Assembly: GCF_002934605.1 (NCBI RefSeq) | Contig: NZ_PTJC01000007.1 | Span: forward strand, 124,001-188,000 | Reading direction: 5' to 3' | Source of the DNA: Neolewinella xylanilytica | GTDB taxonomy: Bacteria > Bacteroidota > Bacteroidia > Chitinophagales > Saprospiraceae | Length of the DNA stretch: 64,000 nt | Shown: positions 1 through 64,000 of the stretch, piece after piece | How the letters are laid out: the number at the start of each line of letters is the position of its first letter | Position numbering within the stretch: position 1 is the first letter of the stretch | The notes under the pieces: generated by a model | What the model saw: only the letters and a program-made list of their open reading frames with translations | Told to the model about the DNA's origin: nothing | Database searches by the model: none | Translations under genes and position numbers: made by a program

Positions 1-34
1 GTAAAAAGGCGCATAGGCGGTGGGGTTAAAGGGG

Positions 35-1648
35 TTAGCGAATCAGCGTGATGACCCCGCTGATCTGTTCGGTCCGGCCCTGTTTCAGGTGTAGCGTAGC
101 CACGTAGATGTAGGTGCCGGTATCGACCTTCTTACCGAAACTGGTACCGTCCCAGCTGAGCTGCTCGTCGTAGTAGGGCAGCTTGCCTTCCCGGAGCATG
201 TGCAGTTGGCCCCAGCGGTCGTATACCCGCAGGTTCTCAACGGATTCCACCCGCTTGCCGGCCACGAGCTGCCACACGTCGTTCTTGCCGTCGCCATTCG
301 GACTGAAGGCCGAAGGGGCATACGATCGCTCGGTTTCGAATACGATCACTTTGAAGCTTTCCCGCACCGTACATCCCTCGGGGGAGGTGGCCTCCATTTC
401 GTATTCCTCCGTGAAGGGCGGGTCGAGATATACCTTCGGACAGCTAGTGCACCCCAGGCCGGCCGCCTCGGAAAAGTAAAGGCTGTCGTAGGCGAAATTC
501 GGGTTCAGCGGCAGCAGTACGCTATCGCCCCGTTCTAGCTGGGCCGTCCGCTTGCCGGGCTCGAGGAGGTGCAGGGCTTCGGCATCCTCGATGGTCGTGC
601 TCGCGGTGGCCACGCAGCCGTTGACGTTTTCCACGTAGACGTCGTACTCTCCCGCGGTGAGGGCGTCGAAAAGGCCGTCTTGCTGCAGACTGTCCGTTCC
701 GGAGATGCCGTACCGCAGCGGGCCGTCACCGGAAGCGATGACCCCGATGCTGCCCGTAGCCGTACCGTGGCATACGGTGGCGGCGGGATCGACGGTCACG
801 ATATCGACTTCGGTGAGGATGACGTCGTGCGAGAGGGTTTTGCTACAACCCTGGAAGTTGGTGACCGTAACCTCGTAGGTGCCGGCCTTGCTTACGGAGA
901 TCCCCGCGGCATCGCTTCCGTCCGACCAGGCATAAGCCGCCATGGATTGGTTGACGGTCAGGTCGACCGACCCGCCCCGACAGAGGTAGTCGTCACCGGC
1001 AATGGCTAGGTCGTCTCCGGTGAAGGCTACGTTGATCTCAAAGTTCAGGATGCTATCGCAGCCGTTGGCCGTTTGGTACCGCTCGGTGAGCAGGGTGTCC
1101 CGGGTGAACGTCGCGCCGCGAAATGGCTCGCCGGGGCATAGATCTACGAAATAATATTCATCGGGGGAAGGCAGCACCGTCAGGGAGGTAAGCACGATGC
1201 TGTCGCAACCCGTGGCGGTCTGCAGCACGCTCCGGTAGTCGCCGGTACGCGTCAGCGCTTCGGCCCCTACGAAAAGGGTATCGCGCCCGCAGATAGTTAC
1301 CGATTGATTTATCGTGGGGATAGCGACCTGAAGGAGCGTGCCGTCGGTGGTCCTCCGGCAGTCGGGAAGGGTGTCGCACGGCTCTAATCTGCCGAAGCGA
1401 AAGCGGTAGCTGATGCCCGACTGCGGCCGGTCGATGGTGATGCTGGAGGTGTACACCCCGGCGGACTGCCAGCTTTGCTGGCCGTCGTAACTGATCTCCC
1501 ACTCGTAGGTGGAGGGGTCGTCGTCGGATACGGGCGACTGCAGTACGAACGGTCCGTCGGTACACACTACCGTTACGGGGTCGAAGGCCTGAGCGGATAG
1601 CAGACAGCTCAGTAGCAGACTACTTGGGAGTAGAAGGGCTCGAAACAT
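35..1648 (-). CDS. Secreted T9SS type B protein with SprB-like repeat and gliding-associated C-terminal domain
   Basis: About 537 residues. The ATG at 1648 is chosen because it begins a clear signal peptide (MFRALLLPSSLLLSCLLSAQA); the frame stays open upstream but without signal-peptide character. The middle holds Cys-containing Ig/PKD-like segments with repeated GCDSI motifs, then a SprB-like repeat (about residues 283-360, ending in YDVYVENVNGC). The last 90 residues carry the CHU_C/gliding-motility signature: FSPNGDGKNDVW, then VYDRWGQ and GTYIYVATL. Proteins with this tail are known to cross the outer membrane by T9SS and to be surface-attached or released. The substrate is unknown; an adhesin-like role is an inference. 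It is a single gene reading out of the left edge of the window. Confidence 0.85.
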   Translation of the reverse strand: MFRALLLPSSLLLSCLLSAQAFDPVTVVCTDGPFVLQSPVSDDDPSTYEWEISYDGQQSWQSAGVYTSSITIDRPQSGISYRFRFGRLEPCDTLPDCRRTTDGTLLQVAIPTINQSVTICGRDTLFVGAEALTRTGDYRSVLQTATGCDSIVLTSLTVLPSPDEYYFVDLCPGEPFRGATFTRDTLLTERYQTANGCDSILNFEINVAFTGDDLAIAGDDYLCRGGSVDLTVNQSMAAYAWSDGSDAAGISVSKAGTYEVTVTNFQGCSKTLSHDVILTEVDIVTVDPAATVCHGTATGSIGVIASGDGPLRYGISGTDSLQQDGLFDALTAGEYDVYVENVNGCVATASTTIEDAEALHLLEPGKRTAQLERGDSVLLPLNPNFAYDSLYFSEAAGLGCTSCPKVYLDPPFTEEYEMEATSPEGCTVRESFKVIVFETERSYAPSAFSPNGDGKNDVWQLVAGKRVESVENLRVYDRWGQLHMLREGKLPYYDEQLSWDGTSFGKKVDTGTYIYVATLHLKQGRTEQISGVITLIR

Positions 1649-1880
1649 AAGGATCTGAGCGAGAAGGTTTACTGTATGAGAGGCGGCGCTCATAAAAAGC
1701 GCCTGATACAAGTTCCCCAACGGCGAAAACGGAAACAATCTTGTACCGGGAGGGGAAGATGTATGTTTTCAGGTCTAATTTTCCTTCGATCCGCCTCGGG
1801 TTCTTCGCTCCCGCGCCCCGGCGCCATCGGAAACTTCTCCCGGAAGCGGGGCGTTGTTCCTGCTCAAACGCTACTCCCCC

Positions 1881-2666
1881 TTGCTGGCAAAGAGAATTAT
1901 TCCCTGTCTGGATATAAAAGATGGTCGTACCGTAAAGGGCGTCAATTTCGTCAATCTCCGCGACGCGGGCGACCCCGTCGAACTCGGAGCCAAATACAGC
2001 CTGGCCGGCGCGGACGAACTCGTGTTCCTCGACATCACCGCCACCCACGAACGCCGGAAGACCCTGGCCGACCTGGCGCGCGACATCGCCCGCCACCTGA
2101 ATATTCCCTTCACGATCGGCGGGGGCATCCGGGAATTAAAGGACGTGGACGTGCTCCTCGACGCCGGCGCCGATAAGGTCAGCATCAATTCCGCCGCCGT
2201 GCGCCGGCCGCAACTCATCGACGAACTCGCCTACGCCTTTGGCAAGCAGTTCGTGGTGGTGGCCGTAGATGCCCGGTTCATCGGGTCAGCGGACGACCCG
2301 GGTAAGCCAGGGGAGTGGTACGTCCACCTCAACGGGGGACGCATCAAAACCGAGCACAAATTATTCGACTGGGTGACCGAAGCGCAGGAACGGGGAGCGG
2401 GAGAGATTCTCTTCACTAGCATGGACCACGACGGCACCAAGGCCGGCTTCGCAAACGAAGCGCTAGCGGAAATGAGCGACCGGCTCAGTATCCCGATCAT
2501 CGCCAGCGGCGGAGCCGGAAACAAGGAACACTTCGCCGAGGTATTCACCACGGGGAAGGCCGACGCCGGACTGGCCGCCAGCATCTTCCACTTCGGGGAA
2601 GTGGAAATCGCCGACCTAAAGGCGTATCTGGCCGGGGAAGGCGTAGCGGTAAGGCCGGTAGGCTAG
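1881..2666 (+). CDS. hisF: Imidazole glycerol phosphate synthase, cyclase subunit HisF
   Basis: Makes imidazole glycerol phosphate and AICAR from PRFAR, using ammonia supplied by HisH (histidine synthesis, cytoplasm). The start is a TTG at 1881, which gives the family N-terminus [15 protein letters not shown]; an upstream TTG at 1854 would add nine residues with no family match. The two catalytic acids fall where expected: Asp11 in PCLDIKDG and Asp130 in VVVAVDAR. The (beta/alpha)8 phosphate-binding turns FTIGGGIR and IIASGGAGN are present. At 261 residues the length is normal. The stop TAG overlaps by 3 nt the stop of the convergent DUF5362-like gene. Its partner hisH lies about 50 kb away, near 52 kb. 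Confidence 0.97.
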
Positions 2667-3142
2667 CCCAACAGAGCCGCCGCTCCGGAGAACAAAAATA
2701 GGACGATCGAAAGCGCCATGAATGCCAGCTGAATAATCGTCAGGATACCCAGAATCTTAAACAGGCGCCCTAACGAGCCGAAGGAGGCCGTCATCGCCGT
2801 CTGGTCTCCCTGGTCGACCGCCAACATCGCTTTGGCCCCGAAGCTGTACAGCAAATACGCGAGATACAGCATGATCGCGAAGAAGAGGCCATAGAACAGC
2901 AGCATCGGCAACATAAAGGAAGCGAAGGGGTTGCCCGTCTCACTGCCCATGCCGGCCAGGGTCATCGCCGTACCGCCGAAAAGGATGATGAAACCGATGC
3001 CGATCCCGATACTGACCATATATACGATACCGAGAAAACGCCCCCACTTGCCGGCTTTGCGTAGGTTTGTGCTTCCTTCTGGCGGTAAAGCGGCTCCGTT
3101 GCCGTACTGGTCGTCGAGGGTCTCCGGATTTTCGTACATCAT
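2663..3142 (-). CDS. Small four-helix membrane protein, DUF5362-like
   Basis: 159 residues. A short polar N-terminus is followed by about four hydrophobic helices (near residues 33-60, 75-97 and 125-158, the last containing two segments) around a conserved-looking loop [18 protein letters not shown]. It resembles the DUF5362 membrane family common in Bacteroidota; the assignment is by pattern only and the function is unknown. It lies convergent to hisF, sharing the CTAG stop region, and is divergent from hisIE with only 32 bp between the starts, so the two may share a promoter region. Two consecutive ATG codons open the gene. Confidence 0.65.
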
Positions 3143-3174
3143 ATGGGTATATCGGGTGGAAGTAAAGATGAATA

Positions 3175-3786
3175 ATGAAGATAGAAAGGAACAACCTAAG
3201 CGACCTCGCCTTCGCCAAAAATAACGGCCTCATCCCCGCCATAGTGCAGGATAACACGACCCGCGTGGTGCTCATGCAGGGCTACATGAACGCCGAAGCG
3301 CTTCGCCACACCCTCGAAACCGGAACGGTCACCTTTTACAGCCGGAGCAAGCAGCGGCTGTGGACGAAGGGGGAAACGTCCGGCAATGTCCTCACCCTCG
3401 TGCGTGTCGATGCGGACTGCGACCGCGATTCCCTCCTCATTCAGGCTACGCCCGCCGGCCCCGTTTGCCACACCGGCGCCGATACCTGCTGGGACCAGGA
3501 GAACCGCGGGGAATTCCTCGACCATCTGGAGCGCACCATTCAGGACCGCCGCGACAATCCCGACGAAAACAGCTACACCACGTCGCTGCTGCAGCGGGGG
3601 ATCAACAAAGTAGCCCAGAAGGTAGGCGAAGAAGCCGTGGAACTGGTCATCGAAGCCAAGGACAACGACAAAAACCTCTTCCTCAACGAGGCGGCCGACC
3701 TGATGTATCACTACCTCGTGCTGCTCGCTGCGAAGGGCTACACCTTGGAGGAAGTGCGGGAAGTGCTCCGCGAACGACATAAATAG
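3175..3786 (+). CDS. hisI: Bifunctional phosphoribosyl-AMP cyclohydrolase / phosphoribosyl-ATP pyrophosphatase HisIE
   Basis: 203 residues with two fused enzymes of steps 2 and 3 of histidine synthesis. The N-terminal cyclohydrolase domain (about 1-112) shows [11 protein letters not shown], the metal-binding [10 protein letters not shown] and the zinc Cys pair in CHTGADTC. The C-terminal pyrophosphatase domain (about 115-203) shows [22 protein letters not shown] and the helix with [14 protein letters not shown]. Domain order and length are normal for the fused form. It follows hisF with one opposite-strand gene between them, so the two are probably not one transcript. Downstream begins an array of short hairpin units (see the 3787-3956 entry). 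Confidence 0.97.
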
Positions 3787-3956
3787 GGCGCCGGAGCGCA
3801 GGAGGAAAAACGGCGCAACCAAACGGAGGTGTCGCGGCGTTACCCTCTAACCCGCGGCCGCGGGCCCGTTTATTGACCCGGAAGCGAAGCAAACGGATTC
3901 TCTACCTGTGGCAGCGCCGCATCTAACCAGGGCCGCAGGCCCGTCTAACTTTTTAC
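3787..3956. repeat. Intergenic array of short hairpin units upstream of the yqeY-like gene
   Basis: A non-coding stretch made of short units, most ending in TCTA or a close variant. Seen directly: the 15-mer GGCGCCGGAGCGCAG (3787-3801), found again at 54353 and, inverted, at 13638; a unit with CCGCGGCCGCGGG near 3852-3864; a unit with GGAAGCGAAGCAAACGG ending in TCTCTA; a unit with GGCAGCGCCGC; and a perfect 5-bp hairpin GGGCC-GCA-GGCCC (3930-3942) followed by GTCTA. The last unit ends about 10 nt before the yqeY ATG. A second array follows that gene. The function is unknown. Confidence 0.7.
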
Positions 3957-3958
3957 CC

Positions 3959-4411
3959 ATGTCTTTACAAGACCGCATTACCCCTGACCTGAAAGACGCC
4001 ATGCGCGCCAAAGACCAGGCCGCCCTCCGCGGAATCCGGGCCATCAAGAATGCCATCCTGCTGCAGAAAACCGACGGCAGCGGCACGGAACTGGACGAAG
4101 CCGGCGAGATCGCCCTGCTGCAGAAGCTTGTCAAAAGCCGGCAGGAAAGCATTACCATTTACGAAGAGCAGGGACGGGAAGACCTGGCCGCTCCCGAGCG
4201 CGAGGAAGTCGAGGTGATCAGCCGCTACCTTCCCGAGCAGTTGTCAGACGAAAAGCTCGAATCCATCGTTCAGGAAGTGATCGCCGAAACCGGTGCCACA
4301 TCCATGCGCGATATGGGTCGGGTCATGGGCCAGGCCAACGCCCGCGTGGCCGGTCGCGCCGACGGTAAGCAGGTAGCCGACACGGTTAAACGCCTCCTAA
4401 CCCAGGCCTAA
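3959..4411 (+). CDS. GatB/YqeY domain protein
   Basis: 150 residues, close to the family's usual 147-150. The ATG at 3959 gives the typical start MSLQDRITPDLKDAMRAKD; the frame is open upstream only through the hairpin array. It carries the family's AMRAKDQAALRGIRAIKNAI segment, the RQESITIYEEQGREDLA segment and C-terminal GRVMGQANARVAGRADGKQV. The YqeY family is related to the tail domain of the GatB amidotransferase subunit and is proposed to bind tRNA or assist tRNA-dependent amidation; its exact role is not settled. It is flanked on both sides by arrays of short hairpin repeats, so it is probably transcribed on its own or with the following permease gene. Confidence 0.9.
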   Translation: MSLQDRITPDLKDAMRAKDQAALRGIRAIKNAILLQKTDGSGTELDEAGEIALLQKLVKSRQESITIYEEQGREDLAAPEREEVEVISRYLPEQLSDEKLESIVQEVIAETGATSMRDMGRVMGQANARVAGRADGKQVADTVKRLLTQA

Positions 4412-4423
4412 CGACTACCCGCT

Positions 4424-4563
4424 ACCGAGGTCCGCAGGCCCGTCTACCGAGATCCGTGAGCGCAGCGACCGGATCGTCTACCAGGGCCGCAGGCCCGTCT
4501 ACCGGTCGGCGAGCGAAGCAAGCAGCCCTCTAAAGTCCGGGAGCGAAGCGACCGGATTCTCTA
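4424..4563. repeat. Second array of hairpin units between the yqeY-like gene and the permease gene
   Basis: Five consecutive units, each ending in TCTA: GGTCC-GCA-GGCCC (about 4429-4441); GATCCG...CGGATC around the core GAGCGCAGCGA (4451-4475); a perfect GGGCC-GCA-GGCCC (4484-4496); a unit with core GAGCGAAGCAAGC; and TCCGG-GAGCGAAGCGA-CCGGA (4536-4556). Loops are either GCA or an 11-13 nt core containing GCGNAGC, a heptamer known to form a very stable DNA mini-hairpin. The last TCTA lies 3 nt before the next ATG. Stems change in sequence but keep their pairing. Confidence 0.75.
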
Positions 4564-4565
4564 AA

Positions 4566-5672
4566 ATGGCCACCAGGCCACGCATGAAAAAACTGGATTG
4601 GTACATCGTCGGTAAGTTCCTCCGCACCTTCTTCTTCGTGGTGCTGATCTTTTCGATGGTGAGCATGATCGTCGATTTCAGCGAGAAGGTCGAACGCTTC
4701 ATCGAGTCGGACATTACGAAGCAGGTCATCATCCTGGAGTATTTCCCCACCTTCCTACTCTTTATCCTGGGGTTTTTGTGGCCGATGCTTACCCTGATCG
4801 CCGTCATTTTCTTTACGGGGCGGATGGCGGACAATTCCGAGATCATCAGCATCCTCAACGCCGGCGTAAGCTTTTGGCGGCTGATGCGGCCCTACCTCAT
4901 CTCCTCCGGCTTCCTTTTTCTGCTTTACTTGGGCGGGGTTCACTTCGCCGTTCCCCTGGCTAACGCCCACCGGGCGGAGCTCGAACGGGTGTACTTCAAC
5001 CGCGGCCGCGACGAAGGGAAGACTACCAACGTGCACTTCTTCGTAGCCCCGGATACGAAGGTGTACATGACGCACTACAACAAGCGCGACAGCGCCGCCC
5101 GCAACTTCCGGATCGAACACATCGTGGATAACGAGTTGGTCAGCCTCACCAAAGCCCGCACGGCGCGCTTCGTAACCGGGGATCCCGACGTCTGGCGATT
5201 GGACAATTACGAAACCCGCACCTTCGACGGGCTGGAAGAAACCCTCGAAGTGGGCCAACGCACGACGCTCGACACCGTGCTGAACCTGCGGCCCGAAGAT
5301 TTCGTCGAATACCGGGAGCAGCAATCCTCGCTCACCACCCCCGAGCTCATTAGTCAGCTGCGCAGTCAGCAGGAACGCGGGGCCGGCAACATCCGCAAGT
5401 ACCAGGTCGAGCTCGCCCGTCGGTCGGCCGAACCCTTCACCATTTTCATTCTTACGCTTATTGGCCTCTCCGTGGCGGGGCGCAAGTCGCGTGGCGGTAT
5501 GGGCGTCCAGCTGGCCATCGGCATTTTCATGGGAGCCCTGTTTGTTTTCCTGAGCCGTTTCGCTTCCACCATCACTTCGAGCGCCAGCCTGCCGGTGTGG
5601 CTCGGCATGTGGATGCCGAATATCCTGTTCTTCGCCGCCGCCATGTATTTCGTATCGAAAGCCCAACGTTGA
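4566..5672 (+). CDS. LptF/LptG (YjgP/YjgQ) family permease
   Basis: 368 residues. Members are the transmembrane subunits of the LptBFG ABC exporter that extracts lipopolysaccharide from the inner membrane. Seen here: a first helix after MKKLDWYIVGKFLRTFFF, two helices around residues 55-85 and 95-130 (with GRMADNSEIISILNAGVSFWRLMRP, the cytoplasmic coupling region), a periplasmic domain (about 135-290) and three C-terminal helices with EPFTIFILTLIGLSVAGR. The ATG at 4566 is used; an ATG six codons later (4584) gives MKKLDWY and is equally possible. The N-terminus abuts the hairpin array. Whether it is the LptF or LptG member cannot be told without its paralogue. Confidence 0.88.
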   Translation: MATRPRMKKLDWYIVGKFLRTFFFVVLIFSMVSMIVDFSEKVERFIESDITKQVIILEYFPTFLLFILGFLWPMLTLIAVIFFTGRMADNSEIISILNAGVSFWRLMRPYLISSGFLFLLYLGGVHFAVPLANAHRAELERVYFNRGRDEGKTTNVHFFVAPDTKVYMTHYNKRDSAARNFRIEHIVDNELVSLTKARTARFVTGDPDVWRLDNYETRTFDGLEETLEVGQRTTLDTVLNLRPEDFVEYREQQSSLTTPELISQLRSQQERGAGNIRKYQVELARRSAEPFTIFILTLIGLSVAGRKSRGGMGVQLAIGIFMGALFVFLSRFASTITSSASLPVWLGMWMPNILFFAAAMYFVSKAQR

Positions 5673-5722
5673 TCGAGTCGGGGAGCGGATACATCTAAAT
5701 GTGCCGGGGCGGTGTTGGATTA

Positions 5723-5750
5723 CTGACCACTTTGGTTATGAAATGGTCAG
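5723..5750 (+). promoter_or_regulatory. Inverted repeat upstream of the SPFH gene
   Basis: CTGACCA (5723-5729) and TGGTCAG (5744-5750) form a perfect 7-bp inverted repeat with a 14-nt spacer, ending 19 nt before the SPFH start codon. It could be an operator half-site pair or a leader hairpin. No canonical TAnnTTTG element is visible beside it, so its role is open. Confidence 0.3.
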
Positions 5751-5769
5751 ATAGTCAATCAATTAGAAA

Positions 5770-6591
5770 ATGGATCAGAAAAAATTAATGACCTGGGGGA
5801 TTCTCGGCTTCTTTGCCTTGATCCTCCTGATCGTCCTCAGTAGCGCGACCTTCATTACCATCGATTCCGGTGAGCGGGGCGTGCTATTCCGCCCGTTCGA
5901 CGGCCTGGAGAAGGAGCGGGTCTTCGCTCCGGGATTTCACGTCGTCGCTCCCTGGAATACCATGTACGTTTACGAGGTCCGGGAGCAGCAGCTCGAAGAG
6001 CAGATGGAAGTGCTTTCCAGCAACGGACTGAACATCAGCCTGGATGTTACCGTCCGGATTCGCCCCAACTTCGGTCAGGTGCCGCTGCTGCACGAAAACT
6101 TTTCCAAAGACTACATCGAACGGCTGGTGCGCCCGGAAATCCGGTCGAGCGTTCGCCAGATTATCGGCAAATTCACCCCCGAGGAGCTCTATTCCACCAA
6201 GCGCGACGAGGTGCAGACCCTGATCACCGAAGAGTTAGCCAATACGCTGGCCGCTAACTACGTCGACCTTCGCGCCATCCTCATCCGCGACATCGAGCTA
6301 CCGGATAAAGTCCGTACCGCCATCGAGGAAAAGCTCGAAGCCGAACAGGCATCTCTCAAGTACGAGTACATTCTCACCCGGGAAAAGCAGGAAGCCGAAC
6401 GCCGCCTGATCGAAGCGCAGGCCAAAGCCGATGCCAACCGCATCCTTGCGGCCAGCCTTTCGGACAACATCCTCCGCGATAAGGGGATCGAAGCCACGCT
6501 GGAACTCGCCAAATCACCGAACAGCAAGGTGGTAGTCGTCGGCGATTCCGGCAATGGTGGCCTGCCGCTCATCCTGGGCGGCGGTAATTAA
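5770..6591 (+). CDS. Prohibitin-like SPFH/Band 7 membrane protein
   Basis: 273 residues. One N-terminal membrane helix (about 8-28) is followed by the SPFH domain beginning with the prohibitin-type turn ITIDSGERGVLFRPFDGLEKERVFAPGFHVVAPW. The segment RLVRPEIRSSVRQIIGKFTPEELYSTKRDEV is characteristic of prohibitins. A long charged coiled coil with EKLEAEQASLKYEYILTREKQEAERRLIEAQAKADANRIL fills about 185-235, and the tail is Gly-rich. Prohibitin-type proteins form membrane-associated rings and, in studied cases, act with FtsH-type proteases or organise membrane domains; no protease gene is adjacent here. The gene ends convergent to the large cyclase-like gene. Confidence 0.9.
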   Translation: MDQKKLMTWGILGFFALILLIVLSSATFITIDSGERGVLFRPFDGLEKERVFAPGFHVVAPWNTMYVYEVREQQLEEQMEVLSSNGLNISLDVTVRIRPNFGQVPLLHENFSKDYIERLVRPEIRSSVRQIIGKFTPEELYSTKRDEVQTLITEELANTLAANYVDLRAILIRDIELPDKVRTAIEEKLEAEQASLKYEYILTREKQEAERRLIEAQAKADANRILAASLSDNILRDKGIEATLELAKSPNSKVVVVGDSGNGGLPLILGGGN

Positions 6592-6624
6592 TCGCTTTCG
6601 GAAGGAACCCTTCCCGGCGTTTTG

Positions 6625-6667
6625 TCAGCTCCCTCGTCAGCAGTACCTCCGCGGGCAAGGGAGCTGA
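6625..6667. terminator. Possible bidirectional terminator between convergent genes
   Basis: TCAGCTCCCT (6625-6634) and AGGGAGCTGA (6658-6667) make a perfect 10-bp stem around a 23-nt loop, midway between the convergent SPFH and cyclase-like genes. There is no strong T-run on either side, so termination is an inference from position. Confidence 0.4.
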
Positions 6668-6714
6668 TTAATTCATCCAGTGCAGCGCAGCCAACCGTTG
6701 CACCGCTCCCCGAT

Positions 6715-9700
6715 TCAATCCTCCGCCCTTCTGTTCGGGTTAAGTTCGTTTTCATCGCCCGTCCGGAGCATGTTGAGGTAGAAGTCATAGACATACTTCC
6801 GCGTGTCCTCGTAGAGGGCTTCGTACCGTTCGAGCGCCCGTGCCCGAGCCGCCTCGTCGGATCGCCCGCTGATGCGGTAGGCGGTAAGGTGCACCTCCGC
6901 TTCCTGTTCCTTGGTAAGGTGTTCGCTGGCGAGTAACTCGTTCAATACGGCGCGCGCCTCCGCGTAATTTTCGCTGTCGTATGCCATCAGGCAGCGGGCG
7001 TGCAGGAGTTTGGCGCCAAACAGTACGTCGGGGTTACCGAGGTCCTCGGCGACTTCGAGGGCCTCCTGTTCTACTTCCCGCAGGACTTCGAGCTGGTTGT
7101 CGGCCAGCAAGACCTGCCCTTTCTCGTACAGGCTGGCACCGAGTACCAGTCGATTGGTCGTCGAACGGGCGATATCGATGGCCTGATTGTAGTACTTAAG
7201 GGAAAGGTCGTACTTACCCTGGAGGTAGTAGATGTCGCCGAGGGTGTTGACGGCCTTGGCTACCCCCTTGCGGTAGCCGAGGTCGCTACTGATGGAGAGG
7301 CAGCGGTCGAGGTGGCTGATCGCCTTGCTGAAGTTACCCAGCACACTGTGAATGTCACCGATCAGCCCCTCGGTAACGGCGATGCCCTGGCGGTCGCCCA
7401 GCTCGTAACACATCTTTAAATCCTCCTCGAACAGTTTCAGGGCCGCCTCGTAGTTTCCCTTGCGTTCGTTGATGCTGCCGAGGCTGCCGAGCCCGATGGC
7501 CTGTAGCCGGCGGTTACCGAGCTCCCGCGCCAATTTGATGCCCTTGTGGTGGTGCTCGAAGGAAAGGTCGTAATCGCCGCTTTCAAAGTAGACGATGCCG
7601 AGATTGGTGTGTAGGGTGGCCAGGCCCATGCTATCGTGGCTGATCTCGTGGCGGGGAATCTGCTCTGCAATGACGGTAATGGCTTCGGCGTACTCCCCGA
7701 GGTTCATGTACGTTAGCCCGAGGTGGCTGATGGTGCTGGCCGAGGTGGTCGTACCGGCCTGGCTCAACCCGCTTTCCAATGATCTTTTGTAGTAGGTGAG
7801 CGCCCGGTCGTAGTGGTTGGTGCGGAAGAACAGGTTGCCCATATTGCTATAGGCCTTGGCAATGCCGAACATATCGTCGACGGATTCGAAAAGTCCGGCG
7901 GCGGTCTTTAGGTATTCCATGGCCAGGTCGTAATATCCCTTGAGGGTATGCAACTGGCCCAGGGCGTTGTTGGTACGGCCCAGCAGGATGACGTCGCGGC
8001 TGGACTTGGCGATCCGCTGTGCAGCTTCGTAAGCCAACTGCGCGGCTTCCCAGCGGCCGATGATTTCGCACACCCCGCCCTGGTTAAGGTAGATGTTGAC
8101 CGTCACGTCTTCGTGGGGTTGCTGACTCAGCTTCTTGATGAGGCGCTCGTACAGGTCCAGTGCCTGCTGATTCTGGTAGTTAGCGCGGGCGTAGCTGGCG
8201 GCTTTATTCAGGTATTCGATGGTTTTTTCCCCCTCGCCGCTCTGTTCGTAGTGGAAGGCGAGATCCACGTACCGTTCCTCGATGCTGTCGGCGTAGATCT
8301 TCTCGATGGCCGCCGCGATCTGCCGGTGTAACTGCTGGAGCCGCGTGGTAAGTTGCATCCCGTAGACGGCCTCCCGGAGCAGGCTGTGTTTGAAGATGTA
8401 CCGCAGCTCGTTCATCGCGCTCCAGATCTGTCCTCGCTCGGCCACTCGTATCTGCTCCTGCAATTCCTTCATGGCGTCTTCGGTGCCGGAAAAGCCGGCG
8501 TCCGATCGCATGACCTCGCTGAGCACGGGAATATCGAATTCCCGCCCGATGACCGCGGCGGCCTTGACCGTTTCCCGCACCATATCCGACAGTCGGTCGA
8601 TTCGCGCCGTCAGGATGGAGGTGATGCTGTTGGACAGCTGAATGCTTTCGTCGCTGAGGTGAAGCAGGCCGTCTTCCTTCTTCACCAGCAACTCGCCTTC
8701 CCGGAAGTATTCCAGGATCTGTTCGAGGTAAAACGGATTACTGTTCGTGGCGCGGAGCAGGGTTTCCAGCGTGTCTTCGGACACGGTGCCGCCGAGAGTC
8801 GATTCCGCGAACTCCCGTACCGCCTCGGAAGTGAGGCCGGCAATTTCCACCGAGAATTCGCTTATGCCGTGGCGTTCGCGGAATTGATCGTCCACGAGGC
8901 GGGGGTAGTGGCCGTCGTCGTCGGGCCGCGCGGTGGCCACTACCAGGAGCGGTAGGTCGCCGACCCGCCGAAGGAGCTCCTGCACGATGGCCCGGCTATC
9001 GTCGTCGATCCAGTGCACGTCCTCCAACTCCAGCACCGTAGGCTGCAGTACGCATTCGGCAACGATCAACGTAACGATGGCGTCGATGGTGTTCTGGTAT
9101 CGCCCCTGGGCATCCAGCCGGGTATACAGCGAGCCGGGAATGACGATGCCAAGTTGCGCAGCCAGGATGGTTTCGGTCCGTTCGAGCTCATCCGCCAGGT
9201 CCCTGGCTTGGGGCAGTTTCCGGCGCAGCAGGGCCTGTCGCAGCCGGTTGATGCGAAATTCGAAGCGGCGCAGATTCTGCTCCGTCGATAGGTCGATGCT
9301 TTGCCGGAATATGCGTTGCAGCAGGTAGATAAAGGGATTGAAGGGTTTGTGCAGGATTTGGTCGCAACTTCCGAGGAGCCAGTTCGTCGCGAATTCGTTG
9401 TTTACCCGGCGGCGTACTTCGTGGGTCAGGCGACTCTTTCCGATGCCCGCTTCGCCGAAAACGTAAGCGATACCCGCTGGCTTCCCCTCCCCCAGGGGCC
9501 GGAGGAACTGCAGTAACTTTTCGATTTCCGCTTCTCGGCCGATGGGCTTGCCGCCGTAGTCGGGCTTGCCGAGGCTCTGCTGCCGACCCTCCAACGCAAA
9601 GGTGGGCACGGCGTCCAGGATGCCTTTATACCGAATATCCCCCTTCGGAAGAAAACGGAATTGCGCATTCCCGGCGATCTCTTCGTCCACCAGCACGTCC

Positions 9701-10800
9701 TGCCAGTCGGCGGCCGACATAATGCGCGCGGCCAGGTTTACCCGGTTCCCCACGCAGGCGTACTGCGCCCTTTCCCCTCCGCCTACGATACCGGTAAAGG
9801 CGGTTCCGACCGTCATGCCCATCCGGAACCGGAATTGCTCCCGTTCGCCCTTACTGAGTACCTCCAGTTCGTGTTGTACGACCAAGGCGAATTCCAGGGC
9901 CCGTGCTACGTTATTCTCGTAGGAAACCGGGGCCCCGAAGAAGATGACCATGAGGGCTCCCTTGTCGCCGTAATCCACCTCCTTGAAGTAACCGCCGAAA
10001 TCCTTGACCTGATTCAGCACTACGGTAGCGAAACGGTTGAGCTGGTCGTGGGTCCGCACGGCGTCGAACGATAGAAAGCAGGAAACCACGGTGCGGAACT
10101 CCCCCGCCTGGTCGTAGCGAACTACCTCCGGCGGCAGGAAGGCGGTGGCGATCTCGGCATCGATGGGCGGCAGATTGAGCGGAGCTACCTCAACCTCTAC
10201 GTCGGTGGAAACGTCGCTCAGGATACGGTAGGCCTGGGCGTCGATTTCTTCGGTGTAGACCAGCCGGCCCTCGATGAGGCTCTGTACGTAATTATCGATG
10301 ACGATTTCCTGCTCTCCGGCGAGCGACTGGCATTTCGCGGCCGAGTCGATGGCGGGGCCCCGAAAGTAGAAGGCCCGCAAATCCTCCCCTACGATTCCGT
10401 AGTTGACGGTTCCGGTAGCGATCCCCGCCTTGATGCCGATGCGGAAATTGGCAAACTCGTTTCCCCGCTCCCGGAATAGCTGGCGCGCGCGCTCCGCGGT
10501 GCGCAACAGGTGCATGGCGTGGCTGCGATTGGCGGCCAGGGGGAAAACGGCGGTGAAGGCATCGCCGGCGAAGTAGGGGATGAAGCCCCCGGAAGCGTAA
10601 GCAAGGGCTACCAGTGGTTCGAAAACTTCGTTCAGAATGACCGACAACTGCTCCGCTCCGCTTAAGCCCTGCTTCATCAGGGTCTCGGTCAGGGGGGTGA
10701 AACCCGATAGGTCGATGTTGAGGGTAAATGCCTCCAACTCGCCGTGCAACTCACCGGCGAGGTACTTCTGCTGTATGAATGGAGGGATTAGGGGTTGCAC
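6715..10800 (-). CDS. Soluble-adenylyl-cyclase-like protein: two class III cyclase domains, NTPase, TPRs
   Basis: About 1361 residues. A GTG at 10800 is chosen because homology-like sequence begins just after it and the frame upstream crosses a terminator hairpin; a TTG at 10875 is the outer limit. Cyclase domain 1 has both metal-binding Asp residues (about D30 in NIDLSGFT, D80 in FAGDAF) but lacks the catalytic Asn/Arg pair. Domain 2 has DKGALMVIFFG and NLAAR (Asn about 355, Arg about 359) but no first metal Asp. Next come a Walker A P-loop GEAGIGKS (about 449-456), a Walker B-like segment ending in EDVHWIDDDS, and TPR repeats from about residue 900 onward. The layout and complementary active sites match mammalian soluble adenylyl cyclase (ADCY10). 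cAMP synthesis is inferred, not shown. Confidence 0.85.
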   Translation of the reverse strand: MQPLIPPFIQQKYLAGELHGELEAFTLNIDLSGFTPLTETLMKQGLSGAEQLSVILNEVFEPLVALAYASGGFIPYFAGDAFTAVFPLAANRSHAMHLLRTAERARQLFRERGNEFANFRIGIKAGIATGTVNYGIVGEDLRAFYFRGPAIDSAAKCQSLAGEQEIVIDNYVQSLIEGRLVYTEEIDAQAYRILSDVSTDVEVEVAPLNLPPIDAEIATAFLPPEVVRYDQAGEFRTVVSCFLSFDAVRTHDQLNRFATVVLNQVKDFGGYFKEVDYGDKGALMVIFFGAPVSYENNVARALEFALVVQHELEVLSKGEREQFRFRMGMTVGTAFTGIVGGGERAQYACVGNRVNLAARIMSAADWQDVLVDEEIAGNAQFRFLPKGDIRYKGILDAVPTFALEGRQQSLGKPDYGGKPIGREAEIEKLLQFLRPLGEGKPAGIAYVFGEAGIGKSRLTHEVRRRVNNEFATNWLLGSCDQILHKPFNPFIYLLQRIFRQSIDLSTEQNLRRFEFRINRLRQALLRRKLPQARDLADELERTETILAAQLGIVIPGSLYTRLDAQGRYQNTIDAIVTLIVAECVLQPTVLELEDVHWIDDDSRAIVQELLRRVGDLPLLVVATARPDDDGHYPRLVDDQFRERHGISEFSVEIAGLTSEAVREFAESTLGGTVSEDTLETLLRATNSNPFYLEQILEYFREGELLVKKEDGLLHLSDESIQLSNSITSILTARIDRLSDMVRETVKAAAVIGREFDIPVLSEVMRSDAGFSGTEDAMKELQEQIRVAERGQIWSAMNELRYIFKHSLLREAVYGMQLTTRLQQLHRQIAAAIEKIYADSIEERYVDLAFHYEQSGEGEKTIEYLNKAASYARANYQNQQALDLYERLIKKLSQQPHEDVTVNIYLNQGGVCEIIGRWEAAQLAYEAAQRIAKSSRDVILLGRTNNALGQLHTLKGYYDLAMEYLKTAAGLFESVDDMFGIAKAYSNMGNLFFRTNHYDRALTYYKRSLESGLSQAGTTTSASTISHLGLTYMNLGEYAEAITVIAEQIPRHEISHDSMGLATLHTNLGIVYFESGDYDLSFEHHHKGIKLARELGNRRLQAIGLGSLGSINERKGNYEAALKLFEEDLKMCYELGDRQGIAVTEGLIGDIHSVLGNFSKAISHLDRCLSISSDLGYRKGVAKAVNTLGDIYYLQGKYDLSLKYYNQAIDIARSTTNRLVLGASLYEKGQVLLADNQLEVLREVEQEALEVAEDLGNPDVLFGAKLLHARCLMAYDSENYAEARAVLNELLASEHLTKEQEAEVHLTAYRISGRSDEAARARALERYEALYEDTRKYVYDFYLNMLRTGDENELNPNRRAED

Positions 10801-10850
10801 GGACGGTATTGAGATACGGTGTGCCAAAGGTAACCCCGGCGTACAAAACA

Positions 10851-10881
10851 AAACGGTTGCCCGCAGCGCTGGCAACCGTTT
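10851..10881 (-). terminator. Rho-independent-type terminator, minus strand
   Basis: AAACGGTTGCC (10851-10861) pairs with GGCAACCGTTT (10871-10881) around a 9-nt loop. Read on the minus strand, the stem is followed by TTTTGTTTTG, so it ends transcription coming from the 10953-11980 region, before the cyclase-like gene. Confidence 0.65.
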
Positions 10882-10952
10882 AAGTTCTTAGGTGGTTTTG
10901 AACTGAATTGATGGAATAGAATCCTAAAATAGCATAAGCGCGTCTACGGAAG

Positions 10953-11045
10953 CTAAAAGTGACGTGATCCGTCGAGCAGTGCTGAAGTAAGGCTTAGGCC
11001 ACCGCCGAGGGCACAGGCGGCCATGAGTACGTACAGTATCGTCAT
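10953..11045 (-). CDS. Possible 30-residue membrane peptide
   Basis: A short frame with ATG at 11045 and TAG at 10953 encodes about 30 residues: MTILYVLMAACALGGGLSLT is the hydrophobic part and the rest is a short polar tail ending in DGSRHF. It lies alone in the gap between the anti-sigma-like gene and the cyclase-like gene, about 70 nt before a clear terminator. The single hydrophobic helix plus charged tail is the shape of small membrane subunits or regulators, but I do not recognise a family. A chance frame cannot be excluded; no Shine-Dalgarno evidence is expected in Bacteroidota. Confidence 0.35.
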   Translation of the reverse strand: MTILYVLMAACALGGGLSLTSALLDGSRHF

Positions 11046-11197
11046 GAAGGCAACATTTGAGAGATGATGAAGGAAATGAACAGAATGAAGAGGCCTGAAA
11101 AATCGAGTCGCGGGGAATAAATGATCGTCCCTCGACCGACGAGCGCAATAAACATAATTGCGCTCCTAAATCCAAACTGTCAGCCAGAGAATTTATT

Positions 11198-11980
11198 TTA
11201 TGGTAACTCAATAACCGCAAGCGCCTGATCTTCAACCACCGGAGGCGCCTCCCGACCTGCTTCCCACTCATAAATTCTCAGTACCGGATCGGCATCGTGA
11301 AACGGAATCACGTAGAGCCCGTTCAGTTGCCGCCCGGTAACGATTTCCGGCTCAGAAAGCCCGCTCAGGCTGCCGCTGTAAAGGTAATATGCCTGCCCCG
11401 GCCCCGGTGGTTTTATGTCGGATAAGTCTACCAACGCGATCCCCGCGCCCTCCATGACGTGGATGTGGAGCGTCCCGGTGTCCACCGGCCGGTTGTAGGA
11501 TGTTAAGTTTTCCCAGTCGCTATTGGCGTTGATGAGGGCCGCCCGCCCCCTTTCCATGTCGCGTAGATGGCTGGCCTCGTCCTGGGCGTGTAGCGCCCGT
11601 TCGGTCACCAAGTCGCTCCGCAATTCCTCTTTCAGGCGAAACAGGTAACCCGCCACCCCAATGAGGATGAGGCAGGCGGCCATGAGTACGTAGCGCCAGA
11701 TATTCAGGGTGTGATTGTGCTCCATCATGGCGGTGATCACCTCGTGGTCGAGGTCGCGGAATTCCTCCGCCGTCCGGGGCGTCCGCTCGCCGGGCGGTGG
11801 GCCGATGTCTTTAAGGTCCGCGTACGCGTTCAGATCCTTGCGTATCCGGGCCACTTCCCGGGCGAGTTCCGGATCTTCCTCGATCATCCTTTCCACTTCC
11901 TCGGTACGCTCGTGGTCCAACAGGCCGAGCACGTACTGGTCCAGCAGGCCACTGCGTTTTAATTCTTCCCTGTTTGTCAT
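11198..11980 (-). CDS. RskA-like anti-sigma factor
   Basis: About 260 residues. The ATG at 11980 gives MTNREELKRSGLLDQYVLGLLD, the usual start of an anti-sigma N-terminal domain; the frame stays open upstream without matching it. The acidic helical cytoplasmic domain (about 1-100) is followed by one membrane helix near residues 105-125 (WRYVLMAACLILIGVAGYLF), a coiled stretch, and a periplasmic domain with PPGPGQAYYLY and a C-terminal beta-rich region, as in the RskA/anti-sigma-K family. Such proteins hold an ECF sigma factor at the membrane until proteolysis. No sigma gene is adjacent; the nearest is at 20584-21105, so its partner is unknown. Confidence 0.75.
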   Translation of the reverse strand: MTNREELKRSGLLDQYVLGLLDHERTEEVERMIEEDPELAREVARIRKDLNAYADLKDIGPPPGERTPRTAEEFRDLDHEVITAMMEHNHTLNIWRYVLMAACLILIGVAGYLFRLKEELRSDLVTERALHAQDEASHLRDMERGRAALINANSDWENLTSYNRPVDTGTLHIHVMEGAGIALVDLSDIKPPGPGQAYYLYSGSLSGLSEPEIVTGRQLNGLYVIPFHDADPVLRIYEWEAGREAPPVVEDQALAVIELP

Positions 11981-12100
11981 AGGCCCCGGGGGTTCGTAGG
12001 ATAATCTAGAAACACTACGCGGACTGCGTTGTGCGTCTCTTTTATCTAATTGAATAACCACCGGCTTGTTTAAAATTGCGTCGGAGCGCGGGAGCGGCGT

Positions 12101-13111
12101 CTACTGTCCGACCGTGCTGCCGTCGTAAGCCCAGCGCAGGTACAGGGCCCCCCACGTAAATCCACCGCCGAAGGCCGTAAGAATCAGGTTGTCCCCCTTT
12201 TTCAACTGGCTTTCGTAATCCCACAGGCAAAGCGGCAGGGTGCCGGCCGTGGTGTTGCCGTATTTGTGGATGGTGACCATCACTTTCTCCCGCGGGAAGT
12301 TGACCATTTTACTGACCGTATCGATGATGCGGATATTCGCCTGGTGGGGTACCAACCAGTCGACGGTTTCCGCCGTAAGGTTGTTGCGTTGCATCACTTC
12401 CGTTACCACTTCCGACATCCCCTTCACCGCCGCCTTGAAGACCGGACGGCCGTTTTGCCGCACGAAGTGTTCCCGCGCCATTAGGGTGTCTACCGTAGAG
12501 GGCTTGCGGGAACCTCCCGCCACGAGGTACAGAAATTCCTCGCCGCTGCCGTCACCGTAGTGGCGGTAGTCGATGAACCCGTCACCGTCCGTAGTAGGTT
12601 CGAGCATGACGGCACCGCCCCCGTCGCCGAAGATGACGCAGGTGGTACGGTCGGTGTAGTCGATGATGGACGACATCTTATCCGCGCCCACAACGATAAC
12701 CTTTTTGTGCTGCCCCGCCTCGATGAACTTAGCGCCTACGGTAAGGGCGTACAGAAAGCCACTGCAGGCCGCGCTGACGTCGAAGCCGAAGGCGTTCTTG
12801 ATGCCGGCCCGGTAGGCGGAGACATTCGCCGTATCGGGGAAAATGCTGTCGCCGGTTACGGTGGCACAGATTACGAGTTCGACGTCGTCCGGGTTGGTGT
12901 TGGTCTTCTTCAGCAGGCCCTTGAGGGCCTCCACGACCATGACGGAGGTTCCCTTCCCCTCGCCTTTGAGGATATGTCGCTCTTTAATGCCGGTGCGGCT
13001 GGTTATCCACTCGTCGTTGGTGTCGACGATCGTAGCCAGTTCATCGTTGGTGAGTACGTAATCGGGTACGTAGCCCTGTACTCCCGTAATGGCGGCTCGG
13101 ATTTGACTCAT
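12101..13111 (-). CDS. fabH: Beta-ketoacyl-ACP synthase III (FabH)
   Basis: 336 residues. Condenses acyl-CoA with malonyl-ACP to start fatty-acid chains. The Cys-His-Asn triad is visible: Cys near 114 in VSAACSGFLYAL, His near 253 in VPHQANIRI and Asn near 283 in KYGNTTAGTLPL. The N-terminus has the family's NDELATIVDTNDEWITSRTGIKERH, and the C-terminus ends with GGGFTWGALYLRW. Length is normal. It sits alone rather than with plsX or rpmF, its common partners in other phyla, between the anti-sigma-like gene and the symporter gene. Confidence 0.95.
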   Translation of the reverse strand: MSQIRAAITGVQGYVPDYVLTNDELATIVDTNDEWITSRTGIKERHILKGEGKGTSVMVVEALKGLLKKTNTNPDDVELVICATVTGDSIFPDTANVSAYRAGIKNAFGFDVSAACSGFLYALTVGAKFIEAGQHKKVIVVGADKMSSIIDYTDRTTCVIFGDGGGAVMLEPTTDGDGFIDYRHYGDGSGEEFLYLVAGGSRKPSTVDTLMAREHFVRQNGRPVFKAAVKGMSEVVTEVMQRNNLTAETVDWLVPHQANIRIIDTVSKMVNFPREKVMVTIHKYGNTTAGTLPLCLWDYESQLKKGDNLILTAFGGGFTWGALYLRWAYDGSTVGQ

Positions 13112-13205
13112 GGTTTGGAGGGGTGCTGGTTAAAGGGCACAAGGTAAGCAGGTCACCGTCAGTCCGCAACTGCTAAGGTTCCGGTACCGCCGCTTGACCG
13201 GACAA

Positions 13206-14774
13206 TCAGCTATTCAGGGTGGGATCCAGCATGTCTTCTTCGGGCTCGTCCGGCGACTCGCTCAGTGCTACCAGCCCGATGAACGTAAGCAGGCCGTTGA
13301 AGGCCAGGATAAGGAAGCCGAACTCGAAGCCGCCGAGCAGGACCGCGGAATACCGGTCGACCAGGATCGAAATGATCGGGGCCAGCAGGCAGATTAGCAT
13401 CAGCGCGGGAACGTGGGTGTTCCCGACGACGATCGTCTCCCGGACCCGGAAGTTGGTCAGCAGCCCGAAGGCGAATAAGCCGAGCAGGGGGCCGTAGGTG
13501 TAGCCCGCGGCCTTGAAGAGGTCGTTGATGACGGCCTGGTTGTTGATCAGTTCGAAGCCCATGATGACCAGGAAAAGCAGGAGGCTGAAACCGGAATGAA
13601 CCAGTAGCCGCTGTCGCTTGATCGACATTCTTTGTTCCTGCGCTCCGGCGCCCTCCGCTTGGTTTTCCCGCATCCCCAGGAAGTCGACGCAGAAAGAAGT
13701 GGTCAGCGCGGTGAGGGCACTGTCGGCACTGGAATAAGCCGCGGCGATTACGCCGAGAATAAACAGCACGCCGGCTACTGGCGGCAGGTTGACCAGCGCG
13801 ATGGTGGGATACAGCAGGTCGGAGGTGGGCGGAATGGTGAGCCCGACGGTCGAGGCGTAGATGTAGAGCAGCGCGCCGAGCCCCAGAAACAGCACGTTGG
13901 CGAAGAAAAGCACGATGCTGAAGGCGAACATATTCTTCTGGGCATCCCGGAAGTTGGGCATGCTGAGGTTTTTCTGCATCATGTCCTGGTCGAGGCCGGT
14001 CATCACGATGGTGATGAGGGCACCGCTCAGGAATTGCTTGAAAAAGTTGTTCGGGTCGGTCCACCCCCCCTCGAAGAAGAACCACTGGCTGTAATTGCTC
14101 TGCCCGATCATCCGCACCATGCCCCCCAGGTCGGTTTCCAGGGCATTGCCGATGTACGCGACGGTGATGGCGGCGGCGGCAAGCATGCACACCGTCTGGA
14201 GGGTGTCCGTGACGATGATCGTCTTGATCCCGCCGCGAAAGGTATAGAGCCAGATGAGGAGGATGGTCGCCGCTACGGTAACCGAGAAGGGGATGCCGAT
14301 GGGGGCCGCAACGAACCGCTGCAGGACGATAGCCACCAAAAACATGCGGAAAGCCGCCCCGATGGTGCGCGACAGCAAGAAATAGAAGGACCCGATCTTG
14401 TAGCCGTGCCAGCCGATGCGCGTGTGGAGATATTCGTATATACTGGTTAGCCCCATGCGGTAATAGAGGGGTAGCAGTACGACGGCGATCACGAGGTACC
14501 CCAGCAGGTACCCCATCACTACCTGCATGTAACTGAAGGCCTGATTGACGCCGCCGGCGCCCACCGCCCCCGGGATACTAATGAAGGTAACCCCCGATAA
14601 ACTGGAGCCCACCATGCCGATGGCAACGAGCGGCCAGGCGGATTTGCGGCCCGCCAGGAAGAAGTCGCTGTTGTCGCTGTCTTTGCTGCTGGTCAGGAAA
14701 GAAACCAGCACCAGGATGGCGAAGTAGATCGCAACGATGCCGAGGATGGCAAGAGGACTGAGGGATGCATTCAT
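13206..14774 (-). CDS. Sodium:solute symporter (SSS family)
   Basis: 522 residues with about 13 predicted membrane helices. N-terminal SDFFLAGRKSAWPLVAIGMVGS and SSLSGVTFISIPGAVG are typical of the SSS family helices 1-2, which line the Na+ and substrate sites. Substrate (sugar, sialic acid, proline, iodide and others occur in the family) cannot be told from sequence. A linker of about 20 residues, rich in E, G and Q, falls near residues 373-390; its DNA contains the repeat 15-mer CTGCGCTCCGGCGCC (13638-13652) also found in intergenic hairpins. A Na+ gradient for it could come from the nqr operon in this window (inference). Confidence 0.88.
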   Translation of the reverse strand: MNASLSPLAILGIVAIYFAILVLVSFLTSSKDSDNSDFFLAGRKSAWPLVAIGMVGSSLSGVTFISIPGAVGAGGVNQAFSYMQVVMGYLLGYLVIAVVLLPLYYRMGLTSIYEYLHTRIGWHGYKIGSFYFLLSRTIGAAFRMFLVAIVLQRFVAAPIGIPFSVTVAATILLIWLYTFRGGIKTIIVTDTLQTVCMLAAAAITVAYIGNALETDLGGMVRMIGQSNYSQWFFFEGGWTDPNNFFKQFLSGALITIVMTGLDQDMMQKNLSMPNFRDAQKNMFAFSIVLFFANVLFLGLGALLYIYASTVGLTIPPTSDLLYPTIALVNLPPVAGVLFILGVIAAAYSSADSALTALTTSFCVDFLGMRENQAEGAGAQEQRMSIKRQRLLVHSGFSLLLFLVIMGFELINNQAVINDLFKAAGYTYGPLLGLFAFGLLTNFRVRETIVVGNTHVPALMLICLLAPIISILVDRYSAVLLGGFEFGFLILAFNGLLTFIGLVALSESPDEPEEDMLDPTLNS

Positions 14775-14813
14775 GGGCGGGAGCGCAATTTATGCAATTC
14801 CCCCGCCAATCGA

Positions 14814-15116
14814 TCAGCTCAGCTTGGCGAGTTCGTCCTTCAGCGTTTGTGGACTCTGCACTCCGGCGGCGCGAAATTTTAATTCCCCCCGGTGGAAGAT
14901 CATGGTAGTGGGCATGGCCTGGACGCCCAGTTTTTCCGTGATTTCGGGGTTGCGGTCTACGTCGATCTTGACCAGTCGCATGCCGTCACCGAGCTCCTCT
15001 TTCAGCTGCTTCAGGATTGGGGAGTAGGCGTGGCAGGGCCCGCACCAAGTGGCGAAAAAATCGATCAGTACGGGCTTCTCGCCGTTGATGAGGTCTTGGA
15101 AGGAGGTCTGGGCCAT
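14814..15116 (-). CDS. Thioredoxin
   Basis: 100 residues from the ATG at 15116 (MAQTSFQDLINGEKPVLIDF); the open frame upstream (to 15224) is Pro/Asn-rich and unlike the family. It shows the active site ATWCGPC and the cis-Pro loop AMPTTMIF, with the usual DVDRNPEITEKLGV between them. No signal peptide, so it is cytoplasmic and should reduce protein disulfides. It lies about 100 nt downstream of ligA on the same strand. The residue after the CGPC motif is His (CGPCHAYSP) rather than the usual Lys/Arg. Confidence 0.93.
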   Translation of the reverse strand: MAQTSFQDLINGEKPVLIDFFATWCGPCHAYSPILKQLKEELGDGMRLVKIDVDRNPEITEKLGVQAMPTTMIFHRGELKFRAAGVQSPQTLKDELAKLS

Positions 15117-15220
15117 GGTTTTATTATTGGTAACCTGGGGGCCGGGGGAATGGTTTTCTTTGGGGTTTGGGGGTGTTGTAGTTGCCCCTTGCTCCGGCTG
15201 GGTTCGTCGCGAGCGGGAGG

Positions 15221-17356
15221 TCACCCACCGACCAGGGCGAGAAATTCTTCCTCCGTCAGGATCCGGACGGTACCGAGCGCCTGGGCCTTTTTGAGTTTCG
15301 AGCCTGGTTTTTCACCGACCACCAGTATATCTAGTTTCCCGCTTACGGCGGAAACGATGCGCGCGCCGGCGGCCAGCGCCCGTTCCTGCGCTTCCTTGCG
15401 GCTTAGCTGCTGCAGGCTACCGGTAAACAGCATGCTTTTTTCCACAAATGGACCTTCCGTAACGGTGGCGGCGGGGCGGTCCTCCTCGGTGGGACGGACG
15501 TTGACGCCAAGCGCTTCTAGCTCCCGGAGCTGTTCGAGGTGGATGGGGTTGGCGAAGTAGGCCGCTACGTTGGTGGCGACCGTGGGGCCGATGTCCTTAA
15601 TGTGCAAAAACTGATCTTCCGACCAGTCGGCCAGGTCGAGTACGTGGTCGACGTTCTGAGCGATCAACTGACTGGCTTTTTTACCCAGGTGGTGGATACT
15701 AAGTCCGTGTAGCAGCCTCCACAGCGGATTTTGCTTGGCGGTGTCGACGCTGCGGCGGAGGTTGTCGGCCGACCGGTCTCCGAAGCCCTCCAGCGCAGCG
15801 ATCTCGGGGTAGGGCAAGCGGTAGACGTCGACGATGGTTTTCAGCCAGCCCAGCTCGTAGAACTGCTCCACGTAGCGGCGTCCCATACCGTCGATATCCA
15901 TGGCGGCTTTGGAAACGTGAAAGACAATCCGCTGTAAATTTTGCGCCCCGCACACGCAGACGGGGCAGCGCCAGGCGGCTTCTCCCTCGGCCCGGACGAG
16001 GGGGGCCGCTTCGTCGGTCTGGTTGATGGGGCAGGTGACCGGCCATTCGATCGGTTGCTCGCTTCCGTCGCGCAGTTCCTCGAGGGGTTTGACGATGTAG
16101 GGAATCACGTCGCCGGCCCGTTCGAGCAGGACCTTGTCGCCGAGGCGAAGATCCTTTTCCCGGATGAAATCCTCGTTGTGCAGGGAAATGCTGCTGATCA
16201 TCACGCCGGCGAGGGCTACCGGCTCGGTCTTCGCTACCGGTGTGATGGTGCCGATCTTGCCAACCTGGTATTCCACGTTCAACAGGGTCGTCGTGGCCTG
16301 CCTGGCGGCGAATTTGTACGCAATCGCCCAACGCGGGTGGTGGCTGGTGTAGCCCGCCCGTTCCTGGAGCGCCAGGTTGTCGACCTTGATTACCATGCCG
16401 TCGATCTCGTACGGGTACGTTTCGCGCTGGCCTTCCCATAGCTCACAGAAATCCGCGGCCGCCGCGATGTTTTCCGCCTGGCTGCGCTCGTACCCCATGG
16501 CGGGTACTTTAAAACCTAGCTTAGCCAGGACATCCAGCGCCTGGGTGTGGGTGCCAAGGGCCTGGACGGAGTCGTTACCTTCCGCATCCGTGCCATATCC
16601 GAAGCTATAGATAAAGGCTTCGAGGTTGCGCTCCGCCACCTCCGTGGGTGATTTCATGCGCAGCCCGCCCGTAGCCGTGTTGCGGGGATTGGCGAAAAGC
16701 GTCAACCCGGCCTCGGCCCGCGCGGCGTTCATTTGTTGAAAGCGGTCTTTGCGGATGATGACTTCCCCCCGAAGTTCTACCCGGTGTAGGCCGTGCTGGA
16801 TGAAGCGGGCGGTGAGGGGAATGGACTTAATCACGCGGGCGTTGTGGGTGATTTCCTCCCCTAGAACGCCGTTCCCCCGCGTGGCGGCCCGCACCAGCCG
16901 GTCGTTCTCGTAGACCAATGCGATGGTGCCACCGTCGAATTTGGGTTCTACCGCGTAGGCGATCTCCACCGCCTCGTCCATGTTCAGCATCCGTTTTACC
17001 TGGCGGTCGAATTCGGCCAGGTCTTCGGCGTTGTAGCTATTTCCGAGGCTCAGCATGGGGGTGAGATGGGGCACGCTGGTGAAGTCCCCGGAAAGGTCGC
17101 TGCCCACCCGCTGGGTCGGGCTGTCGGGCGTGATCAGGCCGGGGTGATCGGCTTCCAGGGCCTCGAGCAGTTTAAACAGGCTGTCGTATTCGAAATCGCT
17201 GAGCACCGGGTCGTTTGCGACGTAATAGCGCCATTCGTGGTAGCGCAGCAGGGAGCGTAACTCGGGAAGCCGATCGGCCGCGGGCAAATTAACGTCTCCT
17301 TCCAGGTACTCCTTTGAGCGGGCGTAGAGCTGCCGCTGTTCTTCATTTCCGTACAT
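15221..17356 (-). CDS. ligA: NAD+-dependent DNA ligase LigA
   Basis: 711 residues; seals nicks in replication and repair. Order: NAD-binding Ia domain (RYHEWRYYVANDPVLSDFEYD), adenylation domain with the AMP-accepting Lys in EPKFDGG (about 135), OB fold (LGDKVLLERAGDVIPYI), zinc finger (about 440-465), HhH repeats (LEGFGDRSADNLRRS, IKDIGPTVATNVA) and a C-terminal BRCT domain (about 630-711). The zinc finger is altered: the usual first CPxC is CPIN, while the second half has three Cys in CPVCVCGAQ, so four Cys remain but are spaced differently. It is followed by thioredoxin and preceded by gldE, 11 bp away. Confidence 0.95.
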   Translation of the reverse strand: MYGNEEQRQLYARSKEYLEGDVNLPAADRLPELRSLLRYHEWRYYVANDPVLSDFEYDSLFKLLEALEADHPGLITPDSPTQRVGSDLSGDFTSVPHLTPMLSLGNSYNAEDLAEFDRQVKRMLNMDEAVEIAYAVEPKFDGGTIALVYENDRLVRAATRGNGVLGEEITHNARVIKSIPLTARFIQHGLHRVELRGEVIIRKDRFQQMNAARAEAGLTLFANPRNTATGGLRMKSPTEVAERNLEAFIYSFGYGTDAEGNDSVQALGTHTQALDVLAKLGFKVPAMGYERSQAENIAAAADFCELWEGQRETYPYEIDGMVIKVDNLALQERAGYTSHHPRWAIAYKFAARQATTTLLNVEYQVGKIGTITPVAKTEPVALAGVMISSISLHNEDFIREKDLRLGDKVLLERAGDVIPYIVKPLEELRDGSEQPIEWPVTCPINQTDEAAPLVRAEGEAAWRCPVCVCGAQNLQRIVFHVSKAAMDIDGMGRRYVEQFYELGWLKTIVDVYRLPYPEIAALEGFGDRSADNLRRSVDTAKQNPLWRLLHGLSIHHLGKKASQLIAQNVDHVLDLADWSEDQFLHIKDIGPTVATNVAAYFANPIHLEQLRELEALGVNVRPTEEDRPAATVTEGPFVEKSMLFTGSLQQLSRKEAQERALAAGARIVSAVSGKLDILVVGEKPGSKLKKAQALGTVRILTEEEFLALVGG

Positions 17357-17367
17357 AATAGCCGGGG

Positions 17368-18861
17368 TTATGCCTCGGTAGGATCCGGACCGTCGGGATC
17401 GGCGGATTCGGGCAGGGTGATCAGTACTTCCTGGATCCGACGCTTATTGACCGCCATGGCCTGAAAGCGGTAGGTATTGTAGATAATCTCCTCGCCGGTT
17501 TCGGGCAGTCTTCCCAGGATCTCCAGCAGCAGCCCGGCCAGGGATTCGGCTTCCCCCTTTACCGAGGTGAAGGTGGAAGTGGGCAGTTCGAGGAGGCGAT
17601 ACACGTCGTTTAGCATGGTTTTGCCGTCGAAGACGTAATTCAGATCGTCGATGCGCTGGTACACGATCTCCTCGTTCTCATCGAATTCGTCGTGAATATC
17701 ACCGATAACTTCTTCCAGTACGTCTTCCAGGGTGACAATGCCCTCGGTGCCCCCGTATTCGTCGACAACGATGGCCATGTGGGTTTTTTCCGTCTGGAAT
17801 TCCTTCAGCAGGTCGCTGATCTTTTTGTTTTCGGGCACGAAGAGAATGTCTTCGCGGACCAAGCGGACCCAATCGAAAGACTCCGGTTCGTTGCGGTGTC
17901 CCAAAAGATCCTTTACGTACAACAGCCCCTTCACCTTGTCGAAATCTTCTTCGAAAACCGGAATGCGGCTATAGCTGGACTCCCGGATAACGTCCCGGAG
18001 TTCGTGGTACCCGATCTTGTTCTCGACCGCAACGACGTCGCCCCGGGCCCGCATGATCTGGCGAACGGTCACGTTGTTGAACTTCACGATCCGCTTCAGG
18101 ATGTCGACGTCCTGGCGTTGGTTGTCTTCCCCCCCGTCGTCCGAGTTCACCGTCAGATCGATGGCTTCGTCGATATCTTCCTGGCTGGCGGCGGCGGCGT
18201 CCATACGATGATTCTCCAGTCGCCGCTCGATGAAGCCCGCCCCCTGAACCAGGCTGGAGGCCAGGGGGTGGAAGGCGCGCATCAGCAGGTTAATCGGGCG
18301 AGCCATGGCGATGGCCAGCGTTTTTTTGTTGTAGCTGGCGTAAACTTTCGGCGCTACCTCCCCGAAAAGCACCAGCAGAAAAGTTACCCCGATCACGGTG
18401 ATCGCGAAACCGATGGCGTTGCTGAGCCCCACGTCCGTGAAGCGGCGGGTAAAGGCCAGGTTGTCCTGAATCGTCTGGGCCCAATATGCGAAGAGGGATT
18501 CCGGAAATATCTTTCGCAGGATGATTTCCGATACCAGGACGATGGCGATATTAATGAAGTTGTTGGCGATGAGGATGGTCGCCAACAGCAACCGGGGTTT
18601 GTCGCGTAGCTCGTAGAGGGTTTCCCGGGCGGGATCCCCCTCCTGCTCCAGCTCCTCGTAGTCGTTGGCCGTCAGGGAAAAGAAAGCCACCTCCGATCCG
18701 GATACGAGTCCGGACATCAGGAGCAAGGCCGAGATAATGATGAGGCCCAGGACCAGTTCCATGCCGTAGCTAAGCAGCAGGGTGCCGGGAAGAAAGGAGA
18801 AAAGGAATTCGGTTGCGTCCAACAGTTGGGATTCGGGGAATACAAAGATAGGCCTTGCCAT
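17368..18861 (-). CDS. gldE: GldE-like CNNM/CBS membrane protein
   Basis: 497 residues. An N-terminal CNNM/DUF21 membrane domain has MELVLGLIIISALLLMSGLVSGSEVAFFSLT and further helices to about residue 210. A CBS pair follows (about 260-375; SYSRIPVFEEDFDKVKGLLYVKDLL, AIVVDEYGGTEGIVTLEDVLEE), then a CorC/HlyC C-terminal domain. This is the architecture of GldE, a gliding-motility membrane protein, and of Mg2+/Co2+ efflux proteins. The gldE name rests mainly on position: directly after ssb and mutY, as I recall from Flavobacteriia. gldD, often next to gldE, is not here; ligA follows. The gap to ssb is only 15 bp, so they are probably one operon. Confidence 0.82.
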   Translation of the reverse strand: MARPIFVFPESQLLDATEFLFSFLPGTLLLSYGMELVLGLIIISALLLMSGLVSGSEVAFFSLTANDYEELEQEGDPARETLYELRDKPRLLLATILIANNFINIAIVLVSEIILRKIFPESLFAYWAQTIQDNLAFTRRFTDVGLSNAIGFAITVIGVTFLLVLFGEVAPKVYASYNKKTLAIAMARPINLLMRAFHPLASSLVQGAGFIERRLENHRMDAAAASQEDIDEAIDLTVNSDDGGEDNQRQDVDILKRIVKFNNVTVRQIMRARGDVVAVENKIGYHELRDVIRESSYSRIPVFEEDFDKVKGLLYVKDLLGHRNEPESFDWVRLVREDILFVPENKKISDLLKEFQTEKTHMAIVVDEYGGTEGIVTLEDVLEEVIGDIHDEFDENEEIVYQRIDDLNYVFDGKTMLNDVYRLLELPTSTFTSVKGEAESLAGLLLEILGRLPETGEEIIYNTYRFQAMAVNKRRIQEVLITLPESADPDGPDPTEA

Positions 18862-18876
18862 CGGGCCCCGCCGGGA

Positions 18877-19326
18877 TTAGAAGGGCAGGTCTTCCTCGGC
18901 CTCCAGCTGGCGGTCTTGGCCGGAACGTTCGGTGTGGGTCCGCTCCGCCGGACTCTCCGGAGCCGCGGCGTAATCGTCGTTCCCATCGTCGTTGCCGTCA
19001 CGTTTCCCGTCGAGCACCCGGAAAAAGGCCCCGACAACTTCCGTGGTGCGTCGGGGATTGCCGTCCTTATCCTGCCATTTGCGGTGGGTGAGTTTGCCGT
19101 CCAGGTAGATCATGGAGCCCTTGCGGAGGTAGGTCTGAGCCCGTTCCGCGAGGTTGCGCCAGACCACCACGTCGTGCCACTGCGTTTCCTCCTGCCATTG
19201 GCCCGAACGGTCCTTGTAACTTTCGGAAGTGGCTACACTGAATTTGGCGACCATTACGCCGCTGCCCAGGGTACGGATTTCGGGATCCGCGCCTAATCTT
19301 CCCACCAGTGTTACTTTGTTGATCAT
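18877..19326 (-). CDS. ssb: Single-stranded DNA-binding protein
   Basis: 149 residues. The start ATG at 19326 gives the standard MINKVTLVGRLGADPEIR; the frame is open further upstream, but a promoter element lies there. The OB fold (about 1-110) has KFSVATSESYKDRSGQWQ and WRNLAERAQTYLRKGSMIYLDG. The linker (about 110-140) is rich in Asp, Asn and Gly, and the acidic tip EEDLPF, which recruits partner proteins, is intact. It lies between mutY and gldE on the same strand. Confidence 0.96.
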   Translation of the reverse strand: MINKVTLVGRLGADPEIRTLGSGVMVAKFSVATSESYKDRSGQWQEETQWHDVVVWRNLAERAQTYLRKGSMIYLDGKLTHRKWQDKDGNPRRTTEVVGAFFRVLDGKRDGNDDGNDDYAAAPESPAERTHTERSGQDRQLEAEEDLPF

Positions 19327-19343
19327 CTTGAGTTGCTTTGCTG

Positions 19344-19351
19344 CAAAGCTA
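19344..19351 (-). promoter_or_regulatory. Bacteroidota -7 promoter element for ssb-gldE
   Basis: On the minus strand the sequence reads TAGCTTTG, an exact match to the Bacteroidota -7 consensus TAnnTTTG, 17 nt before the ssb start codon. No clear TTTG -33 element is seen at the usual spacing. Confidence 0.5.
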
Positions 19352-19409
19352 CGGAACAGGATACGCCGTGCCACTAAAGCTGCTGTATTAATAAAACTTT
19401 CTGTTTGTT

Positions 19410-20495
19410 TTACAGGTCCAGCGTCAGGGTCCCGTCCTCCAGGTACCGGTTGATGACCCGCGGCAGGGCGTACGCCGAGTGTGCCGCGCGATCAATGCGT
19501 ACGAAGCGGTCGGGTAGCTTGGTGGGCGCCCTCCATTCAATTTGGTGAAAAACGGCCAGAATCGTCTGGTGGGAAAGTTGCTGGCGGTAGACCAGGCTGC
19601 GCTTTCCTTCGGTAATCCGGTTGGGTTCCAACCAGGTGGGCCAGGCTTCCGATTCCATCAACTGCCGGAGGCGAAGGTCCGTGGTATCCGCCTCGATCAG
19701 GGGGAATTCGTAGAGTGATTGCCAGATGTCTTTGGTCGTTCGCTGCTGTAGCAAGAAGCTTCCCTTCGTATCCTTGATCACCAGGTAGTGGAAATAGCGA
19801 CTACGTTTCGTTATGGATTTCTTCTTGACGGGCAAGTCGTACACCGTTCCCTTGGCGCGTGCTTTACACTGCTTAGCCAGGGGGCAGCTGGGGCAGGCGG
19901 CGTTGCGCGGGGTGCAAACGAGCGCGCCAAAATCCATGATGGCTTGGTTAAAATCGGCAGCGTGGGTATCACCCATTGCCTGGTCGACTGCTTGCTGAAA
20001 ATGCTTCCGGCCGCTACTTCCATCCGTCGGGGCCTCGTCGCCGGCGAAGCGGGCAATTACGCGGTAGACATTTCCGTCCAGTACGGCTACCTGCCGCCCG
20101 AAGGCAAAGGAAGCGATGGCCGCCGCGGTGTAGGGACCGACCCCCGGGAGCGCTTTCAATCCGGTGTAGGTATCCGGGAAGTGGCCGTCCAGGTCGTTCG
20201 CCACCGTACGCGCCGCGCGCAGGAGATTCCTGGCGCGGGAGTAATAGCCCAGCCCTTCCCATAACTTCAGAACGGCATCGTCGTCAGCCCCGGCCAGGTC
20301 GGTAACGGTTGGGTAGGCGGCGACGAAGCGCTCGAAGTAGGGCAGTCCTTGTGCCACCCGGGTTTGCTGGAGGATAATCTCACTGAGCCAGACCCGGTAG
20401 GGATCGGGTTCTCCTTTCCAGGGCATGGGCCGGCGCTCGGGTTCGTACCAGTCGAGCAGGGCGGTGCGGAAAAACAGCCAATCGGTTTGGGGCAT
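19410..20495 (-). CDS. mutY: Adenine DNA glycosylase MutY
   Basis: 361 residues from the ATG at 20495 (MPQTDWLFFRTAL); a GTG five codons upstream falls in a terminator stem and is not preferred. Removes A opposite 8-oxoG. Seen: catalytic Glu in LSEIILQQTRV, helix-hairpin-helix LPGVGPYTAAAI, catalytic Asp in AVLDGNVYRV, and the [4Fe-4S] ligands spaced C-x6-C-x2-C-x5-C in CTPRNAACPSCPLAKQC. The C-terminal NUDIX-like domain (about 225-350) that recognises 8-oxoG is present. It heads a minus-strand run mutY-ssb-gldE, with ssb starting 83 nt after its stop. Confidence 0.96.
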   Translation of the reverse strand: MPQTDWLFFRTALLDWYEPERRPMPWKGEPDPYRVWLSEIILQQTRVAQGLPYFERFVAAYPTVTDLAGADDDAVLKLWEGLGYYSRARNLLRAARTVANDLDGHFPDTYTGLKALPGVGPYTAAAIASFAFGRQVAVLDGNVYRVIARFAGDEAPTDGSSGRKHFQQAVDQAMGDTHAADFNQAIMDFGALVCTPRNAACPSCPLAKQCKARAKGTVYDLPVKKKSITKRSRYFHYLVIKDTKGSFLLQQRTTKDIWQSLYEFPLIEADTTDLRLRQLMESEAWPTWLEPNRITEGKRSLVYRQQLSHQTILAVFHQIEWRAPTKLPDRFVRIDRAAHSAYALPRVINRYLEDGTLTLDL

Positions 20496-20501
20496 AGGGT
20501 G

Positions 20502-20540
20502 AAAAAACACCGGCCCGCCGCAAAGTTGCGAGGGGCCGGT
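20502..20540 (-). terminator. Rho-independent terminator after the ECF sigma gene
   Basis: ACCGGCCC (20509-20516) pairs with GGGCCGGT (20533-20540), with a further CGCA/TGCG pairing in the loop. On the minus strand the stem is followed by GTTTTTTC. It lies just downstream of the sigma factor stop and before mutY. Confidence 0.75.
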
Positions 20541-20583
20541 TACGAAATGGTTGGCAAGGTGCTATTTGGCTATACTGACACAA

Positions 20584-21105
20584 TTATTTTTCACGCAGTT
20601 TTCCGTACTGACGGGCTATCTGCGATTTGAGATCTTTACGGGCAAAAAATATGCGGCTCTTGACGGTCCCCAGGGGAAGGGTAAGGTGATCGGCGATTTC
20701 CTGGTACTTGAATCCCTGATAGTGCATCAGAAAGGGGATGCGAGTGGAATCGTCCAGCTCATCGATCATCTCCGTCAATTCCTTGATGAGAATGTTACTG
20801 TCGGCGTCGTTTTCGATGGAATGGGATCCCGAGTTCAGGTAGTACAGGTTATCCGTGTTATCCATAATGGTATTGGCCTTCACTTTCTTCCGGTAGTTAT
20901 TAATGAAGATGTTCTTCATGATGGTGAAGAGCCACGCTTTTAGGTTCGTACCCTGGCGGAACTTATCCCGGTTGGTGATGGCCCGGAACGCTGTTTCCTG
21001 GTATAGGTCCTTGGCATCCTCCGAATTTTTCGTGAGATTATAAGCGAAGGAATGCAGGAGGGTAGACTGCTTGTTGAACTGGGCGAAAAAGTCTAATTGC
21101 GTCAT
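20584..21105 (-). CDS. ECF-type RNA polymerase sigma factor
   Basis: 173 residues, normal for a group 4 (ECF) sigma-70 factor. Region 2 is visible in the first half (FAYNLTKNSEDAKDLYQETAFRA and TNLKAWLFTIMKNIFINNYRK), and region 4 in the second (RIPFLMHYQGFKYQEIADHLTLPLGTVKSRIFFARKDLKSQI, a helix-turn-helix). The linker between them is Asn/Asp-rich. Its base composition is lower in G+C than the neighbours. No anti-sigma gene is adjacent; the RskA-like gene is 9 kb away on the same strand, and the two may or may not be partners. It has its own -7 element and terminator, so it is probably monocistronic. Confidence 0.93.
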   Translation of the reverse strand: MTQLDFFAQFNKQSTLLHSFAYNLTKNSEDAKDLYQETAFRAITNRDKFRQGTNLKAWLFTIMKNIFINNYRKKVKANTIMDNTDNLYYLNSGSHSIENDADSNILIKELTEMIDELDDSTRIPFLMHYQGFKYQEIADHLTLPLGTVKSRIFFARKDLKSQIARQYGKLREK

Positions 21106-21134
21106 ATTGGGGTAGCGTTAGGGCCTTGTTTAAC

Positions 21135-21142
21135 CAAATGTA
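21135..21142 (-). promoter_or_regulatory. Bacteroidota -7 promoter element for the ECF sigma gene
   Basis: Minus-strand TACATTTG, an exact TAnnTTTG match, 29 nt before the start codon at 21105. No good -33 TTTG is found at 18-20 nt spacing. Confidence 0.5.
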
Positions 21143-21522
21143 GTAAACACTTAGATTTTTTGGAGTGATTCTGGTCATTATTGGAGTCGATCTTTCACAC
21201 TGAAAGCGATAAGATTGACATTTTGATCCACAGGTGACATATACCCTTGGAAAAGCCCTCGAATAAGCATATTGTTCGAAAGAAGTTTCTGAAAAAAATG
21301 AAAGTTTTGGATTGTGTTGTTTTGCTTGCTTATTACCGATTCCGCCGCGATGCATTGTCGTGGCTGGATTATCGTCCACAGCGGCTCGAACGTGCTACGG
21401 AAAGGATCCCACTAGCGTTCCCATACCCGAATTCGTTCTCCCGATCATGGCGGAGCTGGGCGTAGTCAAGTACGCGGCCACGACGGCACGCGGAAGGCGA
21501 GCAAGCCGCTGAGCAGAGCGCT
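21143..21522. other. Gene-poor, relatively AT-rich gap
   Basis: About 380 bp between the sigma gene promoter and the nusA terminator. It is lower in G+C than the rest of the window. Short frames exist on both strands (for example an ATG at 21299 on the plus strand encoding about 55 residues), but none has a recognisable domain or a consistent codon pattern. I see no convincing gene. Confidence 0.5.
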
Positions 21523-21558
21523 AAAAAAAAGGCCCGCCCCCCGGGAGGAGAGCGAGCC
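21523..21558 (-). terminator. Rho-independent terminator of rimP-nusA
   Basis: On the minus strand a GC-rich hairpin of about 12 pairs (several G-U), with left arm GGCTCGCTCTCC and right arm GGGGGGCGGGCC (21531-21558), is followed directly by eight T. It lies 28 nt after the nusA stop. Confidence 0.85.
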
Positions 21559-21585
21559 GTTTCGTTCGGTTGTATAAAGGGTGGG

Positions 21586-22839
21586 CTATTCTTCGACGTA
21601 GCGTACGTCATCGAACTCCGCAGCAAGTACCTTCAGTACGTTCATGATGGTTTCCTCCTCAAGGTCGGTACGGCGTACCAAGTCCTCGGGGCTGGTTTCG
21701 ATCACGGAACGGGCGGTATCCAGGCCGATCGCCTTGAGGGCGTCGATGACCCAGCCTTCGATCTCGTCGCTGAATTCGTCGAGGTCTACGTCGTCGATTT
21801 CGACTTCGTTATTGCGGTAGACGTCAATCTCGAAGTCGACCAGGCGACTGGCCAATTTGATGTTGGTGCCGCCCTTTCCGATGGCAAGGCTGACCTGATC
21901 GGGTTCCAGGTACACTTTTGCACGGCGGTTCTCCATATCGATGTCGATATTGGTTACCCGCGCCGGCGTGAGCGAGCGTTGGATGTACAGGTTCGTATTG
22001 CCGGTCCAGGGGATCACGTCGATATTTTCCTGGTTCAGCTCGCGGACGATACCGTGAATGCGGGAACCTTTCATACCGACGCAGGCGCCGACCGGATCGA
22101 TGCGGTCGTCGTAGCTCTCCACGCTGACCTTGGCGCGCTCGCCGGGGATGCGAACGATCCCCTTGATGGTGATCAGTCCGTCCTCGATCTCGGGCACTTC
22201 CTGCTCCATTAGCTTGGCGAGGAAGCGCTCGTCGGTACGGCTCACGATGACGACGGGGTTGTTGTTGCGCATTTCGACCTCCTTGATGACGCCGCGGACC
22301 ATGTCGCCCTTCCGGAAGTAATCGCCCCGGATGGTTTCGTTGCGGGGCATGACCAGTTCCCGGCCGTTGGCATCGTCGATGACGAGGACTTCCCGTTTGA
22401 GGATCTGCTGTACTTCACACAGGACGAGTTCGCCAACGCGTTCGGTGTAGCTGCGGTAGATCTCGTCTTTCTCGAGGTCCATGATGCGGCTGATGAGCGT
22501 CTGGCGGGCGGCCATGATGCTCCGGCGGCCGAAGTCTTCGAGGAAAAGCTGCTCGTAGCATTCTTCGCCCACTTCGTAGTCTTCGTCGATGGCCATGGCC
22601 TCGGAGAAGCTGATCTGGCTGAGCTCGTCGGTTACTTCCCCGTCGGGTACGATCTCGCGAACGCGCCAGAGTTCGAGGTCGCCTTTGTTGGCATTGACGA
22701 TAATGTCGAAGTTCTCATCGGTAGTGAACTTCTTCTTGATCAGCGTGCGGAACACGTCTTCGAGTACCCGCACCATCGTGGGGCTGTCGATGCTCTTGCC
22801 GGAGCTGAATTCCTTGAAGGTATCAACCAGGTTCATCAT
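21586..22839 (-). CDS. nusA: Transcription termination/antitermination factor NusA
   Basis: 417 residues. Order: N-terminal RNA-polymerase-binding domain (MNLVDTFKEFSSGKSID, to about 125), S1 domain (about 135-200), two KH domains (GACVGMKGSRIHGIVRELNQENIDVIPW and SLAIGKGGTNIKLASRLVDFEIDVY), and a short C-terminal helical domain with helix-hairpin-helix-like TDLEEETIMNVLKVLA. The long acidic repeats of the E. coli protein are absent, as in many non-proteobacteria. It follows rimP by 3 nt and ends in a strong terminator, so infB, usually next in this operon, is not co-transcribed; infB is at 38-41 kb. Confidence 0.96.
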   Translation of the reverse strand: MMNLVDTFKEFSSGKSIDSPTMVRVLEDVFRTLIKKKFTTDENFDIIVNANKGDLELWRVREIVPDGEVTDELSQISFSEAMAIDEDYEVGEECYEQLFLEDFGRRSIMAARQTLISRIMDLEKDEIYRSYTERVGELVLCEVQQILKREVLVIDDANGRELVMPRNETIRGDYFRKGDMVRGVIKEVEMRNNNPVVIVSRTDERFLAKLMEQEVPEIEDGLITIKGIVRIPGERAKVSVESYDDRIDPVGACVGMKGSRIHGIVRELNQENIDVIPWTGNTNLYIQRSLTPARVTNIDIDMENRRAKVYLEPDQVSLAIGKGGTNIKLASRLVDFEIDVYRNNEVEIDDVDLDEFSDEIEGWVIDALKAIGLDTARSVIETSPEDLVRRTDLEEETIMNVLKVLAAEFDDVRYVEE

Positions 22840-22842
22840 GGC

Positions 22843-23313
22843 TCAGAAGGATATTTTGACTATAGATTTTTTAATGGCGTCGTTGGCGATACGGATATCT
22901 TCCACGACGGTCTTCTTTCGTTTGCCCTCTTGGACGCGCATTTTAGCTTCGAGGACGATTTCGGAGGGGGATGCCTCCTTCAGTTGGCCGGTGTATGTTT
23001 CTCCGTCGGTGGTCGTCACTTCGAGGGTGCGGCCTACGTTCTTGAGGTACTGGCGGTAGAACTTCAGCGGCCGATCAACCCCCGGGCTGCTGACGTCGAG
23101 CACGTATTCCTCTCCCAGCGGTTTTTGCTCGTCGAGGTAGCCTTCAAGATAACGACTTATCCGCTGGCATTTGGCAAAAGTCATTGCCGAGTCGCTGTCG
23201 ACGAACACTTCGAGCTTCTTGTTCGAGTGATTGATGTCGACTACGAAACAGTCTTGAAATTCCGCTTCCGTTGCGAAATAGGTTTCCAGCAGGTTGGTGA
23301 TCTTTTCTTCCAT
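22843..23313 (-). CDS. rimP: Ribosome maturation factor RimP
   Basis: 156 residues; helps assemble the 30S subunit. It shows the family's FVVDINHSNKKLEVFVDSDSAMTFAKC segment, SRYLEGYLD and the central YVLDVSSPGVDRPLKFYRQYLKNVGR, then an SH3-like C-terminal domain. The stop lies 3 nt before the nusA start, so translation is probably coupled. The 120-190 nt upstream contain a -7-like element, a terminator-shaped hairpin and a palindrome. Confidence 0.94.
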   Translation of the reverse strand: MEEKITNLLETYFATEAEFQDCFVVDINHSNKKLEVFVDSDSAMTFAKCQRISRYLEGYLDEQKPLGEEYVLDVSSPGVDRPLKFYRQYLKNVGRTLEVTTTDGETYTGQLKEASPSEIVLEAKMRVQEGKRKKTVVEDIRIANDAIKKSIVKISF

Positions 23314-23342
23314 GGTAGTTACGCTGCTCCTGCGCTCCCCCC

Positions 23343-23360
23343 CCGGATAGCTATCGGGGC
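23343..23360. repeat. Palindromic element of the CCGATAGCTATCGG type
   Basis: The sequence CCGGATAGCTATCGGGG contains the palindromic core ATAGCTAT with nearly matching flanks. A longer, perfect 22-bp version occurs at 52340-52361, and a related form with core GATCGCTATCGGGAC at 51447-51462. It is a recurring intergenic motif. Confidence 0.5.
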
Positions 23361-23381
23361 AAAAAGATGATGCAGGTACAC

Positions 23382-23410
23382 AAAAAAGAGGGAATCTCGC
23401 GATTCCCTCT
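23382..23410 (-). terminator. Terminator hairpin between the fasciclin gene and rimP
   Basis: AGAGGGAATC (23387-23396) pairs perfectly with GATTCCCTCT (23401-23410) around a 4-nt loop. On the minus strand the stem is followed by a T-run (CTCTTTTTTG). It may simply end the fasciclin transcript, but a -7-like element for rimP (23435-23442) lies upstream of it, so it could also act as a leader attenuator for rimP-nusA. Confidence 0.8.
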
Positions 23411-23434
23411 TCTGCTTTTTACGGCCTTGTTTGG

Positions 23435-23442
23435 CAAAGGTA
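23435..23442 (-). promoter_or_regulatory. Candidate -7 element upstream of rimP-nusA
   Basis: Minus-strand TACCTTTG matches TAnnTTTG exactly. It lies between the fasciclin stop codon and the terminator hairpin at 23382-23410, about 120 nt before the rimP start. No -33 element is obvious. Confidence 0.4.
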
Positions 23443-23501
23443 ACGTTTTGCCGCGATATATGGTTGAAGAGTGGGCGGGAGCTGTCCCGCCCACCCGGTG
23501 C

Positions 23502-24866
23502 TTACTCTTCCAGTTCGGGGAGCAGGACGCCGTCCACCAGGTGAACGACACCGTTGGTAGCCTGAATATCGGTCATGATAAAGTTGACCTCGGTGCTATC
23601 CGAAGTGATGATGACGGGGGCCTCGTCTTCTTCCATGTTGATGGAGAAGTTCTGTCCGGCGTTAAGGGTATTGACGACCATATCGTCCATCAGTTCTTCG
23701 GAACGGATGTTACCGCTGGCTACGTGGTAAAGCAGTACGTTGACCAATTGATCCATGGAAAGGGTCGCGATCGTATCGCTGGCGGCGGTGAAGGCGGCGT
23801 TGACGGGGGCGAATACGGTGAAGGGGCCGTTGTCGTCGCCAAGATCGTCATCCAGGTCGGCGGCCATGACGGCGGCTTCCAGGGAGTCGAGGGCGCCGGC
23901 CTTGGTGAGGAAGTCGGCGATCGACTGCATTTCCAGTACGTTGTCAATGGCGTGAACGACACCGTTGCTGGCGTATACGTCGGCCGCTACGACCATGGCA
24001 TCACCGTTGATGGTGACGCTATCGTTGTTGGTGATGAGCAGCGAGAGCATGGACTCGGATACGTCTTCACTGCCCGCGCTCAGGGTCGTCTGGAAAGACT
24101 GTCCGGCGGGGATGTTGGCGGCGGGAATGCCCGTACCGAGAACGTGGTAAAGGAGCAGATTCCGTAGATCGCCATCACTTACCGTAGCCAGGTTGATACC
24201 CGAGGCGGTGAAGGCGGCATCGGTGGGCGCGAACACGGTGTAGTCACCGGTATCGGCCAGTACCTCGTCGAGGCCAACGCGCTCGAGCGCGGTAATCAGC
24301 GTGGTAAAGCTACCGTTCAGTACGGCCCGGTCGACGATGGTCGGGGGCATGAGCACGTTATCGATGGCGTAGTAAACACCGTTCACCGTTTCGTTAGGTC
24401 CGTCGGTCACGTTGACCTCCCCGTCAAGGGTAAGGGTGCCACCGCTGTTGTCGATGGTTACGGGCAAGTTGACATTGGTAGGGCCGGTAGCGTTACGGGT
24501 GTTGAATTCGGAACGACCTTCGGCGATATCCCCGTCGCGGAGTACCTGTCCTACGAGAATGTGATACGCCAGGATGTCGGAAAGCTCATCATCCGAGAGG
24601 CTAGCGAGATCGATACCGGCGGCAGTGAAGGCCTCGTTAGTCGGTGCGAATACCGTGAGCCGGGCGGTGGCCCCGTCTACGAAACCGGCTTGCCCCGTAC
24701 GCTCCAGCGCGGCTACCAAAGTAGAGAACTGGGGGTCGTCCTGTAGGTTGTCCGCAATAGTACCGATAACCGGCAACGTGGGCACGTCATCGTCTTCTCC
24801 ACAGGCACTAAAGCCTAATACGGTGCCGAAGAGTAGAAGGACTAAATAAGGGTATAAGCGAATCAT
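23502..24866 (-). CDS. Surface lipoprotein with three fasciclin (FAS1) domains
   Basis: 454 residues from the ATG at 24866, chosen because it opens a lipoprotein signal peptide (MIRLYPYLVLLLFGTVLGFS then Cys). The Cys is followed by GEDDD, an acidic run like the lipoprotein export signals that send Bacteroidota lipoproteins to the cell surface. Three FAS1 repeats follow (about 35-165, 170-310 and 312-454), each with a TVFAPTNEAFTA-type H1 motif and a YHV/YHI-type H2 motif (LAYHILVG, LLYHVLGT, LLYHVASG). FAS1 domains mediate adhesion in studied proteins. The gene has a good promoter and a terminator and is probably monocistronic. Confidence 0.93.
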   Translation of the reverse strand: MIRLYPYLVLLLFGTVLGFSACGEDDDVPTLPVIGTIADNLQDDPQFSTLVAALERTGQAGFVDGATARLTVFAPTNEAFTAAGIDLASLSDDELSDILAYHILVGQVLRDGDIAEGRSEFNTRNATGPTNVNLPVTIDNSGGTLTLDGEVNVTDGPNETVNGVYYAIDNVLMPPTIVDRAVLNGSFTTLITALERVGLDEVLADTGDYTVFAPTDAAFTASGINLATVSDGDLRNLLLYHVLGTGIPAANIPAGQSFQTTLSAGSEDVSESMLSLLITNNDSVTINGDAMVVAADVYASNGVVHAIDNVLEMQSIADFLTKAGALDSLEAAVMAADLDDDLGDDNGPFTVFAPVNAAFTAASDTIATLSMDQLVNVLLYHVASGNIRSEELMDDMVVNTLNAGQNFSINMEEDEAPVIITSDSTEVNFIMTDIQATNGVVHLVDGVLLPELEE

Positions 24867-24937
24867 AAAGGAATCAGGTTTTAAATGCCGGTACGGACCG
24901 GATGGGTATGATAAAGAAGGTGGATTAGCTCTGTGCA

Positions 24938-24967
24938 CAAACCTAATTAGAAAAAAATGTTCTCAAA
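24938..24967 (-). promoter_or_regulatory. Bacteroidota promoter for the fasciclin gene
   Basis: Minus strand: TTTG (-33) at 24964-24967, an 18-nt spacer, then TAGGTTTG (-7) at 24938-24945. Both elements match the Bacteroidota consensus (TTTG / TAnnTTTG). The leader would be about 65 nt. This is the best-formed promoter in the window. Confidence 0.7.
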
Positions 24968-25054
24968 TAACATAATATAGTTAGGGGGTGCTGGGTGACA
25001 GACGGCGAATTTTAGCCTTCCGTTGGTACCGAACGGATTATTTTCTCTAATATT

Positions 25055-26767
25055 TTAAGCGTGCTGGAATGCCGGTAAGTTCCAGTCCCGGGGCTCGTCC
25101 CGGTCGTAATGGTAGCGGATAGCATCCTGAATGGATAAAAATTGGCTTTCTACGCCCATCTGCTCCATCAGGCCCGACCGATACAGGACATCCCGCACGG
25201 GGCCGATCATACCGGTCAGGTACAGGTGGATGCGACGGCTTCTCAGCGCCAGGTAAACTTGTTCCAGGGCGTGCAGGCCGGTGGTGTCCAGGTCATTGAT
25301 CGTATGGCCGTCCACGATGACGGCTTCTAAATTTTCGTCCCGTGCTTCGACCATTTCTAGGATGCGGTCGGAAAAGTATTCGGCGTTTCCGAAGTAAAGT
25401 TCCGCGTCGAAACGAACCACCAGTAGGGTAGGGTCTACTTCAGCCTCACGGAACCGCTCCACGTTCCGGAAGGCATTCGTACCCCCGATCCGGCCCAGTT
25501 CCGCCAGGTGAGGTCGGGCGGCCCTCAGGAAGACGAAGGTGAGTGATAGTACCACACCCCCGGCAATACCATACTGTAATCCCGCGAAAAGGGTAAAGAA
25601 GAAGGTAACCAGCAGTACGGCCAGCTCGCGGGGCGCGAGGCGGTACAAGCGGCGCATCTCGGCGAAGTCAAACAGCTTGCCCACCGAAAAAACGATCACC
25701 GCGGCCAGCATCGCGATCGGCAGATAGTAAAATAAGGGGGTAAGGAACAGCAGTACCAGTACGAGTAGTACCAGGCTGGTCAGGTTCGCTACGGCACTTC
25801 GTCCGCCGGCCTCCTCCAGCACCGCCGACCGGCCGAAGCTCGCCGAGGTGGGAATGGCGGCCAACAGACTCCCGCCGATCTTGGCTAGACCCAGGGCGAT
25901 CAGTTCCCGGTTCGGCCGCACCCGGTAGTACCCGTGGCGGGTAGCGAAGGCATTCCCGATCGACAGGGTTTCCACGAAACTGATCAACGCCAGTACCGCG
26001 GCCACGGGCAGCAGCGAGCGGATACCGGCGAAATCGAAGCCCGGAAGGGTGAAAGCGGGAAGTCCGGCCGGTACCTCCCCTACCACTGCGATCCCCGAGC
26101 GGTCCAGGCGCAGCAGGTAGGTCAGCAAGGTGGCGGTGACGATCCACCCGATCAGGTAGGGTAGCTTCGGAACGAACCGCTTGCCAAGCAACAGGATGGC
26201 CAGCGTCCCCAGTCCCATCAAGGCCGTAGGCCAGTGAAAACTGTCCAGGTGAAGGGTAAATTGATAAATCGTCTCGTGGAGGTAGCCGGTACGCGGCATA
26301 TCCAGTCCGAAAAGACCCCTGAGCTGGGAAGCGACGATCAGCACCGCCGCCGCGGATACGAAGCCCGATAGGACGGGGCGGCTCAGCAAGCTCACCAATC
26401 CGCCCAGCCGCAGCAGCCCGAAGAGCAGTTGGATTGCCCCGGTGAGGGCGGCCAGTTGCAGGGCGAGCAGGATGAACTCCGAAGAGCCCGCTTCCGCCAT
26501 ATGCGTCAGCCCGTTGAGGGTAAGCAAGCTCGCAAGGGCGGTGGGGCCCACGGCGATGTGGGGGGTGCTGGCCAGGAGGGTGTAGATGAACAGCGGGATC
26601 AGGGCCGCGTACAGGCCGTACACCGGGGGAACGCCGGCCAGCAGTCCGTACGCCATGGCCTGGGGCACCAGCACTACGGTGACGGTCAATCCGGCGATCA
26701 GGTCACGGCGAAGATCGCTGCCGGCGTAGTCGGGGGGGCGGGGGAACCAGTTTAGTGGCTTAGGCAT
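25055..26767 (-). CDS. SulP family anion transporter with STAS domain
   Basis: 570 residues. The N-terminus (DLRRDLIAGLTVTVVLVPQAMAYGLLAGVPPVYGLYAALIP) is the SulP signature. The membrane domain with about 12-14 helices extends to about residue 410, followed by a STAS domain (about 440-550; DAELYFGNAEYF, VIVDGHTINDLDTTGLHALEQV). SulP proteins move sulfate, bicarbonate or other anions. The start codon overlaps the stop of the persulfide dioxygenase-rhodanese gene by 8 nt, so the pair is co-translated. Together with that gene it probably moves a sulfur oxyanion such as sulfite or sulfate (inference). Confidence 0.93.
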   Translation of the reverse strand: MPKPLNWFPRPPDYAGSDLRRDLIAGLTVTVVLVPQAMAYGLLAGVPPVYGLYAALIPLFIYTLLASTPHIAVGPTALASLLTLNGLTHMAEAGSSEFILLALQLAALTGAIQLLFGLLRLGGLVSLLSRPVLSGFVSAAAVLIVASQLRGLFGLDMPRTGYLHETIYQFTLHLDSFHWPTALMGLGTLAILLLGKRFVPKLPYLIGWIVTATLLTYLLRLDRSGIAVVGEVPAGLPAFTLPGFDFAGIRSLLPVAAVLALISFVETLSIGNAFATRHGYYRVRPNRELIALGLAKIGGSLLAAIPTSASFGRSAVLEEAGGRSAVANLTSLVLLVLVLLFLTPLFYYLPIAMLAAVIVFSVGKLFDFAEMRRLYRLAPRELAVLLVTFFFTLFAGLQYGIAGGVVLSLTFVFLRAARPHLAELGRIGGTNAFRNVERFREAEVDPTLLVVRFDAELYFGNAEYFSDRILEMVEARDENLEAVIVDGHTINDLDTTGLHALEQVYLALRSRRIHLYLTGMIGPVRDVLYRSGLMEQMGVESQFLSIQDAIRYHYDRDEPRDWNLPAFQHA

Positions 26768-28136
26768 CGACCGCCTCCGTCGCCAGGATGTCGGCTACCT
26801 TGTCCTGGACGTTGGTAATCCTGTCAAACCCCCGTGCTTTGAGCACGCTGGCCGCGATCGTGGACCGGTAACCACTGCCGCAATGGAGGTGGTATTCGGT
26901 GCCGGAGTCCAGACCGGCCGTCGCCGATGTCAGCGTGGATAGCGGAATGTTTTCGGCGGCCCGCAAATGACCGTTTTCGTATTCGGCGGCTTTGCGGACG
27001 TCCAGAACATGCGTGGCCCGCGTGGGGTCGAAGGCGGTAGCTCGGATCGTGGCGACGGTGTCCGTCTCGCCGCCGTAAGCCTTCCACGCCGTCATGCCCC
27101 CCTCCAGGTAGCCCAGGGCGTTATCGTAGCCGACCCGGCTCAGGCGCTCGACGGTCTCGGCTTCCCGGCCGGGATCGGTGACTAGCAGGATCGGTTGCTG
27201 CAAATCGGGAATCAATTCCCCGACCCAGGGCGCGAAGCTTCCGTCCAGCCCGATAAAGATGCTGTTCGGAATAAATCCCTTCACGAAATCTTCCTGGCTG
27301 CGGACGTCAAGAATGAGCGCCATCTCCCGGTTCGCGATCGCTTCAAAGGCTTCCGGACCGAGGGGTACGGCACCGCGTTTCATGACCTTGTCGAAGGAAT
27401 CGTAGCCGGACTTATTCATGCGCGCGTTCTCACTGAAGTAGGCGGGGGGTGGCAGCAGGCCGGCCGTCACTTCCGCTACGAATTCGGCGCGGGTCATGTC
27501 CTGGCGCAGGGCGTAGTTGGTGGCTTTCTGGTTGCCGAGGGTGTCGGTGGTTTCCCGGCTCATCTTTTTACCGCAGGCCGAGCCCGCACCGTGGGCGGGA
27601 TACACGATCACGTCGTCGGGGAGCACCATGATCTTCCGCCTCAGGCTTTCGTACAGCAATCCGGCCAGATCTTCCGTCGTCAGGGCGCCCGTCTGCTGCG
27701 CGAGGTCGGGCCGGCCTACTTCACCGATAAAGAGCGTATCTCCGCTAAAGATGGCATGCGGTCGGCCCTGCTCGTCGAGTAGGAGATAGGTGGTGCTTTC
27801 CAGCGTATGACCCGGAGTGTGGAGGGCCTTGATGGTGACTTCCCCCACCTGGAATGCTTCTCCGTCCCAGGCATTGTGGATAGTGTAGTCGGTCTTCGCC
27901 CCCGGTCCGTACACGATGGTGGCACCGGTTTCCTCGGCTAGGTCGATGTGGCCACTGACGAAATCGGCGTGAAAGTGGGTTTCAAAGATGTACTTGATCT
28001 TGTCGCCGGCCTGCTTTGCCCGCTCAACGTAGGGAGAGGGACTCCGTAGCGGGTCGATAACGGCTGCCTCGCCGCCACTGGCGATGTAGTATGCTCCTTG
28101 CGCCAGACAGCCGGTATAGATTTGCTCGATGGTCAT
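26760..28136 (-). CDS. Persulfide dioxygenase-like MBL protein fused to two rhodanese domains
   Basis: 458 residues. The N-terminal metallo-beta-lactamase domain (about 1-240) has THFHADFVSGH, LHTPGHTLESTTYLL, FSGDTLFIGEVGRPDL and YPAHGAGSACGKK, the pattern of ETHE1-like persulfide dioxygenases, which oxidise glutathione persulfide to sulfite. Rhodanese domain 1 (about 265-355) lacks the active Cys: the loop reads LLVTDPGREAE. Rhodanese domain 2 (about 365-455) has an active-site loop LHCGSGYRS with Cys. This MBL-rhodanese fusion is a known type in sulfide oxidation. It is the first gene of an operon with the SulP gene. A perfect 16-bp palindrome lies 17 nt upstream of its start. Confidence 0.92.
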   Translation of the reverse strand: MTIEQIYTGCLAQGAYYIASGGEAAVIDPLRSPSPYVERAKQAGDKIKYIFETHFHADFVSGHIDLAEETGATIVYGPGAKTDYTIHNAWDGEAFQVGEVTIKALHTPGHTLESTTYLLLDEQGRPHAIFSGDTLFIGEVGRPDLAQQTGALTTEDLAGLLYESLRRKIMVLPDDVIVYPAHGAGSACGKKMSRETTDTLGNQKATNYALRQDMTRAEFVAEVTAGLLPPPAYFSENARMNKSGYDSFDKVMKRGAVPLGPEAFEAIANREMALILDVRSQEDFVKGFIPNSIFIGLDGSFAPWVGELIPDLQQPILLVTDPGREAETVERLSRVGYDNALGYLEGGMTAWKAYGGETDTVATIRATAFDPTRATHVLDVRKAAEYENGHLRAAENIPLSTLTSATAGLDSGTEYHLHCGSGYRSTIAASVLKARGFDRITNVQDKVADILATEAVDA

Positions 28137-28153
28137 GTGTATCGTATGATGCT

Positions 28154-28169
28154 TTCTTCATATGAAGAA
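28154..28169. promoter_or_regulatory. 16-bp palindrome upstream of the persulfide dioxygenase-SulP operon
   Basis: TTCTTCATATGAAGAA is a perfect palindrome 17 nt before the ATG at 28136, in the 65-bp gap between that gene and the upstream sulfatase stop. Size and place suit an operator for a dimeric regulator; persulfide-sensing repressors control such operons in other bacteria, but no regulator gene is seen here. Confidence 0.45.
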
Positions 28170-28201
28170 GGTGCGAAGCCGGGATTGGTTGACTTTTCCG
28201 G

Positions 28202-29743
28202 CTACTCTCCGCAGGGCAACAGCTCGAAGTGGGTGTGCGCCCGGCTCCTGGCGTAGCGGTATTCGTCGATGTAGGCGTCTCGGTCGTAGGTCTGTTTGCC
28301 GTAGGTCGGGGTATAGCGGACGGTATCCCAGAACGGGCTGGCTGGTTCCTTGGAGCGGCGATCGCCCGTCTCTCGCATGAACGTGGCCAACTGCTCGCGT
28401 AGCCTGGTCTCGGCGGCGGCGTATTCCGGTTGTCCGGTCAGGTTATGCAATTGCTCCGGGTCGGTAAGCAGGTCGTAAAATTCCACCGGTGGCCGCTTGC
28501 CGAAGGCGAGGCGCTTGTAATCGGTGGTATCCCCATCGGGTTTCCGGCTGGCAAGGATGAGCATTTTCGTGATCGAATTGTCCACGTCACCGTAAGCCCC
28601 TACACTCAGTATGGCCTCCGGGTCACCGGCCGGCCAGCGATCGGGAAAGAAGTTACGGAGGTAGAGGAAGCTGTCGCTACGGATCCCCCGCACGGCGTAG
28701 CTGCCGCTGTCCGCCCGCACCTGCGCGTGGCGCTCCCGCTCCAAAAAGACCCGGTTTTCACCCGTTGCGGCGGTATCCGTAAGTTGTTCTAGCACCCCCG
28801 GTAACGTCATGGTCGGCGGAACCGCGAGCCCGGCCGCCTGCAGGAAAGTCGCGGCCAGGGAAGCCAAGTTGAAGTAGGAGGTTCGTACCGTACCCGCGGG
28901 AATCCGCGCCGGCCAATGGGCCACGAAGGGCATGCGCGTGCCGGCGTCGTACAGGGTTGCCTTGGCGCGGGGGAAGGGCATGCCGTTGTCGCTGGTGATG
29001 ATGATGAGGGTGTTATCGAGTTCGCCACGGGCCCTTAGCAGTTCCACCACTTCGCCGACGTGACGGTCGAAGCGCTCTACCTCGGCGTAATAATCGAGGA
29101 GGTCATTGCGTACGCAAGGCAGGTCGGGTAGGAAACCCGGCACGATTACCGAGTCGGCTTCCATACCCGTCCAGGCACCTAGGTTGGTCTGGTAGGCCCG
29201 GTGGGGGTCCTGACTGCCGAACCAGTAGCAGAAGGGCTGGTCGTTCTTCCGCTCCGCCAGTAAATCGGTGATATCCGTATAGGCTTCTCCTGCCGGGTTG
29301 TGCGGCCAGCCCGGGGTACGCCAGTCCCCTGGTCCCCAGCCCTTCTGATCGTGACCCACGAGGTAGCCGGCGTCTTCCAGCAGCGAGGTGTATACGGTGG
29401 CATCGGCCGCGAATTCCGACCACAGGTTGCCCATGGCACCGTTCTGGTGGGGGTAACGGCCCGTGAGGATGCTGGCCCTCGACGGACTACAGCTCGGGCT
29501 CGCACAGTATGCATTAGTGAACAGCATTCCCCCGGCCGCCAGCCGGTCGAAGTTCGGCGTTTGCACGACCGGGTCCCCGTAGACGCCCGCATGCGGGTAG
29601 GACCAGTCGTCCGCGATAAACAGCATGATGTTGGGGTGGTCCGGAGCTTGTTGGGTCACGGCCAGGCCGGCGAGGGCCGCGGCAATCACGGCTGTCACCG
29701 ACAGCAGCCTTTTCCAATTCGTGCGTAAGCGGTAGCGCCTCAT
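28202..29743 (-). CDS. Type I sulfatase, secreted or membrane-anchored
   Basis: 513 residues from the ATG at 29743 (MRRYRLRTNWKRLLSVTAVI), which opens a hydrophobic signal/anchor; an earlier ATG adds 13 residues. The sulfatase fold shows metal-binding PNIMLFIADDWSYPHAG, the formylglycine motif CSPSRASILTGRYPHQNG (Cys type, needing a maturase), SQDPHRAY, and the second metal-binding loop ITSDNGMPFPRAKATLYDAGTRMPF. It looks like the heparan N-sulfatase-like group (low confidence). Substrate is probably a sulfated polysaccharide. Its leader contains interleaved inverted repeats. No polysaccharide-utilisation genes (SusC/SusD) lie nearby. Confidence 0.92.
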   Translation of the reverse strand: MRRYRLRTNWKRLLSVTAVIAAALAGLAVTQQAPDHPNIMLFIADDWSYPHAGVYGDPVVQTPNFDRLAAGGMLFTNAYCASPSCSPSRASILTGRYPHQNGAMGNLWSEFAADATVYTSLLEDAGYLVGHDQKGWGPGDWRTPGWPHNPAGEAYTDITDLLAERKNDQPFCYWFGSQDPHRAYQTNLGAWTGMEADSVIVPGFLPDLPCVRNDLLDYYAEVERFDRHVGEVVELLRARGELDNTLIIITSDNGMPFPRAKATLYDAGTRMPFVAHWPARIPAGTVRTSYFNLASLAATFLQAAGLAVPPTMTLPGVLEQLTDTAATGENRVFLERERHAQVRADSGSYAVRGIRSDSFLYLRNFFPDRWPAGDPEAILSVGAYGDVDNSITKMLILASRKPDGDTTDYKRLAFGKRPPVEFYDLLTDPEQLHNLTGQPEYAAAETRLREQLATFMRETGDRRSKEPASPFWDTVRYTPTYGKQTYDRDAYIDEYRYARSRAHTHFELLPCGE

Positions 29744-29782
29744 GATCCCGGCATTTGCATTAAGATCGGTAAAAGAGGGCAC

Positions 29783-29837
29783 ACTGGTCCGCCGAGCCTA
29801 CTGGGCAGACGAGCAGAGCTCGGCGGACCAGTAGGCT
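29783..29837 (-). promoter_or_regulatory. Interleaved inverted repeats in the sulfatase leader
   Basis: Two pairings overlap. ACTGGTCCGCCGAG (29783-29796) pairs perfectly over 14 bp with 29819-29832. AGCCTACTGG (29795-29804) pairs perfectly over 10 bp with CCAGTAGGCT (29828-29837). The arms are arranged A-B-A'-B', so the leader RNA could form a pseudoknot or switch between two hairpins. The element lies 40-95 nt upstream of the sulfatase start codon. Confidence 0.6.
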
Positions 29838-29931
29838 GGTAAAAAGGTAGCGGGTCGATATTATCCGGAGCCACCCGTCGGCGGACGAACTTCGATCGGC
29901 AGACGACTATTGCCAGGCGGACCAAAATCTA

Positions 29932-30924
29932 TTAAGGCACCTCCACCACGTTAAGCACCCGGGCGATGATGTCTTCCTGGCGGATATTCTCCGCCTCCGC
30001 CTCGTAGGTGAGTCCGATGCGGTGCCGCAACACGTCCTCGCAGACCGAACGCACGTCTTCGGGAGTCACGTAGCCGCGGCGCTCGATAAAGGCCTGGGCC
30101 TTGGCGGCCAGGGCCAGGTTGATGCTGGCGCGCGGGCTGCCCCCGTAGCCGATCAGGGGTTTGAGGTCCGCCAGCTTGTAAGCCTCTGGTTCGCGAGTAG
30201 CGAAAACGATATCGATGATGTAGCGCTCGATCTTGTCGTCCATATATATACTGCGCACGGACTTCCGGGCGTGGAGGATATCCGCGGGACTCGCTACCGG
30301 ATTGATCTTCTCGAAGCCTTCGCCGAGGTTGCGCCGAATAATGGTACGCTCGTCCTCCCGCGTTGGGTAACCGATGTTGACCTTCAGCATGAAGCGGTCG
30401 GTCTGCGCTTCGGGCAGGGTGTAAGTGCCCTCCTGGTCGATGGGGTTCTGGGTAGCTAGCACGAGAAAGGGCTCTTCCAGGACGAAGGTGTCGGTACCAA
30501 TGGTCACCTGTCGTTCCTGCATGGCTTCCAGGAGGGCCGACTGCACCTTGGCGGGAGCGCGGTTGATCTCGTCGGCCAGGACGAAGTTGGCGAAGACCGG
30601 CCCCTTCCGCACGCTGAAGTCGTTAAGCGTAGGATTGTAAATCATGGTACCCACGATGTCCGCCGGCAGCAAATCGGGGGTGAACTGGATGCGGCTGAAG
30701 TCGGCGCTTATCGTCTGGGCCAGGGTTTTGATGGCCAGGGTCTTGGCCAGCCCGGGCAGTCCCTCCAGCAGGATGTGCCCGCGGCTCAGCAGACCGAGCA
30801 GCAGCCGGTCGATCATGTTTTCCTGTCCCACGATCACCTTGGCGGTTTCCCGGCGGATGCGCTCGACTACCTCGCTGTCGGCGCGGATTTGCTGATTCAG
30901 GGCTTCGATATCTACACTCGGCAT
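29932..30924 (-). CDS. MoxR family AAA+ ATPase
   Basis: 330 residues from the ATG at 30924 (MPSVDIEALNQQIRADSEVV); the upstream frame is unlike the family. Seen: Walker A in LLEGLPGLAKT, the segment FTPDLLPADIVGT, Walker B NFVLADEINRAPAKVQSALLEAMQE, sensor 1 LATQNPIDQEGTY and sensor 2 YGGSPRASINL. MoxR ATPases act as chaperones that insert cofactors or assemble partner proteins, usually with a DUF58/VWA gene alongside; none is present here, which is unusual. A near-consensus -7 element (TTACTTTG on the minus strand, 30961-30968) lies 36 nt upstream. Confidence 0.95.
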   Translation of the reverse strand: MPSVDIEALNQQIRADSEVVERIRRETAKVIVGQENMIDRLLLGLLSRGHILLEGLPGLAKTLAIKTLAQTISADFSRIQFTPDLLPADIVGTMIYNPTLNDFSVRKGPVFANFVLADEINRAPAKVQSALLEAMQERQVTIGTDTFVLEEPFLVLATQNPIDQEGTYTLPEAQTDRFMLKVNIGYPTREDERTIIRRNLGEGFEKINPVASPADILHARKSVRSIYMDDKIERYIIDIVFATREPEAYKLADLKPLIGYGGSPRASINLALAAKAQAFIERRGYVTPEDVRSVCEDVLRHRIGLTYEAEAENIRQEDIIARVLNVVEVP

Positions 30925-30968
30925 ATATGGATATGGTTTTTGGGCGGCGGGGCGCGGGTGCAAAGTAA

Positions 30969-31309
30969 ACACATTCGGGGCAGCTGACCCCGGAGCTTGA
31001 CTTCCTGTTTCTGACCAGATAGTTCCTGTCTTGTAGTCGGGTCAATAGGGCAATAGAAAAGGCTTCACTGTCTGGAATGATCGCGGCCGGAGCTACCGGG
31101 GGATGCGGGCAGCGTGTCGGACTTTGAGGAAGGCGGCACAAATACCCCTCGCTACGCTCGGGTAGGCCCGCGGGCGGAGCCCGCGAACCGGGCCCGATTC
31201 CCGCGGTACCAGTTGCCTCCGTTACATCAGGCTTTGTTCCCGGAGAGCGACTTACTGACCATCACCTAATGTAAACTACAGGTTAAGAAATTGAAGCTCG
31301 CCGGTAGCC
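30969..31309. other. Intergenic stretch with hairpins between moxR-like gene and thiL
   Basis: No convincing gene. Seen: a perfect 7-bp hairpin CGCGGGC-GGA-GCCCGCG (31169-31185), preceded by GCTACGCTCGGGTAGGCC at 31151-31168. The loop GGA is the complement of the TCC loop of hairpins at 52.3 and 61.2 kb. The rest is ordinary mixed sequence. Confidence 0.5.
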
Positions 31310-31384
31310 CAAGTCGTCCGACGACTAGTCGTCGGACGACTAATCGCGCGACCATTAGTCGTCGGACCATTAGTCGCGCGACCG
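31310..31384 (+). repeat. Five tandem 15-bp repeats upstream of thiL
   Basis: Five directly adjacent 15-bp units: CAAGTCGTCCGACGA (31310), CTAGTCGTCGGACGA (31325), CTAATCGCGCGACCA (31340), TTAGTCGTCGGACCA (31355) and TTAGTCGCGCGACCG (31370). Units share the frame (T/C)-x-A-x-TCG-x-x-x-GAC-x-x. Each contains an internal near-palindrome such as GTCGCGCGAC, and the first two together include a perfect 28-bp palindrome (31313-31340). The array ends 53 bp before the thiL start. Confidence 0.8.
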
Positions 31385-31437
31385 CCTAAGGCAACCCCAC
31401 GAGCCGATGCGGGTTCTCATCCGTAACGATTACTACT

Positions 31438-32466
31438 ATGCAGCATACCGACGTAAACACCCTCGGCGAGTTCGGCCTCATCGATCACCTCACCCAGGGT
31501 TTTCAAACCAAACAGGCCACCACCATTCTGGGGGTTGGCGACGATGCCGCCATCATTGACGGGGGCGACGAACAGATCGTGGTAAGCACCGATATGCTGG
31601 TGGAAAGTATTCACTTCGATTTTACCTATACCCCGCTAAAGCATTTGGGCTACAAGTCGGTTATCGTCAACCTGTCGGATATCTGCGCGATGAATGCGCG
31701 CCCCCAGCAAATCACCGTGAGTATCGCCCTCAGCAATCGCTTTTCGGTGGAGGCCCTCGACGAATTTTATGCCGGCGTCAAGGCCGCCTGCGACCAGTAC
31801 GGGGTAGACCTCGTGGGGGGAGATACCACCAGCTCCAACCGCGGCCTCATCATCAGCGTGACCGCCATCGGGCGGGCACCCGCTTCACGGATCACCCGCC
31901 GCAGCGGGGCGAAGGTGGGCGATCTGGTGTGCATCACCGGCAGCCTGGGGGGAGCTTACCTCGGACTGCAACTACTAGAACGCGAAAAGCAAGTGTTCCT
32001 CGATAACCCCGACATGCAGCCCGATATGGGCGAGTACGCCCCGAGCCTCCTGCAACGGCAACTCCGCCCGGAAGCGCGAACCGATATGGTCGATACCTTT
32101 GCCAAGGAGGGGATCGTGCCCACCTCCATGATCGACATCAGCGACGGACTGGCCAGCGAAATCTTTCACATCTGCAAGGCATCCGGCGTGGGGGCCATCA
32201 TCGAGGAAAGCGGCGTACCCATCTCGAATGACGCTCAGATGCAGGCCTTGGAGTTTAACCTCGATCCGATCACTACGGCCCTGTCCGGAGGCGAGGATTA
32301 CGAGCTGCTCTTCACCATCGACCCCAAGGATACCGAGAAGATCCGCTTCCTACCGGATATCTACATCGCCGGCGAGATCGTAGCAAAGGAAGACGGCGTC
32401 AAGTTGCATACGAAAGGCGGTAACATCCACGACATCAAGGCGCAGGGCTGGAATCACTTCCAGTAG
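31438..32466 (+). CDS. thiL: Thiamine-monophosphate kinase ThiL
   Basis: 342 residues; phosphorylates thiamine monophosphate to the active diphosphate. The AIR-synthase-like fold shows GEFGLIDHL at the N-terminus, GVGDDAAIID, STDMLVESIHFDF, the Asp-rich VNLSDICAMNA, GGDTTSSN and ISDGLASEIFHIC, with GGEDYELLFTI near the end. Length is normal. It is a single plus-strand gene facing the YceI gene, with five 15-bp tandem repeats just upstream. I see no TPP riboswitch consensus in the leader. Confidence 0.95.
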   Translation: MQHTDVNTLGEFGLIDHLTQGFQTKQATTILGVGDDAAIIDGGDEQIVVSTDMLVESIHFDFTYTPLKHLGYKSVIVNLSDICAMNARPQQITVSIALSNRFSVEALDEFYAGVKAACDQYGVDLVGGDTTSSNRGLIISVTAIGRAPASRITRRSGAKVGDLVCITGSLGGAYLGLQLLEREKQVFLDNPDMQPDMGEYAPSLLQRQLRPEARTDMVDTFAKEGIVPTSMIDISDGLASEIFHICKASGVGAIIEESGVPISNDAQMQALEFNLDPITTALSGGEDYELLFTIDPKDTEKIRFLPDIYIAGEIVAKEDGVKLHTKGGNIHDIKAQGWNHFQ

Positions 32467-32501
32467 CGAAGGCTTTTGCGGTCCAGCTGCGGAGGTACGC
32501 T

Positions 32502-33038
32502 TCAGTCCGTGACCGGCACCACGATTTCCACTTCGAATGCATCGCCGACCGTAAAGGCCAACCAGGGCCCCTCGATACCGAAGGCCCCGCGGTCGACCGT
32601 CATGCGGCCCTCGAACTGTCCGCCGTCCGCTGTCCTGGTAAACGTGAAAGGAAGCGGTGTTCGCTGGCTCACCCCGTGGAGCGTCAACGTACCATTGGCA
32701 ACGTAGCCGGATGCCGTGGGCGCGAACGCGGTAGCGCGATAGGAAATGTCAGGATACTCCGCCACGTCGAACCAGTTTTCGCCCCGGGCGTGCTTGTCCT
32801 TCAAATTATTGCCGGTAGCGATGGTGGCCGCCTCCACGCGGACATTCATGCTTGCGTTAACCAGATCTTCCGGATCGAAACGGATACTACCCGTGAGACC
32901 GCGAAAGGTGCCTTCCGCGCCGCTGCCACTGAAGCGGATGGCGTAGTTCTGCCCGATGGTGTAGTTGCTCTGCTGGTAGCGCGCCATGGCTACGGAGAGC
33001 AGGAGCAAACCAGCCAGGAAGAGCATGCGAATAACCAT
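32502..33038 (-). CDS. Secreted YceI-like lipid-binding protein
   Basis: 178 residues. A signal peptide (MVIRMLFLAGLLLLSVAMA) is followed by a YceI lipocalin-like domain: GTFRGLTGSIRFDPEDL, SMNVRVEAATIATGNNLKD, WFDVAEYPDISYRATA and LTLHGVSQRTPLPFTF. YceI proteins bind isoprenoid-type lipids such as polyprenyl quinones in a beta-barrel; the periplasmic place fits. The ATG at 33038 is used; an ATG four codons later would also keep the signal. It converges on thiL, with 35 bp between the stops. Confidence 0.9.
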   Translation of the reverse strand: MVIRMLFLAGLLLLSVAMARYQQSNYTIGQNYAIRFSGSGAEGTFRGLTGSIRFDPEDLVNASMNVRVEAATIATGNNLKDKHARGENWFDVAEYPDISYRATAFAPTASGYVANGTLTLHGVSQRTPLPFTFTRTADGGQFEGRMTVDRGAFGIEGPWLAFTVGDAFEVEIVVPVTD

Positions 33039-33269
33039 GGGACAAGCGATTTACCCTTTGGCCCGTTTACCTAACGTAGCCGGATAGGGCCCCGAGCGGT
33101 TGTGAACGGTCCGGAAAATACCTTATTCCGGCGACCAGGCCCCCACCCGCGCTCCGCCGCAATGAAAAAGCGCCGTTCAATCAGCTTTTGATCGGTTACT
33201 CGCCGATCCTTCGACAATCCGGTGTAGCGGTTGTCAGCGGTACTTCGTGTCGCCGGAGCGAACCCCCGC

Positions 33270-34538
33270 CTAGCGCATCACCAGCTCCTCCCGGTCGGGG
33301 CCGGTACTGACCATGGTGACGGGGACGCCCAGTTTTTCTTCCAGGTACTTGAGGTAGTTCAGGCAGGCCTGGGGTAAAGCGCTTTCGTCCTTTACGCCGG
33401 AGAGGTCACTGTTCCAGCCTTCGATGTCGGTGTAGATCGCCGCGTAGTTTTCGTGGACGAGGTCGAAGGGGAGTTCCCGGCTGTCCGTTCCGTCTACCCG
33501 GTAAGCGTCGGCCGCCTTGATCGTTTCGAACTTATTCAGTACGTCCACCTTGGTGAGCACCAACTGGGTTACGCCACTCAGCATGATAGTGTACCGCAAC
33601 TGTACGAGGTCGATCCAGCCGCAGCGGCGGGGCCGGCCGGTAGTGGCACCGAATTCGGCGCCTTCCTTGCGGAGGAATTCACCGGTAGCGTCGTGCAGTT
33701 CGGTGGGGAAAGGACCTCCGCCCACGCGGGTACAGTAGGCCTTGGTAATGCCGATCACCTCGCCAATGCGCTGGGGAGCGATACCGAGTCCGGTACAGAC
33801 GCCGGCCGTGATGGTATTCGAGGAGGTCACGTAGGGGTAGGTGCCGAAGTCGATATCGAGCATGCTGCCCTGGGCTCCTTCGGCGAGGATCTTTTTCCCT
33901 TCGCTAATGGCATTATTGATGTAGAATTCCCCGTCGACGAAGGGCAGTTGCCGCAGCCGGTCCACCGCCCGGAACCAGGCCTCCTCTTCCTTCGCCAGGT
34001 CAAATTCAATGTAGGGGTACAAGCCAACCAGCTGGAGGTGCTTTTCCTTCAGCCGCTCATACCGATCGCGAAAGTCGGGGGCTTCCAGGTTGCCGACCCG
34101 CAGTCCGTTGCGGCCGGTCTTGTCCATATAGGTAGGACCGATGCCCTTCAGGGTAGATCCGATCTTCCGTTCGCCCTTGGCGTTTTCGCGGGCGGCGTCC
34201 AGGAGTCGGTGCGTAGGCAGGATGAGGTGGGCCTTGCGCGCTACGAACAGGCGGTCGGCGTAGTCGATGCCCGCCGCGTCGAGTTCGTCGAGTTCCTTGG
34301 ACAGCGTGATGGGGTCGATGACCACGCCGTTGCCGATCAGGTTGTGCAGGTTGGCGCGGAATATGCCGGAAGGTACCGTGTGCAACACGAATTTCTTCCC
34401 GTCGAAGATGAGGGTATGCCCCGCGTTCGGTCCGCCCTGAAAGCGGGCGATGATATCGTATCGGGGAGCCAGAACATCTACGATCTTGCCCTTCCCTTCG
34501 TCTCCCCACTGGAGACCCAGAAGTACGTCTACGGCCAT
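33270..34538 (-). CDS. purA: Adenylosuccinate synthetase PurA
   Basis: 422 residues from the ATG at 34538, giving the family start MAVDVLLGLQWGDEGKGKIV (GTP-binding loop GDEGKGK with the catalytic Asp). Also seen: FQGGPNAGHTL with the catalytic His, KIGSTLKGIGPTYMDK, EGAQGSMLDIDFGTYPYVTSSN, TGRPRRCGWIDL and KVDVLNKFETI. It makes adenylosuccinate from IMP, aspartate and GTP (AMP synthesis). The gene stands alone with its own -7 element and is divergent from the DUF1206 gene. Confidence 0.97.
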   Translation of the reverse strand: MAVDVLLGLQWGDEGKGKIVDVLAPRYDIIARFQGGPNAGHTLIFDGKKFVLHTVPSGIFRANLHNLIGNGVVIDPITLSKELDELDAAGIDYADRLFVARKAHLILPTHRLLDAARENAKGERKIGSTLKGIGPTYMDKTGRNGLRVGNLEAPDFRDRYERLKEKHLQLVGLYPYIEFDLAKEEEAWFRAVDRLRQLPFVDGEFYINNAISEGKKILAEGAQGSMLDIDFGTYPYVTSSNTITAGVCTGLGIAPQRIGEVIGITKAYCTRVGGGPFPTELHDATGEFLRKEGAEFGATTGRPRRCGWIDLVQLRYTIMLSGVTQLVLTKVDVLNKFETIKAADAYRVDGTDSRELPFDLVHENYAAIYTDIEGWNSDLSGVKDESALPQACLNYLKYLEEKLGVPVTMVSTGPDREELVMR

Positions 34539-34599
34539 TATTGCTTGGCTTTTGGAGCGGAAAACGCATTGTCGCGCACCGCCCGTTGCAAAACGTGGG

Positions 34600-34607
34600 C
34601 AAAGGTA
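34600..34607 (-). promoter_or_regulatory. Bacteroidota -7 element for purA
   Basis: Minus-strand TACCTTTG, an exact TAnnTTTG match, 61 nt upstream of the purA start. No TTTG is visible at the usual -33 spacing. Confidence 0.5.
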
Positions 34608-34699
34608 ATGGAAAATCCGGAGCTCCTTACTTGTCCGCAAGCTGACTTTAGGTGCGAACATCCGTTGGTGAAATTACCATTACAGTAAGAAACACACGC

Positions 34700-35494
34700 A
34701 TGGCACTAAGTCACTCTACTCAAAATAAGCTTTTTACCACCGGTTACATTGCCAAGGGAGTAGTCTATTGCCTCATTGGCATTTTCGCGGTTATCGCGGT
34801 CGTCGGCGGCGCGGGAGAAGGAAGTACCAGCGGTCCGAAGGCGGTCATTTCCTGGATCGGCACCAATCCCTTCGGTAAAGTGCTTCTTTTTCTCATTGGC
34901 GCGGGGCTGCTAGCTTACTGCAGCTGGCGGTGGTATACCGCGGTCAAGGACAAAGAAAACGAGGGGTCGGACAAGGAGGGGCTCGCTAAACGGGCCGGTT
35001 ACGCCGTAAGCGGAACCGCCTACGGTGTACTCAGTGCCCACGCTTTCAAACTCGCCTTCGGTGGTGGCGGTAGCAGCGGCGATAGCAAGCAAGACATCAT
35101 CGCGCGCCTCCTCGCCGAGAGCTGGGGACCCTGGGTGGTCGGCATCATCGCCGCGATCATGGCCGGTGTCGCAATCTTCCAGCTCTACCGCGCCCTTACC
35201 GATAAGCACATGGAACACATCGAAGGACTCGGTCTCGGGCACCACGAGCGGGAGACGTTCAAGAAAACGGGCGAGGTCGGCCTGACCGCGCGCTTCGTCG
35301 TCTATGGTATTATCTCCTTCTTCCTTTTTCGGGCCGCGCTGATGGACGATCCCAGTCAGTTCAAGGGCATCGGCGAGAGCCTGAATTTTATTCAGGATCA
35401 GACTTACGGGGCGGTGCTGCTGGCATTGGTCGGGTTAGGACTCCTCGCCTATGGCATCTTTATGTTCGTACGGGCGAAGTACGAGCGGGTATAG
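34700..35494 (+). CDS. DUF1206 membrane protein
   Basis: 264 residues from the ATG at 34700 (MALSHSTQNKLFTTGYIAKG); the 16 codons upstream are unlike the family. Six membrane helices are arranged as three similar two-helix repeats, each opening with a GY/GF-type motif: TTGYIAKGVVYCLIGIFAV, KRAGYAVSGTAYGVLSAHAF and LTARFVVYGIISFFLFRAA. This triple repeat is the mark of the DUF1206 family. Its function is unknown. The gene is divergent from purA (161 bp between starts) and convergent to a T9SS protein gene (2 bp between stops). Confidence 0.88.
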   Translation: MALSHSTQNKLFTTGYIAKGVVYCLIGIFAVIAVVGGAGEGSTSGPKAVISWIGTNPFGKVLLFLIGAGLLAYCSWRWYTAVKDKENEGSDKEGLAKRAGYAVSGTAYGVLSAHAFKLAFGGGGSSGDSKQDIIARLLAESWGPWVVGIIAAIMAGVAIFQLYRALTDKHMEHIEGLGLGHHERETFKKTGEVGLTARFVVYGIISFFLFRAALMDDPSQFKGIGESLNFIQDQTYGAVLLALVGLGLLAYGIFMFVRAKYERV

Positions 35495-35496
35495 TC

Positions 35497-36468
35497 CTAT
35501 GGGTGCAAAAACCGACTGACGTTATTTCCGGCCTTGATGTAGTAAATACCCGGATGCAGCCCCGAAACGTTCAGCTTATGGATTCCCGAGCCGGCGGTGA
35601 CGTCAATCCCGTTCAACGGAACCGATTGTCCCTGGCCGTCAAACAGGTGAATGTCACCCTCCGCCTCAACCGTTAGGTAGTCGCTGGCTGGGTTGGGGAA
35701 GAGTACGATTCCCTGGCTGGGCATCGTGACGAGGGTGACCTCGGAGAGGGTGACGGTACCGTCGAAATCGGTCTGCGCTAAGCGGTAGTAGTTGGTGCCG
35801 GGGTGGGGATACGCATCGGTGAATTGGTAAGTATTCAGGTCGAAATTCATCCCCTTACCAGGTAGGGATGCGATCGGCTCCCAGGTTTTGCCGTCTTGCG
35901 AGCGCTCTACCCCAAAGTAGGAATTGTCTTCTTCCGAAGCCGTAGCCCAGGCCAGGGCAACCGCGTTCCCGCTTTTTTCCGCCGTAAAGGTTACCAGCTC
36001 TACCGGTAGCACGACGCTGGCCGGTGTCAGTTTCATCCGGCTCGACGAGGATGGGATTCCCGGGCCATTGAAGATGATATCGAAGTCGTAGCACTCGAAG
36101 GAGGCCGGGTCGATCGCATTACACGCCATGCTGGAATTGCTGTACTTGCCGGGCGAATACAGCGTGCCGCTCGAACCAGTGAGCCCGGCGGAGCCTCCCG
36201 AAAAGCAGCCTCCGCCCGCCGCCAGGTACCACATACGGTTACCGCCGCCGTCGCTGTAATTAACGGTGTATTTGTACCGCAATTCGTAGTTGAAGCCGTA
36301 AGCGCAGTTGTTACTACCGCTGGTCCGCTTTATGCCATCGTACTCGATCGTGACGGCAATACTCCATCCCTGGGAGGAGGTGGCGGAAGCGGTGTACTGG
36401 GGATACTGAGAAAAGGCGAATAGGGGGCACAGCAATAGCAGTGCTAGGGTGAAATAGCGTAAGTCCAT
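35497..36468 (-). CDS. Secreted protein with T9SS type A sorting domain
   Basis: 323 residues. Signal peptide MDLRYFTLALLLLCPLFAFSQ. Residues about 22-150 form a Tyr/Ser/Gly-rich region of unknown fold with Cys pairs (NNCAYGFNYELRYKYTV, GGGCFSGG). Residues about 150-245 match the common region VVLPVELVTFTAEKSGNAVALAWATASEEDNSYFGVERS and YYRLAQTDFDGT, seen before T9SS tails. The last 75 residues are a type A sorting domain (VLFPNPASDYLTVEAEG, LHPGIYYIKAG). The cargo function is unknown. It reads convergent to the DUF1206 gene; its start is preceded by repeated TATAA(A)AGTGTCTA sequences near 36472 and 36542. Confidence 0.85.
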   Translation of the reverse strand: MDLRYFTLALLLLCPLFAFSQYPQYTASATSSQGWSIAVTIEYDGIKRTSGSNNCAYGFNYELRYKYTVNYSDGGGNRMWYLAAGGGCFSGGSAGLTGSSGTLYSPGKYSNSSMACNAIDPASFECYDFDIIFNGPGIPSSSSRMKLTPASVVLPVELVTFTAEKSGNAVALAWATASEEDNSYFGVERSQDGKTWEPIASLPGKGMNFDLNTYQFTDAYPHPGTNYYRLAQTDFDGTVTLSEVTLVTMPSQGIVLFPNPASDYLTVEAEGDIHLFDGQGQSVPLNGIDVTAGSGIHKLNVSGLHPGIYYIKAGNNVSRFLHP

Positions 36469-36598
36469 TTGTATAAGTGTCTAAAAACCGGACCGGTCCG
36501 ATAAACGGGCGATCAGTATAAAAAGCCTCGCCCGGATAGTGTATAAAAGTGTCTAACTATCCGTGCACCTATATAACGCAGGTCGGAACACCTAATTG

Positions 36599-37147
36599 TC
36601 AGTTTAACAGTTTCACCATTCGCCAGTCCTCCATCAGGTATCCATTGCCGATGTCGGTATCGTAGCGTTCGATCTTTTCGAACCCCAACACTTCGTAGAA
36701 GCCGATCGCCGGGTTCCGGTAGTTGACGTCCAGCTTCAGCGCCAATTGGCCCGCCCGGGTGGCGATGCCCGCTATCTCGTTGATGAGCAGCTTGCCGAGG
36801 CCCCGTCCTTGCATCCCCGGCAACACGTATAGTTTGTGGATCTTGGTGGCCCGGGGCGAGTGGTCGATCTGGTGGCTCACGAAGCCCACCGCCCGGAAGC
36901 GCTGGCTAGGGCCGGCGTACTCATTGCGGGAAGCGTCATCGGCGTACAGCAGCAGGTGAAAGGCGTGGCCCCCGCTCATCTGATCGCGCAGAGAATCCGG
37001 CCGGTACATTCGGTCCAGCATGTACTCGATTTGTTCCGGCGGTATGATCTTACCGTAGGCTACGGGCCAGGTCTGCCGCGCGATCCGTTGAATGGTGTCG
37101 ACGTCGGAGGGACCGGCGGCGAGGATACGAACGTTGGTAGGATTCAC
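36599..37147 (-). CDS. GNAT family N-acetyltransferase
   Basis: 182 residues. The acetyl-CoA-binding motif A is LYVLPGMQGRGLGKLLINEI (about 112-131), followed by LKLDVNYRNPAIGFYEVLGFEKI (motif B). The N-terminus VRILAAGPSDVDTIQRIARQTWPVAYG is typical of GNAT proteins acting on small molecules or peptide N-termini. The substrate cannot be told. It precedes the T9SS gene on the same strand and follows the SRAP gene, with 40 bp to the SRAP stop; whether they are co-transcribed is unknown. Confidence 0.9.
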   Translation of the reverse strand: MNPTNVRILAAGPSDVDTIQRIARQTWPVAYGKIIPPEQIEYMLDRMYRPDSLRDQMSGGHAFHLLLYADDASRNEYAGPSQRFRAVGFVSHQIDHSPRATKIHKLYVLPGMQGRGLGKLLINEIAGIATRAGQLALKLDVNYRNPAIGFYEVLGFEKIERYDTDIGNGYLMEDWRMVKLLN

Positions 37148-37187
37148 GGAAGCAAGTTAACAGGGTAAGTCAATCTCCTAGGAGCGG

Positions 37188-37862
37188 TCAGGCGGCCGGC
37201 TCGTGCAGTTGCGGACCGTTATTCCGGACGTTACCGACTTCCTGGGAGACCGCGTAGGTCGTTAGGGTACCGTCGACCGGGGTTGCCAGCAAGCCCAGGA
37301 TATCGCTGAGTTCGGCATCCCGGTCGAGCCAGCCACTCTGCTGTTCGCCGGTCGTCAGCAGCATGGGCATGCGATCGTGAATCGGTGCCATTTCCGCGTT
37401 GGGCTCCCCGGTGATGATGGAATAGGTGTACACCGTTTCACCGCCGTCCTTGGGTTTCCAGCTTTCCCAGATGCCCGCCATGACGAGTAATTCGCCTGTT
37501 TCGGGGAGGATGCGGAAGGGGGTTTTATTCCCTCCCTCCCGTTTCCATTCGTAGAAACTGTCACCGATCACCAGGCACCGTTGCTCGCGGATCGGTTTGC
37601 GAAAGCTCGATTTTTCCTCGATCCCTTCGCGGCGGGCGTTGATCATGCGGGCGCCGATCTTTAGGTCCTTGGCCCAAAAGGGAACCAGGCCCCAACGAAA
37701 AGCGGACAACTGACCGGGGTCCCGGTCCGTAATGACGAGGCCGTTTTGTGTAGGAGCCATGTTGTAATTCGTGGGCAATCCGCCGGGGGGCGTAACCAGG
37801 TCTTTACTGAACTGCTTGCGTAGTTTAGCTTCGTCAATGACCACAGAGTAGCGTCCGCACAT
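37188..37862 (-). CDS. SRAP/HMCES family abasic-site processing protein
   Basis: 224 residues from the ATG at 37862, chosen because the family needs Cys at position 2: MCGRYSVVIDEAKLRKQF. After Met removal this Cys forms a covalent bond with abasic sites in single-stranded DNA. Also seen: the Asn in PTNYNMAPTQNG, AFRWGLVPFWAKDLKIGARMINARRE, the Glu in SFYEWKREGGNKTPFRI and the His in PIHDRMPMLL, completing the active site. The frame stays open upstream through the infB terminator, which is clearly outside the gene. It is not next to recA or SOS genes. Confidence 0.95.
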   Translation of the reverse strand: MCGRYSVVIDEAKLRKQFSKDLVTPPGGLPTNYNMAPTQNGLVITDRDPGQLSAFRWGLVPFWAKDLKIGARMINARREGIEEKSSFRKPIREQRCLVIGDSFYEWKREGGNKTPFRILPETGELLVMAGIWESWKPKDGGETVYTYSIITGEPNAEMAPIHDRMPMLLTTGEQQSGWLDRDAELSDILGLLATPVDGTLTTYAVSQEVGNVRNNGPQLHEPAA

Positions 37863-37934
37863 AATTTCGGGATTGGCGTGGCTCTTACTACGGTGGCGAC
37901 CCGGTAAAGGTTTTCTCCCCCGGTACCGGCCCAT

Positions 37935-37968
37935 CAAAAAAGGGTCGGAGCAAGTGCTCCGACCCTTT
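37935..37968 (-). terminator. Rho-independent terminator of infB
   Basis: AAAGGGTCGGAGC (from 37939) pairs with GCTCCGACCCTTT (to 37968) around a short loop. On the minus strand the stem runs into CCCTTTTTTG. It begins 23 nt after the infB stop. Confidence 0.9.
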
Positions 37969-37991
37969 GTTTGTTTCAGCAAACTATCCGC

Positions 37992-40784
37992 TTAGTTACT
38001 CTGCATTTTTTGCTTGATCTCTACGATCTCGTAACCTTCGATGATGTCGCCTTCCTTGATGTCATTGAAGTTCTTGACGTTCAGACCACATTCCATGCCG
38101 CTGCGTACTTCCTTGACGTCGTCCTTGAAGCGCTTGAGGCTGGCCAGCTCGCCGGTCTGTCCCTCCTTGAGGGGGAAGACGACGATACCGTCGCGGATAA
38201 CGCGAATGAGGGTATTGCGGGTGATCTTGCCTTCCTCGACGTAACAACCGGCGATGGTACCGACTTTGGAAATCTTGAAGGTCTCCCGTACGGCCACCTG
38301 GCAGGTTGTTTTCTCTTCGCGGGTCGGTTCCAGCATGCCTTCGATGGCGCTGCTGATCTCGTCGATGGCTTCGTAAATGATCGAGTAGGTCTTGATCTCC
38401 ACACCTTCGCGCTCGGCGAGTTTGCGGGCCGACGAACTCGGGCGTACCTGGAAGCCGACGATGATCGCGTCGGAAGCCGTTGCCAGCAGGATGTCGGAGT
38501 CGATGATCTGTCCGACGGCCTTGTGGATCACGTTGACCTGAACGGTCTCCTGGGAGAGCTTGATCAGCGAATCGGAGAGGGCCTCTACGGAACCGTCCAC
38601 GTCACCTTTAACGATGAGGTTCAGTTCCTTAAAGGTACCGAGGGCAAGGCGGCGTCCGATCTCGTCGAGCGAGACGCGCTTGGCGGCCCGGTTGGCCTGT
38701 TCGCGACTGATCTGCGCCCGGCGACTGGCAAGCTGACGTGCTTCCTGTTCGCTGGCCATCACCTTGAGGATCTCACCGGCTTGGGGAGCACCGTCCAGTC
38801 CGAGGAGCAAGACCGGAGATCCCGGTCCAACTTCCGTGACGCGCTTATTCCGTTCGTTGAACATGGCGCGGACGCGACCGCTGGCCTCTCCAGCCACCAG
38901 GATGTCCTGCACGCGGAGGGTGCCGTGTTGTACCAGAATTTTGGTAACGTAGCCACGGCCTTTCTCCAGGGACGCTTCCAGAACAGTAGCAACTGCCGGC
39001 CGGTCGGGGTTCGCGGAGAGCTCGAGCATCTCCGCTTCCAGCAGCACCTTTTCCAGCAGCTCGTCGACACCGTCGCCTTTGAGGGCACTGATTTCCTGCG
39101 ACTGGTACTTACCACCCCATTCCTCGACCTGATAGCCCATGGAGGCGAGCTCGGTCTTGATCCGGTCGGGATTGGCACCGGGGCGGTCGATCTTATTGAT
39201 CGCGAAGATCATGGGTACGCCGGCGGCTTCGGCGTGACTGATTGCCTCCTTGGTCTGGGGCATCACGTTGTCGTCCGCGGCAATGATGATAATCGCAATG
39301 TCAGTCACCTTGGCACCCCGGGCACGCATGGCCGTAAAGGCTTCGTGACCAGGTGTATCCAGGAAGGTTATCTCGCGACCGTCGGGGAGCTTGACCTCGT
39401 AGGCACCGATGTGCTGGGTGATTCCCCCGGCCTCTCCGGCAATGACGTTGGCGTCGCGAATGCGGTCGAGCAGCGAGGTCTTACCGTGGTCGACGTGACC
39501 CATTACGGTCACGATCGGCGGACGGGACATCAGATCCTCGGGAGCGTCGACGTATTCCTCTTCTTCCTCTTCGGACTCGTCCACGTTGATAAACTCAACC
39601 TCGTGGTTGAATTCCTCGGCGACCAGTTCGATGATTTCGGCGTCGAGGCGCTGGTTGATCGATACGATCACGCCGGCGTTCATACAGGCGGTAATGACCT
39701 CTCCTATACCGACGTCCATCATGTTGGCGAGCTCCTGCGCGGTGACGAATTCGGTGACCTGCAGCTTGTTGTCGGTCTCCTGATCCATCAGGGCTTCCTG
39801 CTTCTCGCGAATGCGATCGCGGTTGTCCCGCCGCTGGCGCTGGCGTTTCTTCTTGCCGCCACCGCCCTGCAGGCGGGCCATGGTAGCTTTGATCTTGTCC
39901 TCGATGTCCTTGGCCGATACCTCGCGCGGCTCGTCGCTGCGGCCGGTGGTTCTGCCGCGATCGTTGCGGCCCGTAGCGCCCGTACGGCCGGGGGGCGGTC
40001 CGGTGGTGATCTTCTTACGCTTGCGCTTCTTCCGGCTGTCCTCGGCGGATGGGCGTTTCTCGGTTTTCTTGATCTCGATCTTACCGAGCACCTTCAGGCC
40101 CCGCAGTTTGGGTTCCGCGGTCTTGTGCATGTCGGGTTGGTCGGCAGGCTTGTCGGCGGGCTTCTGGTCCGGCTTATCGGCGGGTTTGGGTGCTTCCTTA
40201 GCCGCGGGTGCTAAGGGCTTAGCGGGCTTTGGCGACGTATCCTCGGTGGGTGCCCGTCTGGCCTCTGGCCTTGCGGGTGCTTTGGGCGCGGGCCTTTTTT
40301 CGGGTTCTTTCTTCTGGGGGCGCCTTTTAGTGGCTTCCAGGTCGATTTTACCCATAACCTTCAGGCCGGGCACTTCCCGTTTTCCGGGCTCGCGGGGTGC
40401 TTCGGGTTTGGGCGTCGCAGGCGCAGGAGCGGCAGGTTCCGGGTTAGGAGCCTTGGCCGTTGGTTGGGGCTTCTGCACGGGCGGGGGAGCCGGAGTATTG
40501 ACCGGGCGCGGCGGCGGGGGTGGCGGAGTGGCGGCTCTGGCGGGCGGCGGTGGGGGGGGCGGGGGCGGCGGAGCGGAAGGCCGGGTGCCAAACTCCATTT
40601 TGGCGGCCTTTTCCTTGTCGGAAATAGCCTTGGCAAATTCCTGACGCACAGCCGATTCCATCTCGACACTGACCTTCGCGATCGGTTTGTTCTCGATCTC
40701 GAAACCCTTGCCGGTGAGGAACTCGACGATTGTCGAGGTCGCCACGTTCAATTCCTTCGCTACTTTAATTAGTCGTTTACTCAT
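37992..40784 (-). CDS. infB: Translation initiation factor IF-2
   Basis: 930 residues from the ATG at 40784 ([20 protein letters not shown]). An N-terminal IF2_N helix domain (1-50) is followed by a long Pro/Ala/Lys-rich linker (about 70-330) with a run of ten Pro, then six more, and KPADKP-type repeats. Two copies of a GLKVxGKI motif occur in the linker. A second IF2_N-like segment precedes the GTPase domain: G1 GHVDHGKTS (near residue 425), G3 DTPGHEAF, G4 NKIDRPG. EF-Tu-like and IF-2-type C-terminal domains follow. It is separated from nusA-rimP. Upstream are promoter-like elements (40913-40931) and an inverted repeat in the leader. Confidence 0.97.
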
Positions 40785-40812
40785 TCGATCTGTTAAGCAC
40801 GTCATCACTTTA

Positions 40813-40831
40813 CCGCGGAGTGCTGCCGCGG
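40813..40831 (-). promoter_or_regulatory. Inverted repeat in the infB leader
   Basis: CCGCGG (40813-40818) and CCGCGG (40826-40831) flank a 7-nt spacer and can form a 6-bp GC stem 29 nt before the infB start. It may modulate translation, but no known element is recognised. Confidence 0.3.
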
Positions 40832-40912
40832 GGCCATTTAGAACTACCCTAAAAAGCCGGATTTCCCCCCCTCTGCCTGGCGCCATCCAGGAGGACCATT
40901 CGGAACACTATC

Positions 40913-40941
40913 CAAATGTAGCGCAAAGATAAGCTAATCAA
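40913..40941 (-). promoter_or_regulatory. Promoter region of infB
   Basis: Minus strand: TTG at 40939-40941, an 18-nt spacer, then TACATTTG (40913-40920). A second -7-like element, TATCTTTG, overlaps the spacer (40924-40931). Both octamers match TAnnTTTG exactly. The leader to the infB start would be about 120 nt. Confidence 0.55.
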
Positions 40942-41034
40942 GGTACAAACCCGGCAGGCGCCCGGGCTTTACAGCGTGTCTGAGTAAACGCGGCAACTTT
41001 AACATAGTTTGGTGCCACCTCCGGGGAGTAGAAA

Positions 41035-43986
41035 TTACCTGACCACCACGATGCGACGACGCCCCACCATCTCCCCCGATTCCTCCCGCAGCAGCAGCAG
41101 GTAGGTACCGGCCGCTAAATCACGGAGCGGAATCGTGAAGCGATCCGCCTTACGGTCGGAGGCGTACACCGTCTGCCCGTTTCCCGAAAGCAAGGAGGCC
41201 CGTACCGCCCGGTCGGCAGGCAGTTCCACTCGTAGCCAGTCGGAGGCCGGGTTCGGGTAGGCGCGGACGTCGATTTCAACCATGTCGGTCGAGGACGTGG
41301 GCGGCGCGCCACAGGCCACCGACACCCCGTCGGGGTTGTCCCCTTCCGGATAATTGCCATCCGGGGCGTACTTCCAAAGCTCGGCGCCCACCTCACCGTC
41401 GTCGGCCGCAAAGTAAACGAACCCGTCGAAAGCGAAAAAATTCTCGGGGTTGGACGAGGCCGGACCCTCCTGTATATCCGCCACCAGCACCGTGCCCGCG
41501 GCCGTACCGTCGGTCATCCAGAGTTCCCGGCCCAGCTCCGGCGTTTCCGCCGACAGCAGCAGCATCGTATCGTTCACCGCGAAAAGGTTGCGGGGGTAAG
41601 AGGGGTCCGGTCCCGGCAAAAAATCCTTCAAGAGTATGGCCTCCGCCTCGGGGCCGGCGGCTGCCCATAGTTCCTCGCCGGTATCGCCCCGGCTGGCGGT
41701 AAAGACCAGCCGCTCACCCAACACCCGGAAATTGGACATGGAAGAGAATCCGGTAGACTCGGTAATCGCCGAAGGCAATACATCAAAGGCCTCACCGGAC
41801 GTAGTGTACAACTTACTGGAACCGAAGCCGCCGGCGGCGAAATATACCTGACCGTCGTAGGCAAAAGCCTGACTGGGACGCTGTAAGTCGCCGAAACCGG
41901 TCAGTTCGAACGTGCCCTCTTCGGTGCCGTCGGATCGGAATGGACGGCGCCCCTGCCCATAGTCGGTGGTAAAATAGGCCAGACCATCGATGACGGTAAG
42001 GTCACTGATGCCACCGTAAAATCCATCTTCATCACCCTGACGGATGTCCTTGACCAGGTAAGTTCCCTCCTCGGTGCCGTCCGTGCGCCAGAGTTCCGTC
42101 CCGTAGGCCCTTGTACTTTCCTCGAATAGCAGGATGCTATCATTCAACGCGACGAATGCCTGCCCGCTGGAGTTAGCCCCGAAGGTAGGTTCGAACACTT
42201 TTATCAGATCGTAGGTGCCGCTCGGTGGATCAATCGAATAAAGAGCCTGGCCGACCCCGCCGACGAAGGTCCGAAGCAGCAAGCGATCCCCGAGGCGGAC
42301 CGGGCCGGATATGATACTGGCGCCGATTGGTCCTTCGGGGTCCAGTTGGAAGGTTCCCTCAGGCGTTCCGTCGGAACCGTAGAGGCGTGCATCCTGAAAG
42401 TTGCTAACGTTCACGAAGGCGGTATCGCCCAGGATGGTCGAAATCGTAGGATGACTGCTTTCCCGGCCCGCTTCCAGGTCCGCCACTAAGCCGGTAGTAG
42501 CCGCCGAACCCTGCGTCGCGAACAATTCGAAGCCGGTGCACGGAGTGGTCGCCCTGAACAGTAGCCGCCCGTTAACAACGGCCTGCGGCCAGGGTGAGGA
42601 CCCGGTTTCCTCGGTGTTGACGTCAATCAATAGTTCGATCGATTCACTTCCGTTCTCCACCATAAATACCTCCTCTCCGTACTCCGGATGGATAGCGGTC
42701 AATATGATCCCATTGGCGATCGGCACCGGTTCGCTGTACTCCGGACTGCTCGGACCCGGGTAAAAATCCGCCAGTAATAGGGTGCCCGAAGGGCTGCCAT
42801 CGGTGCGCCATAGTTCCGTCCCTACGTCCGGGCGATCCGCCAGGAAATAGTAGTACCCGTCAGCGGCCACTATCTGCCCCAGCGCATAACCGTCGAAGCC
42901 GCGGTTGGTGATGCTGTCCAGCAGTAGGGTTGGCTCCATCGTTCCGTTCGTAACGTACAACGCGACCGAACGACCGGCGTCAGCCGCATTCGTGAAGGTG
43001 TAAAATATCCGGTCGGAAAAGAACTGCACCGACCTTAAATAATTGGAATCCCGATCCGGATTCAGGTCTAGCACCGGCTCTACGGCGGAGGTGGCCGTAT
43101 CCAACCGGTAGATCGTCAGGTCCAGCTCGGGGGTCTGGAGAGTAAAGTAGAGTCCGTCGTCGCGAAGGCTGAGGTGGCGAATGCTGCCCTCCGGAATAGC
43201 GGGATATACTTCCCGGAGCGGAAGGGGATTGTAAAAGTTCTCGTCGTAAACGTAGGGTTCGGCTGACCGACCCACGATAGCCTGTACCAGGGTCTTGAAA
43301 CCCACGGCCGCCAGGGGTGCGATATATTCGGCACCCTCCAGCGGATACCGGACCAGGGTACCCTGCACCGTGCCGTCGGTGACTACGAAGGGGACCAAGT
43401 CTCCGGGGAAGTAACCGTAATCGAAAAAAACACGGTTGCCGATGAGGGAGGTACCCTGGATGAAGTCCTCCGGCAGCTGTTGCAGCAAGGTGACGGTACC
43501 GTCAGCCGGATCGTACCGATAAAGTTGCCAGTCGTAGTTGTCATCGCGGTGGACGAATACAATTACCCCATTTACCGCCGTAAACCAGGGCTCGTGGTTG
43601 GCAAAGAAACTGGACGGCAAGCTTTCAATCTCGTCGACCTCACCGTTAGCGAGCCGTACGCGACGGTAACCGATAGCTCCTTCCGCGTCAACGATGAAGT
43701 ACACGAAACCCGCGATTAGCGTGGGGTTGTTGGTCCAGCCCATTGTCAGGTCGGGCACCAGTTCGCTAAGGGGGGAAGGCTGCGTGGCCCCGGGTGTCAG
43801 GTAGTAAAGTTCCTCCGTCGTGCCGTTATCGGCTACGAAGACGGTGTACGTTCCGTCAAATTGTAGGTGGGAGGGGTTGCTGTCGGCATTGCCCTGGCTG
43901 ATATTGGCCACGAGTACTTGCGCGGAAACGGAAAGGGAAGGGCCTGTCAATAGCAGACAGACCAATAGCTTGTAGAGTAGGTGCAT
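41035..43986 (-). CDS. Large secreted T9SS type A protein with ELWxTDGT repeats
   Basis: About 983 residues from the ATG at 43986, which opens the signal peptide MHLLYKLLVCLLLTGPSLSVSAQ; the long upstream frame has no such feature. About ten repeats of roughly 50-70 residues contain ELWRTDGTEEGTYLVKDI-like motifs, with blocks such as YFAADDGEVGAELW, and probably form beta-propeller blades. A Cys occurs in ATTPCTGFELFATQG. The last 80 residues are a type A sorting domain: AYPNPASDWLRVELP, AGTYLLLL and a basic ending GRRRIVVVR. The function is unknown; secretion by T9SS is well supported. A -7 element (TAATTTTG) lies 58 nt upstream. Confidence 0.9.
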   Translation of the reverse strand: MHLLYKLLVCLLLTGPSLSVSAQVLVANISQGNADSNPSHLQFDGTYTVFVADNGTTEELYYLTPGATQPSPLSELVPDLTMGWTNNPTLIAGFVYFIVDAEGAIGYRRVRLANGEVDEIESLPSSFFANHEPWFTAVNGVIVFVHRDDNYDWQLYRYDPADGTVTLLQQLPEDFIQGTSLIGNRVFFDYGYFPGDLVPFVVTDGTVQGTLVRYPLEGAEYIAPLAAVGFKTLVQAIVGRSAEPYVYDENFYNPLPLREVYPAIPEGSIRHLSLRDDGLYFTLQTPELDLTIYRLDTATSAVEPVLDLNPDRDSNYLRSVQFFSDRIFYTFTNAADAGRSVALYVTNGTMEPTLLLDSITNRGFDGYALGQIVAADGYYYFLADRPDVGTELWRTDGSPSGTLLLADFYPGPSSPEYSEPVPIANGIILTAIHPEYGEEVFMVENGSESIELLIDVNTEETGSSPWPQAVVNGRLLFRATTPCTGFELFATQGSAATTGLVADLEAGRESSHPTISTILGDTAFVNVSNFQDARLYGSDGTPEGTFQLDPEGPIGASIISGPVRLGDRLLLRTFVGGVGQALYSIDPPSGTYDLIKVFEPTFGANSSGQAFVALNDSILLFEESTRAYGTELWRTDGTEEGTYLVKDIRQGDEDGFYGGISDLTVIDGLAYFTTDYGQGRRPFRSDGTEEGTFELTGFGDLQRPSQAFAYDGQVYFAAGGFGSSKLYTTSGEAFDVLPSAITESTGFSSMSNFRVLGERLVFTASRGDTGEELWAAAGPEAEAILLKDFLPGPDPSYPRNLFAVNDTMLLLSAETPELGRELWMTDGTAAGTVLVADIQEGPASSNPENFFAFDGFVYFAADDGEVGAELWKYAPDGNYPEGDNPDGVSVACGAPPTSSTDMVEIDVRAYPNPASDWLRVELPADRAVRASLLSGNGQTVYASDRKADRFTIPLRDLAAGTYLLLLREESGEMVGRRRIVVVR

Positions 43987-44043
43987 AGGTGAGTGGGTAT
44001 AATAGATGTTACGGCCGCTCAATTCGCCATCCGTGTTAGCCAC

Positions 44044-44051
44044 CAAAATTA
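44044..44051 (-). promoter_or_regulatory. Bacteroidota -7 element for the 41035-43986 gene
   Basis: Minus-strand TAATTTTG matches TAnnTTTG and lies 58 nt before the start codon at 43986. The rest of the 288-bp divergent gap (43987-44274) shows no other clear element apart from a near-match TACTTTTC just before the plus-strand gene. Confidence 0.45.
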
Positions 44052-44274
44052 TAAACCCGATAGTAAGCCGTCGCAGGTGGAGGAGACTAATTTTAATATA
44101 TCCTGACGGCGGCAAAATCGCCTGGCGCCGCCCTCCCTCCCTTACATCTTGTACCGACCCAAAGCACCCCCGGGCGGCAGCTGCCAATTCCGCATAATTC
44201 GAAACTCTTTCCCGTAAAATGGGTGCTCGGCTACGATGCGGTAATAAATCTCCGTACTTTTCCCCTTCAACCAA

Positions 44275-47271
44275 ATGATAACCATGACACAGCGATTACG
44301 GCCAGCGCTCGTACTGGCCTCCCTTTTATTTAGTATCGCGCTGTCGGCCCAGACTACCTTCCCCTACAACGGGGTCTACGATCAGGCCGACCGCTATTAC
44401 GCCCTTACCGGTGCTACCGTACACGTAAATCCCGAACGCACCGTTGACAACGCCACCCTCGTCATCCGCGACGGGCGAGTGGAAAGCGTCACCGCGGGCG
44501 GGCAGGTGCCCCGTGGCGCCGTGGAAGTCAACGCGGAAGGCAAGCACATTTACCCCAGCTTCGTCGAAGTGTACGGTAACTACGGTATGCCGGAAACCGA
44601 ACGCAACCGCCGCAGCCGCAGCGACGGCCCCCAAATGGAATCCGAAACCGACGGGGCCTATTCCTGGAACCAGGCCCTGCGCCCCGAAACCGACGCCGCC
44701 GCCCTCTTTACCATCGACGCCAAGGCCGCCAAGGCCCTGCGCGAAGCGGGTTTCGGTACCGTATCCACCCACCACCACGACGGGATCAGCCGCGGATCGG
44801 CCGCAGTGGTGACGCTGGCGGAGAGCAGCGACAACGAAGTGCTGCTCGCACGCGACGTGGCGCACCACCTCTCCTTCGATAAAGGTTCCTCCGGCCAGGA
44901 TTATCCCAACAGCCGCATGGGCGCCATGGCGCTGCTGCGGCAGACCTACCTCGACGCGGACTGGTACGGCGCGGGTGACCGGGCGGAAACGAACCTGAGC
45001 ATCGAAGCCTGGCGGAAGCTGCAGGATATGCCCCAGATCTTCGAAGTCGAGGACTGGCAGAATGCTTTGCGCGCCGATAAGGTCGGTGACGAATTCGGCG
45101 TCCAGTACGTCATTCGTGGCGGCGGCGACGAGTACCAGCGCCCCGAAGCACTCAAGGCTTCCGGCGCCACCTTCATTCTGCCCCTCACCTTTCCAGACGC
45201 CTACGACGTAACCGATCCCTTCGCGGCCGATATGGTATCCCTGGCGCAACTGCGCCACTGGGAGCGGGCCCCCGGCAACATGGCCGCCGTGGCGGAAGCC
45301 GGCATTCCCTTCGTCATCACCGCCGACGGTCTTGAGAAGCCCACTGATCTCCACGAAGCCATGCGCAAGGCCATCAAAGCCGGAGCCGACGAGCGGACCG
45401 TCATGGCCGCCCTCACTACCGGCCCCGCCGAACTCCTCGGTATCGCGGATCGCGTCGGAGCGCTGGAGCAGGGCATGCTCGCCAACTTTATTGTCACGGA
45501 CAAGAACCCCTTCACCGAGAAAGCCACCATCTACCAGAACTGGGTGCAGGGCTATCCCTTCGAGCTAAAGCCCCTCGAAGCTACCGACCTGGCCGATGCT
45601 TACGATATCACCGTGGGCGACGAGCGCTTCGTCGGCGAAGTCAGCGGCGACCCCGGAAGCCGGAAGATGAAGCTCACCACCGAAGGCGACAGCAGCAAAA
45701 CGGACGTCACCTTCTCCGAAAGCGGCGACGTGCTGACCCTCCGCTTCAAACCCGAGGGCGAGTCCGGTTACTACCGCATCACCGCCACCCCCGACGGGGA
45801 AGGTTACTCGGGCACGGGCCGGGACGCCGGGGGGCGCATCGTTAATTTCCGCGCCACCCCCCGGGCAGCCGCGGCCGGATCCTCCGCGGCAAGCGAGGAG
45901 GAAGACGAAGAAACGGAAGAAGACAAGGATTACGTGAGCCGGCTGACCTACCCCAACATCGCCTACGGGCTACCCTCGATGCCGGAGGCCGAAACCGTAC
46001 TCTTCCGGAACGCCACGGTATGGACTAACGAGGAGGAAGGCATCCTGGAGGAAGCCGACGTGCTGATCCAGGGCGGGAAGATCGCCGGCGTAGGCCAGGG
46101 GCTATCCGACCGCGGGGCAACCGTGATCGACGCTACCGGCATGCACCTCACCAGCGGCGTCATCGACGAGCACAGCCACATCGCCCTCAGCTCGGTTAAC
46201 GAGGGCACCCAATCCAGCACGGCGGAAGTACGCATGGCGGACGTAGTCGATGCCGTTGACGAAAACATCTACCGCCAGCTCGCCGGCGGTGTGACCGTCA
46301 GCCAACTGCTCCACGGCTCCGCCAACCCGATCGGCGGTCAGTCTGCCCTGGTGAAACTGCGCTGGGGTGCGACCCCCGACGAAATGCTATTCGAAGGGGC
46401 CGACCCCTTCATCAAGTTCGCCCTCGGCGAGAACGTCAAGCAATCGAACTGGGGCGACGCCAACCGGGTCCGCTACCCGCAAACCCGCATGGGCGTAGAG
46501 CAGATCTTCGAAAACTACTTCAGCCGCGCCCGGGAGTACGGCCGCGCGATAGATGCCGGCGAAGACGTTCGTCGCGACCTCGAGCTGGAAGCGCTACTGC
46601 AAATCCTGAACGACGAACGCTTCATCACCTGCCACAGCTACCAGCAGGGCGAGATCAATATGCTTATGGAGTTGGCCGAGCGCCACGACTTCCGGGTCAA
46701 TACCTTCACCCACATCCTGGAGGGCTACAAAGTGGCCGATAAGATGGCCGAGCACGGTGCCGCCGGATCGACCTTCTCCGACTGGTGGGCCTATAAGTAC
46801 GAGGTGAACGAAGCCATCCCCTACAACGGCGCCCTGATGTACGAGCAGGACGTGGTGACCGCCTTCAACTCCGACGATGCCGAGATGGCCCGCCGCCTCA
46901 ACCAGGAAGCGGGTAAGGCCGTACTCTTCGGCGGCGTGCCGGAGGAAGAAGCCTGGAAATTCGTCACCCTGAATCCGGCGAAAATGCTCCACATCGACGA
47001 TCGCGTAGGCAGTATCAAGGTGGGGAAGGACGCCGACCTGGTACTCTGGAACGACCACCCGATGAGCATCTACGCCCGGGCGGAACGCACCTTCGTCGAC
47101 GGCCGCGAATTCTTTAACCGGGAGGAGAACGAAACCCGCCGGGAAGCCCTGATGGCGGAACGCAACGACCTCATTCAGGCCAGTCTGGATGCCAAGAACG
47201 CGGGGGGGAAGACCCAACCGCCCCGGGGCAACAGCCGCCGCCTCCTTCACTGCGATAGCCTCAACCACTAA
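44275..47271 (+). CDS. Secreted double amidohydrolase-like protein
   Basis: 998 residues with a signal peptide (LVLASLLFSIALSAQ). Either ATG 44275 or 44284 may start it. Two amidohydrolase-like halves: the N-terminal half (about 30-440) has the flanking beta-sandwich (LTGATVHVNPERTVDNATLV) and closing motif GALEQGMLANFIVTDKNP but no HxH metal motif. The C-terminal half (about 575-960) has metal ligands: HSH in VIDEHSHIALS, His in FITCHSYQQGE, His in FTHILEGY, and Asp in TAFNSDDAEMARRL. A glutamate-rich acidic linker (SAASEEEDEETEEDKD) joins them. It may hydrolyse cyclic amides or peptides in the periplasm. It is followed after 11 bp by a shorter paralogue. Confidence 0.88.
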   Translation: MITMTQRLRPALVLASLLFSIALSAQTTFPYNGVYDQADRYYALTGATVHVNPERTVDNATLVIRDGRVESVTAGGQVPRGAVEVNAEGKHIYPSFVEVYGNYGMPETERNRRSRSDGPQMESETDGAYSWNQALRPETDAAALFTIDAKAAKALREAGFGTVSTHHHDGISRGSAAVVTLAESSDNEVLLARDVAHHLSFDKGSSGQDYPNSRMGAMALLRQTYLDADWYGAGDRAETNLSIEAWRKLQDMPQIFEVEDWQNALRADKVGDEFGVQYVIRGGGDEYQRPEALKASGATFILPLTFPDAYDVTDPFAADMVSLAQLRHWERAPGNMAAVAEAGIPFVITADGLEKPTDLHEAMRKAIKAGADERTVMAALTTGPAELLGIADRVGALEQGMLANFIVTDKNPFTEKATIYQNWVQGYPFELKPLEATDLADAYDITVGDERFVGEVSGDPGSRKMKLTTEGDSSKTDVTFSESGDVLTLRFKPEGESGYYRITATPDGEGYSGTGRDAGGRIVNFRATPRAAAAGSSAASEEEDEETEEDKDYVSRLTYPNIAYGLPSMPEAETVLFRNATVWTNEEEGILEEADVLIQGGKIAGVGQGLSDRGATVIDATGMHLTSGVIDEHSHIALSSVNEGTQSSTAEVRMADVVDAVDENIYRQLAGGVTVSQLLHGSANPIGGQSALVKLRWGATPDEMLFEGADPFIKFALGENVKQSNWGDANRVRYPQTRMGVEQIFENYFSRAREYGRAIDAGEDVRRDLELEALLQILNDERFITCHSYQQGEINMLMELAERHDFRVNTFTHILEGYKVADKMAEHGAAGSTFSDWWAYKYEVNEAIPYNGALMYEQDVVTAFNSDDAEMARRLNQEAGKAVLFGGVPEEEAWKFVTLNPAKMLHIDDRVGSIKVGKDADLVLWNDHPMSIYARAERTFVDGREFFNREENETRREALMAERNDLIQASLDAKNAGGKTQPPRGNSRRLLHCDSLNH

Positions 47272-47282
47272 AGACAAGAACC

Positions 47283-48581
47283 ATGAACGTTAAGAAAAGA
47301 TACCAGCTTAGCCTGCTGTTTGCGGCTGTTTTTTGCACCTGCGCCCTGGCGCAAAATCCCGTTCCGGCGGTTGCCCAGCAAGGCCCCATGGCGGTCACCG
47401 GCGCCACCCTGCACGTAGGTGACGGCTCGGTGGTCGAAAACGCGACCATCCTGGTCCGCAACGGTAAAATCGAAAGTGTCGCTACGGCCGGGGAAGTGCC
47501 GACCGGCTACCAAACCGTGGACGCCACCGGTAAGGAGGTCTACCCCGGACTGATCGCGCTGAACAGCCAGCTCGGATTGGTGGAGTTCAACTCCGTACGG
47601 GCCACCCGCGACGACCGCGAAGTAGGGTTGATGAACCCCAATGCCCGCGCCCTGATCGCGTTCAATACCGATTCCCAGGTGATCCCCACCGTACGTAGCC
47701 GCGGCGTTATGCTGGCCCAGGCCACCCCCGAAGGAAGCCGGGTGAGCGGCACCAGCAGCATCATGCAACTGGACGGCTGGAACTACGAGGACGCCGCCGT
47801 GCAGGCCAACGACGGCATCCACATCCACTGGCCCGACCGCAATGACTACAACTGGCAGACGGGGCGGCTCATCCCCAACGAGCGCTACGACGAGCAGGAG
47901 CGGGAGCTGGAAGCCTTCCTGCAGCAGGCCGTGGGCTACTGTGGCCGGGAAGATGGCGATGGCGAACGCCTGCTCAAGTTTGAAGCCTTCTGCGACGTGG
48001 TCGGCGGAGCGGCGAAAGCTTACCTGCATGCGAACGAAGCCCGGGACATCCAGGCCGGGGTACTGCTGCTAAAGCGCATAGGTGCAAACCCCGTCGTGGT
48101 CGGGGGCTACCAGGCCCACCTGATTCCGGAATTTCTGAAGCGGGAGGGCGTACCGGTCATCCTGGGAAGTACCCAGGCCCTGCCCGCCTCCCAGGACGAG
48201 CCGATCGACCAGCCCTACCGCAATCCGGCCCTGCTGGCCGAAGCCGGCGTCGAATTCGCCATTAGCCACGAGGGCTACTGGCAGCAGCGAAACCTGCCCT
48301 TCATTGCCGGTCAGGCCGTCGGGTTCGGACTGGACTACGAGAAGGCCGTGGAGGCCATTACCCTGACGCCCGCGCGCATTGCCGGTATCGACGATGCGTA
48401 CGGCAGTGTGGAGGAGGGCAAATCGGCCACCTTTATCGTCGTCGCCGGCGACTTGCTCGATATGCGCACCAGCCAGGTCGAGCACGCCTTCATCGACGGC
48501 CGGGAGGTGGACCTGGACAATAAACAGGCCGAACTGTACCGCAAATTCAAGGAGAAGTACAACCGGCAGACCAGCCGGTAA
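47283..48581 (+). CDS. Secreted amidohydrolase-like protein lacking metal ligands
   Basis: 432 residues. Signal peptide MNVKKRYQLSLLFAAVFCTCALAQ. The amidohydrolase fold is recognisable: MAVTGATLHVGDGSVVENATILVRNGKIESV, EVYPGLIALNSQLGL, GVLLLKRIGANPVVVGGY, and the closing ITLTPARIAGIDDAYGSVEEGKSATFIVVAGDLLD. The usual HxH after PGLID is replaced by ALNSQ, and the late Asp by His (FAISHEGYWQQ), so it is probably not a classical metal-dependent hydrolase. It resembles the N-terminal half of the preceding protein and may pair with it. It ends the operon, followed by a strong terminator. Confidence 0.85.
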   Translation: MNVKKRYQLSLLFAAVFCTCALAQNPVPAVAQQGPMAVTGATLHVGDGSVVENATILVRNGKIESVATAGEVPTGYQTVDATGKEVYPGLIALNSQLGLVEFNSVRATRDDREVGLMNPNARALIAFNTDSQVIPTVRSRGVMLAQATPEGSRVSGTSSIMQLDGWNYEDAAVQANDGIHIHWPDRNDYNWQTGRLIPNERYDEQERELEAFLQQAVGYCGREDGDGERLLKFEAFCDVVGGAAKAYLHANEARDIQAGVLLLKRIGANPVVVGGYQAHLIPEFLKREGVPVILGSTQALPASQDEPIDQPYRNPALLAEAGVEFAISHEGYWQQRNLPFIAGQAVGFGLDYEKAVEAITLTPARIAGIDDAYGSVEEGKSATFIVVAGDLLDMRTSQVEHAFIDGREVDLDNKQAELYRKFKEKYNRQTSR

Positions 48582-48600
48582 GTCTCTTAGGTTGCATACC

Positions 48601-48645
48601 GCAACGACCCGCCAGTCCGGAAGGAGTGGCGGGTCGTTGCTTTTT
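48601..48645 (+). terminator. Rho-independent terminator after the amidohydrolase pair
   Basis: GCAACGACCCGCCA (48601-48614) pairs perfectly over 14 bp with TGGCGGGTCGTTGC (48627-48640), followed by TTTTT. It begins 20 nt after the stop codon. Confidence 0.92.
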
Positions 48646-48755
48646 GCGCGCAGTTGGTCGATAGCCCGGCTAAGCCGGTAGAGTTGCCGGGGCGGCGGCG
48701 CGCAGGTAAGGAGATCAGACTGTACATTCGTTGTTATCTACGCAACCCGGCCCCG

Positions 48756-51386
48756 ATGAAACTACGCTTTCCCCTGTTTTACCTGTGCCTGCTCAGTGGG
48801 CTATCGCTGGTGAATGGCCAAACGCTCAGCGGCCGGATTACCGACGAGAATACGGGTGAGCCCCTCCCCTACGCCTCCATCTATTTACAGCAACTCGGCA
48901 CCGGCGCCACCACCAACGTGGAGGGGCGCTACGAGCTGCGGCTGAAACCGGGGCGAAACACCCTGGTTTTTCAGTACCTGGGCTACCAGACGCAGGTGAT
49001 CGAAGTACAGAGTGGCCGAGATAATCTGGACGTCTCCTTACTTCCCGAGGCGCTGCAACTGGACGAGGTTCAGGTAATCAGCGGCGCGGAGGATCTGAGT
49101 TACAGCGTCATTCGCCGGGCTATCGCCAAGGCCGACTACCACCGCAATCAGCTGGACCGCTATTCGGCCGACGTCTACCTGAAGGGTATCGGCAAGGTGG
49201 ATAAGATCCCCGGCCTCCTGAAAAAGCTGGCCCCGAAGGAGGAGCGGCAGGAGATCGAGGAGGTGGTCGGACGCAGCTTCACCAGTGAAACCACCAGCAA
49301 AATCACTTACGAACGACCGAATACCTTCACGGAGGAGGTCGTATCGCGTTACGTCGTCGGCGAGGAAAACTTCGCCGTGAGCGGGTACGTATTCTCGAGC
49401 TTCTACCAGCCGGAGGTGGCGGGCATGGTCAGTCCGCTAAGCCCGAAGGCCTTTGGCTACTACAAATTCGAACACGACGGTGTCTTCGCCGACCAGGGCG
49501 AACTGATCAATAAGATCCGGGTAATCCCCCGGAGTAAGGGAGAAGGCGTTTTCGAAGGCGACATCTACATCGTCCAGGACGACTGGTCCTTGCACAGCCT
49601 CGATCTGCGGACCTACAGTACGGGCTTTACCATCGATCTGAAGATCAATTACAACGAGGTGGAGGATCATATCTGGCTGCCGACTACCACCGCCATTGCG
49701 GCTAGCGGAGGCCTTTTGGGCATCAAGCTGTCGATACAGTACATCGCCAATACCAGCAATTACGACATTGAGCTCAATCCCGACCTGGGCGGCTACATCG
49801 AAGTGATCGACGAAAAGACCCAGCCGGACGTCGCCGCCGCGACCCGCCGCGAAAACCGTACCCAGGGATACGAAAACACCCTGGAGGAAGGCGGCGAACT
49901 AACGCGGAAGGAATTGCGGCAGTTGCTCCGGTCGTACGAGGAGGAGGAACAGGAAAAGCAGGAGGAACCCGAGGTCGTGTCGAATTACACCTTTACGGAC
50001 GACAGCGTGAAGACCATCCGCGACTCCGCGGCCTGGGAAGCGGTACGGCCCATACCGCTTACGGCGGAAGAGATCGCGGGCTATCGCTACCAGGATAGCG
50101 TGGCGCAGGTGGAGAAGCTGGATTCGATCGCGGAATCCCGGGGGCAGCCCACGGTAGCGGAAAACTACAAAAGAAAAAAGCCGGTTCCCGGATGGCTACG
50201 CTGGGACTGGATGCCCGATGCGGTCTTTAATCCCGTAGAGGGCTACGCCGTCGGGGTCAAACTGACCAAGCGGATCAACCGGACGGTCCGGGAAGACACC
50301 AGCGAGCATAAAGTGCGGATGGGGGATTTCAGTATCCGCAGCCGCTACGGCTTCGCCTGGGATCGCCTGAGCTGGGAGTTGGGCTACAGCAACTGGAGCA
50401 ACGAGTCGAACAAGGGGCGTTACACCCTGACCGGTGGCCGCTACCTCAGCCAGTTCAACAACAGCCCCGCCATCGATCCGATTATCAACAGCTTCACCGC
50501 CCTGGTCTTTGGCGACAACTACGCCCGGCTCTACGAGCGCGCCTACGGGGAGGCTACCTACCGCAAGCGCTATAGCGACGCGCTCAGCCTCGGCGGCCGC
50601 CTTCGTTACGAAGACCGGCGACTGGTCACCAACCAAACCAATCACCGCTGGGGTGGAGACGAGGAATTCACCTACGCCGACAACAACCCCTTCAACGAGG
50701 AAACGGGTGAGATCACCCAGGTGCGCAACGCCGCGCTGGTCACCGTGAGTGCCGCCTGGCGGCCGGGACTGAAGTACATCGTCCGCAACGGCCGCCGGCA
50801 ACTGGTGGACGGCTCCGCGCCGACGGTGGGCCTGCTGGTGGAGTCCGGTATCCCCTCCATCGGGGAGAGCGCCTCCGATTTTACGCGGCTCCAGGCCAGC
50901 TACCGCCATAAATTCGAGGCGGGGCCACGGGGCTCCGTGCATCTCCTGCTACGGGGCGGTGCCTTCATCGACAAGACTTACGTCGATTTTCCCGATTACC
51001 GGCACTTTGCTACCTCGGAGATATTCCTGACCCGGCTGGATCCCATCGGAAGCTACCGGCTCTTGCCCTACTACCGGAACAGCACGGCCGAGGAGTACGC
51101 GGAAGTATATGCCCACTACCAGTTCCGCAAGTTTTTGCTGACACAGATCTTCGAGCTCCACCTGATGGGGTTGAAGGAAGATCTTTTCGTTAACTACCTC
51201 TATACGCCGAGCTCCGATCACTATACCGAGGTGGGATACTCCCTCGACAACATCCTGCGGGTGCTCCGCCTGGAATTCGTGGCGGCCTTCCGCGATGGGG
51301 CCTACGATGATTTCGGGGTCCGGCTGAGCGTTACGACCACCTTCTTCGGAAATGACAACGCAGGTACGGAGACGGTGGAATTTTAG
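48756..51386 (+). CDS. Outer-membrane DUF5686 / carboxypeptidase-regulatory-like protein
   Basis: 876 residues from the ATG at 48756, opening the signal peptide MKLRFPLFYLCLLSGLSLVNGQ. An N-terminal CarboxypepD_reg-like domain (about 22-110; LSGRITDENTGEPLPYASIYLQ, GRYELRLKPGRNTLVFQYLGYQTQ) is followed by the DUF5686 body (SVIRRAIAKADYHRNQLDRYSADVYLKGIGK). A Glu-rich low-complexity stretch lies near 420-440 (RSYEEEEQEKQEEPEV). The C-terminal half is rich in alternating aromatic/polar strands and ends in Phe, as an outer-membrane beta-barrel should. The role is unknown; a surface or transport role is an inference. It follows the terminator of the amidohydrolase operon, so it has its own transcript. 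Confidence 0.88.
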   Translation: MKLRFPLFYLCLLSGLSLVNGQTLSGRITDENTGEPLPYASIYLQQLGTGATTNVEGRYELRLKPGRNTLVFQYLGYQTQVIEVQSGRDNLDVSLLPEALQLDEVQVISGAEDLSYSVIRRAIAKADYHRNQLDRYSADVYLKGIGKVDKIPGLLKKLAPKEERQEIEEVVGRSFTSETTSKITYERPNTFTEEVVSRYVVGEENFAVSGYVFSSFYQPEVAGMVSPLSPKAFGYYKFEHDGVFADQGELINKIRVIPRSKGEGVFEGDIYIVQDDWSLHSLDLRTYSTGFTIDLKINYNEVEDHIWLPTTTAIAASGGLLGIKLSIQYIANTSNYDIELNPDLGGYIEVIDEKTQPDVAAATRRENRTQGYENTLEEGGELTRKELRQLLRSYEEEEQEKQEEPEVVSNYTFTDDSVKTIRDSAAWEAVRPIPLTAEEIAGYRYQDSVAQVEKLDSIAESRGQPTVAENYKRKKPVPGWLRWDWMPDAVFNPVEGYAVGVKLTKRINRTVREDTSEHKVRMGDFSIRSRYGFAWDRLSWELGYSNWSNESNKGRYTLTGGRYLSQFNNSPAIDPIINSFTALVFGDNYARLYERAYGEATYRKRYSDALSLGGRLRYEDRRLVTNQTNHRWGGDEEFTYADNNPFNEETGEITQVRNAALVTVSAAWRPGLKYIVRNGRRQLVDGSAPTVGLLVESGIPSIGESASDFTRLQASYRHKFEAGPRGSVHLLLRGGAFIDKTYVDFPDYRHFATSEIFLTRLDPIGSYRLLPYYRNSTAEEYAEVYAHYQFRKFLLTQIFELHLMGLKEDLFVNYLYTPSSDHYTEVGYSLDNILRVLRLEFVAAFRDGAYDDFGVRLSVTTTFFGNDNAGTETVEF

Positions 51387-51652
51387 GGAGCGGGGGAAGT
51401 ACGATGGTTAAAGTCGAAAGTACGAAGGTCAAGGGGCTGCCGTCCTGATCGCTATCGGGACTCGCCTTCGGCCCGTTTTCTCAACACGGATCGGCTTCGC
51501 CTTCACGGATCGCTTTGCCAGGGCACGGATGGACGCGGATTGGCTGCGCCGCTACTTCGTGGTCTTCCACGGCATTCCGTAAGAGTTAGCGTTTCGCTGC
51601 GCCTTTGCGGTACCCCTCCCGTCGCGCAGCGACTCCTTCGTTTCCTCCCCCC
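51387..51652. other. Intergenic gap with short repeated phrases
   Basis: No gene. Seen: a pair of imperfect copies of GTCCTGATCGCTATCGGGAC/CCCGATAGC-type palindrome (51447-51462), repeated CACGGAT phrases (51487, 51518, 51533) and a GTCGCGCAGCGAC palindrome near 51621-51633. It lies between the convergent outer-membrane protein gene and hisH. Confidence 0.45.
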
Positions 51653-52243
51653 TTAAACCGCCAAAAAATCCCGAATAATCCGTTCCCCAACGGCCGCCGA
51701 CTTTTCCGGGTGAAATTGGGCGGCATAGAAGTTATCCCGACGCATCATCGCCGCGAAGTCCGTGCCGCAGTAATTGGTGGTGGCGACCGTATCCGGGCCG
51801 GACTCGACGAAGTAACTATGGACGTAATAGCAATACCCACCGTCCACCTCGTCACTAAGCCAACCATTGCCATGCTTTACCTGCACGTCGTTCCAACCCA
51901 TGTGCGGGACTTTTTCCCCGTTGACCGGTCGGAACTGCCGGACTTTTTCCGGGAAAATGCCCAGACAATCCACATCCCCCTCCTCGCTGTGGCTACAGAG
52001 CAGTTGCATCCCCACGCAAACGCCGAAAACCGGCTGGGTGAGGGAGCGGATGACGTCGGCCAACCCCGTATCGTTCAGGTGGGCCATGGTAGAGGCGGCG
52101 TGGCCGACCCCGGGGAAGATAACCTTATCGGCGGCGCGGATCTTGGTGGGGTCGGCGGTCAGTTCGTGGTCGACGCCGATGCGCTCGAGGGCGTAGAGGA
52201 CGGAGCGGATGTTGCCGGCGTTGTAGTTGATGATGGCTACCAT
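51653..52243 (-). CDS. hisH: Imidazole glycerol phosphate synthase, glutaminase subunit HisH
   Basis: 196 residues. Supplies ammonia to HisF. The class I amidotransferase triad is visible: Cys in FGVCVGMQLL (about 75-84), and His and Glu in AAQFHPEKS. Also MVAIINYNAGNIRSVLYAL at the start and PGVGHAASTM in the oxyanion region. Length is normal. It is not near hisF or hisIE, which are 50 kb away, but follows mnmG by about 120 nt on the same strand, with three hairpins between them (52253-52361). Confidence 0.96.
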   Translation of the reverse strand: MVAIINYNAGNIRSVLYALERIGVDHELTADPTKIRAADKVIFPGVGHAASTMAHLNDTGLADVIRSLTQPVFGVCVGMQLLCSHSEEGDVDCLGIFPEKVRQFRPVNGEKVPHMGWNDVQVKHGNGWLSDEVDGGYCYYVHSYFVESGPDTVATTNYCGTDFAAMMRRDNFYAAQFHPEKSAAVGERIIRDFLAV

Positions 52244-52252
52244 GGGTAAGAT

Positions 52253-52361
52253 GCGGCCTCCGGCCGCGGGAGTAGGAAGCGCTCTCCGAGCGCGCGGGTG
52301 ATAAATATTTCTGTGCAGCCGGAGGCTGCATTTTACTATCGCCCCGATAGCTATCGGGGCG
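52253..52361. repeat. Cluster of short hairpins between mnmG and hisH
   Basis: Four adjacent perfect inverted repeats: GCGGCC-TCC-GGCCGC (52253-52267), GCGCTC-TCC-GAGCGC (52279-52293), TGCAGCC-GGA-GGCTGCA (52314-52330) and a 22-bp palindrome containing CCCCGATAGCTATCGGGG (52340-52361). The first three have 6-7-bp stems of differing sequence but the same 3-nt loop (TCC or its complement). Read on the minus strand they lie between the mnmG stop and the hisH start. Confidence 0.8.
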
Positions 52362-52365
52362 CATT

Positions 52366-54231
52366 CTACCGGCCTAGGTGCACCAGCAGCACGCTCACAT
52401 CCGCCGGGCTGACCCCACTGATGCGGCTCGCCTGACCGATGGTAACGGGCTTCAGGTTGTTGAGTTTTTGCCGGGCCTCCTTGCTGAGGCTGGTCAGCTG
52501 CTCGTAGTCGAAGCTCTTGCCGAGCTTGATCCCTTCCAGGCGGCTCATCTTCTCCACGGCCTGCCGCTCCCGCTCGATGTACCCTTCGTACTTGAGGGTG
52601 ACTTCGGCCAGATTGATGATTTCTCCGTCGTACGGAACCAGAAAATCCTGAAGCGCGGGCACGGCGGAGGCCAATCCTTCCAGGCTGACGCCGGGGCGGG
52701 ACAGGATGGAATCGAGCTTTACGCCTTGCTTCAGGGCGGCGGTGCCTACGCTTTCCAGGTAGCCGTTCATCTGGTCGGGAGTGACGCTGTGGGCGCGCAG
52801 TTCGCGGGAAATGGTTTCCACGGCCTCCCGTTTTTCGTGTACCCGGGCCATACGATCTTCGGTGCCGCGGACGCCCAGGGCGTGGGCCATCGGGGTTAGC
52901 CGCAGGTCGGCGTCGTCTTGGCGCAGGAGGATGCGGTACTCGGCCCGGCTGGTGAACATGCGGTAAGGCTCCTCCGTGCCCTTATTAATCAGGTCGTCGA
53001 TGAGCACCCCGATGTAGGCATCGCTGCGCTTCAGGATGAAGGGATCGCGCTCCTGTACGGCCAGGGCGGCGTTCATGCCCGCGATCAGTCCCTGGCAGCC
53101 GGCTTCCTCGTAGCCTGTGGTGCCGTTGATCTGTCCGGCAAAGAACAGCCCGGGGATTAGCCGGGTCTCCAATGTCGGTCCGAGTTGGGTGGGGGGGAAG
53201 AAGTCGTACTCAATGGCATAGCCCGGGCGAAACATCTTCATGTTCTCGAAGCCGCGGACCTTGCGTAGGGCTTTGTACTGCACATCCTCCGGCAGACTGG
53301 AGCTGAAGCCGTTGACGTAAATCTCACAGGTGTTGCGTCCCTCCGGTTCCACGAAGAGCTGGTGCTGGTCGCGGCCGGCGAAGCGGTCGATCTTGTCCTC
53401 GATACTGGGGCAGTAGCGCGGGCCCAGTCCGCGGATACGTCCGTTAAACATGGGGCTGCGGTCGAAGCCCTCCCGTAGCGTCTCGTGTACTTCCGGGCTG
53501 GTGTAAGTGACGTGGCAGGGAAGCTGATCGGTCAGCGGCGGGGTATCGGTGTAGCTGAAGCGGCCGGGATCCTCGTCGCCGGGCTGCTCGGTCATGACGC
53601 TGTAGTCGAGGGTGCGGCCGTCGAGGCGGGCGGGGGTGCCGGTTTTCATGCGGCCGGCCTCGAAGCCGAGTTCCTGTAGCTGGGCGGTGAGGCCCGTGGC
53701 GGCCCGTTCGCCGGCCCGGCCCCCGCCGAACTGCTTCTCCCCGATGTGGATCGTCCCGTTGAGGAAGGTGCCGTTGGTCAGCACGACCGATTTGGCGGGA
53801 ATCTCCATCCCGAGCCCGGTCTGTACGCCTTTGCACCGTCCGTCTTTAACCATGATGCCGGTGACCATCTCTTGCCAGAAATCGATATTCGGGTGGGCTT
53901 CGAGCATTTCCCGCCAGCGCAGGGCGAAGGCCATCCGGTCGCTCTGGGCGCGGGGGCTCCACATCGCGGGACCCTTGCTGCGGTTGAGGAGCCGGAATTG
54001 CACCATGGTCTCGTCGGTAACGATCCCGGAGTAGCCCCCGAGCGCATCGATCTCCCGCACGATCTGCCCCTTGCCGACCCCACCCATGGCGGGGTTACAG
54101 CTCATTTGGGCGATGGTCTGCATATTCATGGTGGCGAGCAGCACTTTCGCGCCGAGATTGGCGGCGGCTACGGCGGCCTCACAGCCGGCGTGACCGGCAC
54201 CGACCACTATCACGTCGTAGGTTGGAAACAT
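52366..54231 (-). CDS. mnmG: tRNA uridine 5-carboxymethylaminomethyl modification enzyme MnmG (GidA)
   Basis: 621 residues, normal length. With MnmE it modifies the wobble uridine of several tRNAs. Seen: the FAD-binding GxGxxG in VIVVGAGHAGCEAAVAAAN, MSCNPAMGGVGKGQIVREIDALGG, KTGTPARLDGRTLDYS, CPSIEDKIDRF, and the C-terminal helical domain with ERVEKM-like basic segments and GVSPADVSVLLVHL. A -7 element (TAACTTTG) lies 27 nt upstream. The gene is followed by the hairpin cluster and hisH. Confidence 0.97.
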   Translation of the reverse strand: MFPTYDVIVVGAGHAGCEAAVAAANLGAKVLLATMNMQTIAQMSCNPAMGGVGKGQIVREIDALGGYSGIVTDETMVQFRLLNRSKGPAMWSPRAQSDRMAFALRWREMLEAHPNIDFWQEMVTGIMVKDGRCKGVQTGLGMEIPAKSVVLTNGTFLNGTIHIGEKQFGGGRAGERAATGLTAQLQELGFEAGRMKTGTPARLDGRTLDYSVMTEQPGDEDPGRFSYTDTPPLTDQLPCHVTYTSPEVHETLREGFDRSPMFNGRIRGLGPRYCPSIEDKIDRFAGRDQHQLFVEPEGRNTCEIYVNGFSSSLPEDVQYKALRKVRGFENMKMFRPGYAIEYDFFPPTQLGPTLETRLIPGLFFAGQINGTTGYEEAGCQGLIAGMNAALAVQERDPFILKRSDAYIGVLIDDLINKGTEEPYRMFTSRAEYRILLRQDDADLRLTPMAHALGVRGTEDRMARVHEKREAVETISRELRAHSVTPDQMNGYLESVGTAALKQGVKLDSILSRPGVSLEGLASAVPALQDFLVPYDGEIINLAEVTLKYEGYIERERQAVEKMSRLEGIKLGKSFDYEQLTSLSKEARQKLNNLKPVTIGQASRISGVSPADVSVLLVHLGR

Positions 54232-54257
54232 AGGGCTATCAACGTTTTACGAACGCG
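54232..54257. other. mnmG leader
   Basis: Short 5' leader between the mnmG ATG and its -7 element; nothing else is seen in it. Confidence 0.4.
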
Positions 54258-54265
54258 CAAAGTTA
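54258..54265 (-). promoter_or_regulatory. Bacteroidota -7 element for mnmG
   Basis: Minus-strand TAACTTTG, matching TAnnTTTG, inside GTAACTTTGCGC. The same 12-mer occurs on the plus strand in the nqrA promoter (54479-54490). Confidence 0.6.
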
Positions 54266-54318
54266 CGCAATGTCATGGGTTACGGGATAGGCTTCCCGCA
54301 GCGGGTACGCTTTGCTCC

Positions 54319-54367
54319 CGCGCTCCGGCGCCATACAATCAGGTAGGAGGGTGGCGCCGGAGCGCAG
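54319..54367. repeat. Inverted repeat of the CTGCGCTCCGGCGCC module
   Basis: CGCTCCGGCGCCA (54321-54333) pairs over 13 bp with TGGCGCCGGAGCG (54352-54364) around an 18-nt loop, in the divergent gap between mnmG and nqrA. The right arm contains the 15-mer GGCGCCGGAGCGCAG (54353-54367), identical to 3787-3801 and, inverted, to 13638-13652. Confidence 0.7.
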
Positions 54368-54479
54368 GTGAAGGGGGATTACGGCGACAAGGCGATACGC
54401 ATTTAAAATGGAATAGGTCTAAATAAGCTCCCAATTTTAACAAGCTAATGCGAGGGTGGCCCAGATGTCGTTGATGTCG

Positions 54480-54487
54480 TAACTTTG
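54480..54487 (+). promoter_or_regulatory. Bacteroidota -7 element for the nqr operon
   Basis: TAACTTTG, matching TAnnTTTG, 95 nt before the nqrA start. No clear -33 TTTG is seen at 18-20 nt upstream. It gives a leader of roughly 90 nt. Confidence 0.55.
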
Positions 54488-54582
54488 CGCCCAATCACGA
54501 AGTCCGTTCGAAATGAGCGGCTTTTATCCTCGTGTCGGTCACCGTTGACCGAGTCAATTGTTCTTAACGCACGCCTCCGCGT

Positions 54583-56199
54583 ATGAAAATTTTACTAAGA
54601 CCGGTCGGACTTACGTTCTTCTTCCTGGCCACGCATTTGCTCCAGTCACAGGCTAGCGCACCGGGCGGTAGTAACCTGCTCTTCTACGGTGTTGCGGCCC
54701 TCGCCCTGATCATCTTCTTCTTTATCGTAGTGAGCGTAGCCGATAACTTTATGGTTATCGAGTCGAAGCAGATGGGAATTAAGGACTCCTCCACGATGGG
54801 GCTATTCCCCAATATCCGGGAGTTCTTCCGCGGTAAGAAGCCCGGCTATTTGGATACGGCGCACGTCTACACCCTCACCAAGGGATACGACATCCCGATG
54901 GCCGGGGCGCCGCAGGACGTCATTCGCGAGCCCAACGTAACCCGCTTCGCCGTAACGCCGCCGGATTACTTCGGTCTGCGGCCCATCCCGAAGATGCTGG
55001 TCGAGGAAGGCGACGTCGTCAAAGCGGGCGACCCCCTGTTTTTCGACAAGAATATGCCCCGGATCAAGTTCGTGGCCCCGGTCAGCGGAGAGGTCATCGG
55101 TATCAACCGCGGACTGAAGCGCTCGATCTCCGAGGTAGTCATCCTGGCCGATAAGGAACAGGTGAGCCGTACCTACACCCTGCCCGGCCGGGAGGCTTCG
55201 CGGGAAGAACTGGTGGAGTTCCTGCTCGAAAGCGGCGTTTGGCCCGCGATCCGCCAACGTCCCTACAATCGCGTGGCGGATCCCGACATCGAGCCTCGTG
55301 ACATCTTCGTCTCCACCTTCGACACGGCTCCGCTGGCCCCCGACCTGAAACTGGCACTCCGGGGTCGGATGGACGTATTCCAGGCCGGTATCGACGTGCT
55401 GCGCCGCCTCACCCCCGGTCTGGTCTACCTGGGCCTCGACGGACGTGGCGAAAAGGACAGCCCCTACAGTGTTACCCGTGGCGTGGAGAAACGCTACTTC
55501 CGGGGTGCGCACCCGGCCGGTAACGTCGGCACCCAGATTCACCACATTCACCCCTGCGGCCGCGGCGAGAATACCGTCTGGACACTTGGCGTCGAGGACG
55601 TTCTCCTCTTCGGTGAGCTCTTCCAGAACGGACGGTTCGACACCAGCCGCCTGGTGGCCCTCAGCGGCGACTCCTTCAGTGAGCCCTGCTACGTACGGAC
55701 CTACGCCGGTGCCAACATCGGCGAACTGATCGCCGGCGAAAACGTACGCGAACACAGCCGGATCATCAGCGGCGACGTGCTTTCGGGCACCAAAAAGAGC
55801 ACGGACAATTACCTGAGCTACTTCGATAACCAGATCACCGCCATCGAGGAAGGCGACCACGCCGAAGTCTTCGGCTGGCTGATCCCGAACAGCGCGAAAG
55901 CGTCCGTCTCGCCTACCGTGCCGGTACTGAGCAACGATCTCCACCTTACCACCCGTACGAACGGGGAAAAACGGGCCTTCGTGGTCAACAACGACTACGA
56001 GCAGGTACTGCCCATGGATATCTACATGACCCAACTGATGAAATCCATCATCGTCAACGATCTGGAGAGCATGGAAGGACTGGGCATTTACGAGCTGGTA
56101 CCCGAAGACGTGGCCCTGTGTGAGTTCGCCTGCGTAAGCAAACAGCCGCTGCAACAGCTATTGCGTCAGGGTCACGACACCATGATTGCACAAGGATAA
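54583..56199 (+). CDS. nqrA: Na+-translocating NADH:quinone reductase subunit A, with extra N-terminal membrane segment
   Basis: 538 residues, about 90 longer than typical NqrA (around 450). The extension has a signal-like helix (MKILLRPVGLTFFFLATHLL) and a second helix (about 33-53, FYGVAALALIIFFFIVVSVA), then a short linker (LFPNIREFFRGKKPGYL) before the normal NqrA start near TLTKGYDIPMAGAPQ. The body has KMLVEEGDVVKAGDPLFFDK, RIKFVAPVSGEVIGINRG, IHHIHPCGRGENTVWTLG and VRTYAGANIGELIAGE, all typical. NqrA is normally a cytoplasmic peripheral subunit; here it seems membrane-anchored, with the body still inside. First gene of the six-gene operon. Confidence 0.95.
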   Translation: MKILLRPVGLTFFFLATHLLQSQASAPGGSNLLFYGVAALALIIFFFIVVSVADNFMVIESKQMGIKDSSTMGLFPNIREFFRGKKPGYLDTAHVYTLTKGYDIPMAGAPQDVIREPNVTRFAVTPPDYFGLRPIPKMLVEEGDVVKAGDPLFFDKNMPRIKFVAPVSGEVIGINRGLKRSISEVVILADKEQVSRTYTLPGREASREELVEFLLESGVWPAIRQRPYNRVADPDIEPRDIFVSTFDTAPLAPDLKLALRGRMDVFQAGIDVLRRLTPGLVYLGLDGRGEKDSPYSVTRGVEKRYFRGAHPAGNVGTQIHHIHPCGRGENTVWTLGVEDVLLFGELFQNGRFDTSRLVALSGDSFSEPCYVRTYAGANIGELIAGENVREHSRIISGDVLSGTKKSTDNYLSYFDNQITAIEEGDHAEVFGWLIPNSAKASVSPTVPVLSNDLHLTTRTNGEKRAFVVNNDYEQVLPMDIYMTQLMKSIIVNDLESMEGLGIYELVPEDVALCEFACVSKQPLQQLLRQGHDTMIAQG

Positions 56200-56252
56200 C
56201 TATAGAAAACACGGGGTGTTACTTCTGGATAGCCCGTACTGATAAAGCCTAC

Positions 56253-57656
56253 ATGAAAGCCATACACGATTTTGTCACCAAGTTCGAGCCGGATCACAGC
56301 AAATCGCCCTTCCTGGCCACGACCTACGACGCTTTCTATACATTTCTTTTTCAGCCCCCTACGGTAACGAATGGCGGCGTGCACGTGCGCGATGCCATGG
56401 ACCTGAAGCGGCAGATGGTGTGGGTGGTACTCGCGCTGCAACTGCTGTACGTCTTCGGCACCTGGAACATCGGCCAGCAGCACTTCGCGGCTCTCGGTGA
56501 GTTTACGGGGTACCTGGAAGGCTTCCACCTGAAGATCGTTTACGGCCTCATTCAGATCATTCCGATCTTCATCGTGACCCACCTGGTCGGGCTGGGCATC
56601 GAGTTCATCTACGCCGCAAAGAAGGGGCACTCCGTAGAGGAGGGCTTCCTGGTGTCCGGCGCCCTGATCCCGCTCATCATGCCCCCGGATATCCCCCTGT
56701 GGATCCTGGCGGTTTCTGTTGCCTTCGCCGTTGTTCTCGGTAAGGAGGCCTTTGGCGGTACGGGCATGAACATCTGGAACATCGCGCTCCTAGCCCGGGT
56801 ATTCATCTTCTTCGCTTATCCGACCACCATTTCCGGTGACGAAGTCTGGGTAAGCGGTATAGAAAAAGTGGACGTCGGCCTGTACGCCAGCGAGGCCTAT
56901 AACTGGGCTCACCACGCCTTCGACTGGGTCTTTGCCGGATTCGGATGGGCGCAGTTTGGTGCCGGCGGCCAGTTCGTGGTCGATGGCTGGACCGGTGCTA
57001 CCCCCCTCGGCATTGCGGCTAAGGAAGGTTGGGAAGGCGTTTCCGCCGTCTACGACCAGAGCAGCATCTTCTGGGGCACCATTCCCGGCTCGATCGGCGA
57101 GTCGAGCGTACCGCTGATCCTGATCGGCATGGCCTTCATCATGTTCACCCGCATCGCCGACTACCGCATCATCGTAGGCGGCCTGATCGGCTTCATCGTG
57201 GCCGGTCTGATGCTTAACGCCATCGCTCCCGCCGAGCTGACGGACTCTACGCCGGGCATTTTCAAATTCATGGCCATCCACCCCCTGCGGCAGATGATCA
57301 TGGGCAGCTTCCTGTTTGCGATCGTCTTCATGGCTACCGACCCCGTCAGTAGTGCCGATACGCCCACCGGAAAGTGGATTTACGGTTTTCTGATCGCCTT
57401 CATCGGGCTGATTATCCGGGTGCTGAACCCGGCCTATCCGGAAGGCTGGATGCTATCTATTCTCTTGCTCAACACCTTTGCTCCCCTCATCGACCACTAC
57501 GTCTACCAGGCCAACATTAAGCGCCGGGCCAAGCGGACGGCCTCGATGGCCAAGACCCGCGACGAACTGATTACCAAGCGGAACGAGAATGTCGAGGTTT
57601 TCACCCCCCAGAATGCCGAAGGCTACCGACCCGTCGGAAACCTCGGTAATTATTAA
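56253..57656 (+). CDS. nqrB: Na+-translocating NADH:quinone reductase subunit B
   Basis: 467 residues, somewhat longer than the usual 410-430 because of loops such as residues 195-225 (VWVSGIEKVDVGLYASEAYNW). A multi-helix membrane subunit. The covalent FMN-attachment motif is present as VDGWTGATPLG (Thr of GAT). Also seen: VSGALIPLIMPPDIPLW, GKEAFGGTGMNIWNIALLARVFIFF and MATDPVSSADTPTGKWIYG. It lies 53 nt after nqrA and 18 nt before nqrC. Confidence 0.97.
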   Translation: MKAIHDFVTKFEPDHSKSPFLATTYDAFYTFLFQPPTVTNGGVHVRDAMDLKRQMVWVVLALQLLYVFGTWNIGQQHFAALGEFTGYLEGFHLKIVYGLIQIIPIFIVTHLVGLGIEFIYAAKKGHSVEEGFLVSGALIPLIMPPDIPLWILAVSVAFAVVLGKEAFGGTGMNIWNIALLARVFIFFAYPTTISGDEVWVSGIEKVDVGLYASEAYNWAHHAFDWVFAGFGWAQFGAGGQFVVDGWTGATPLGIAAKEGWEGVSAVYDQSSIFWGTIPGSIGESSVPLILIGMAFIMFTRIADYRIIVGGLIGFIVAGLMLNAIAPAELTDSTPGIFKFMAIHPLRQMIMGSFLFAIVFMATDPVSSADTPTGKWIYGFLIAFIGLIIRVLNPAYPEGWMLSILLLNTFAPLIDHYVYQANIKRRAKRTASMAKTRDELITKRNENVEVFTPQNAEGYRPVGNLGNY

Positions 57657-57674
57657 TTCAAACTTCACTCGATT

Positions 57675-58418
57675 ATGAGTACGAAATACATCTATACCTT
57701 CGGTCTTATCATGACCGTGGTCGTAGCCTTGGTACTTGCGGGCTTCCGTACCCTTACGGCTGAATCTGCTGCGCTGAACGAGGACATCTTCAACAAGCGG
57801 GAAATACTGGCCACCGTAGCCGAACCCATGGCCGAGGCCGGATCTCCGATCGCTGAACTCAGCGACGCGGAGGTGCTGAACATCTTCTCGGAACGGGTGG
57901 ATCAGATCGTCGTGAATTCCGCCGGTGAGCCGGTGGACGACGTGGATTTCGCTTCCATCGACCTGGCGAAGGAGTACAAAAAACCGGAAGGCCAGCGCGT
58001 CTATCCCGTATACAAGTTCAACCTGGATGACGAATACTATGTCTTCAGCGTACGGGGCAACGGACTATGGGATGCTATTTGGGGCAACATCGCGCTCGCA
58101 TCCGATCTTAACACCGTTACCGGAGCCAGTTTCGACCACGCCGGCGAAACCCCCGGCCTCGGCGCCGAGATCAAGGACAATGCCGGCTGGAAGTCCCAGT
58201 TTAAAGGCAAGAAGATCTACGACGGTGACCAGTTCGTCAGCATAATCGTTCGCAAGGGCGGTGCCGTCGATATGGACCACGAGGTCGACGGCCTGAGTGG
58301 AGCCACCGTTACGGGCGACGGCGTCACCAAGATGCTGTACAACGGGCTCAAAGCCTACCAACCCTATATTGAAGAGCAGCGTGCCGGCGGGGAAACCACC
58401 GGTATGAACATGAAATAA
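57675..58418 (+). CDS. nqrC: Na+-translocating NADH:quinone reductase subunit C
   Basis: 247 residues. One N-terminal membrane helix (YTFGLIMTVVVALVLAGFRTL), then a periplasmic FMN domain with RVYPVYKFNLDD, GLWDAIWGNIALASDLNTVTG, DHAGETPGLGAEIKDN and the covalent FMN motif DGLSGATVTGDGV (Thr). Length is near normal. Starts 18 nt after nqrB and ends 8 nt before nqrD, so the genes are tightly coupled. Confidence 0.97.
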   Translation: MSTKYIYTFGLIMTVVVALVLAGFRTLTAESAALNEDIFNKREILATVAEPMAEAGSPIAELSDAEVLNIFSERVDQIVVNSAGEPVDDVDFASIDLAKEYKKPEGQRVYPVYKFNLDDEYYVFSVRGNGLWDAIWGNIALASDLNTVTGASFDHAGETPGLGAEIKDNAGWKSQFKGKKIYDGDQFVSIIVRKGGAVDMDHEVDGLSGATVTGDGVTKMLYNGLKAYQPYIEEQRAGGETTGMNMK

Positions 58419-58426
58419 TTCGCACC

Positions 58427-59191
58427 ATGGCAGAATCAACTGAAATCAGAACCGGCGTCGTAGCGGAACCTAAGAAGCCGGAATCCGAAAAGGAGCCGAT
58501 ATTCGGTAAGAAGGAAAAGATCCTCATTACCGACCCCTTGCTCGATAATAACCCGATCACTATTCAGGTGCTCGGGGTCTGTTCGGCACTGGCCGTTACC
58601 TCCCTCGTTTACCCCTCCCTCGTAATGGCGGTGGCGGTGGTTTTCGTTACCGCTTTCTCCAGCCTGTTTACCTCGCTGATGCGGAACATCATTCCGAAGC
58701 CGGTCCGCCTCATCGTACAGCTCGTCATCATCGCTACCCTGGTGACGCTGGTCAACGAAGCACTCAAGGTGCTGGCTTTCCCGGTGTACAAGCAGCTTTC
58801 GGTTTACATCGGACTGATCATTACCAACTGTATCGTCATGGGGCGTTTGGAAGCCTTCGCTATGGCTAACAAGCCCTGGCGGTCCTTCCTCGACGGCGTA
58901 GGGAACGGATTGGGTTACGGCTTGATTCTCGTAGCAGTCGGGGTCGTCCGCGAGCTCTTCGGAAAGGGAAGCCTGTTTGCCGGCTCGCCGATCGCCATGA
59001 ACATCATCGGCCCCAGCAACGACACCACCCAGTACTGGATCAATACGGCCGCCGACAGTGGCGTAGGCACCTGGTTCGGATGGTACGCCAACAATAACCT
59101 CATGGTGCTGCCCGCGGCGGCCATGTTCGTGATCGCCGTATTCATCTGGATCCAGCGGAGCTACAACACCAAGCTCGTCGACGCTTCCTGA
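58427..59191 (+). CDS. nqrD: Na+-translocating NADH:quinone reductase subunit D
   Basis: 254 residues, about 45 longer than most NqrD. The extra part is a polar, Lys/Glu-rich N-terminus (TEIRTGVVAEPKKPESEKEP) before the normal membrane domain, which starts near ITDPLLDNNPITIQVLGVCSALAVT. Six helices; the segment TNCIVMGRLEAFAMANKPWRS contains the buried Cys of the conserved TNCxxxGR motif that binds the intramembrane [2Fe-2S] cluster with NqrE. Also GVVRELFGKGSLF. It follows nqrC by 8 nt. Confidence 0.96.
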   Translation: MAESTEIRTGVVAEPKKPESEKEPIFGKKEKILITDPLLDNNPITIQVLGVCSALAVTSLVYPSLVMAVAVVFVTAFSSLFTSLMRNIIPKPVRLIVQLVIIATLVTLVNEALKVLAFPVYKQLSVYIGLIITNCIVMGRLEAFAMANKPWRSFLDGVGNGLGYGLILVAVGVVRELFGKGSLFAGSPIAMNIIGPSNDTTQYWINTAADSGVGTWFGWYANNNLMVLPAAAMFVIAVFIWIQRSYNTKLVDAS

Positions 59192-59247
59192 TCGTAGGAC
59201 CGTTAGCTATTTTCCGCTCTTCCTCAAGACTTTAAAATCACCCAATC

Positions 59248-59862
59248 ATGGGAGAATTTCTGAATATCTTCATCAAGTCGGCCTTCATCGAGAATATGGT
59301 GCTGGCTTACTTTCTCGGCATGTGTTCCTTCCTGGCCGTATCGAAGACGCTTTCCACGGCCACCGGTCTGGGACTGGCGGTCATCTTCGTGCTCGGAATT
59401 ACGATGCCGATCAACTGGGTCATCAACGAGCTGGTCCTGATTCCCGCGGAACTGGAGTTCCTGCGCTTCATTCTGTTCATCGCGGTAATCGCATCGACCG
59501 TTCAGCTGGTGGAAATGCTGGTAGAAAAGTTCAGCCCCGGCCTCTACGCCGCGCTGGGTATCTTCCTTCCGCTCATCACCGTCAACTGTGCCATCCTCGG
59601 GGGTAGCCTCTTCATGGTGAGCCGGGAATACAACCTGACGGAATCCATCGCTTTCGGCCTGGGTGGCGGTTTTGGCTGGTTCCTAGCCATTATCGCGCTG
59701 GCTGCTATCCGGGAGCGGATCCGGTACAGTAACGTCCCGCCAGCAATGCGTGGACTGGGCATGGCCTTCCTCATCACCGGACTGATGGGGATTGCCTTCC
59801 TCAGCCTTACCGGCATCGATCCGGCCGTTTTTGCCGGTTGGAGCGAGACGGTAGCCGAATAA
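59248..59862 (+). CDS. nqrE: Na+-translocating NADH:quinone reductase subunit E
   Basis: 204 residues, normal length. Six-helix membrane subunit paired with NqrD: FIKSAFIENMVLAYFLGMCSFLAVSK and the Cys motif VNCAILGGSLFMVSREYN, which with NqrD holds the intramembrane [2Fe-2S] cluster. Also GLGGGFGWFLAIIALAAIRERI. It lies 56 nt after nqrD and 59 nt before nqrF. Confidence 0.97.
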   Translation: MGEFLNIFIKSAFIENMVLAYFLGMCSFLAVSKTLSTATGLGLAVIFVLGITMPINWVINELVLIPAELEFLRFILFIAVIASTVQLVEMLVEKFSPGLYAALGIFLPLITVNCAILGGSLFMVSREYNLTESIAFGLGGGFGWFLAIIALAAIRERIRYSNVPPAMRGLGMAFLITGLMGIAFLSLTGIDPAVFAGWSETVAE

Positions 59863-59921
59863 TTACCCCGAACTGATAAACCGGCCGGGGACTTCCCGGC
59901 TTACCTATAAAACACGGTACC

Positions 59922-61196
59922 ATGATTACCATAGGATTAGCGATCGTCGTTTTCACCCTCATCGTGCTGGCACTCATCACGATGTTGTTGGTTGCGCGTC
60001 GCAGACTCGTCCCCCAGGGGGAGGTAAGTATCATTGTCAACGGTGACAAGGAGAACCCCCTCCGCGTTCAGCCCGGCAACTCCCTGCTTTCCGCCCTCTC
60101 CGATAAGAGTGTATTTCTGCCTTCCGCCTGTGGCGGTGGCGGAACCTGCGCCATGTGCGAGTGCCACATCACCAAAGGCGGTGGCGATGTTCTGCCCACG
60201 GAGCTCAACCACCTTACCCGCCGCGAGGTCGCTGAAAACAAGCGACTGGCCTGTCAGGTGAAAGTGCGCCAGGACATGGAGATCCAGATCCCCGAGGAAA
60301 TCTTCGGTATCAAGAAATGGGAGTGTACCGTCGACCGGAACTACAACGTCGCTACCTTCATCAAGGAGTTCGTCGTGCGGTTGCCGGAAGGCGAAACCCT
60401 CGATTTTGAGTCAGGAGGCTATATCCAGGTGGACGTGCCGAAATGTGAAGTCCACTTCAAAAATTTCGATATCACGCCCCACCCGGTGTTCCACAAAGGA
60501 GCCCCCAAGGATAAATTCAAGGCCGACTGGGACAAATTCGGCATGTGGGATTTCGTCATGAAGAACGACGAAGAACAGTTCCGCGCCTATTCCATGGCCA
60601 ACCACCCGGGAGAAGGTGACATCATCATGCTCAACATCCGGATCGCCCCACCGCCCTTCGACCGCCAGAAGAACGCCTATATGGACGTGAACCCCGGCGT
60701 CTGTTCGAGCTATGTGTTCAATCAGACCCCCGGCGATAAGGTGACGATCTCCGGCCCCTACGGCGAGTTCTTCATCAAGCCGACCGACAAAGAAATGGTC
60801 TACATCGGCGGTGGTGCCGGTATGGCGCCCCTCCGCAGCCACATCTTCCACCTTTTCCACACCATGAAGACCGACCGGAAGGTCAGCTACTGGTACGGTG
60901 GACGTTCGAAGGCCGAGCTGTTCTACACCGAGGAATTCCGCGAGATCGAGGAGAACTTCCCCAATTTTAGCTACCACATCGCCCTCAGCGACGCGCTGGA
61001 AGAAGATAAGTGGGACGGTATGACCGGATTCATTCACACGGCGGTGCTCGAGAACTATCTCAAGGATCACCCCGAGCCCGAAGAGATCGAGTACTACCTC
61101 TGTGGTCCTCCGCTGATGCTTCAGGCCGTCCAGAATATGCTCGACGAACTGGGCGTTCCCGAAGAAAATATCGCATTCGACGACTTCGGTTCCTAG
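59922..61196 (+). CDS. nqrF: Na+-translocating NADH:quinone reductase subunit F (NADH-oxidising)
   Basis: 424 residues. One N-terminal membrane helix (about 1-26), then a ferredoxin domain with [2Fe-2S] ligands in [14 protein letters not shown] (C-x5-C-x2-C) and a fourth Cys in RLACQV. A ferredoxin-NADP reductase-like domain follows: FAD-binding [12 protein letters not shown]-binding [12 protein letters not shown] and [14 protein letters not shown], with the family C-terminus FDDFGS. It is the entry point for NADH electrons. It ends the operon; a 15-bp terminator hairpin lies 52 nt downstream, after two small hairpins. Confidence 0.97.
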
Positions 61197-61202
61197 TACG
61201 AA

Positions 61203-61243
61203 GCTGCCTCCGGCAGCGCCAGTAAGAAGCAGTCTCTGACTGC
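61203..61243. repeat. Two small hairpin units after nqrF
   Basis: GCTGCC-TCC-GGCAGC (61203-61217) and GCAGTC-TCT-GACTGC (61229-61243), each preceded by GAA/AGAA and followed by GCC. Stems are perfect 6-bp pairs with different sequence and a 3-nt TCC/TCT loop. The first unit begins 6 nt after the nqrF stop. Related units lie at 61510-61550 and 52253-52330. Confidence 0.75.
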
Positions 61244-61247
61244 GCCT

Positions 61248-61280
61248 AGAGCCCGGTGAGATGAAATCTCACCGGGCTCT
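61248..61280 (+). terminator. Strong hairpin terminator after the nqr operon
   Basis: AGAGCCCGGTGAGAT (61248-61262) pairs perfectly over 15 bp with ATCTCACCGGGCTCT (61266-61280) around a GAA loop. The sequence after it (TCTGTGTGT) is only moderately T-rich, so termination strength is uncertain. Confidence 0.75.
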
Positions 61281-61509
61281 TCTGTGTGTAGGCTCTAGTG
61301 CCTAGTCAGGTCGATTATGTCGCAGTAGGTGCTGGTGTATTTACGTGGGTGACGAGGCGGAAAAAAGATTGCATACCCATAGCTACGGAAGCGTTTTTTC
61401 AACGAAGTCAAACGCGGAAAGGCGCCGCAGATACGGTGACAATTATTGCTTGAATAGGCTCTAGTAATATGACAGAATAGGGCCTCCTTTCAGGTGGAAT
61501 TTTACCAGC
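61281..61509. other. Intergenic gap with an 11-bp direct repeat
   Basis: No convincing gene. TAGGCTCTAGT occurs at 61289-61299 and again at 61455-61465, flanking about 155 bp of otherwise unremarkable, slightly AT-richer sequence. Confidence 0.4.
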
Positions 61510-61550
61510 GCTGCCGGAGGCAGCCTCTTGCTTGCGCTGCCGGAGGCAGC
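61510..61550. repeat. Two hairpin units after the glycosyltransferase gene
   Basis: GCTGCC-GGA-GGCAGC at 61510-61524 and 61536-61550. On the minus strand the second begins 3 nt after the glycosyltransferase stop codon TAG, mirroring the unit placed just after the nqrF stop. Confidence 0.75.
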
Positions 61551-61553
61551 TTC

Positions 61554-63155
61554 CTACTTAGTAAGCCCCAAATGCTTCACGCTGTAAAAAAAGATCGCCC
61601 CGTACCCGATTGCCAGCAGGGCATGAAATACCACGAAGGTGGTATTTCCCACATAGAAGGCACCGGCTACGGCGAGCAGGAAGTACAGACTCAGCACGCC
61701 TTCCCCCAGCGTGATGCCGTTCAGGCGCCCGGAGAAATACTTTTTGGAGCGGAATTTGTCCCGCACCGAGCTAATATTGAACTTCGGCGTCCGTACGAAG
61801 GGGCTCTTTTGACCCCGGTAGCCCTGTAACACGGCAATGGAGTTATGCAGCGATAGCCCCATGCTGAGGGCCAGAAAAAGGGGGAAGAGGATAAAGAACT
61901 TTATCAGTGATTTACCGAAGCGTTTCTCCCGGTTGGCCACACTCCGCACGTTGGCCACGAAGTACACGGTCACTACGGATAGCAAGCCCGTGAGAAAGAG
62001 TGCGAAGAAATGCTTGCTGAAACCGAATTTCTCCAACTCTCCCAACAGGAATAGCAGGGGGACGCTGATCACGCCGCAAACGAATACAAAGAGGAAGATC
62101 GATGAGGCCAGCAGGTGAACCGTAGCGTGGATCTTGGTACCCAGCGCAAGCCCGCTGCGCCAGATGTCGGGCAGCATTTTCCGCGCCGTTTCCGCGCCGC
62201 CCTTCATCCACCGGTGCTGCTGGCTTTTGAAGCCGTTCATATCCACCGGTAATTCGGCCGGGCTGCCTTCACCTTCCAGGTAGCGGATTCGGTAGCCGGC
62301 CAGTTGGCTGCGGATGCTCAGGTCGAGGTCTTCGGTGAGGGTATCCGGTTGCCAGCCCCCACCGGCGTCGATCGCCTCCCGCCGCCAGATCCCCGCCGTA
62401 CCGTTGAATTGGAGCAGATGCCCCCCCTTCATTCGTCCGACTTGCTCGACGGTGAAGTGTACGTTCAGTTGAAGTGCCTGCAGGCGGGTAATGAGGCTGT
62501 AATTCTCGTTCAAGTGTTCCCACCGGGTTTGTACCACGCCGATCCGCGGGTCGGCAAAGTGGGGAACCGTGCGGCACAAGAACGTAGGTGGCGGTACGAA
62601 GTCGGCATCGAAGATCGCGATAAACTCCCCTTTCGCCTCCCGCATCCCGTCGCGGAGGGCACCGGCCTTGAAGCCTTCCCGGTTGGGGCGGATAATCTGC
62701 CGGATACGGTACCCCCGGGCCCGGTATTCCGCTACCTTTTTCGCTACCAGATCGACCGTTTCATCGTCGCTGTCGTCGAGCACGTGGATCTCGTAGCGGT
62801 CCTTCGGGTAATCGAAGGCGGCTACGGCATCGATCAACCGACCGATGACGTAATATTCGTTGTAGATCGGCAGCTGCACCGTAACGAAGGGTAAGGGGGG
62901 CGCCGCCGGCGCAGGAGCAACGGCTACGTCGTCGGGGTAACGATCCGGCGGAGCCGAAGCCACCCGAGTGGAAGCCGAGCGGCAACCGGGGGTCGTCCAC
63001 AGGGACTCGGAGCGGGTCACCGTCGCAGCGGGCGTCCATGGGCTCTCGCCGTACCGGTAGTGGTATAACAGGTTAAATTGTAGTAAGCAGTAAACCGTGA
63101 TGTAAAGCAGGCTGATCGAATAAATGGCCAACACCAGGAAAGCGAGTATGGTCAT
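61554..63155 (-). CDS. Membrane-bound family 2 glycosyltransferase
   Basis: 533 residues. An N-terminal helix (MTILAFLVLAIYSISLLYITVYCLLQF), then a GT2/cellulose-synthase-like catalytic domain: VQLPIYNEYYVIGRLIDAV, DDSDDET, DADFVPPP, the TEDLDLS motif and QQHRWMKG (QxxRW). Five or so C-terminal helices follow from about 345. Residues about 40-85 form an Ala/Pro/Ser-rich insert (for example VAVAPAPAAPPLP) between the first helix and the domain, unusual for the family. It probably makes a beta-linked polysaccharide or glycolipid. It overlaps the upstream glycosyltransferase gene by 4 nt (ATGA), so the two are co-translated. Confidence 0.9.
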   Translation of the reverse strand: MTILAFLVLAIYSISLLYITVYCLLQFNLLYHYRYGESPWTPAATVTRSESLWTTPGCRSASTRVASAPPDRYPDDVAVAPAPAAPPLPFVTVQLPIYNEYYVIGRLIDAVAAFDYPKDRYEIHVLDDSDDETVDLVAKKVAEYRARGYRIRQIIRPNREGFKAGALRDGMREAKGEFIAIFDADFVPPPTFLCRTVPHFADPRIGVVQTRWEHLNENYSLITRLQALQLNVHFTVEQVGRMKGGHLLQFNGTAGIWRREAIDAGGGWQPDTLTEDLDLSIRSQLAGYRIRYLEGEGSPAELPVDMNGFKSQQHRWMKGGAETARKMLPDIWRSGLALGTKIHATVHLLASSIFLFVFVCGVISVPLLFLLGELEKFGFSKHFFALFLTGLLSVVTVYFVANVRSVANREKRFGKSLIKFFILFPLFLALSMGLSLHNSIAVLQGYRGQKSPFVRTPKFNISSVRDKFRSKKYFSGRLNGITLGEGVLSLYFLLAVAGAFYVGNTTFVVFHALLAIGYGAIFFYSVKHLGLTK

Positions 63156-63862
63156 GATCGGATCAGTTTGAAGATGGTCCAGAGGATTTTATGCCCGGCC
63201 AGCACCGTCCCCCTCACGGTTCCGGAAATCTTGGAAACCCCGATGCGGCGACGGTAGCCAACCGGTACCTCCGTACACTTCAGGCCGGCCTTGGCGGCGC
63301 GGACCTGCATTTCCACGGTCCAGCCAAAGTCGGGATCTTCCATCCGCAAAGCTACGAGGGCCGGGTAGCGGATGGCGCGAAACGGACCGAGGTCGGTAAA
63401 CTCATAACCATAAAACACCCGAATAAGGTTTGTCGCCAACCAGTTGCCGAAGATCTGGGGGAAGGTCATGCTGCCCCTTTCGGCTTTTCCCAGCGCCCTT
63501 GACCCGATGACCAGATCGTAACCGAACCGCTCGATTGGAGCAAGGAGTTCCGGCAGCTGCCCGGGATAATCGCTATGGTCCCCGTCGATAAAAACCACCA
63601 CGTCGGGTTGTTCCGCGGCGGGTCGGGTGGCGATATGCGACATTCCCCGTAGGCAGGCCGAGCCGTACCCTGGCCGGTTTTCCCGGACTACCGTTGCTCC
63701 TGCGTCCGCGCCCACCTGCGCCGTCCGATCCGTGCTGTTGTTGTCGCACACGATGACCTCCCGAATGAGGTGGCGCGGCAGCTCGTCGATCACCAAACCG
63801 ATACTCCGCTCCTCGTTAAACGCGGGAATAATTACGTCGATGACCAAGGGACCGGCAGGCAA
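63152..63862 (-). CDS. Family 2 glycosyltransferase, polyprenyl-phosphate mannosyl/glucosyl-transferase-like
   Basis: About 236 residues. Starts with VIDVIIPAFNEERSIGLVIDELP, CDNNSTDRTAQVG, the metal-binding DGDHSDYPGQL and GSRALGKAERGSM; ends with YRRRIGVSKISGTVRGTVLAGHKILW. This is the pattern of DPM1-like/dolichyl-phosphate sugar transferases without membrane helices. No ATG fits: TTG at 63862 is used, TTG at 63847 gives MVIDVIIPAFNEE and is as likely. It is upstream of, and overlaps by 4 nt, the membrane-bound glycosyltransferase gene, so the two may act in one glycolipid or polysaccharide pathway. Confidence 0.85.
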   Translation of the reverse strand: MPAGPLVIDVIIPAFNEERSIGLVIDELPRHLIREVIVCDNNSTDRTAQVGADAGATVVRENRPGYGSACLRGMSHIATRPAAEQPDVVVFIDGDHSDYPGQLPELLAPIERFGYDLVIGSRALGKAERGSMTFPQIFGNWLATNLIRVFYGYEFTDLGPFRAIRYPALVALRMEDPDFGWTVEMQVRAAKAGLKCTEVPVGYRRRIGVSKISGTVRGTVLAGHKILWTIFKLIRS

Positions 63863-63907
63863 AGCGAGGGTTTACGGTAAAGATACGCCGGGGGCGGCCG
63901 CGTGTTG

Positions 63908-64000
63908 TTAGCTCAGTCCGCCGTCGACACTTAGCACCTGACCGTTGACGTAGCTGCTCATGTCGGACGCCAGGAAAATGCAGGCATCGGCGATCTCCTC
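63908..64000 (-). CDS. 3' end of a FabG-like short-chain dehydrogenase/reductase (partial)
   Basis: Only the last 30 residues are in the window: EEIADACIFLASDMSSYVNG, then QVLSVDGGLS and a stop at 63908. The ending (IADACIFLASDxSSYVNGQVLSVDGG) is the standard C-terminus of SDR-family reductases such as FabG. The catalytic and cofactor regions lie outside the window, so the substrate is unknown. Confidence 0.85.
   Translation of the reverse strand, partial: EEIADACIFLASDMSSYVNGQVLSVDGGLS

Follow-up and report, generated by a model that had tools for sequence, protein, structure and literature searches.

Head-to-tail arrays of TCTA-tagged hairpin units around yqeY in Neolewinella xylanilytica, likely REP-like elements of the GTAG kind

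The window, that is, the whole stretch of 64,000 nucleotides from Neolewinella xylanilytica analysed here, includes neighbouring genes to which Pfam assigns hisIE domains, YqeY and LptF_LptG (an lptF/lptG-type gene). The hisIE-yqeY gap (gap 1, 3787-3958) and the yqeY-lptF/G gap (gap 2, 4412-4565) together hold nine TCTA-ended units, with four copies of the tetramer in the former and five in the latter (Table 1). Two unit designs alternate in one orientation, head-to-tail and abutting without spacer. Design A is short (about 21 nt) and reads stem-GNA-stem'-GTCTA, as in CCA-GGGCC-GCA-GGCCC-G-TCTA. Design B is longer (about 30 nt), its outer stem enclosing RAGCGNAGCRA, i.e., GC-GNA-GC with purine-rich mismatches on either side, and in many arrays an extra pyrimidine lies directly 3' of the B core. 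A first-pass annotation of this DNA had described hairpin arrays in both gaps with TCTA ends and two cores, which our analysis confirms, the cores being as described. Its statement that stems pair within units holds for most of them, the exceptions being one mismatch at 4429-4441 (GGTCC/GGCCC) and the broken stem of the gap-1 B unit (3877-3904), where pairing is partial (2.5 net pairs). By the pairing rule used, no hairpin lies immediately 5' of the opening TCTA in gap 1 (3846-3849); the final one of that gap ends 11 nt before the yqeY ATG (3959), and that of gap 2 ends 2 nt before the next ATG (4566).

Table 1. Features of the two gaps around yqeY (window positions) and loci of the source genome matched by the dimer model R1 (contig positions; n, number of matches)
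Feature	Position	Strand	Basis
Conserved motif GCAACC-N17-CGTT, promoter-like, upstream of yqeY	3815..3841	+	14/20 yqeY loci
Variant unit, hairpin CCCGC-GGCC-GCGGG (3851-3864, GTTTA after) then CCCGTTTA	3851..3872	+	sequence, stem listing
B unit, core AAGCGAAGCAA at 3882-3892, outer stem partly broken, TCTA 3901-3904	3877..3904	+	
Short hairpin unit GTGGC-AGC-GCCGC then ATCTA; loop AGC, one T-G pair	3905..3925	+	
A unit CCA-GGGCC-GCA-GGCCC-G-TCTA	3927..3947	+	
yqeY gene, between both arrays	3959..4411	+	Pfam PF09424
A unit, stem GGTCC/GGCCC (one mismatch), loop GCA	4425..4446	+	
B unit, core GAGCGCAGCGA at 4458-4468, stem GATCCG (4451-4456) and CGGATC (4470-4475)	4447..4480	+	
A unit CCA-GGGCC-GCA-GGCCC-G-TCTA	4481..4501	+	
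B unit, core GAGCGAAGCAA at 4511-4521	4502..4532	+	
B unit, core GAGCGAAGCGA at 4541-4551, stem TCCGG (4536-4540) and CCGGA (4552-4556)	4533..4563	+	
R1 locus, n=4	C1:2028.6k		
R1 locus, n=1	C2:144.2k		
R1 locus, n=2	C3:86.3k		
R1 locus, n=4 (the window)	C3:127.9-128.5k		
R1 locus, n=2	C3:391.2k		
R1 locus, n=1	C5:0.2k		

On the opposite strand, most units consist of GTAGA followed by a hairpin. In 26 arrays picked by eye for the tag and unit counts, the base after TCTA is C (GTAGA opposite) in 114 of 157 cases, and TCTAC is in the minority in genome G002 (5/17) and lacking in the single G005 array counted (0/4), TCTAA prevailing in both; the tag varies by species and is not always GTAG. A stems are typically 4-6 bp with loops of 3-4 nt, and B outer stems reach at most 8 bp. 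Among 32 distinct A hairpins defined by pairing alone on the TCTA strand, the loop is GNA in 22, ANA in 4, GNNA in 1 and of another kind in 5, with no TNY or TNNC loop; the strict hairpin rule gave no hairpin for 55 of 152 units. The B cores have GNA or ANA triloops, or the tetraloops GCTA, GTTA, GTCA, GACA and GGAA, but their counts are not independent of the motif because B units are recognised by the core. GNA and GNNA loops are unusually stable in DNA, and those seen here fit an earlier remark likening the B core to a stable DNA mini-hairpin. Stabilising mini-hairpin DNA is mentioned in one published abstract (PMC4686876). Mismatches in the A helix comprise 10 A-C versus 1 G-T array-by-column events, three of them from one array with a misaligned row, and this excess, taken at face value, would favour the GTAG strand; of nine hairpins folded as DNA, most have similar energies on either strand.

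Pattern searches revealed more arrays in the source genome (G000) and in genomes G001, G002, G005, G010 and G020. A covariance model (R1), built on 26 A-B dimers and used to search 90 genomes, matched in 8 of the 21 genomes of the genus, the source genome included, and in none of 69 genomes from other genera of the family or order; since the scan scored 64 candidates per genome under strict filters, these counts are lower bounds. The source genome has at least 14 dimer matches at six loci, three of them weak (C5:236, C3:86296 and C3:127927; E 0.004 to 0.007). The richest of the 90 genomes, G001, has at least 34, and its contig C40 holds twelve dimers consecutively with a period of 49-50. Related units missed by R1 are visible by eye in G008, G010 and G011. 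In G005, near-identical A-B dimers are scattered across many contigs; GGCGAAGCCCGTCTA with at most one mismatch occurs there at 18 sites on 13 contigs, against 0 in the control. The exact A pattern yielded 16 stretches in the named genomes, one in Lewinella sp. IMCC34191; of the other 15, the one examined (L028) is a lone match without an array. Lone 13-mer matches in G003, G012, G013 and G015, as well as the site G000:C1:427765, were considered as arrays and set aside, no array being present. The further copies on which the first-pass annotation had made its case depend do exist elsewhere in the genome and in relatives. The hundreds it had in mind find no support: dispersed copies in such numbers were not found in the source genome by exact pattern, tetramer enrichment or R1. 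This is a real repeat family, with copies in the tens, not hundreds. No description of such arrays in Lewinella was found in the open-access literature, to which the search was confined.

The units sit between or beside genes. At yqeY, pyrH and lpdA they point the same way as the genes; at other loci they oppose a neighbouring gene. Of 66 TCTA chains, some of which are not unit arrays, 12 end in a tag that supplies the TAG stop of a convergent frame at least 200 codons long, compared with 24 of 923 for all TCTA in the same regions (those 12 included). For the 22 of 24 R1 matches examined in G005, with frames taken at 150 codons, the corresponding figures are 4/22 versus 12/353. The yqeY-lptF/G gene order is found in nine species, with TCTA units in the gap in five and absent in four. 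ECF-type sigma promoters follow the pattern AAC ... CGT, and a motif that looks like one, GCAACC/T-N17-CGTT, precedes the gene at 14 of 20 yqeY loci in the genus (L227-L246; 0.05 expected per locus), its spacer always 17 nt in a search that allowed 16-18. The gap-1 units sit between this motif and the yqeY ATG. The distance from motif to ATG is 117 nt in G000 and 114 nt in G001, where units intervene, versus 27-45 nt at the other 12 loci, so that the yqeY leader is about 85 nt longer where units are present; the gap-1 units probably lie within that leader.

The outer stems vary from array to array and remain paired inside each one. Paired with the 3' arm of the same unit, the 5' arm of a B unit has a mean net score of 3.80 (44 units), compared with 1.51 for arms from other arrays (1810 pairings), and none of 2000 permutations over 23 arrays reached this advantage. 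In the dimer alignment (A1), in which the B stems without the extra pyrimidine and one A row are misregistered, 8 of 12 pairs show changes in both partners, a count reached by 3 of 500 shuffles, and the covariation score is 0.199; shuffles give 0.095 ± 0.014 (none of 500 as high) and slid versions at most 0.157. Within arrays stem identity is 0.84; it is 0.49 for different arrays of a single genome and 0.70 for orthologous arrays. The first and last of these values lean mainly on the abc array (66 of 99 within-array pairs and 48 of 57 orthologous pairs). The third unit of the orthologous yqeY-lptF/G gap, for instance, has GGGCC/GGCCC, ACGCC/GGCGT and GGGGCC/GGTCCC in three species. The suggestion of selection on structure, or of a copy-and-drift process, gains support from these covarying stems together with the further copies. 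Orthologous stems without covariation, named at the outset as evidence against it, were looked for, and an objection on that ground fails because the stems change but stay paired.

We then turn to the Y1 transposases, of which 33 loci of the genus were tested, namely those with a locus sequence from listings of 37 rows and 3. Of these, 12 have two or more small hairpins with CTAC after them, versus 44 of 600 control windows. Taken together, the Y1 loci show no enrichment of B cores (4/33 versus 50/600 controls), and R1 gave only weak matches there (best E 0.04), with no match at L277-L282. The three Y1_Tnp loci of the source genome have hairpins of other families around them, in some cases CTAC-tagged; none has hairpins matching the units, which counts against a role for Y1 enzymes. 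Five Y1 loci of other species have hairpins similar, not identical, to those of the window. L119 (G001), IS200-like and over the NCBIfam cut-off, has alternating A hairpins (GCCT-GGA-AGGC-ACGTCTACC) and B-like ones (AGCAAAGCGA) on either side; one strand holds five GTCTACC and six cores within 6 kb, and at least four such tags occur in 0 of 264 control windows. L136 (G002), RAYT-like with E 1.5e-19, below the curated cut-off, has eight element copies, each GACGC-ATA-GCGTC-TCTACC plus a B core, with the A hairpin and B core on opposite strands, a further point against the Y1 reading. L118 (G014) shows GGGCC-GGA-GGCCC-GTCTCC and L124 (G005) GGGCC-GGA-GGTCC-GTCTCT, the L118 and L119 proteins being 45% identical, and at L123 (G010) hairpins of the form GGACC-GGA-GGTCC lie on either side, one with TCTACC.

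Several side observations concern these regions. The G010 arrays (L104-L108) have the boundary GCTACTTTG(AAGTCAA), in inverted pairs at four of five loci and as a single copy at the fifth, and two copies of it adjoin the RAYT-like gene of L123; G010 possibly harbours a larger element with terminal inverted repeats carrying hairpins. In the source genome, L003 (G000:C1:1077289-1080492) is a RAYT-like gene inside a long tandem array with a period of about 107, whose hairpins GACGGC-TGAA-GCCGTC-GCTAC and GTCCAC-TGAA-GTGGAC-GCTAC have opposite orientations. About a dozen tandem 25-bp repeats (TACGCTTGTTGCTGTACCCCAGGAC) precede the IS200-like Y1 gene of L117 (G005:C10, about 1150-1420), and a short run of N, an assembly gap or masked bases, interrupts the repeat array left of the Y1 gene of L130 (G005:C5) at about 1175-1210. 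Between convergent genes at G020:C50 156700-157150 (L115) lies a long perfect hairpin, GAGACCCGATTTGC-TTCT-GCAAATCGGGTCTC, possibly a two-way terminator, with an outward-facing unit array on each side; a similar divergent pair of arrays is found at G001:C40:172.1-172.5k.

Among named repeats, the account of GTAG-tagged REPs (Di Nocera 2013, PMC3733652) describes features that these units recall: an unpaired tag of the GTAG type at the base of a short palindrome, a short tail at the far end (CCA here), an extragenic and clustered location, tags that supply TAG stops to genes, and Y1 transposases nearby in some genomes. The REP traits of a 5-13 bp stem with a loop of 2-20, and of intergenic location with TAG stops, are found in the units here, which also lie in either orientation and, at a given site, are present in some species and absent from others. 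REP dimers, by contrast, are described there as mostly inverted (HH or TT), most genomes having few or no head-to-tail ones, whereas in the window both unit types abut head-to-tail; a few divergent array pairs occur in G001 and G020. Array-specific stems are a further difference. Membership in the GTAG REPs is incomplete: the tag is species-variable, the order head-to-tail, the copy number modest (tens), and the source genome shows no cognate partner enzyme with the same hairpins beside it. The earlier view that no named element has this form is accordingly half right, as the other strand has the GTAG-REP layout of that source and the arrangement is not inverted. Two other candidates were rejected. 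CGTC-tagged REPs have stems of 8-9 bp beginning with A-T pairs and loops of 4-5, whereas the stems here are shorter and GC-rich with 3-nt loops; CGTC is present in many unit junctions. The sequence GTCTAAC resembles the core of integron attC, but most units read TCTACC and cassettes are absent.

The GI-GIII arrays of P. fluorescens SBW25 (Bertels and Rainey 2011, PMC3116915) likewise have two REP types alternating in ordered tandem; the REPs there are 112 and 72 bp apart, in contrast to the lack of spacer here, and the units here have a common tag, not common stems. Among TnpA-REP systems (Corneloup 2021, PMC8266576), bulged E. coli-type REPs resemble B, and the S. maltophilia REPs, a perfect stem with a 3-nt loop, resemble A. 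Dependence on single strands and a tag is described there and proposed here; both types share one array here, unlike in those species, and the sequences are unrelated. RAYT-like proteins of the genus carry Y(V/I)xNNP or similar, and the L119, L121 and L124 proteins have Y-x3-Q-x2-HH, as in Y1 subclass 1.2 (Quentin 2018, PMC6006769), an assignment made by motif. This subclass is characterised in that source as generally without terminal secondary structures, whereas L118 and L119 sit amid tandem tagged hairpins and L124 between inverted ones. A bolder proposal, which we hold only tentatively and think rather doubtful, is a new REP-like class, in which IS200-like Y1 transposases, regarded as lacking terminal structures, would drive a two-hairpin head-to-tail unit (perfect GNA plus bulged GCGNAGC); such an enzyme would move and re-copy whole single-stranded units, arrays would turn over as blocks and every stem would stay foldable.

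Other explanations have to be weighed against a transposase-spread family. Single motifs in the window are weak against chance: GAGCGNAGCGA with at most one mismatch has 11 matches versus 6.85 expected (8 of 100 shuffles reach 11), and GCAGGCCCGTCTA with at most two has 5 versus 2.17 (6 of 100 reach 5). Hairpin-then-TCTA lies outside the top 12 enriched tetramers in each of four 400-kb pieces. Same-strand TCTA chains beat all tetramer permutations tested only in the G001 piece (8, 7 and 6 units versus at most 5), ATTC or ATCT chains equalling or exceeding them in the other pieces, and the C2 piece of the source genome has no TCTA chain of at least four. These figures would suit a chance likeness among GC-rich intergenic stretches, an idea that is nevertheless scarcely credible. 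Exact GGNCCGCAGGCCCGTCTA occurs at four sites in the genome, three in the yqeY gaps and one at C2:144300, a second array, and because it falls only in arrays the clustering is not chance; R1 matches reach E of about 1e-12 and are genus-restricted, the arm-pairing and covariation tests both beat their controls, and arrays exist at orthologous sites. Matches outside the window already refute it.

Elements working at the RNA level, whose transcript hairpins would guard mRNA ends, terminate transcription or tune the next gene under selection for RNA folding, would explain the placement in or beside intergenic gaps and the probable position of the gap-1 units in the yqeY leader, and covariation by itself fits RNA as well as DNA. 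We consider them improbable: in the hisIE-yqeY gap the units follow the gene direction in G000 and G001 but oppose it in G002, and they are missing from the same operon gap in related species. GNRA tetraloops are favoured in RNA, yet four of the five B tetraloops (GCTA, GTTA, GTCA and GACA) are not of this type. T-tract terminators number 1 site versus 1.2 expected over 3700-4700, and the covariance models of Rfam 15 gave no match up to E 1 over 3200-5200; a transcript-end signal, entertained in the first-pass annotation, finds no backing in that terminator count or in units that run with or against genes. Local tandem repetition alone, with slippage and palindrome template switching making and correcting hairpins in situ without a transposase, would account for stem identity being highest within arrays and for the orthologous arrays retained by sister species. 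It also seems unlikely, since the near-identical dimers of G005 are scattered, not local, unrelated loci have tag, core and A/B order in common, and Y1 genes are flanked by similar hairpins.

We therefore judge it likely that these hairpins are REP-like, of the GTAG kind, that Y1 transposases have spread them and that homogenisation acts within each array. The proposal of a mobile mini-element is supported to this extent by the further copies, the covarying stems and the presence or absence of units at the same site. The short palindromes would fold as single-stranded DNA with the unpaired tag at the hairpin foot (TCTAC, GTAGA opposite), and a Y1 (HUH) single-strand-DNA transposase may recognise the folded strand and move the units. 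Arrays could subsequently grow by slippage or reinsertion, so each would evolve as a block, and stems would stay paired because only foldable units get copied. The arrays of the source genome may now be passively inherited, given that no matching transposase was found.

These findings add one more bacterial genus with REP-like repeats, in which stems are replaced wholesale between arrays and between orthologous sites with pairing kept. They offer a natural experiment on how a single-strand DNA transposase would read its substrate, the tag, loop and bulge being constant and the stem sequence free, and hint at possible REP-type partners for IS200-like Y1 enzymes that lack classical ends. For the genus itself, the units account for some gene ends and spacers.
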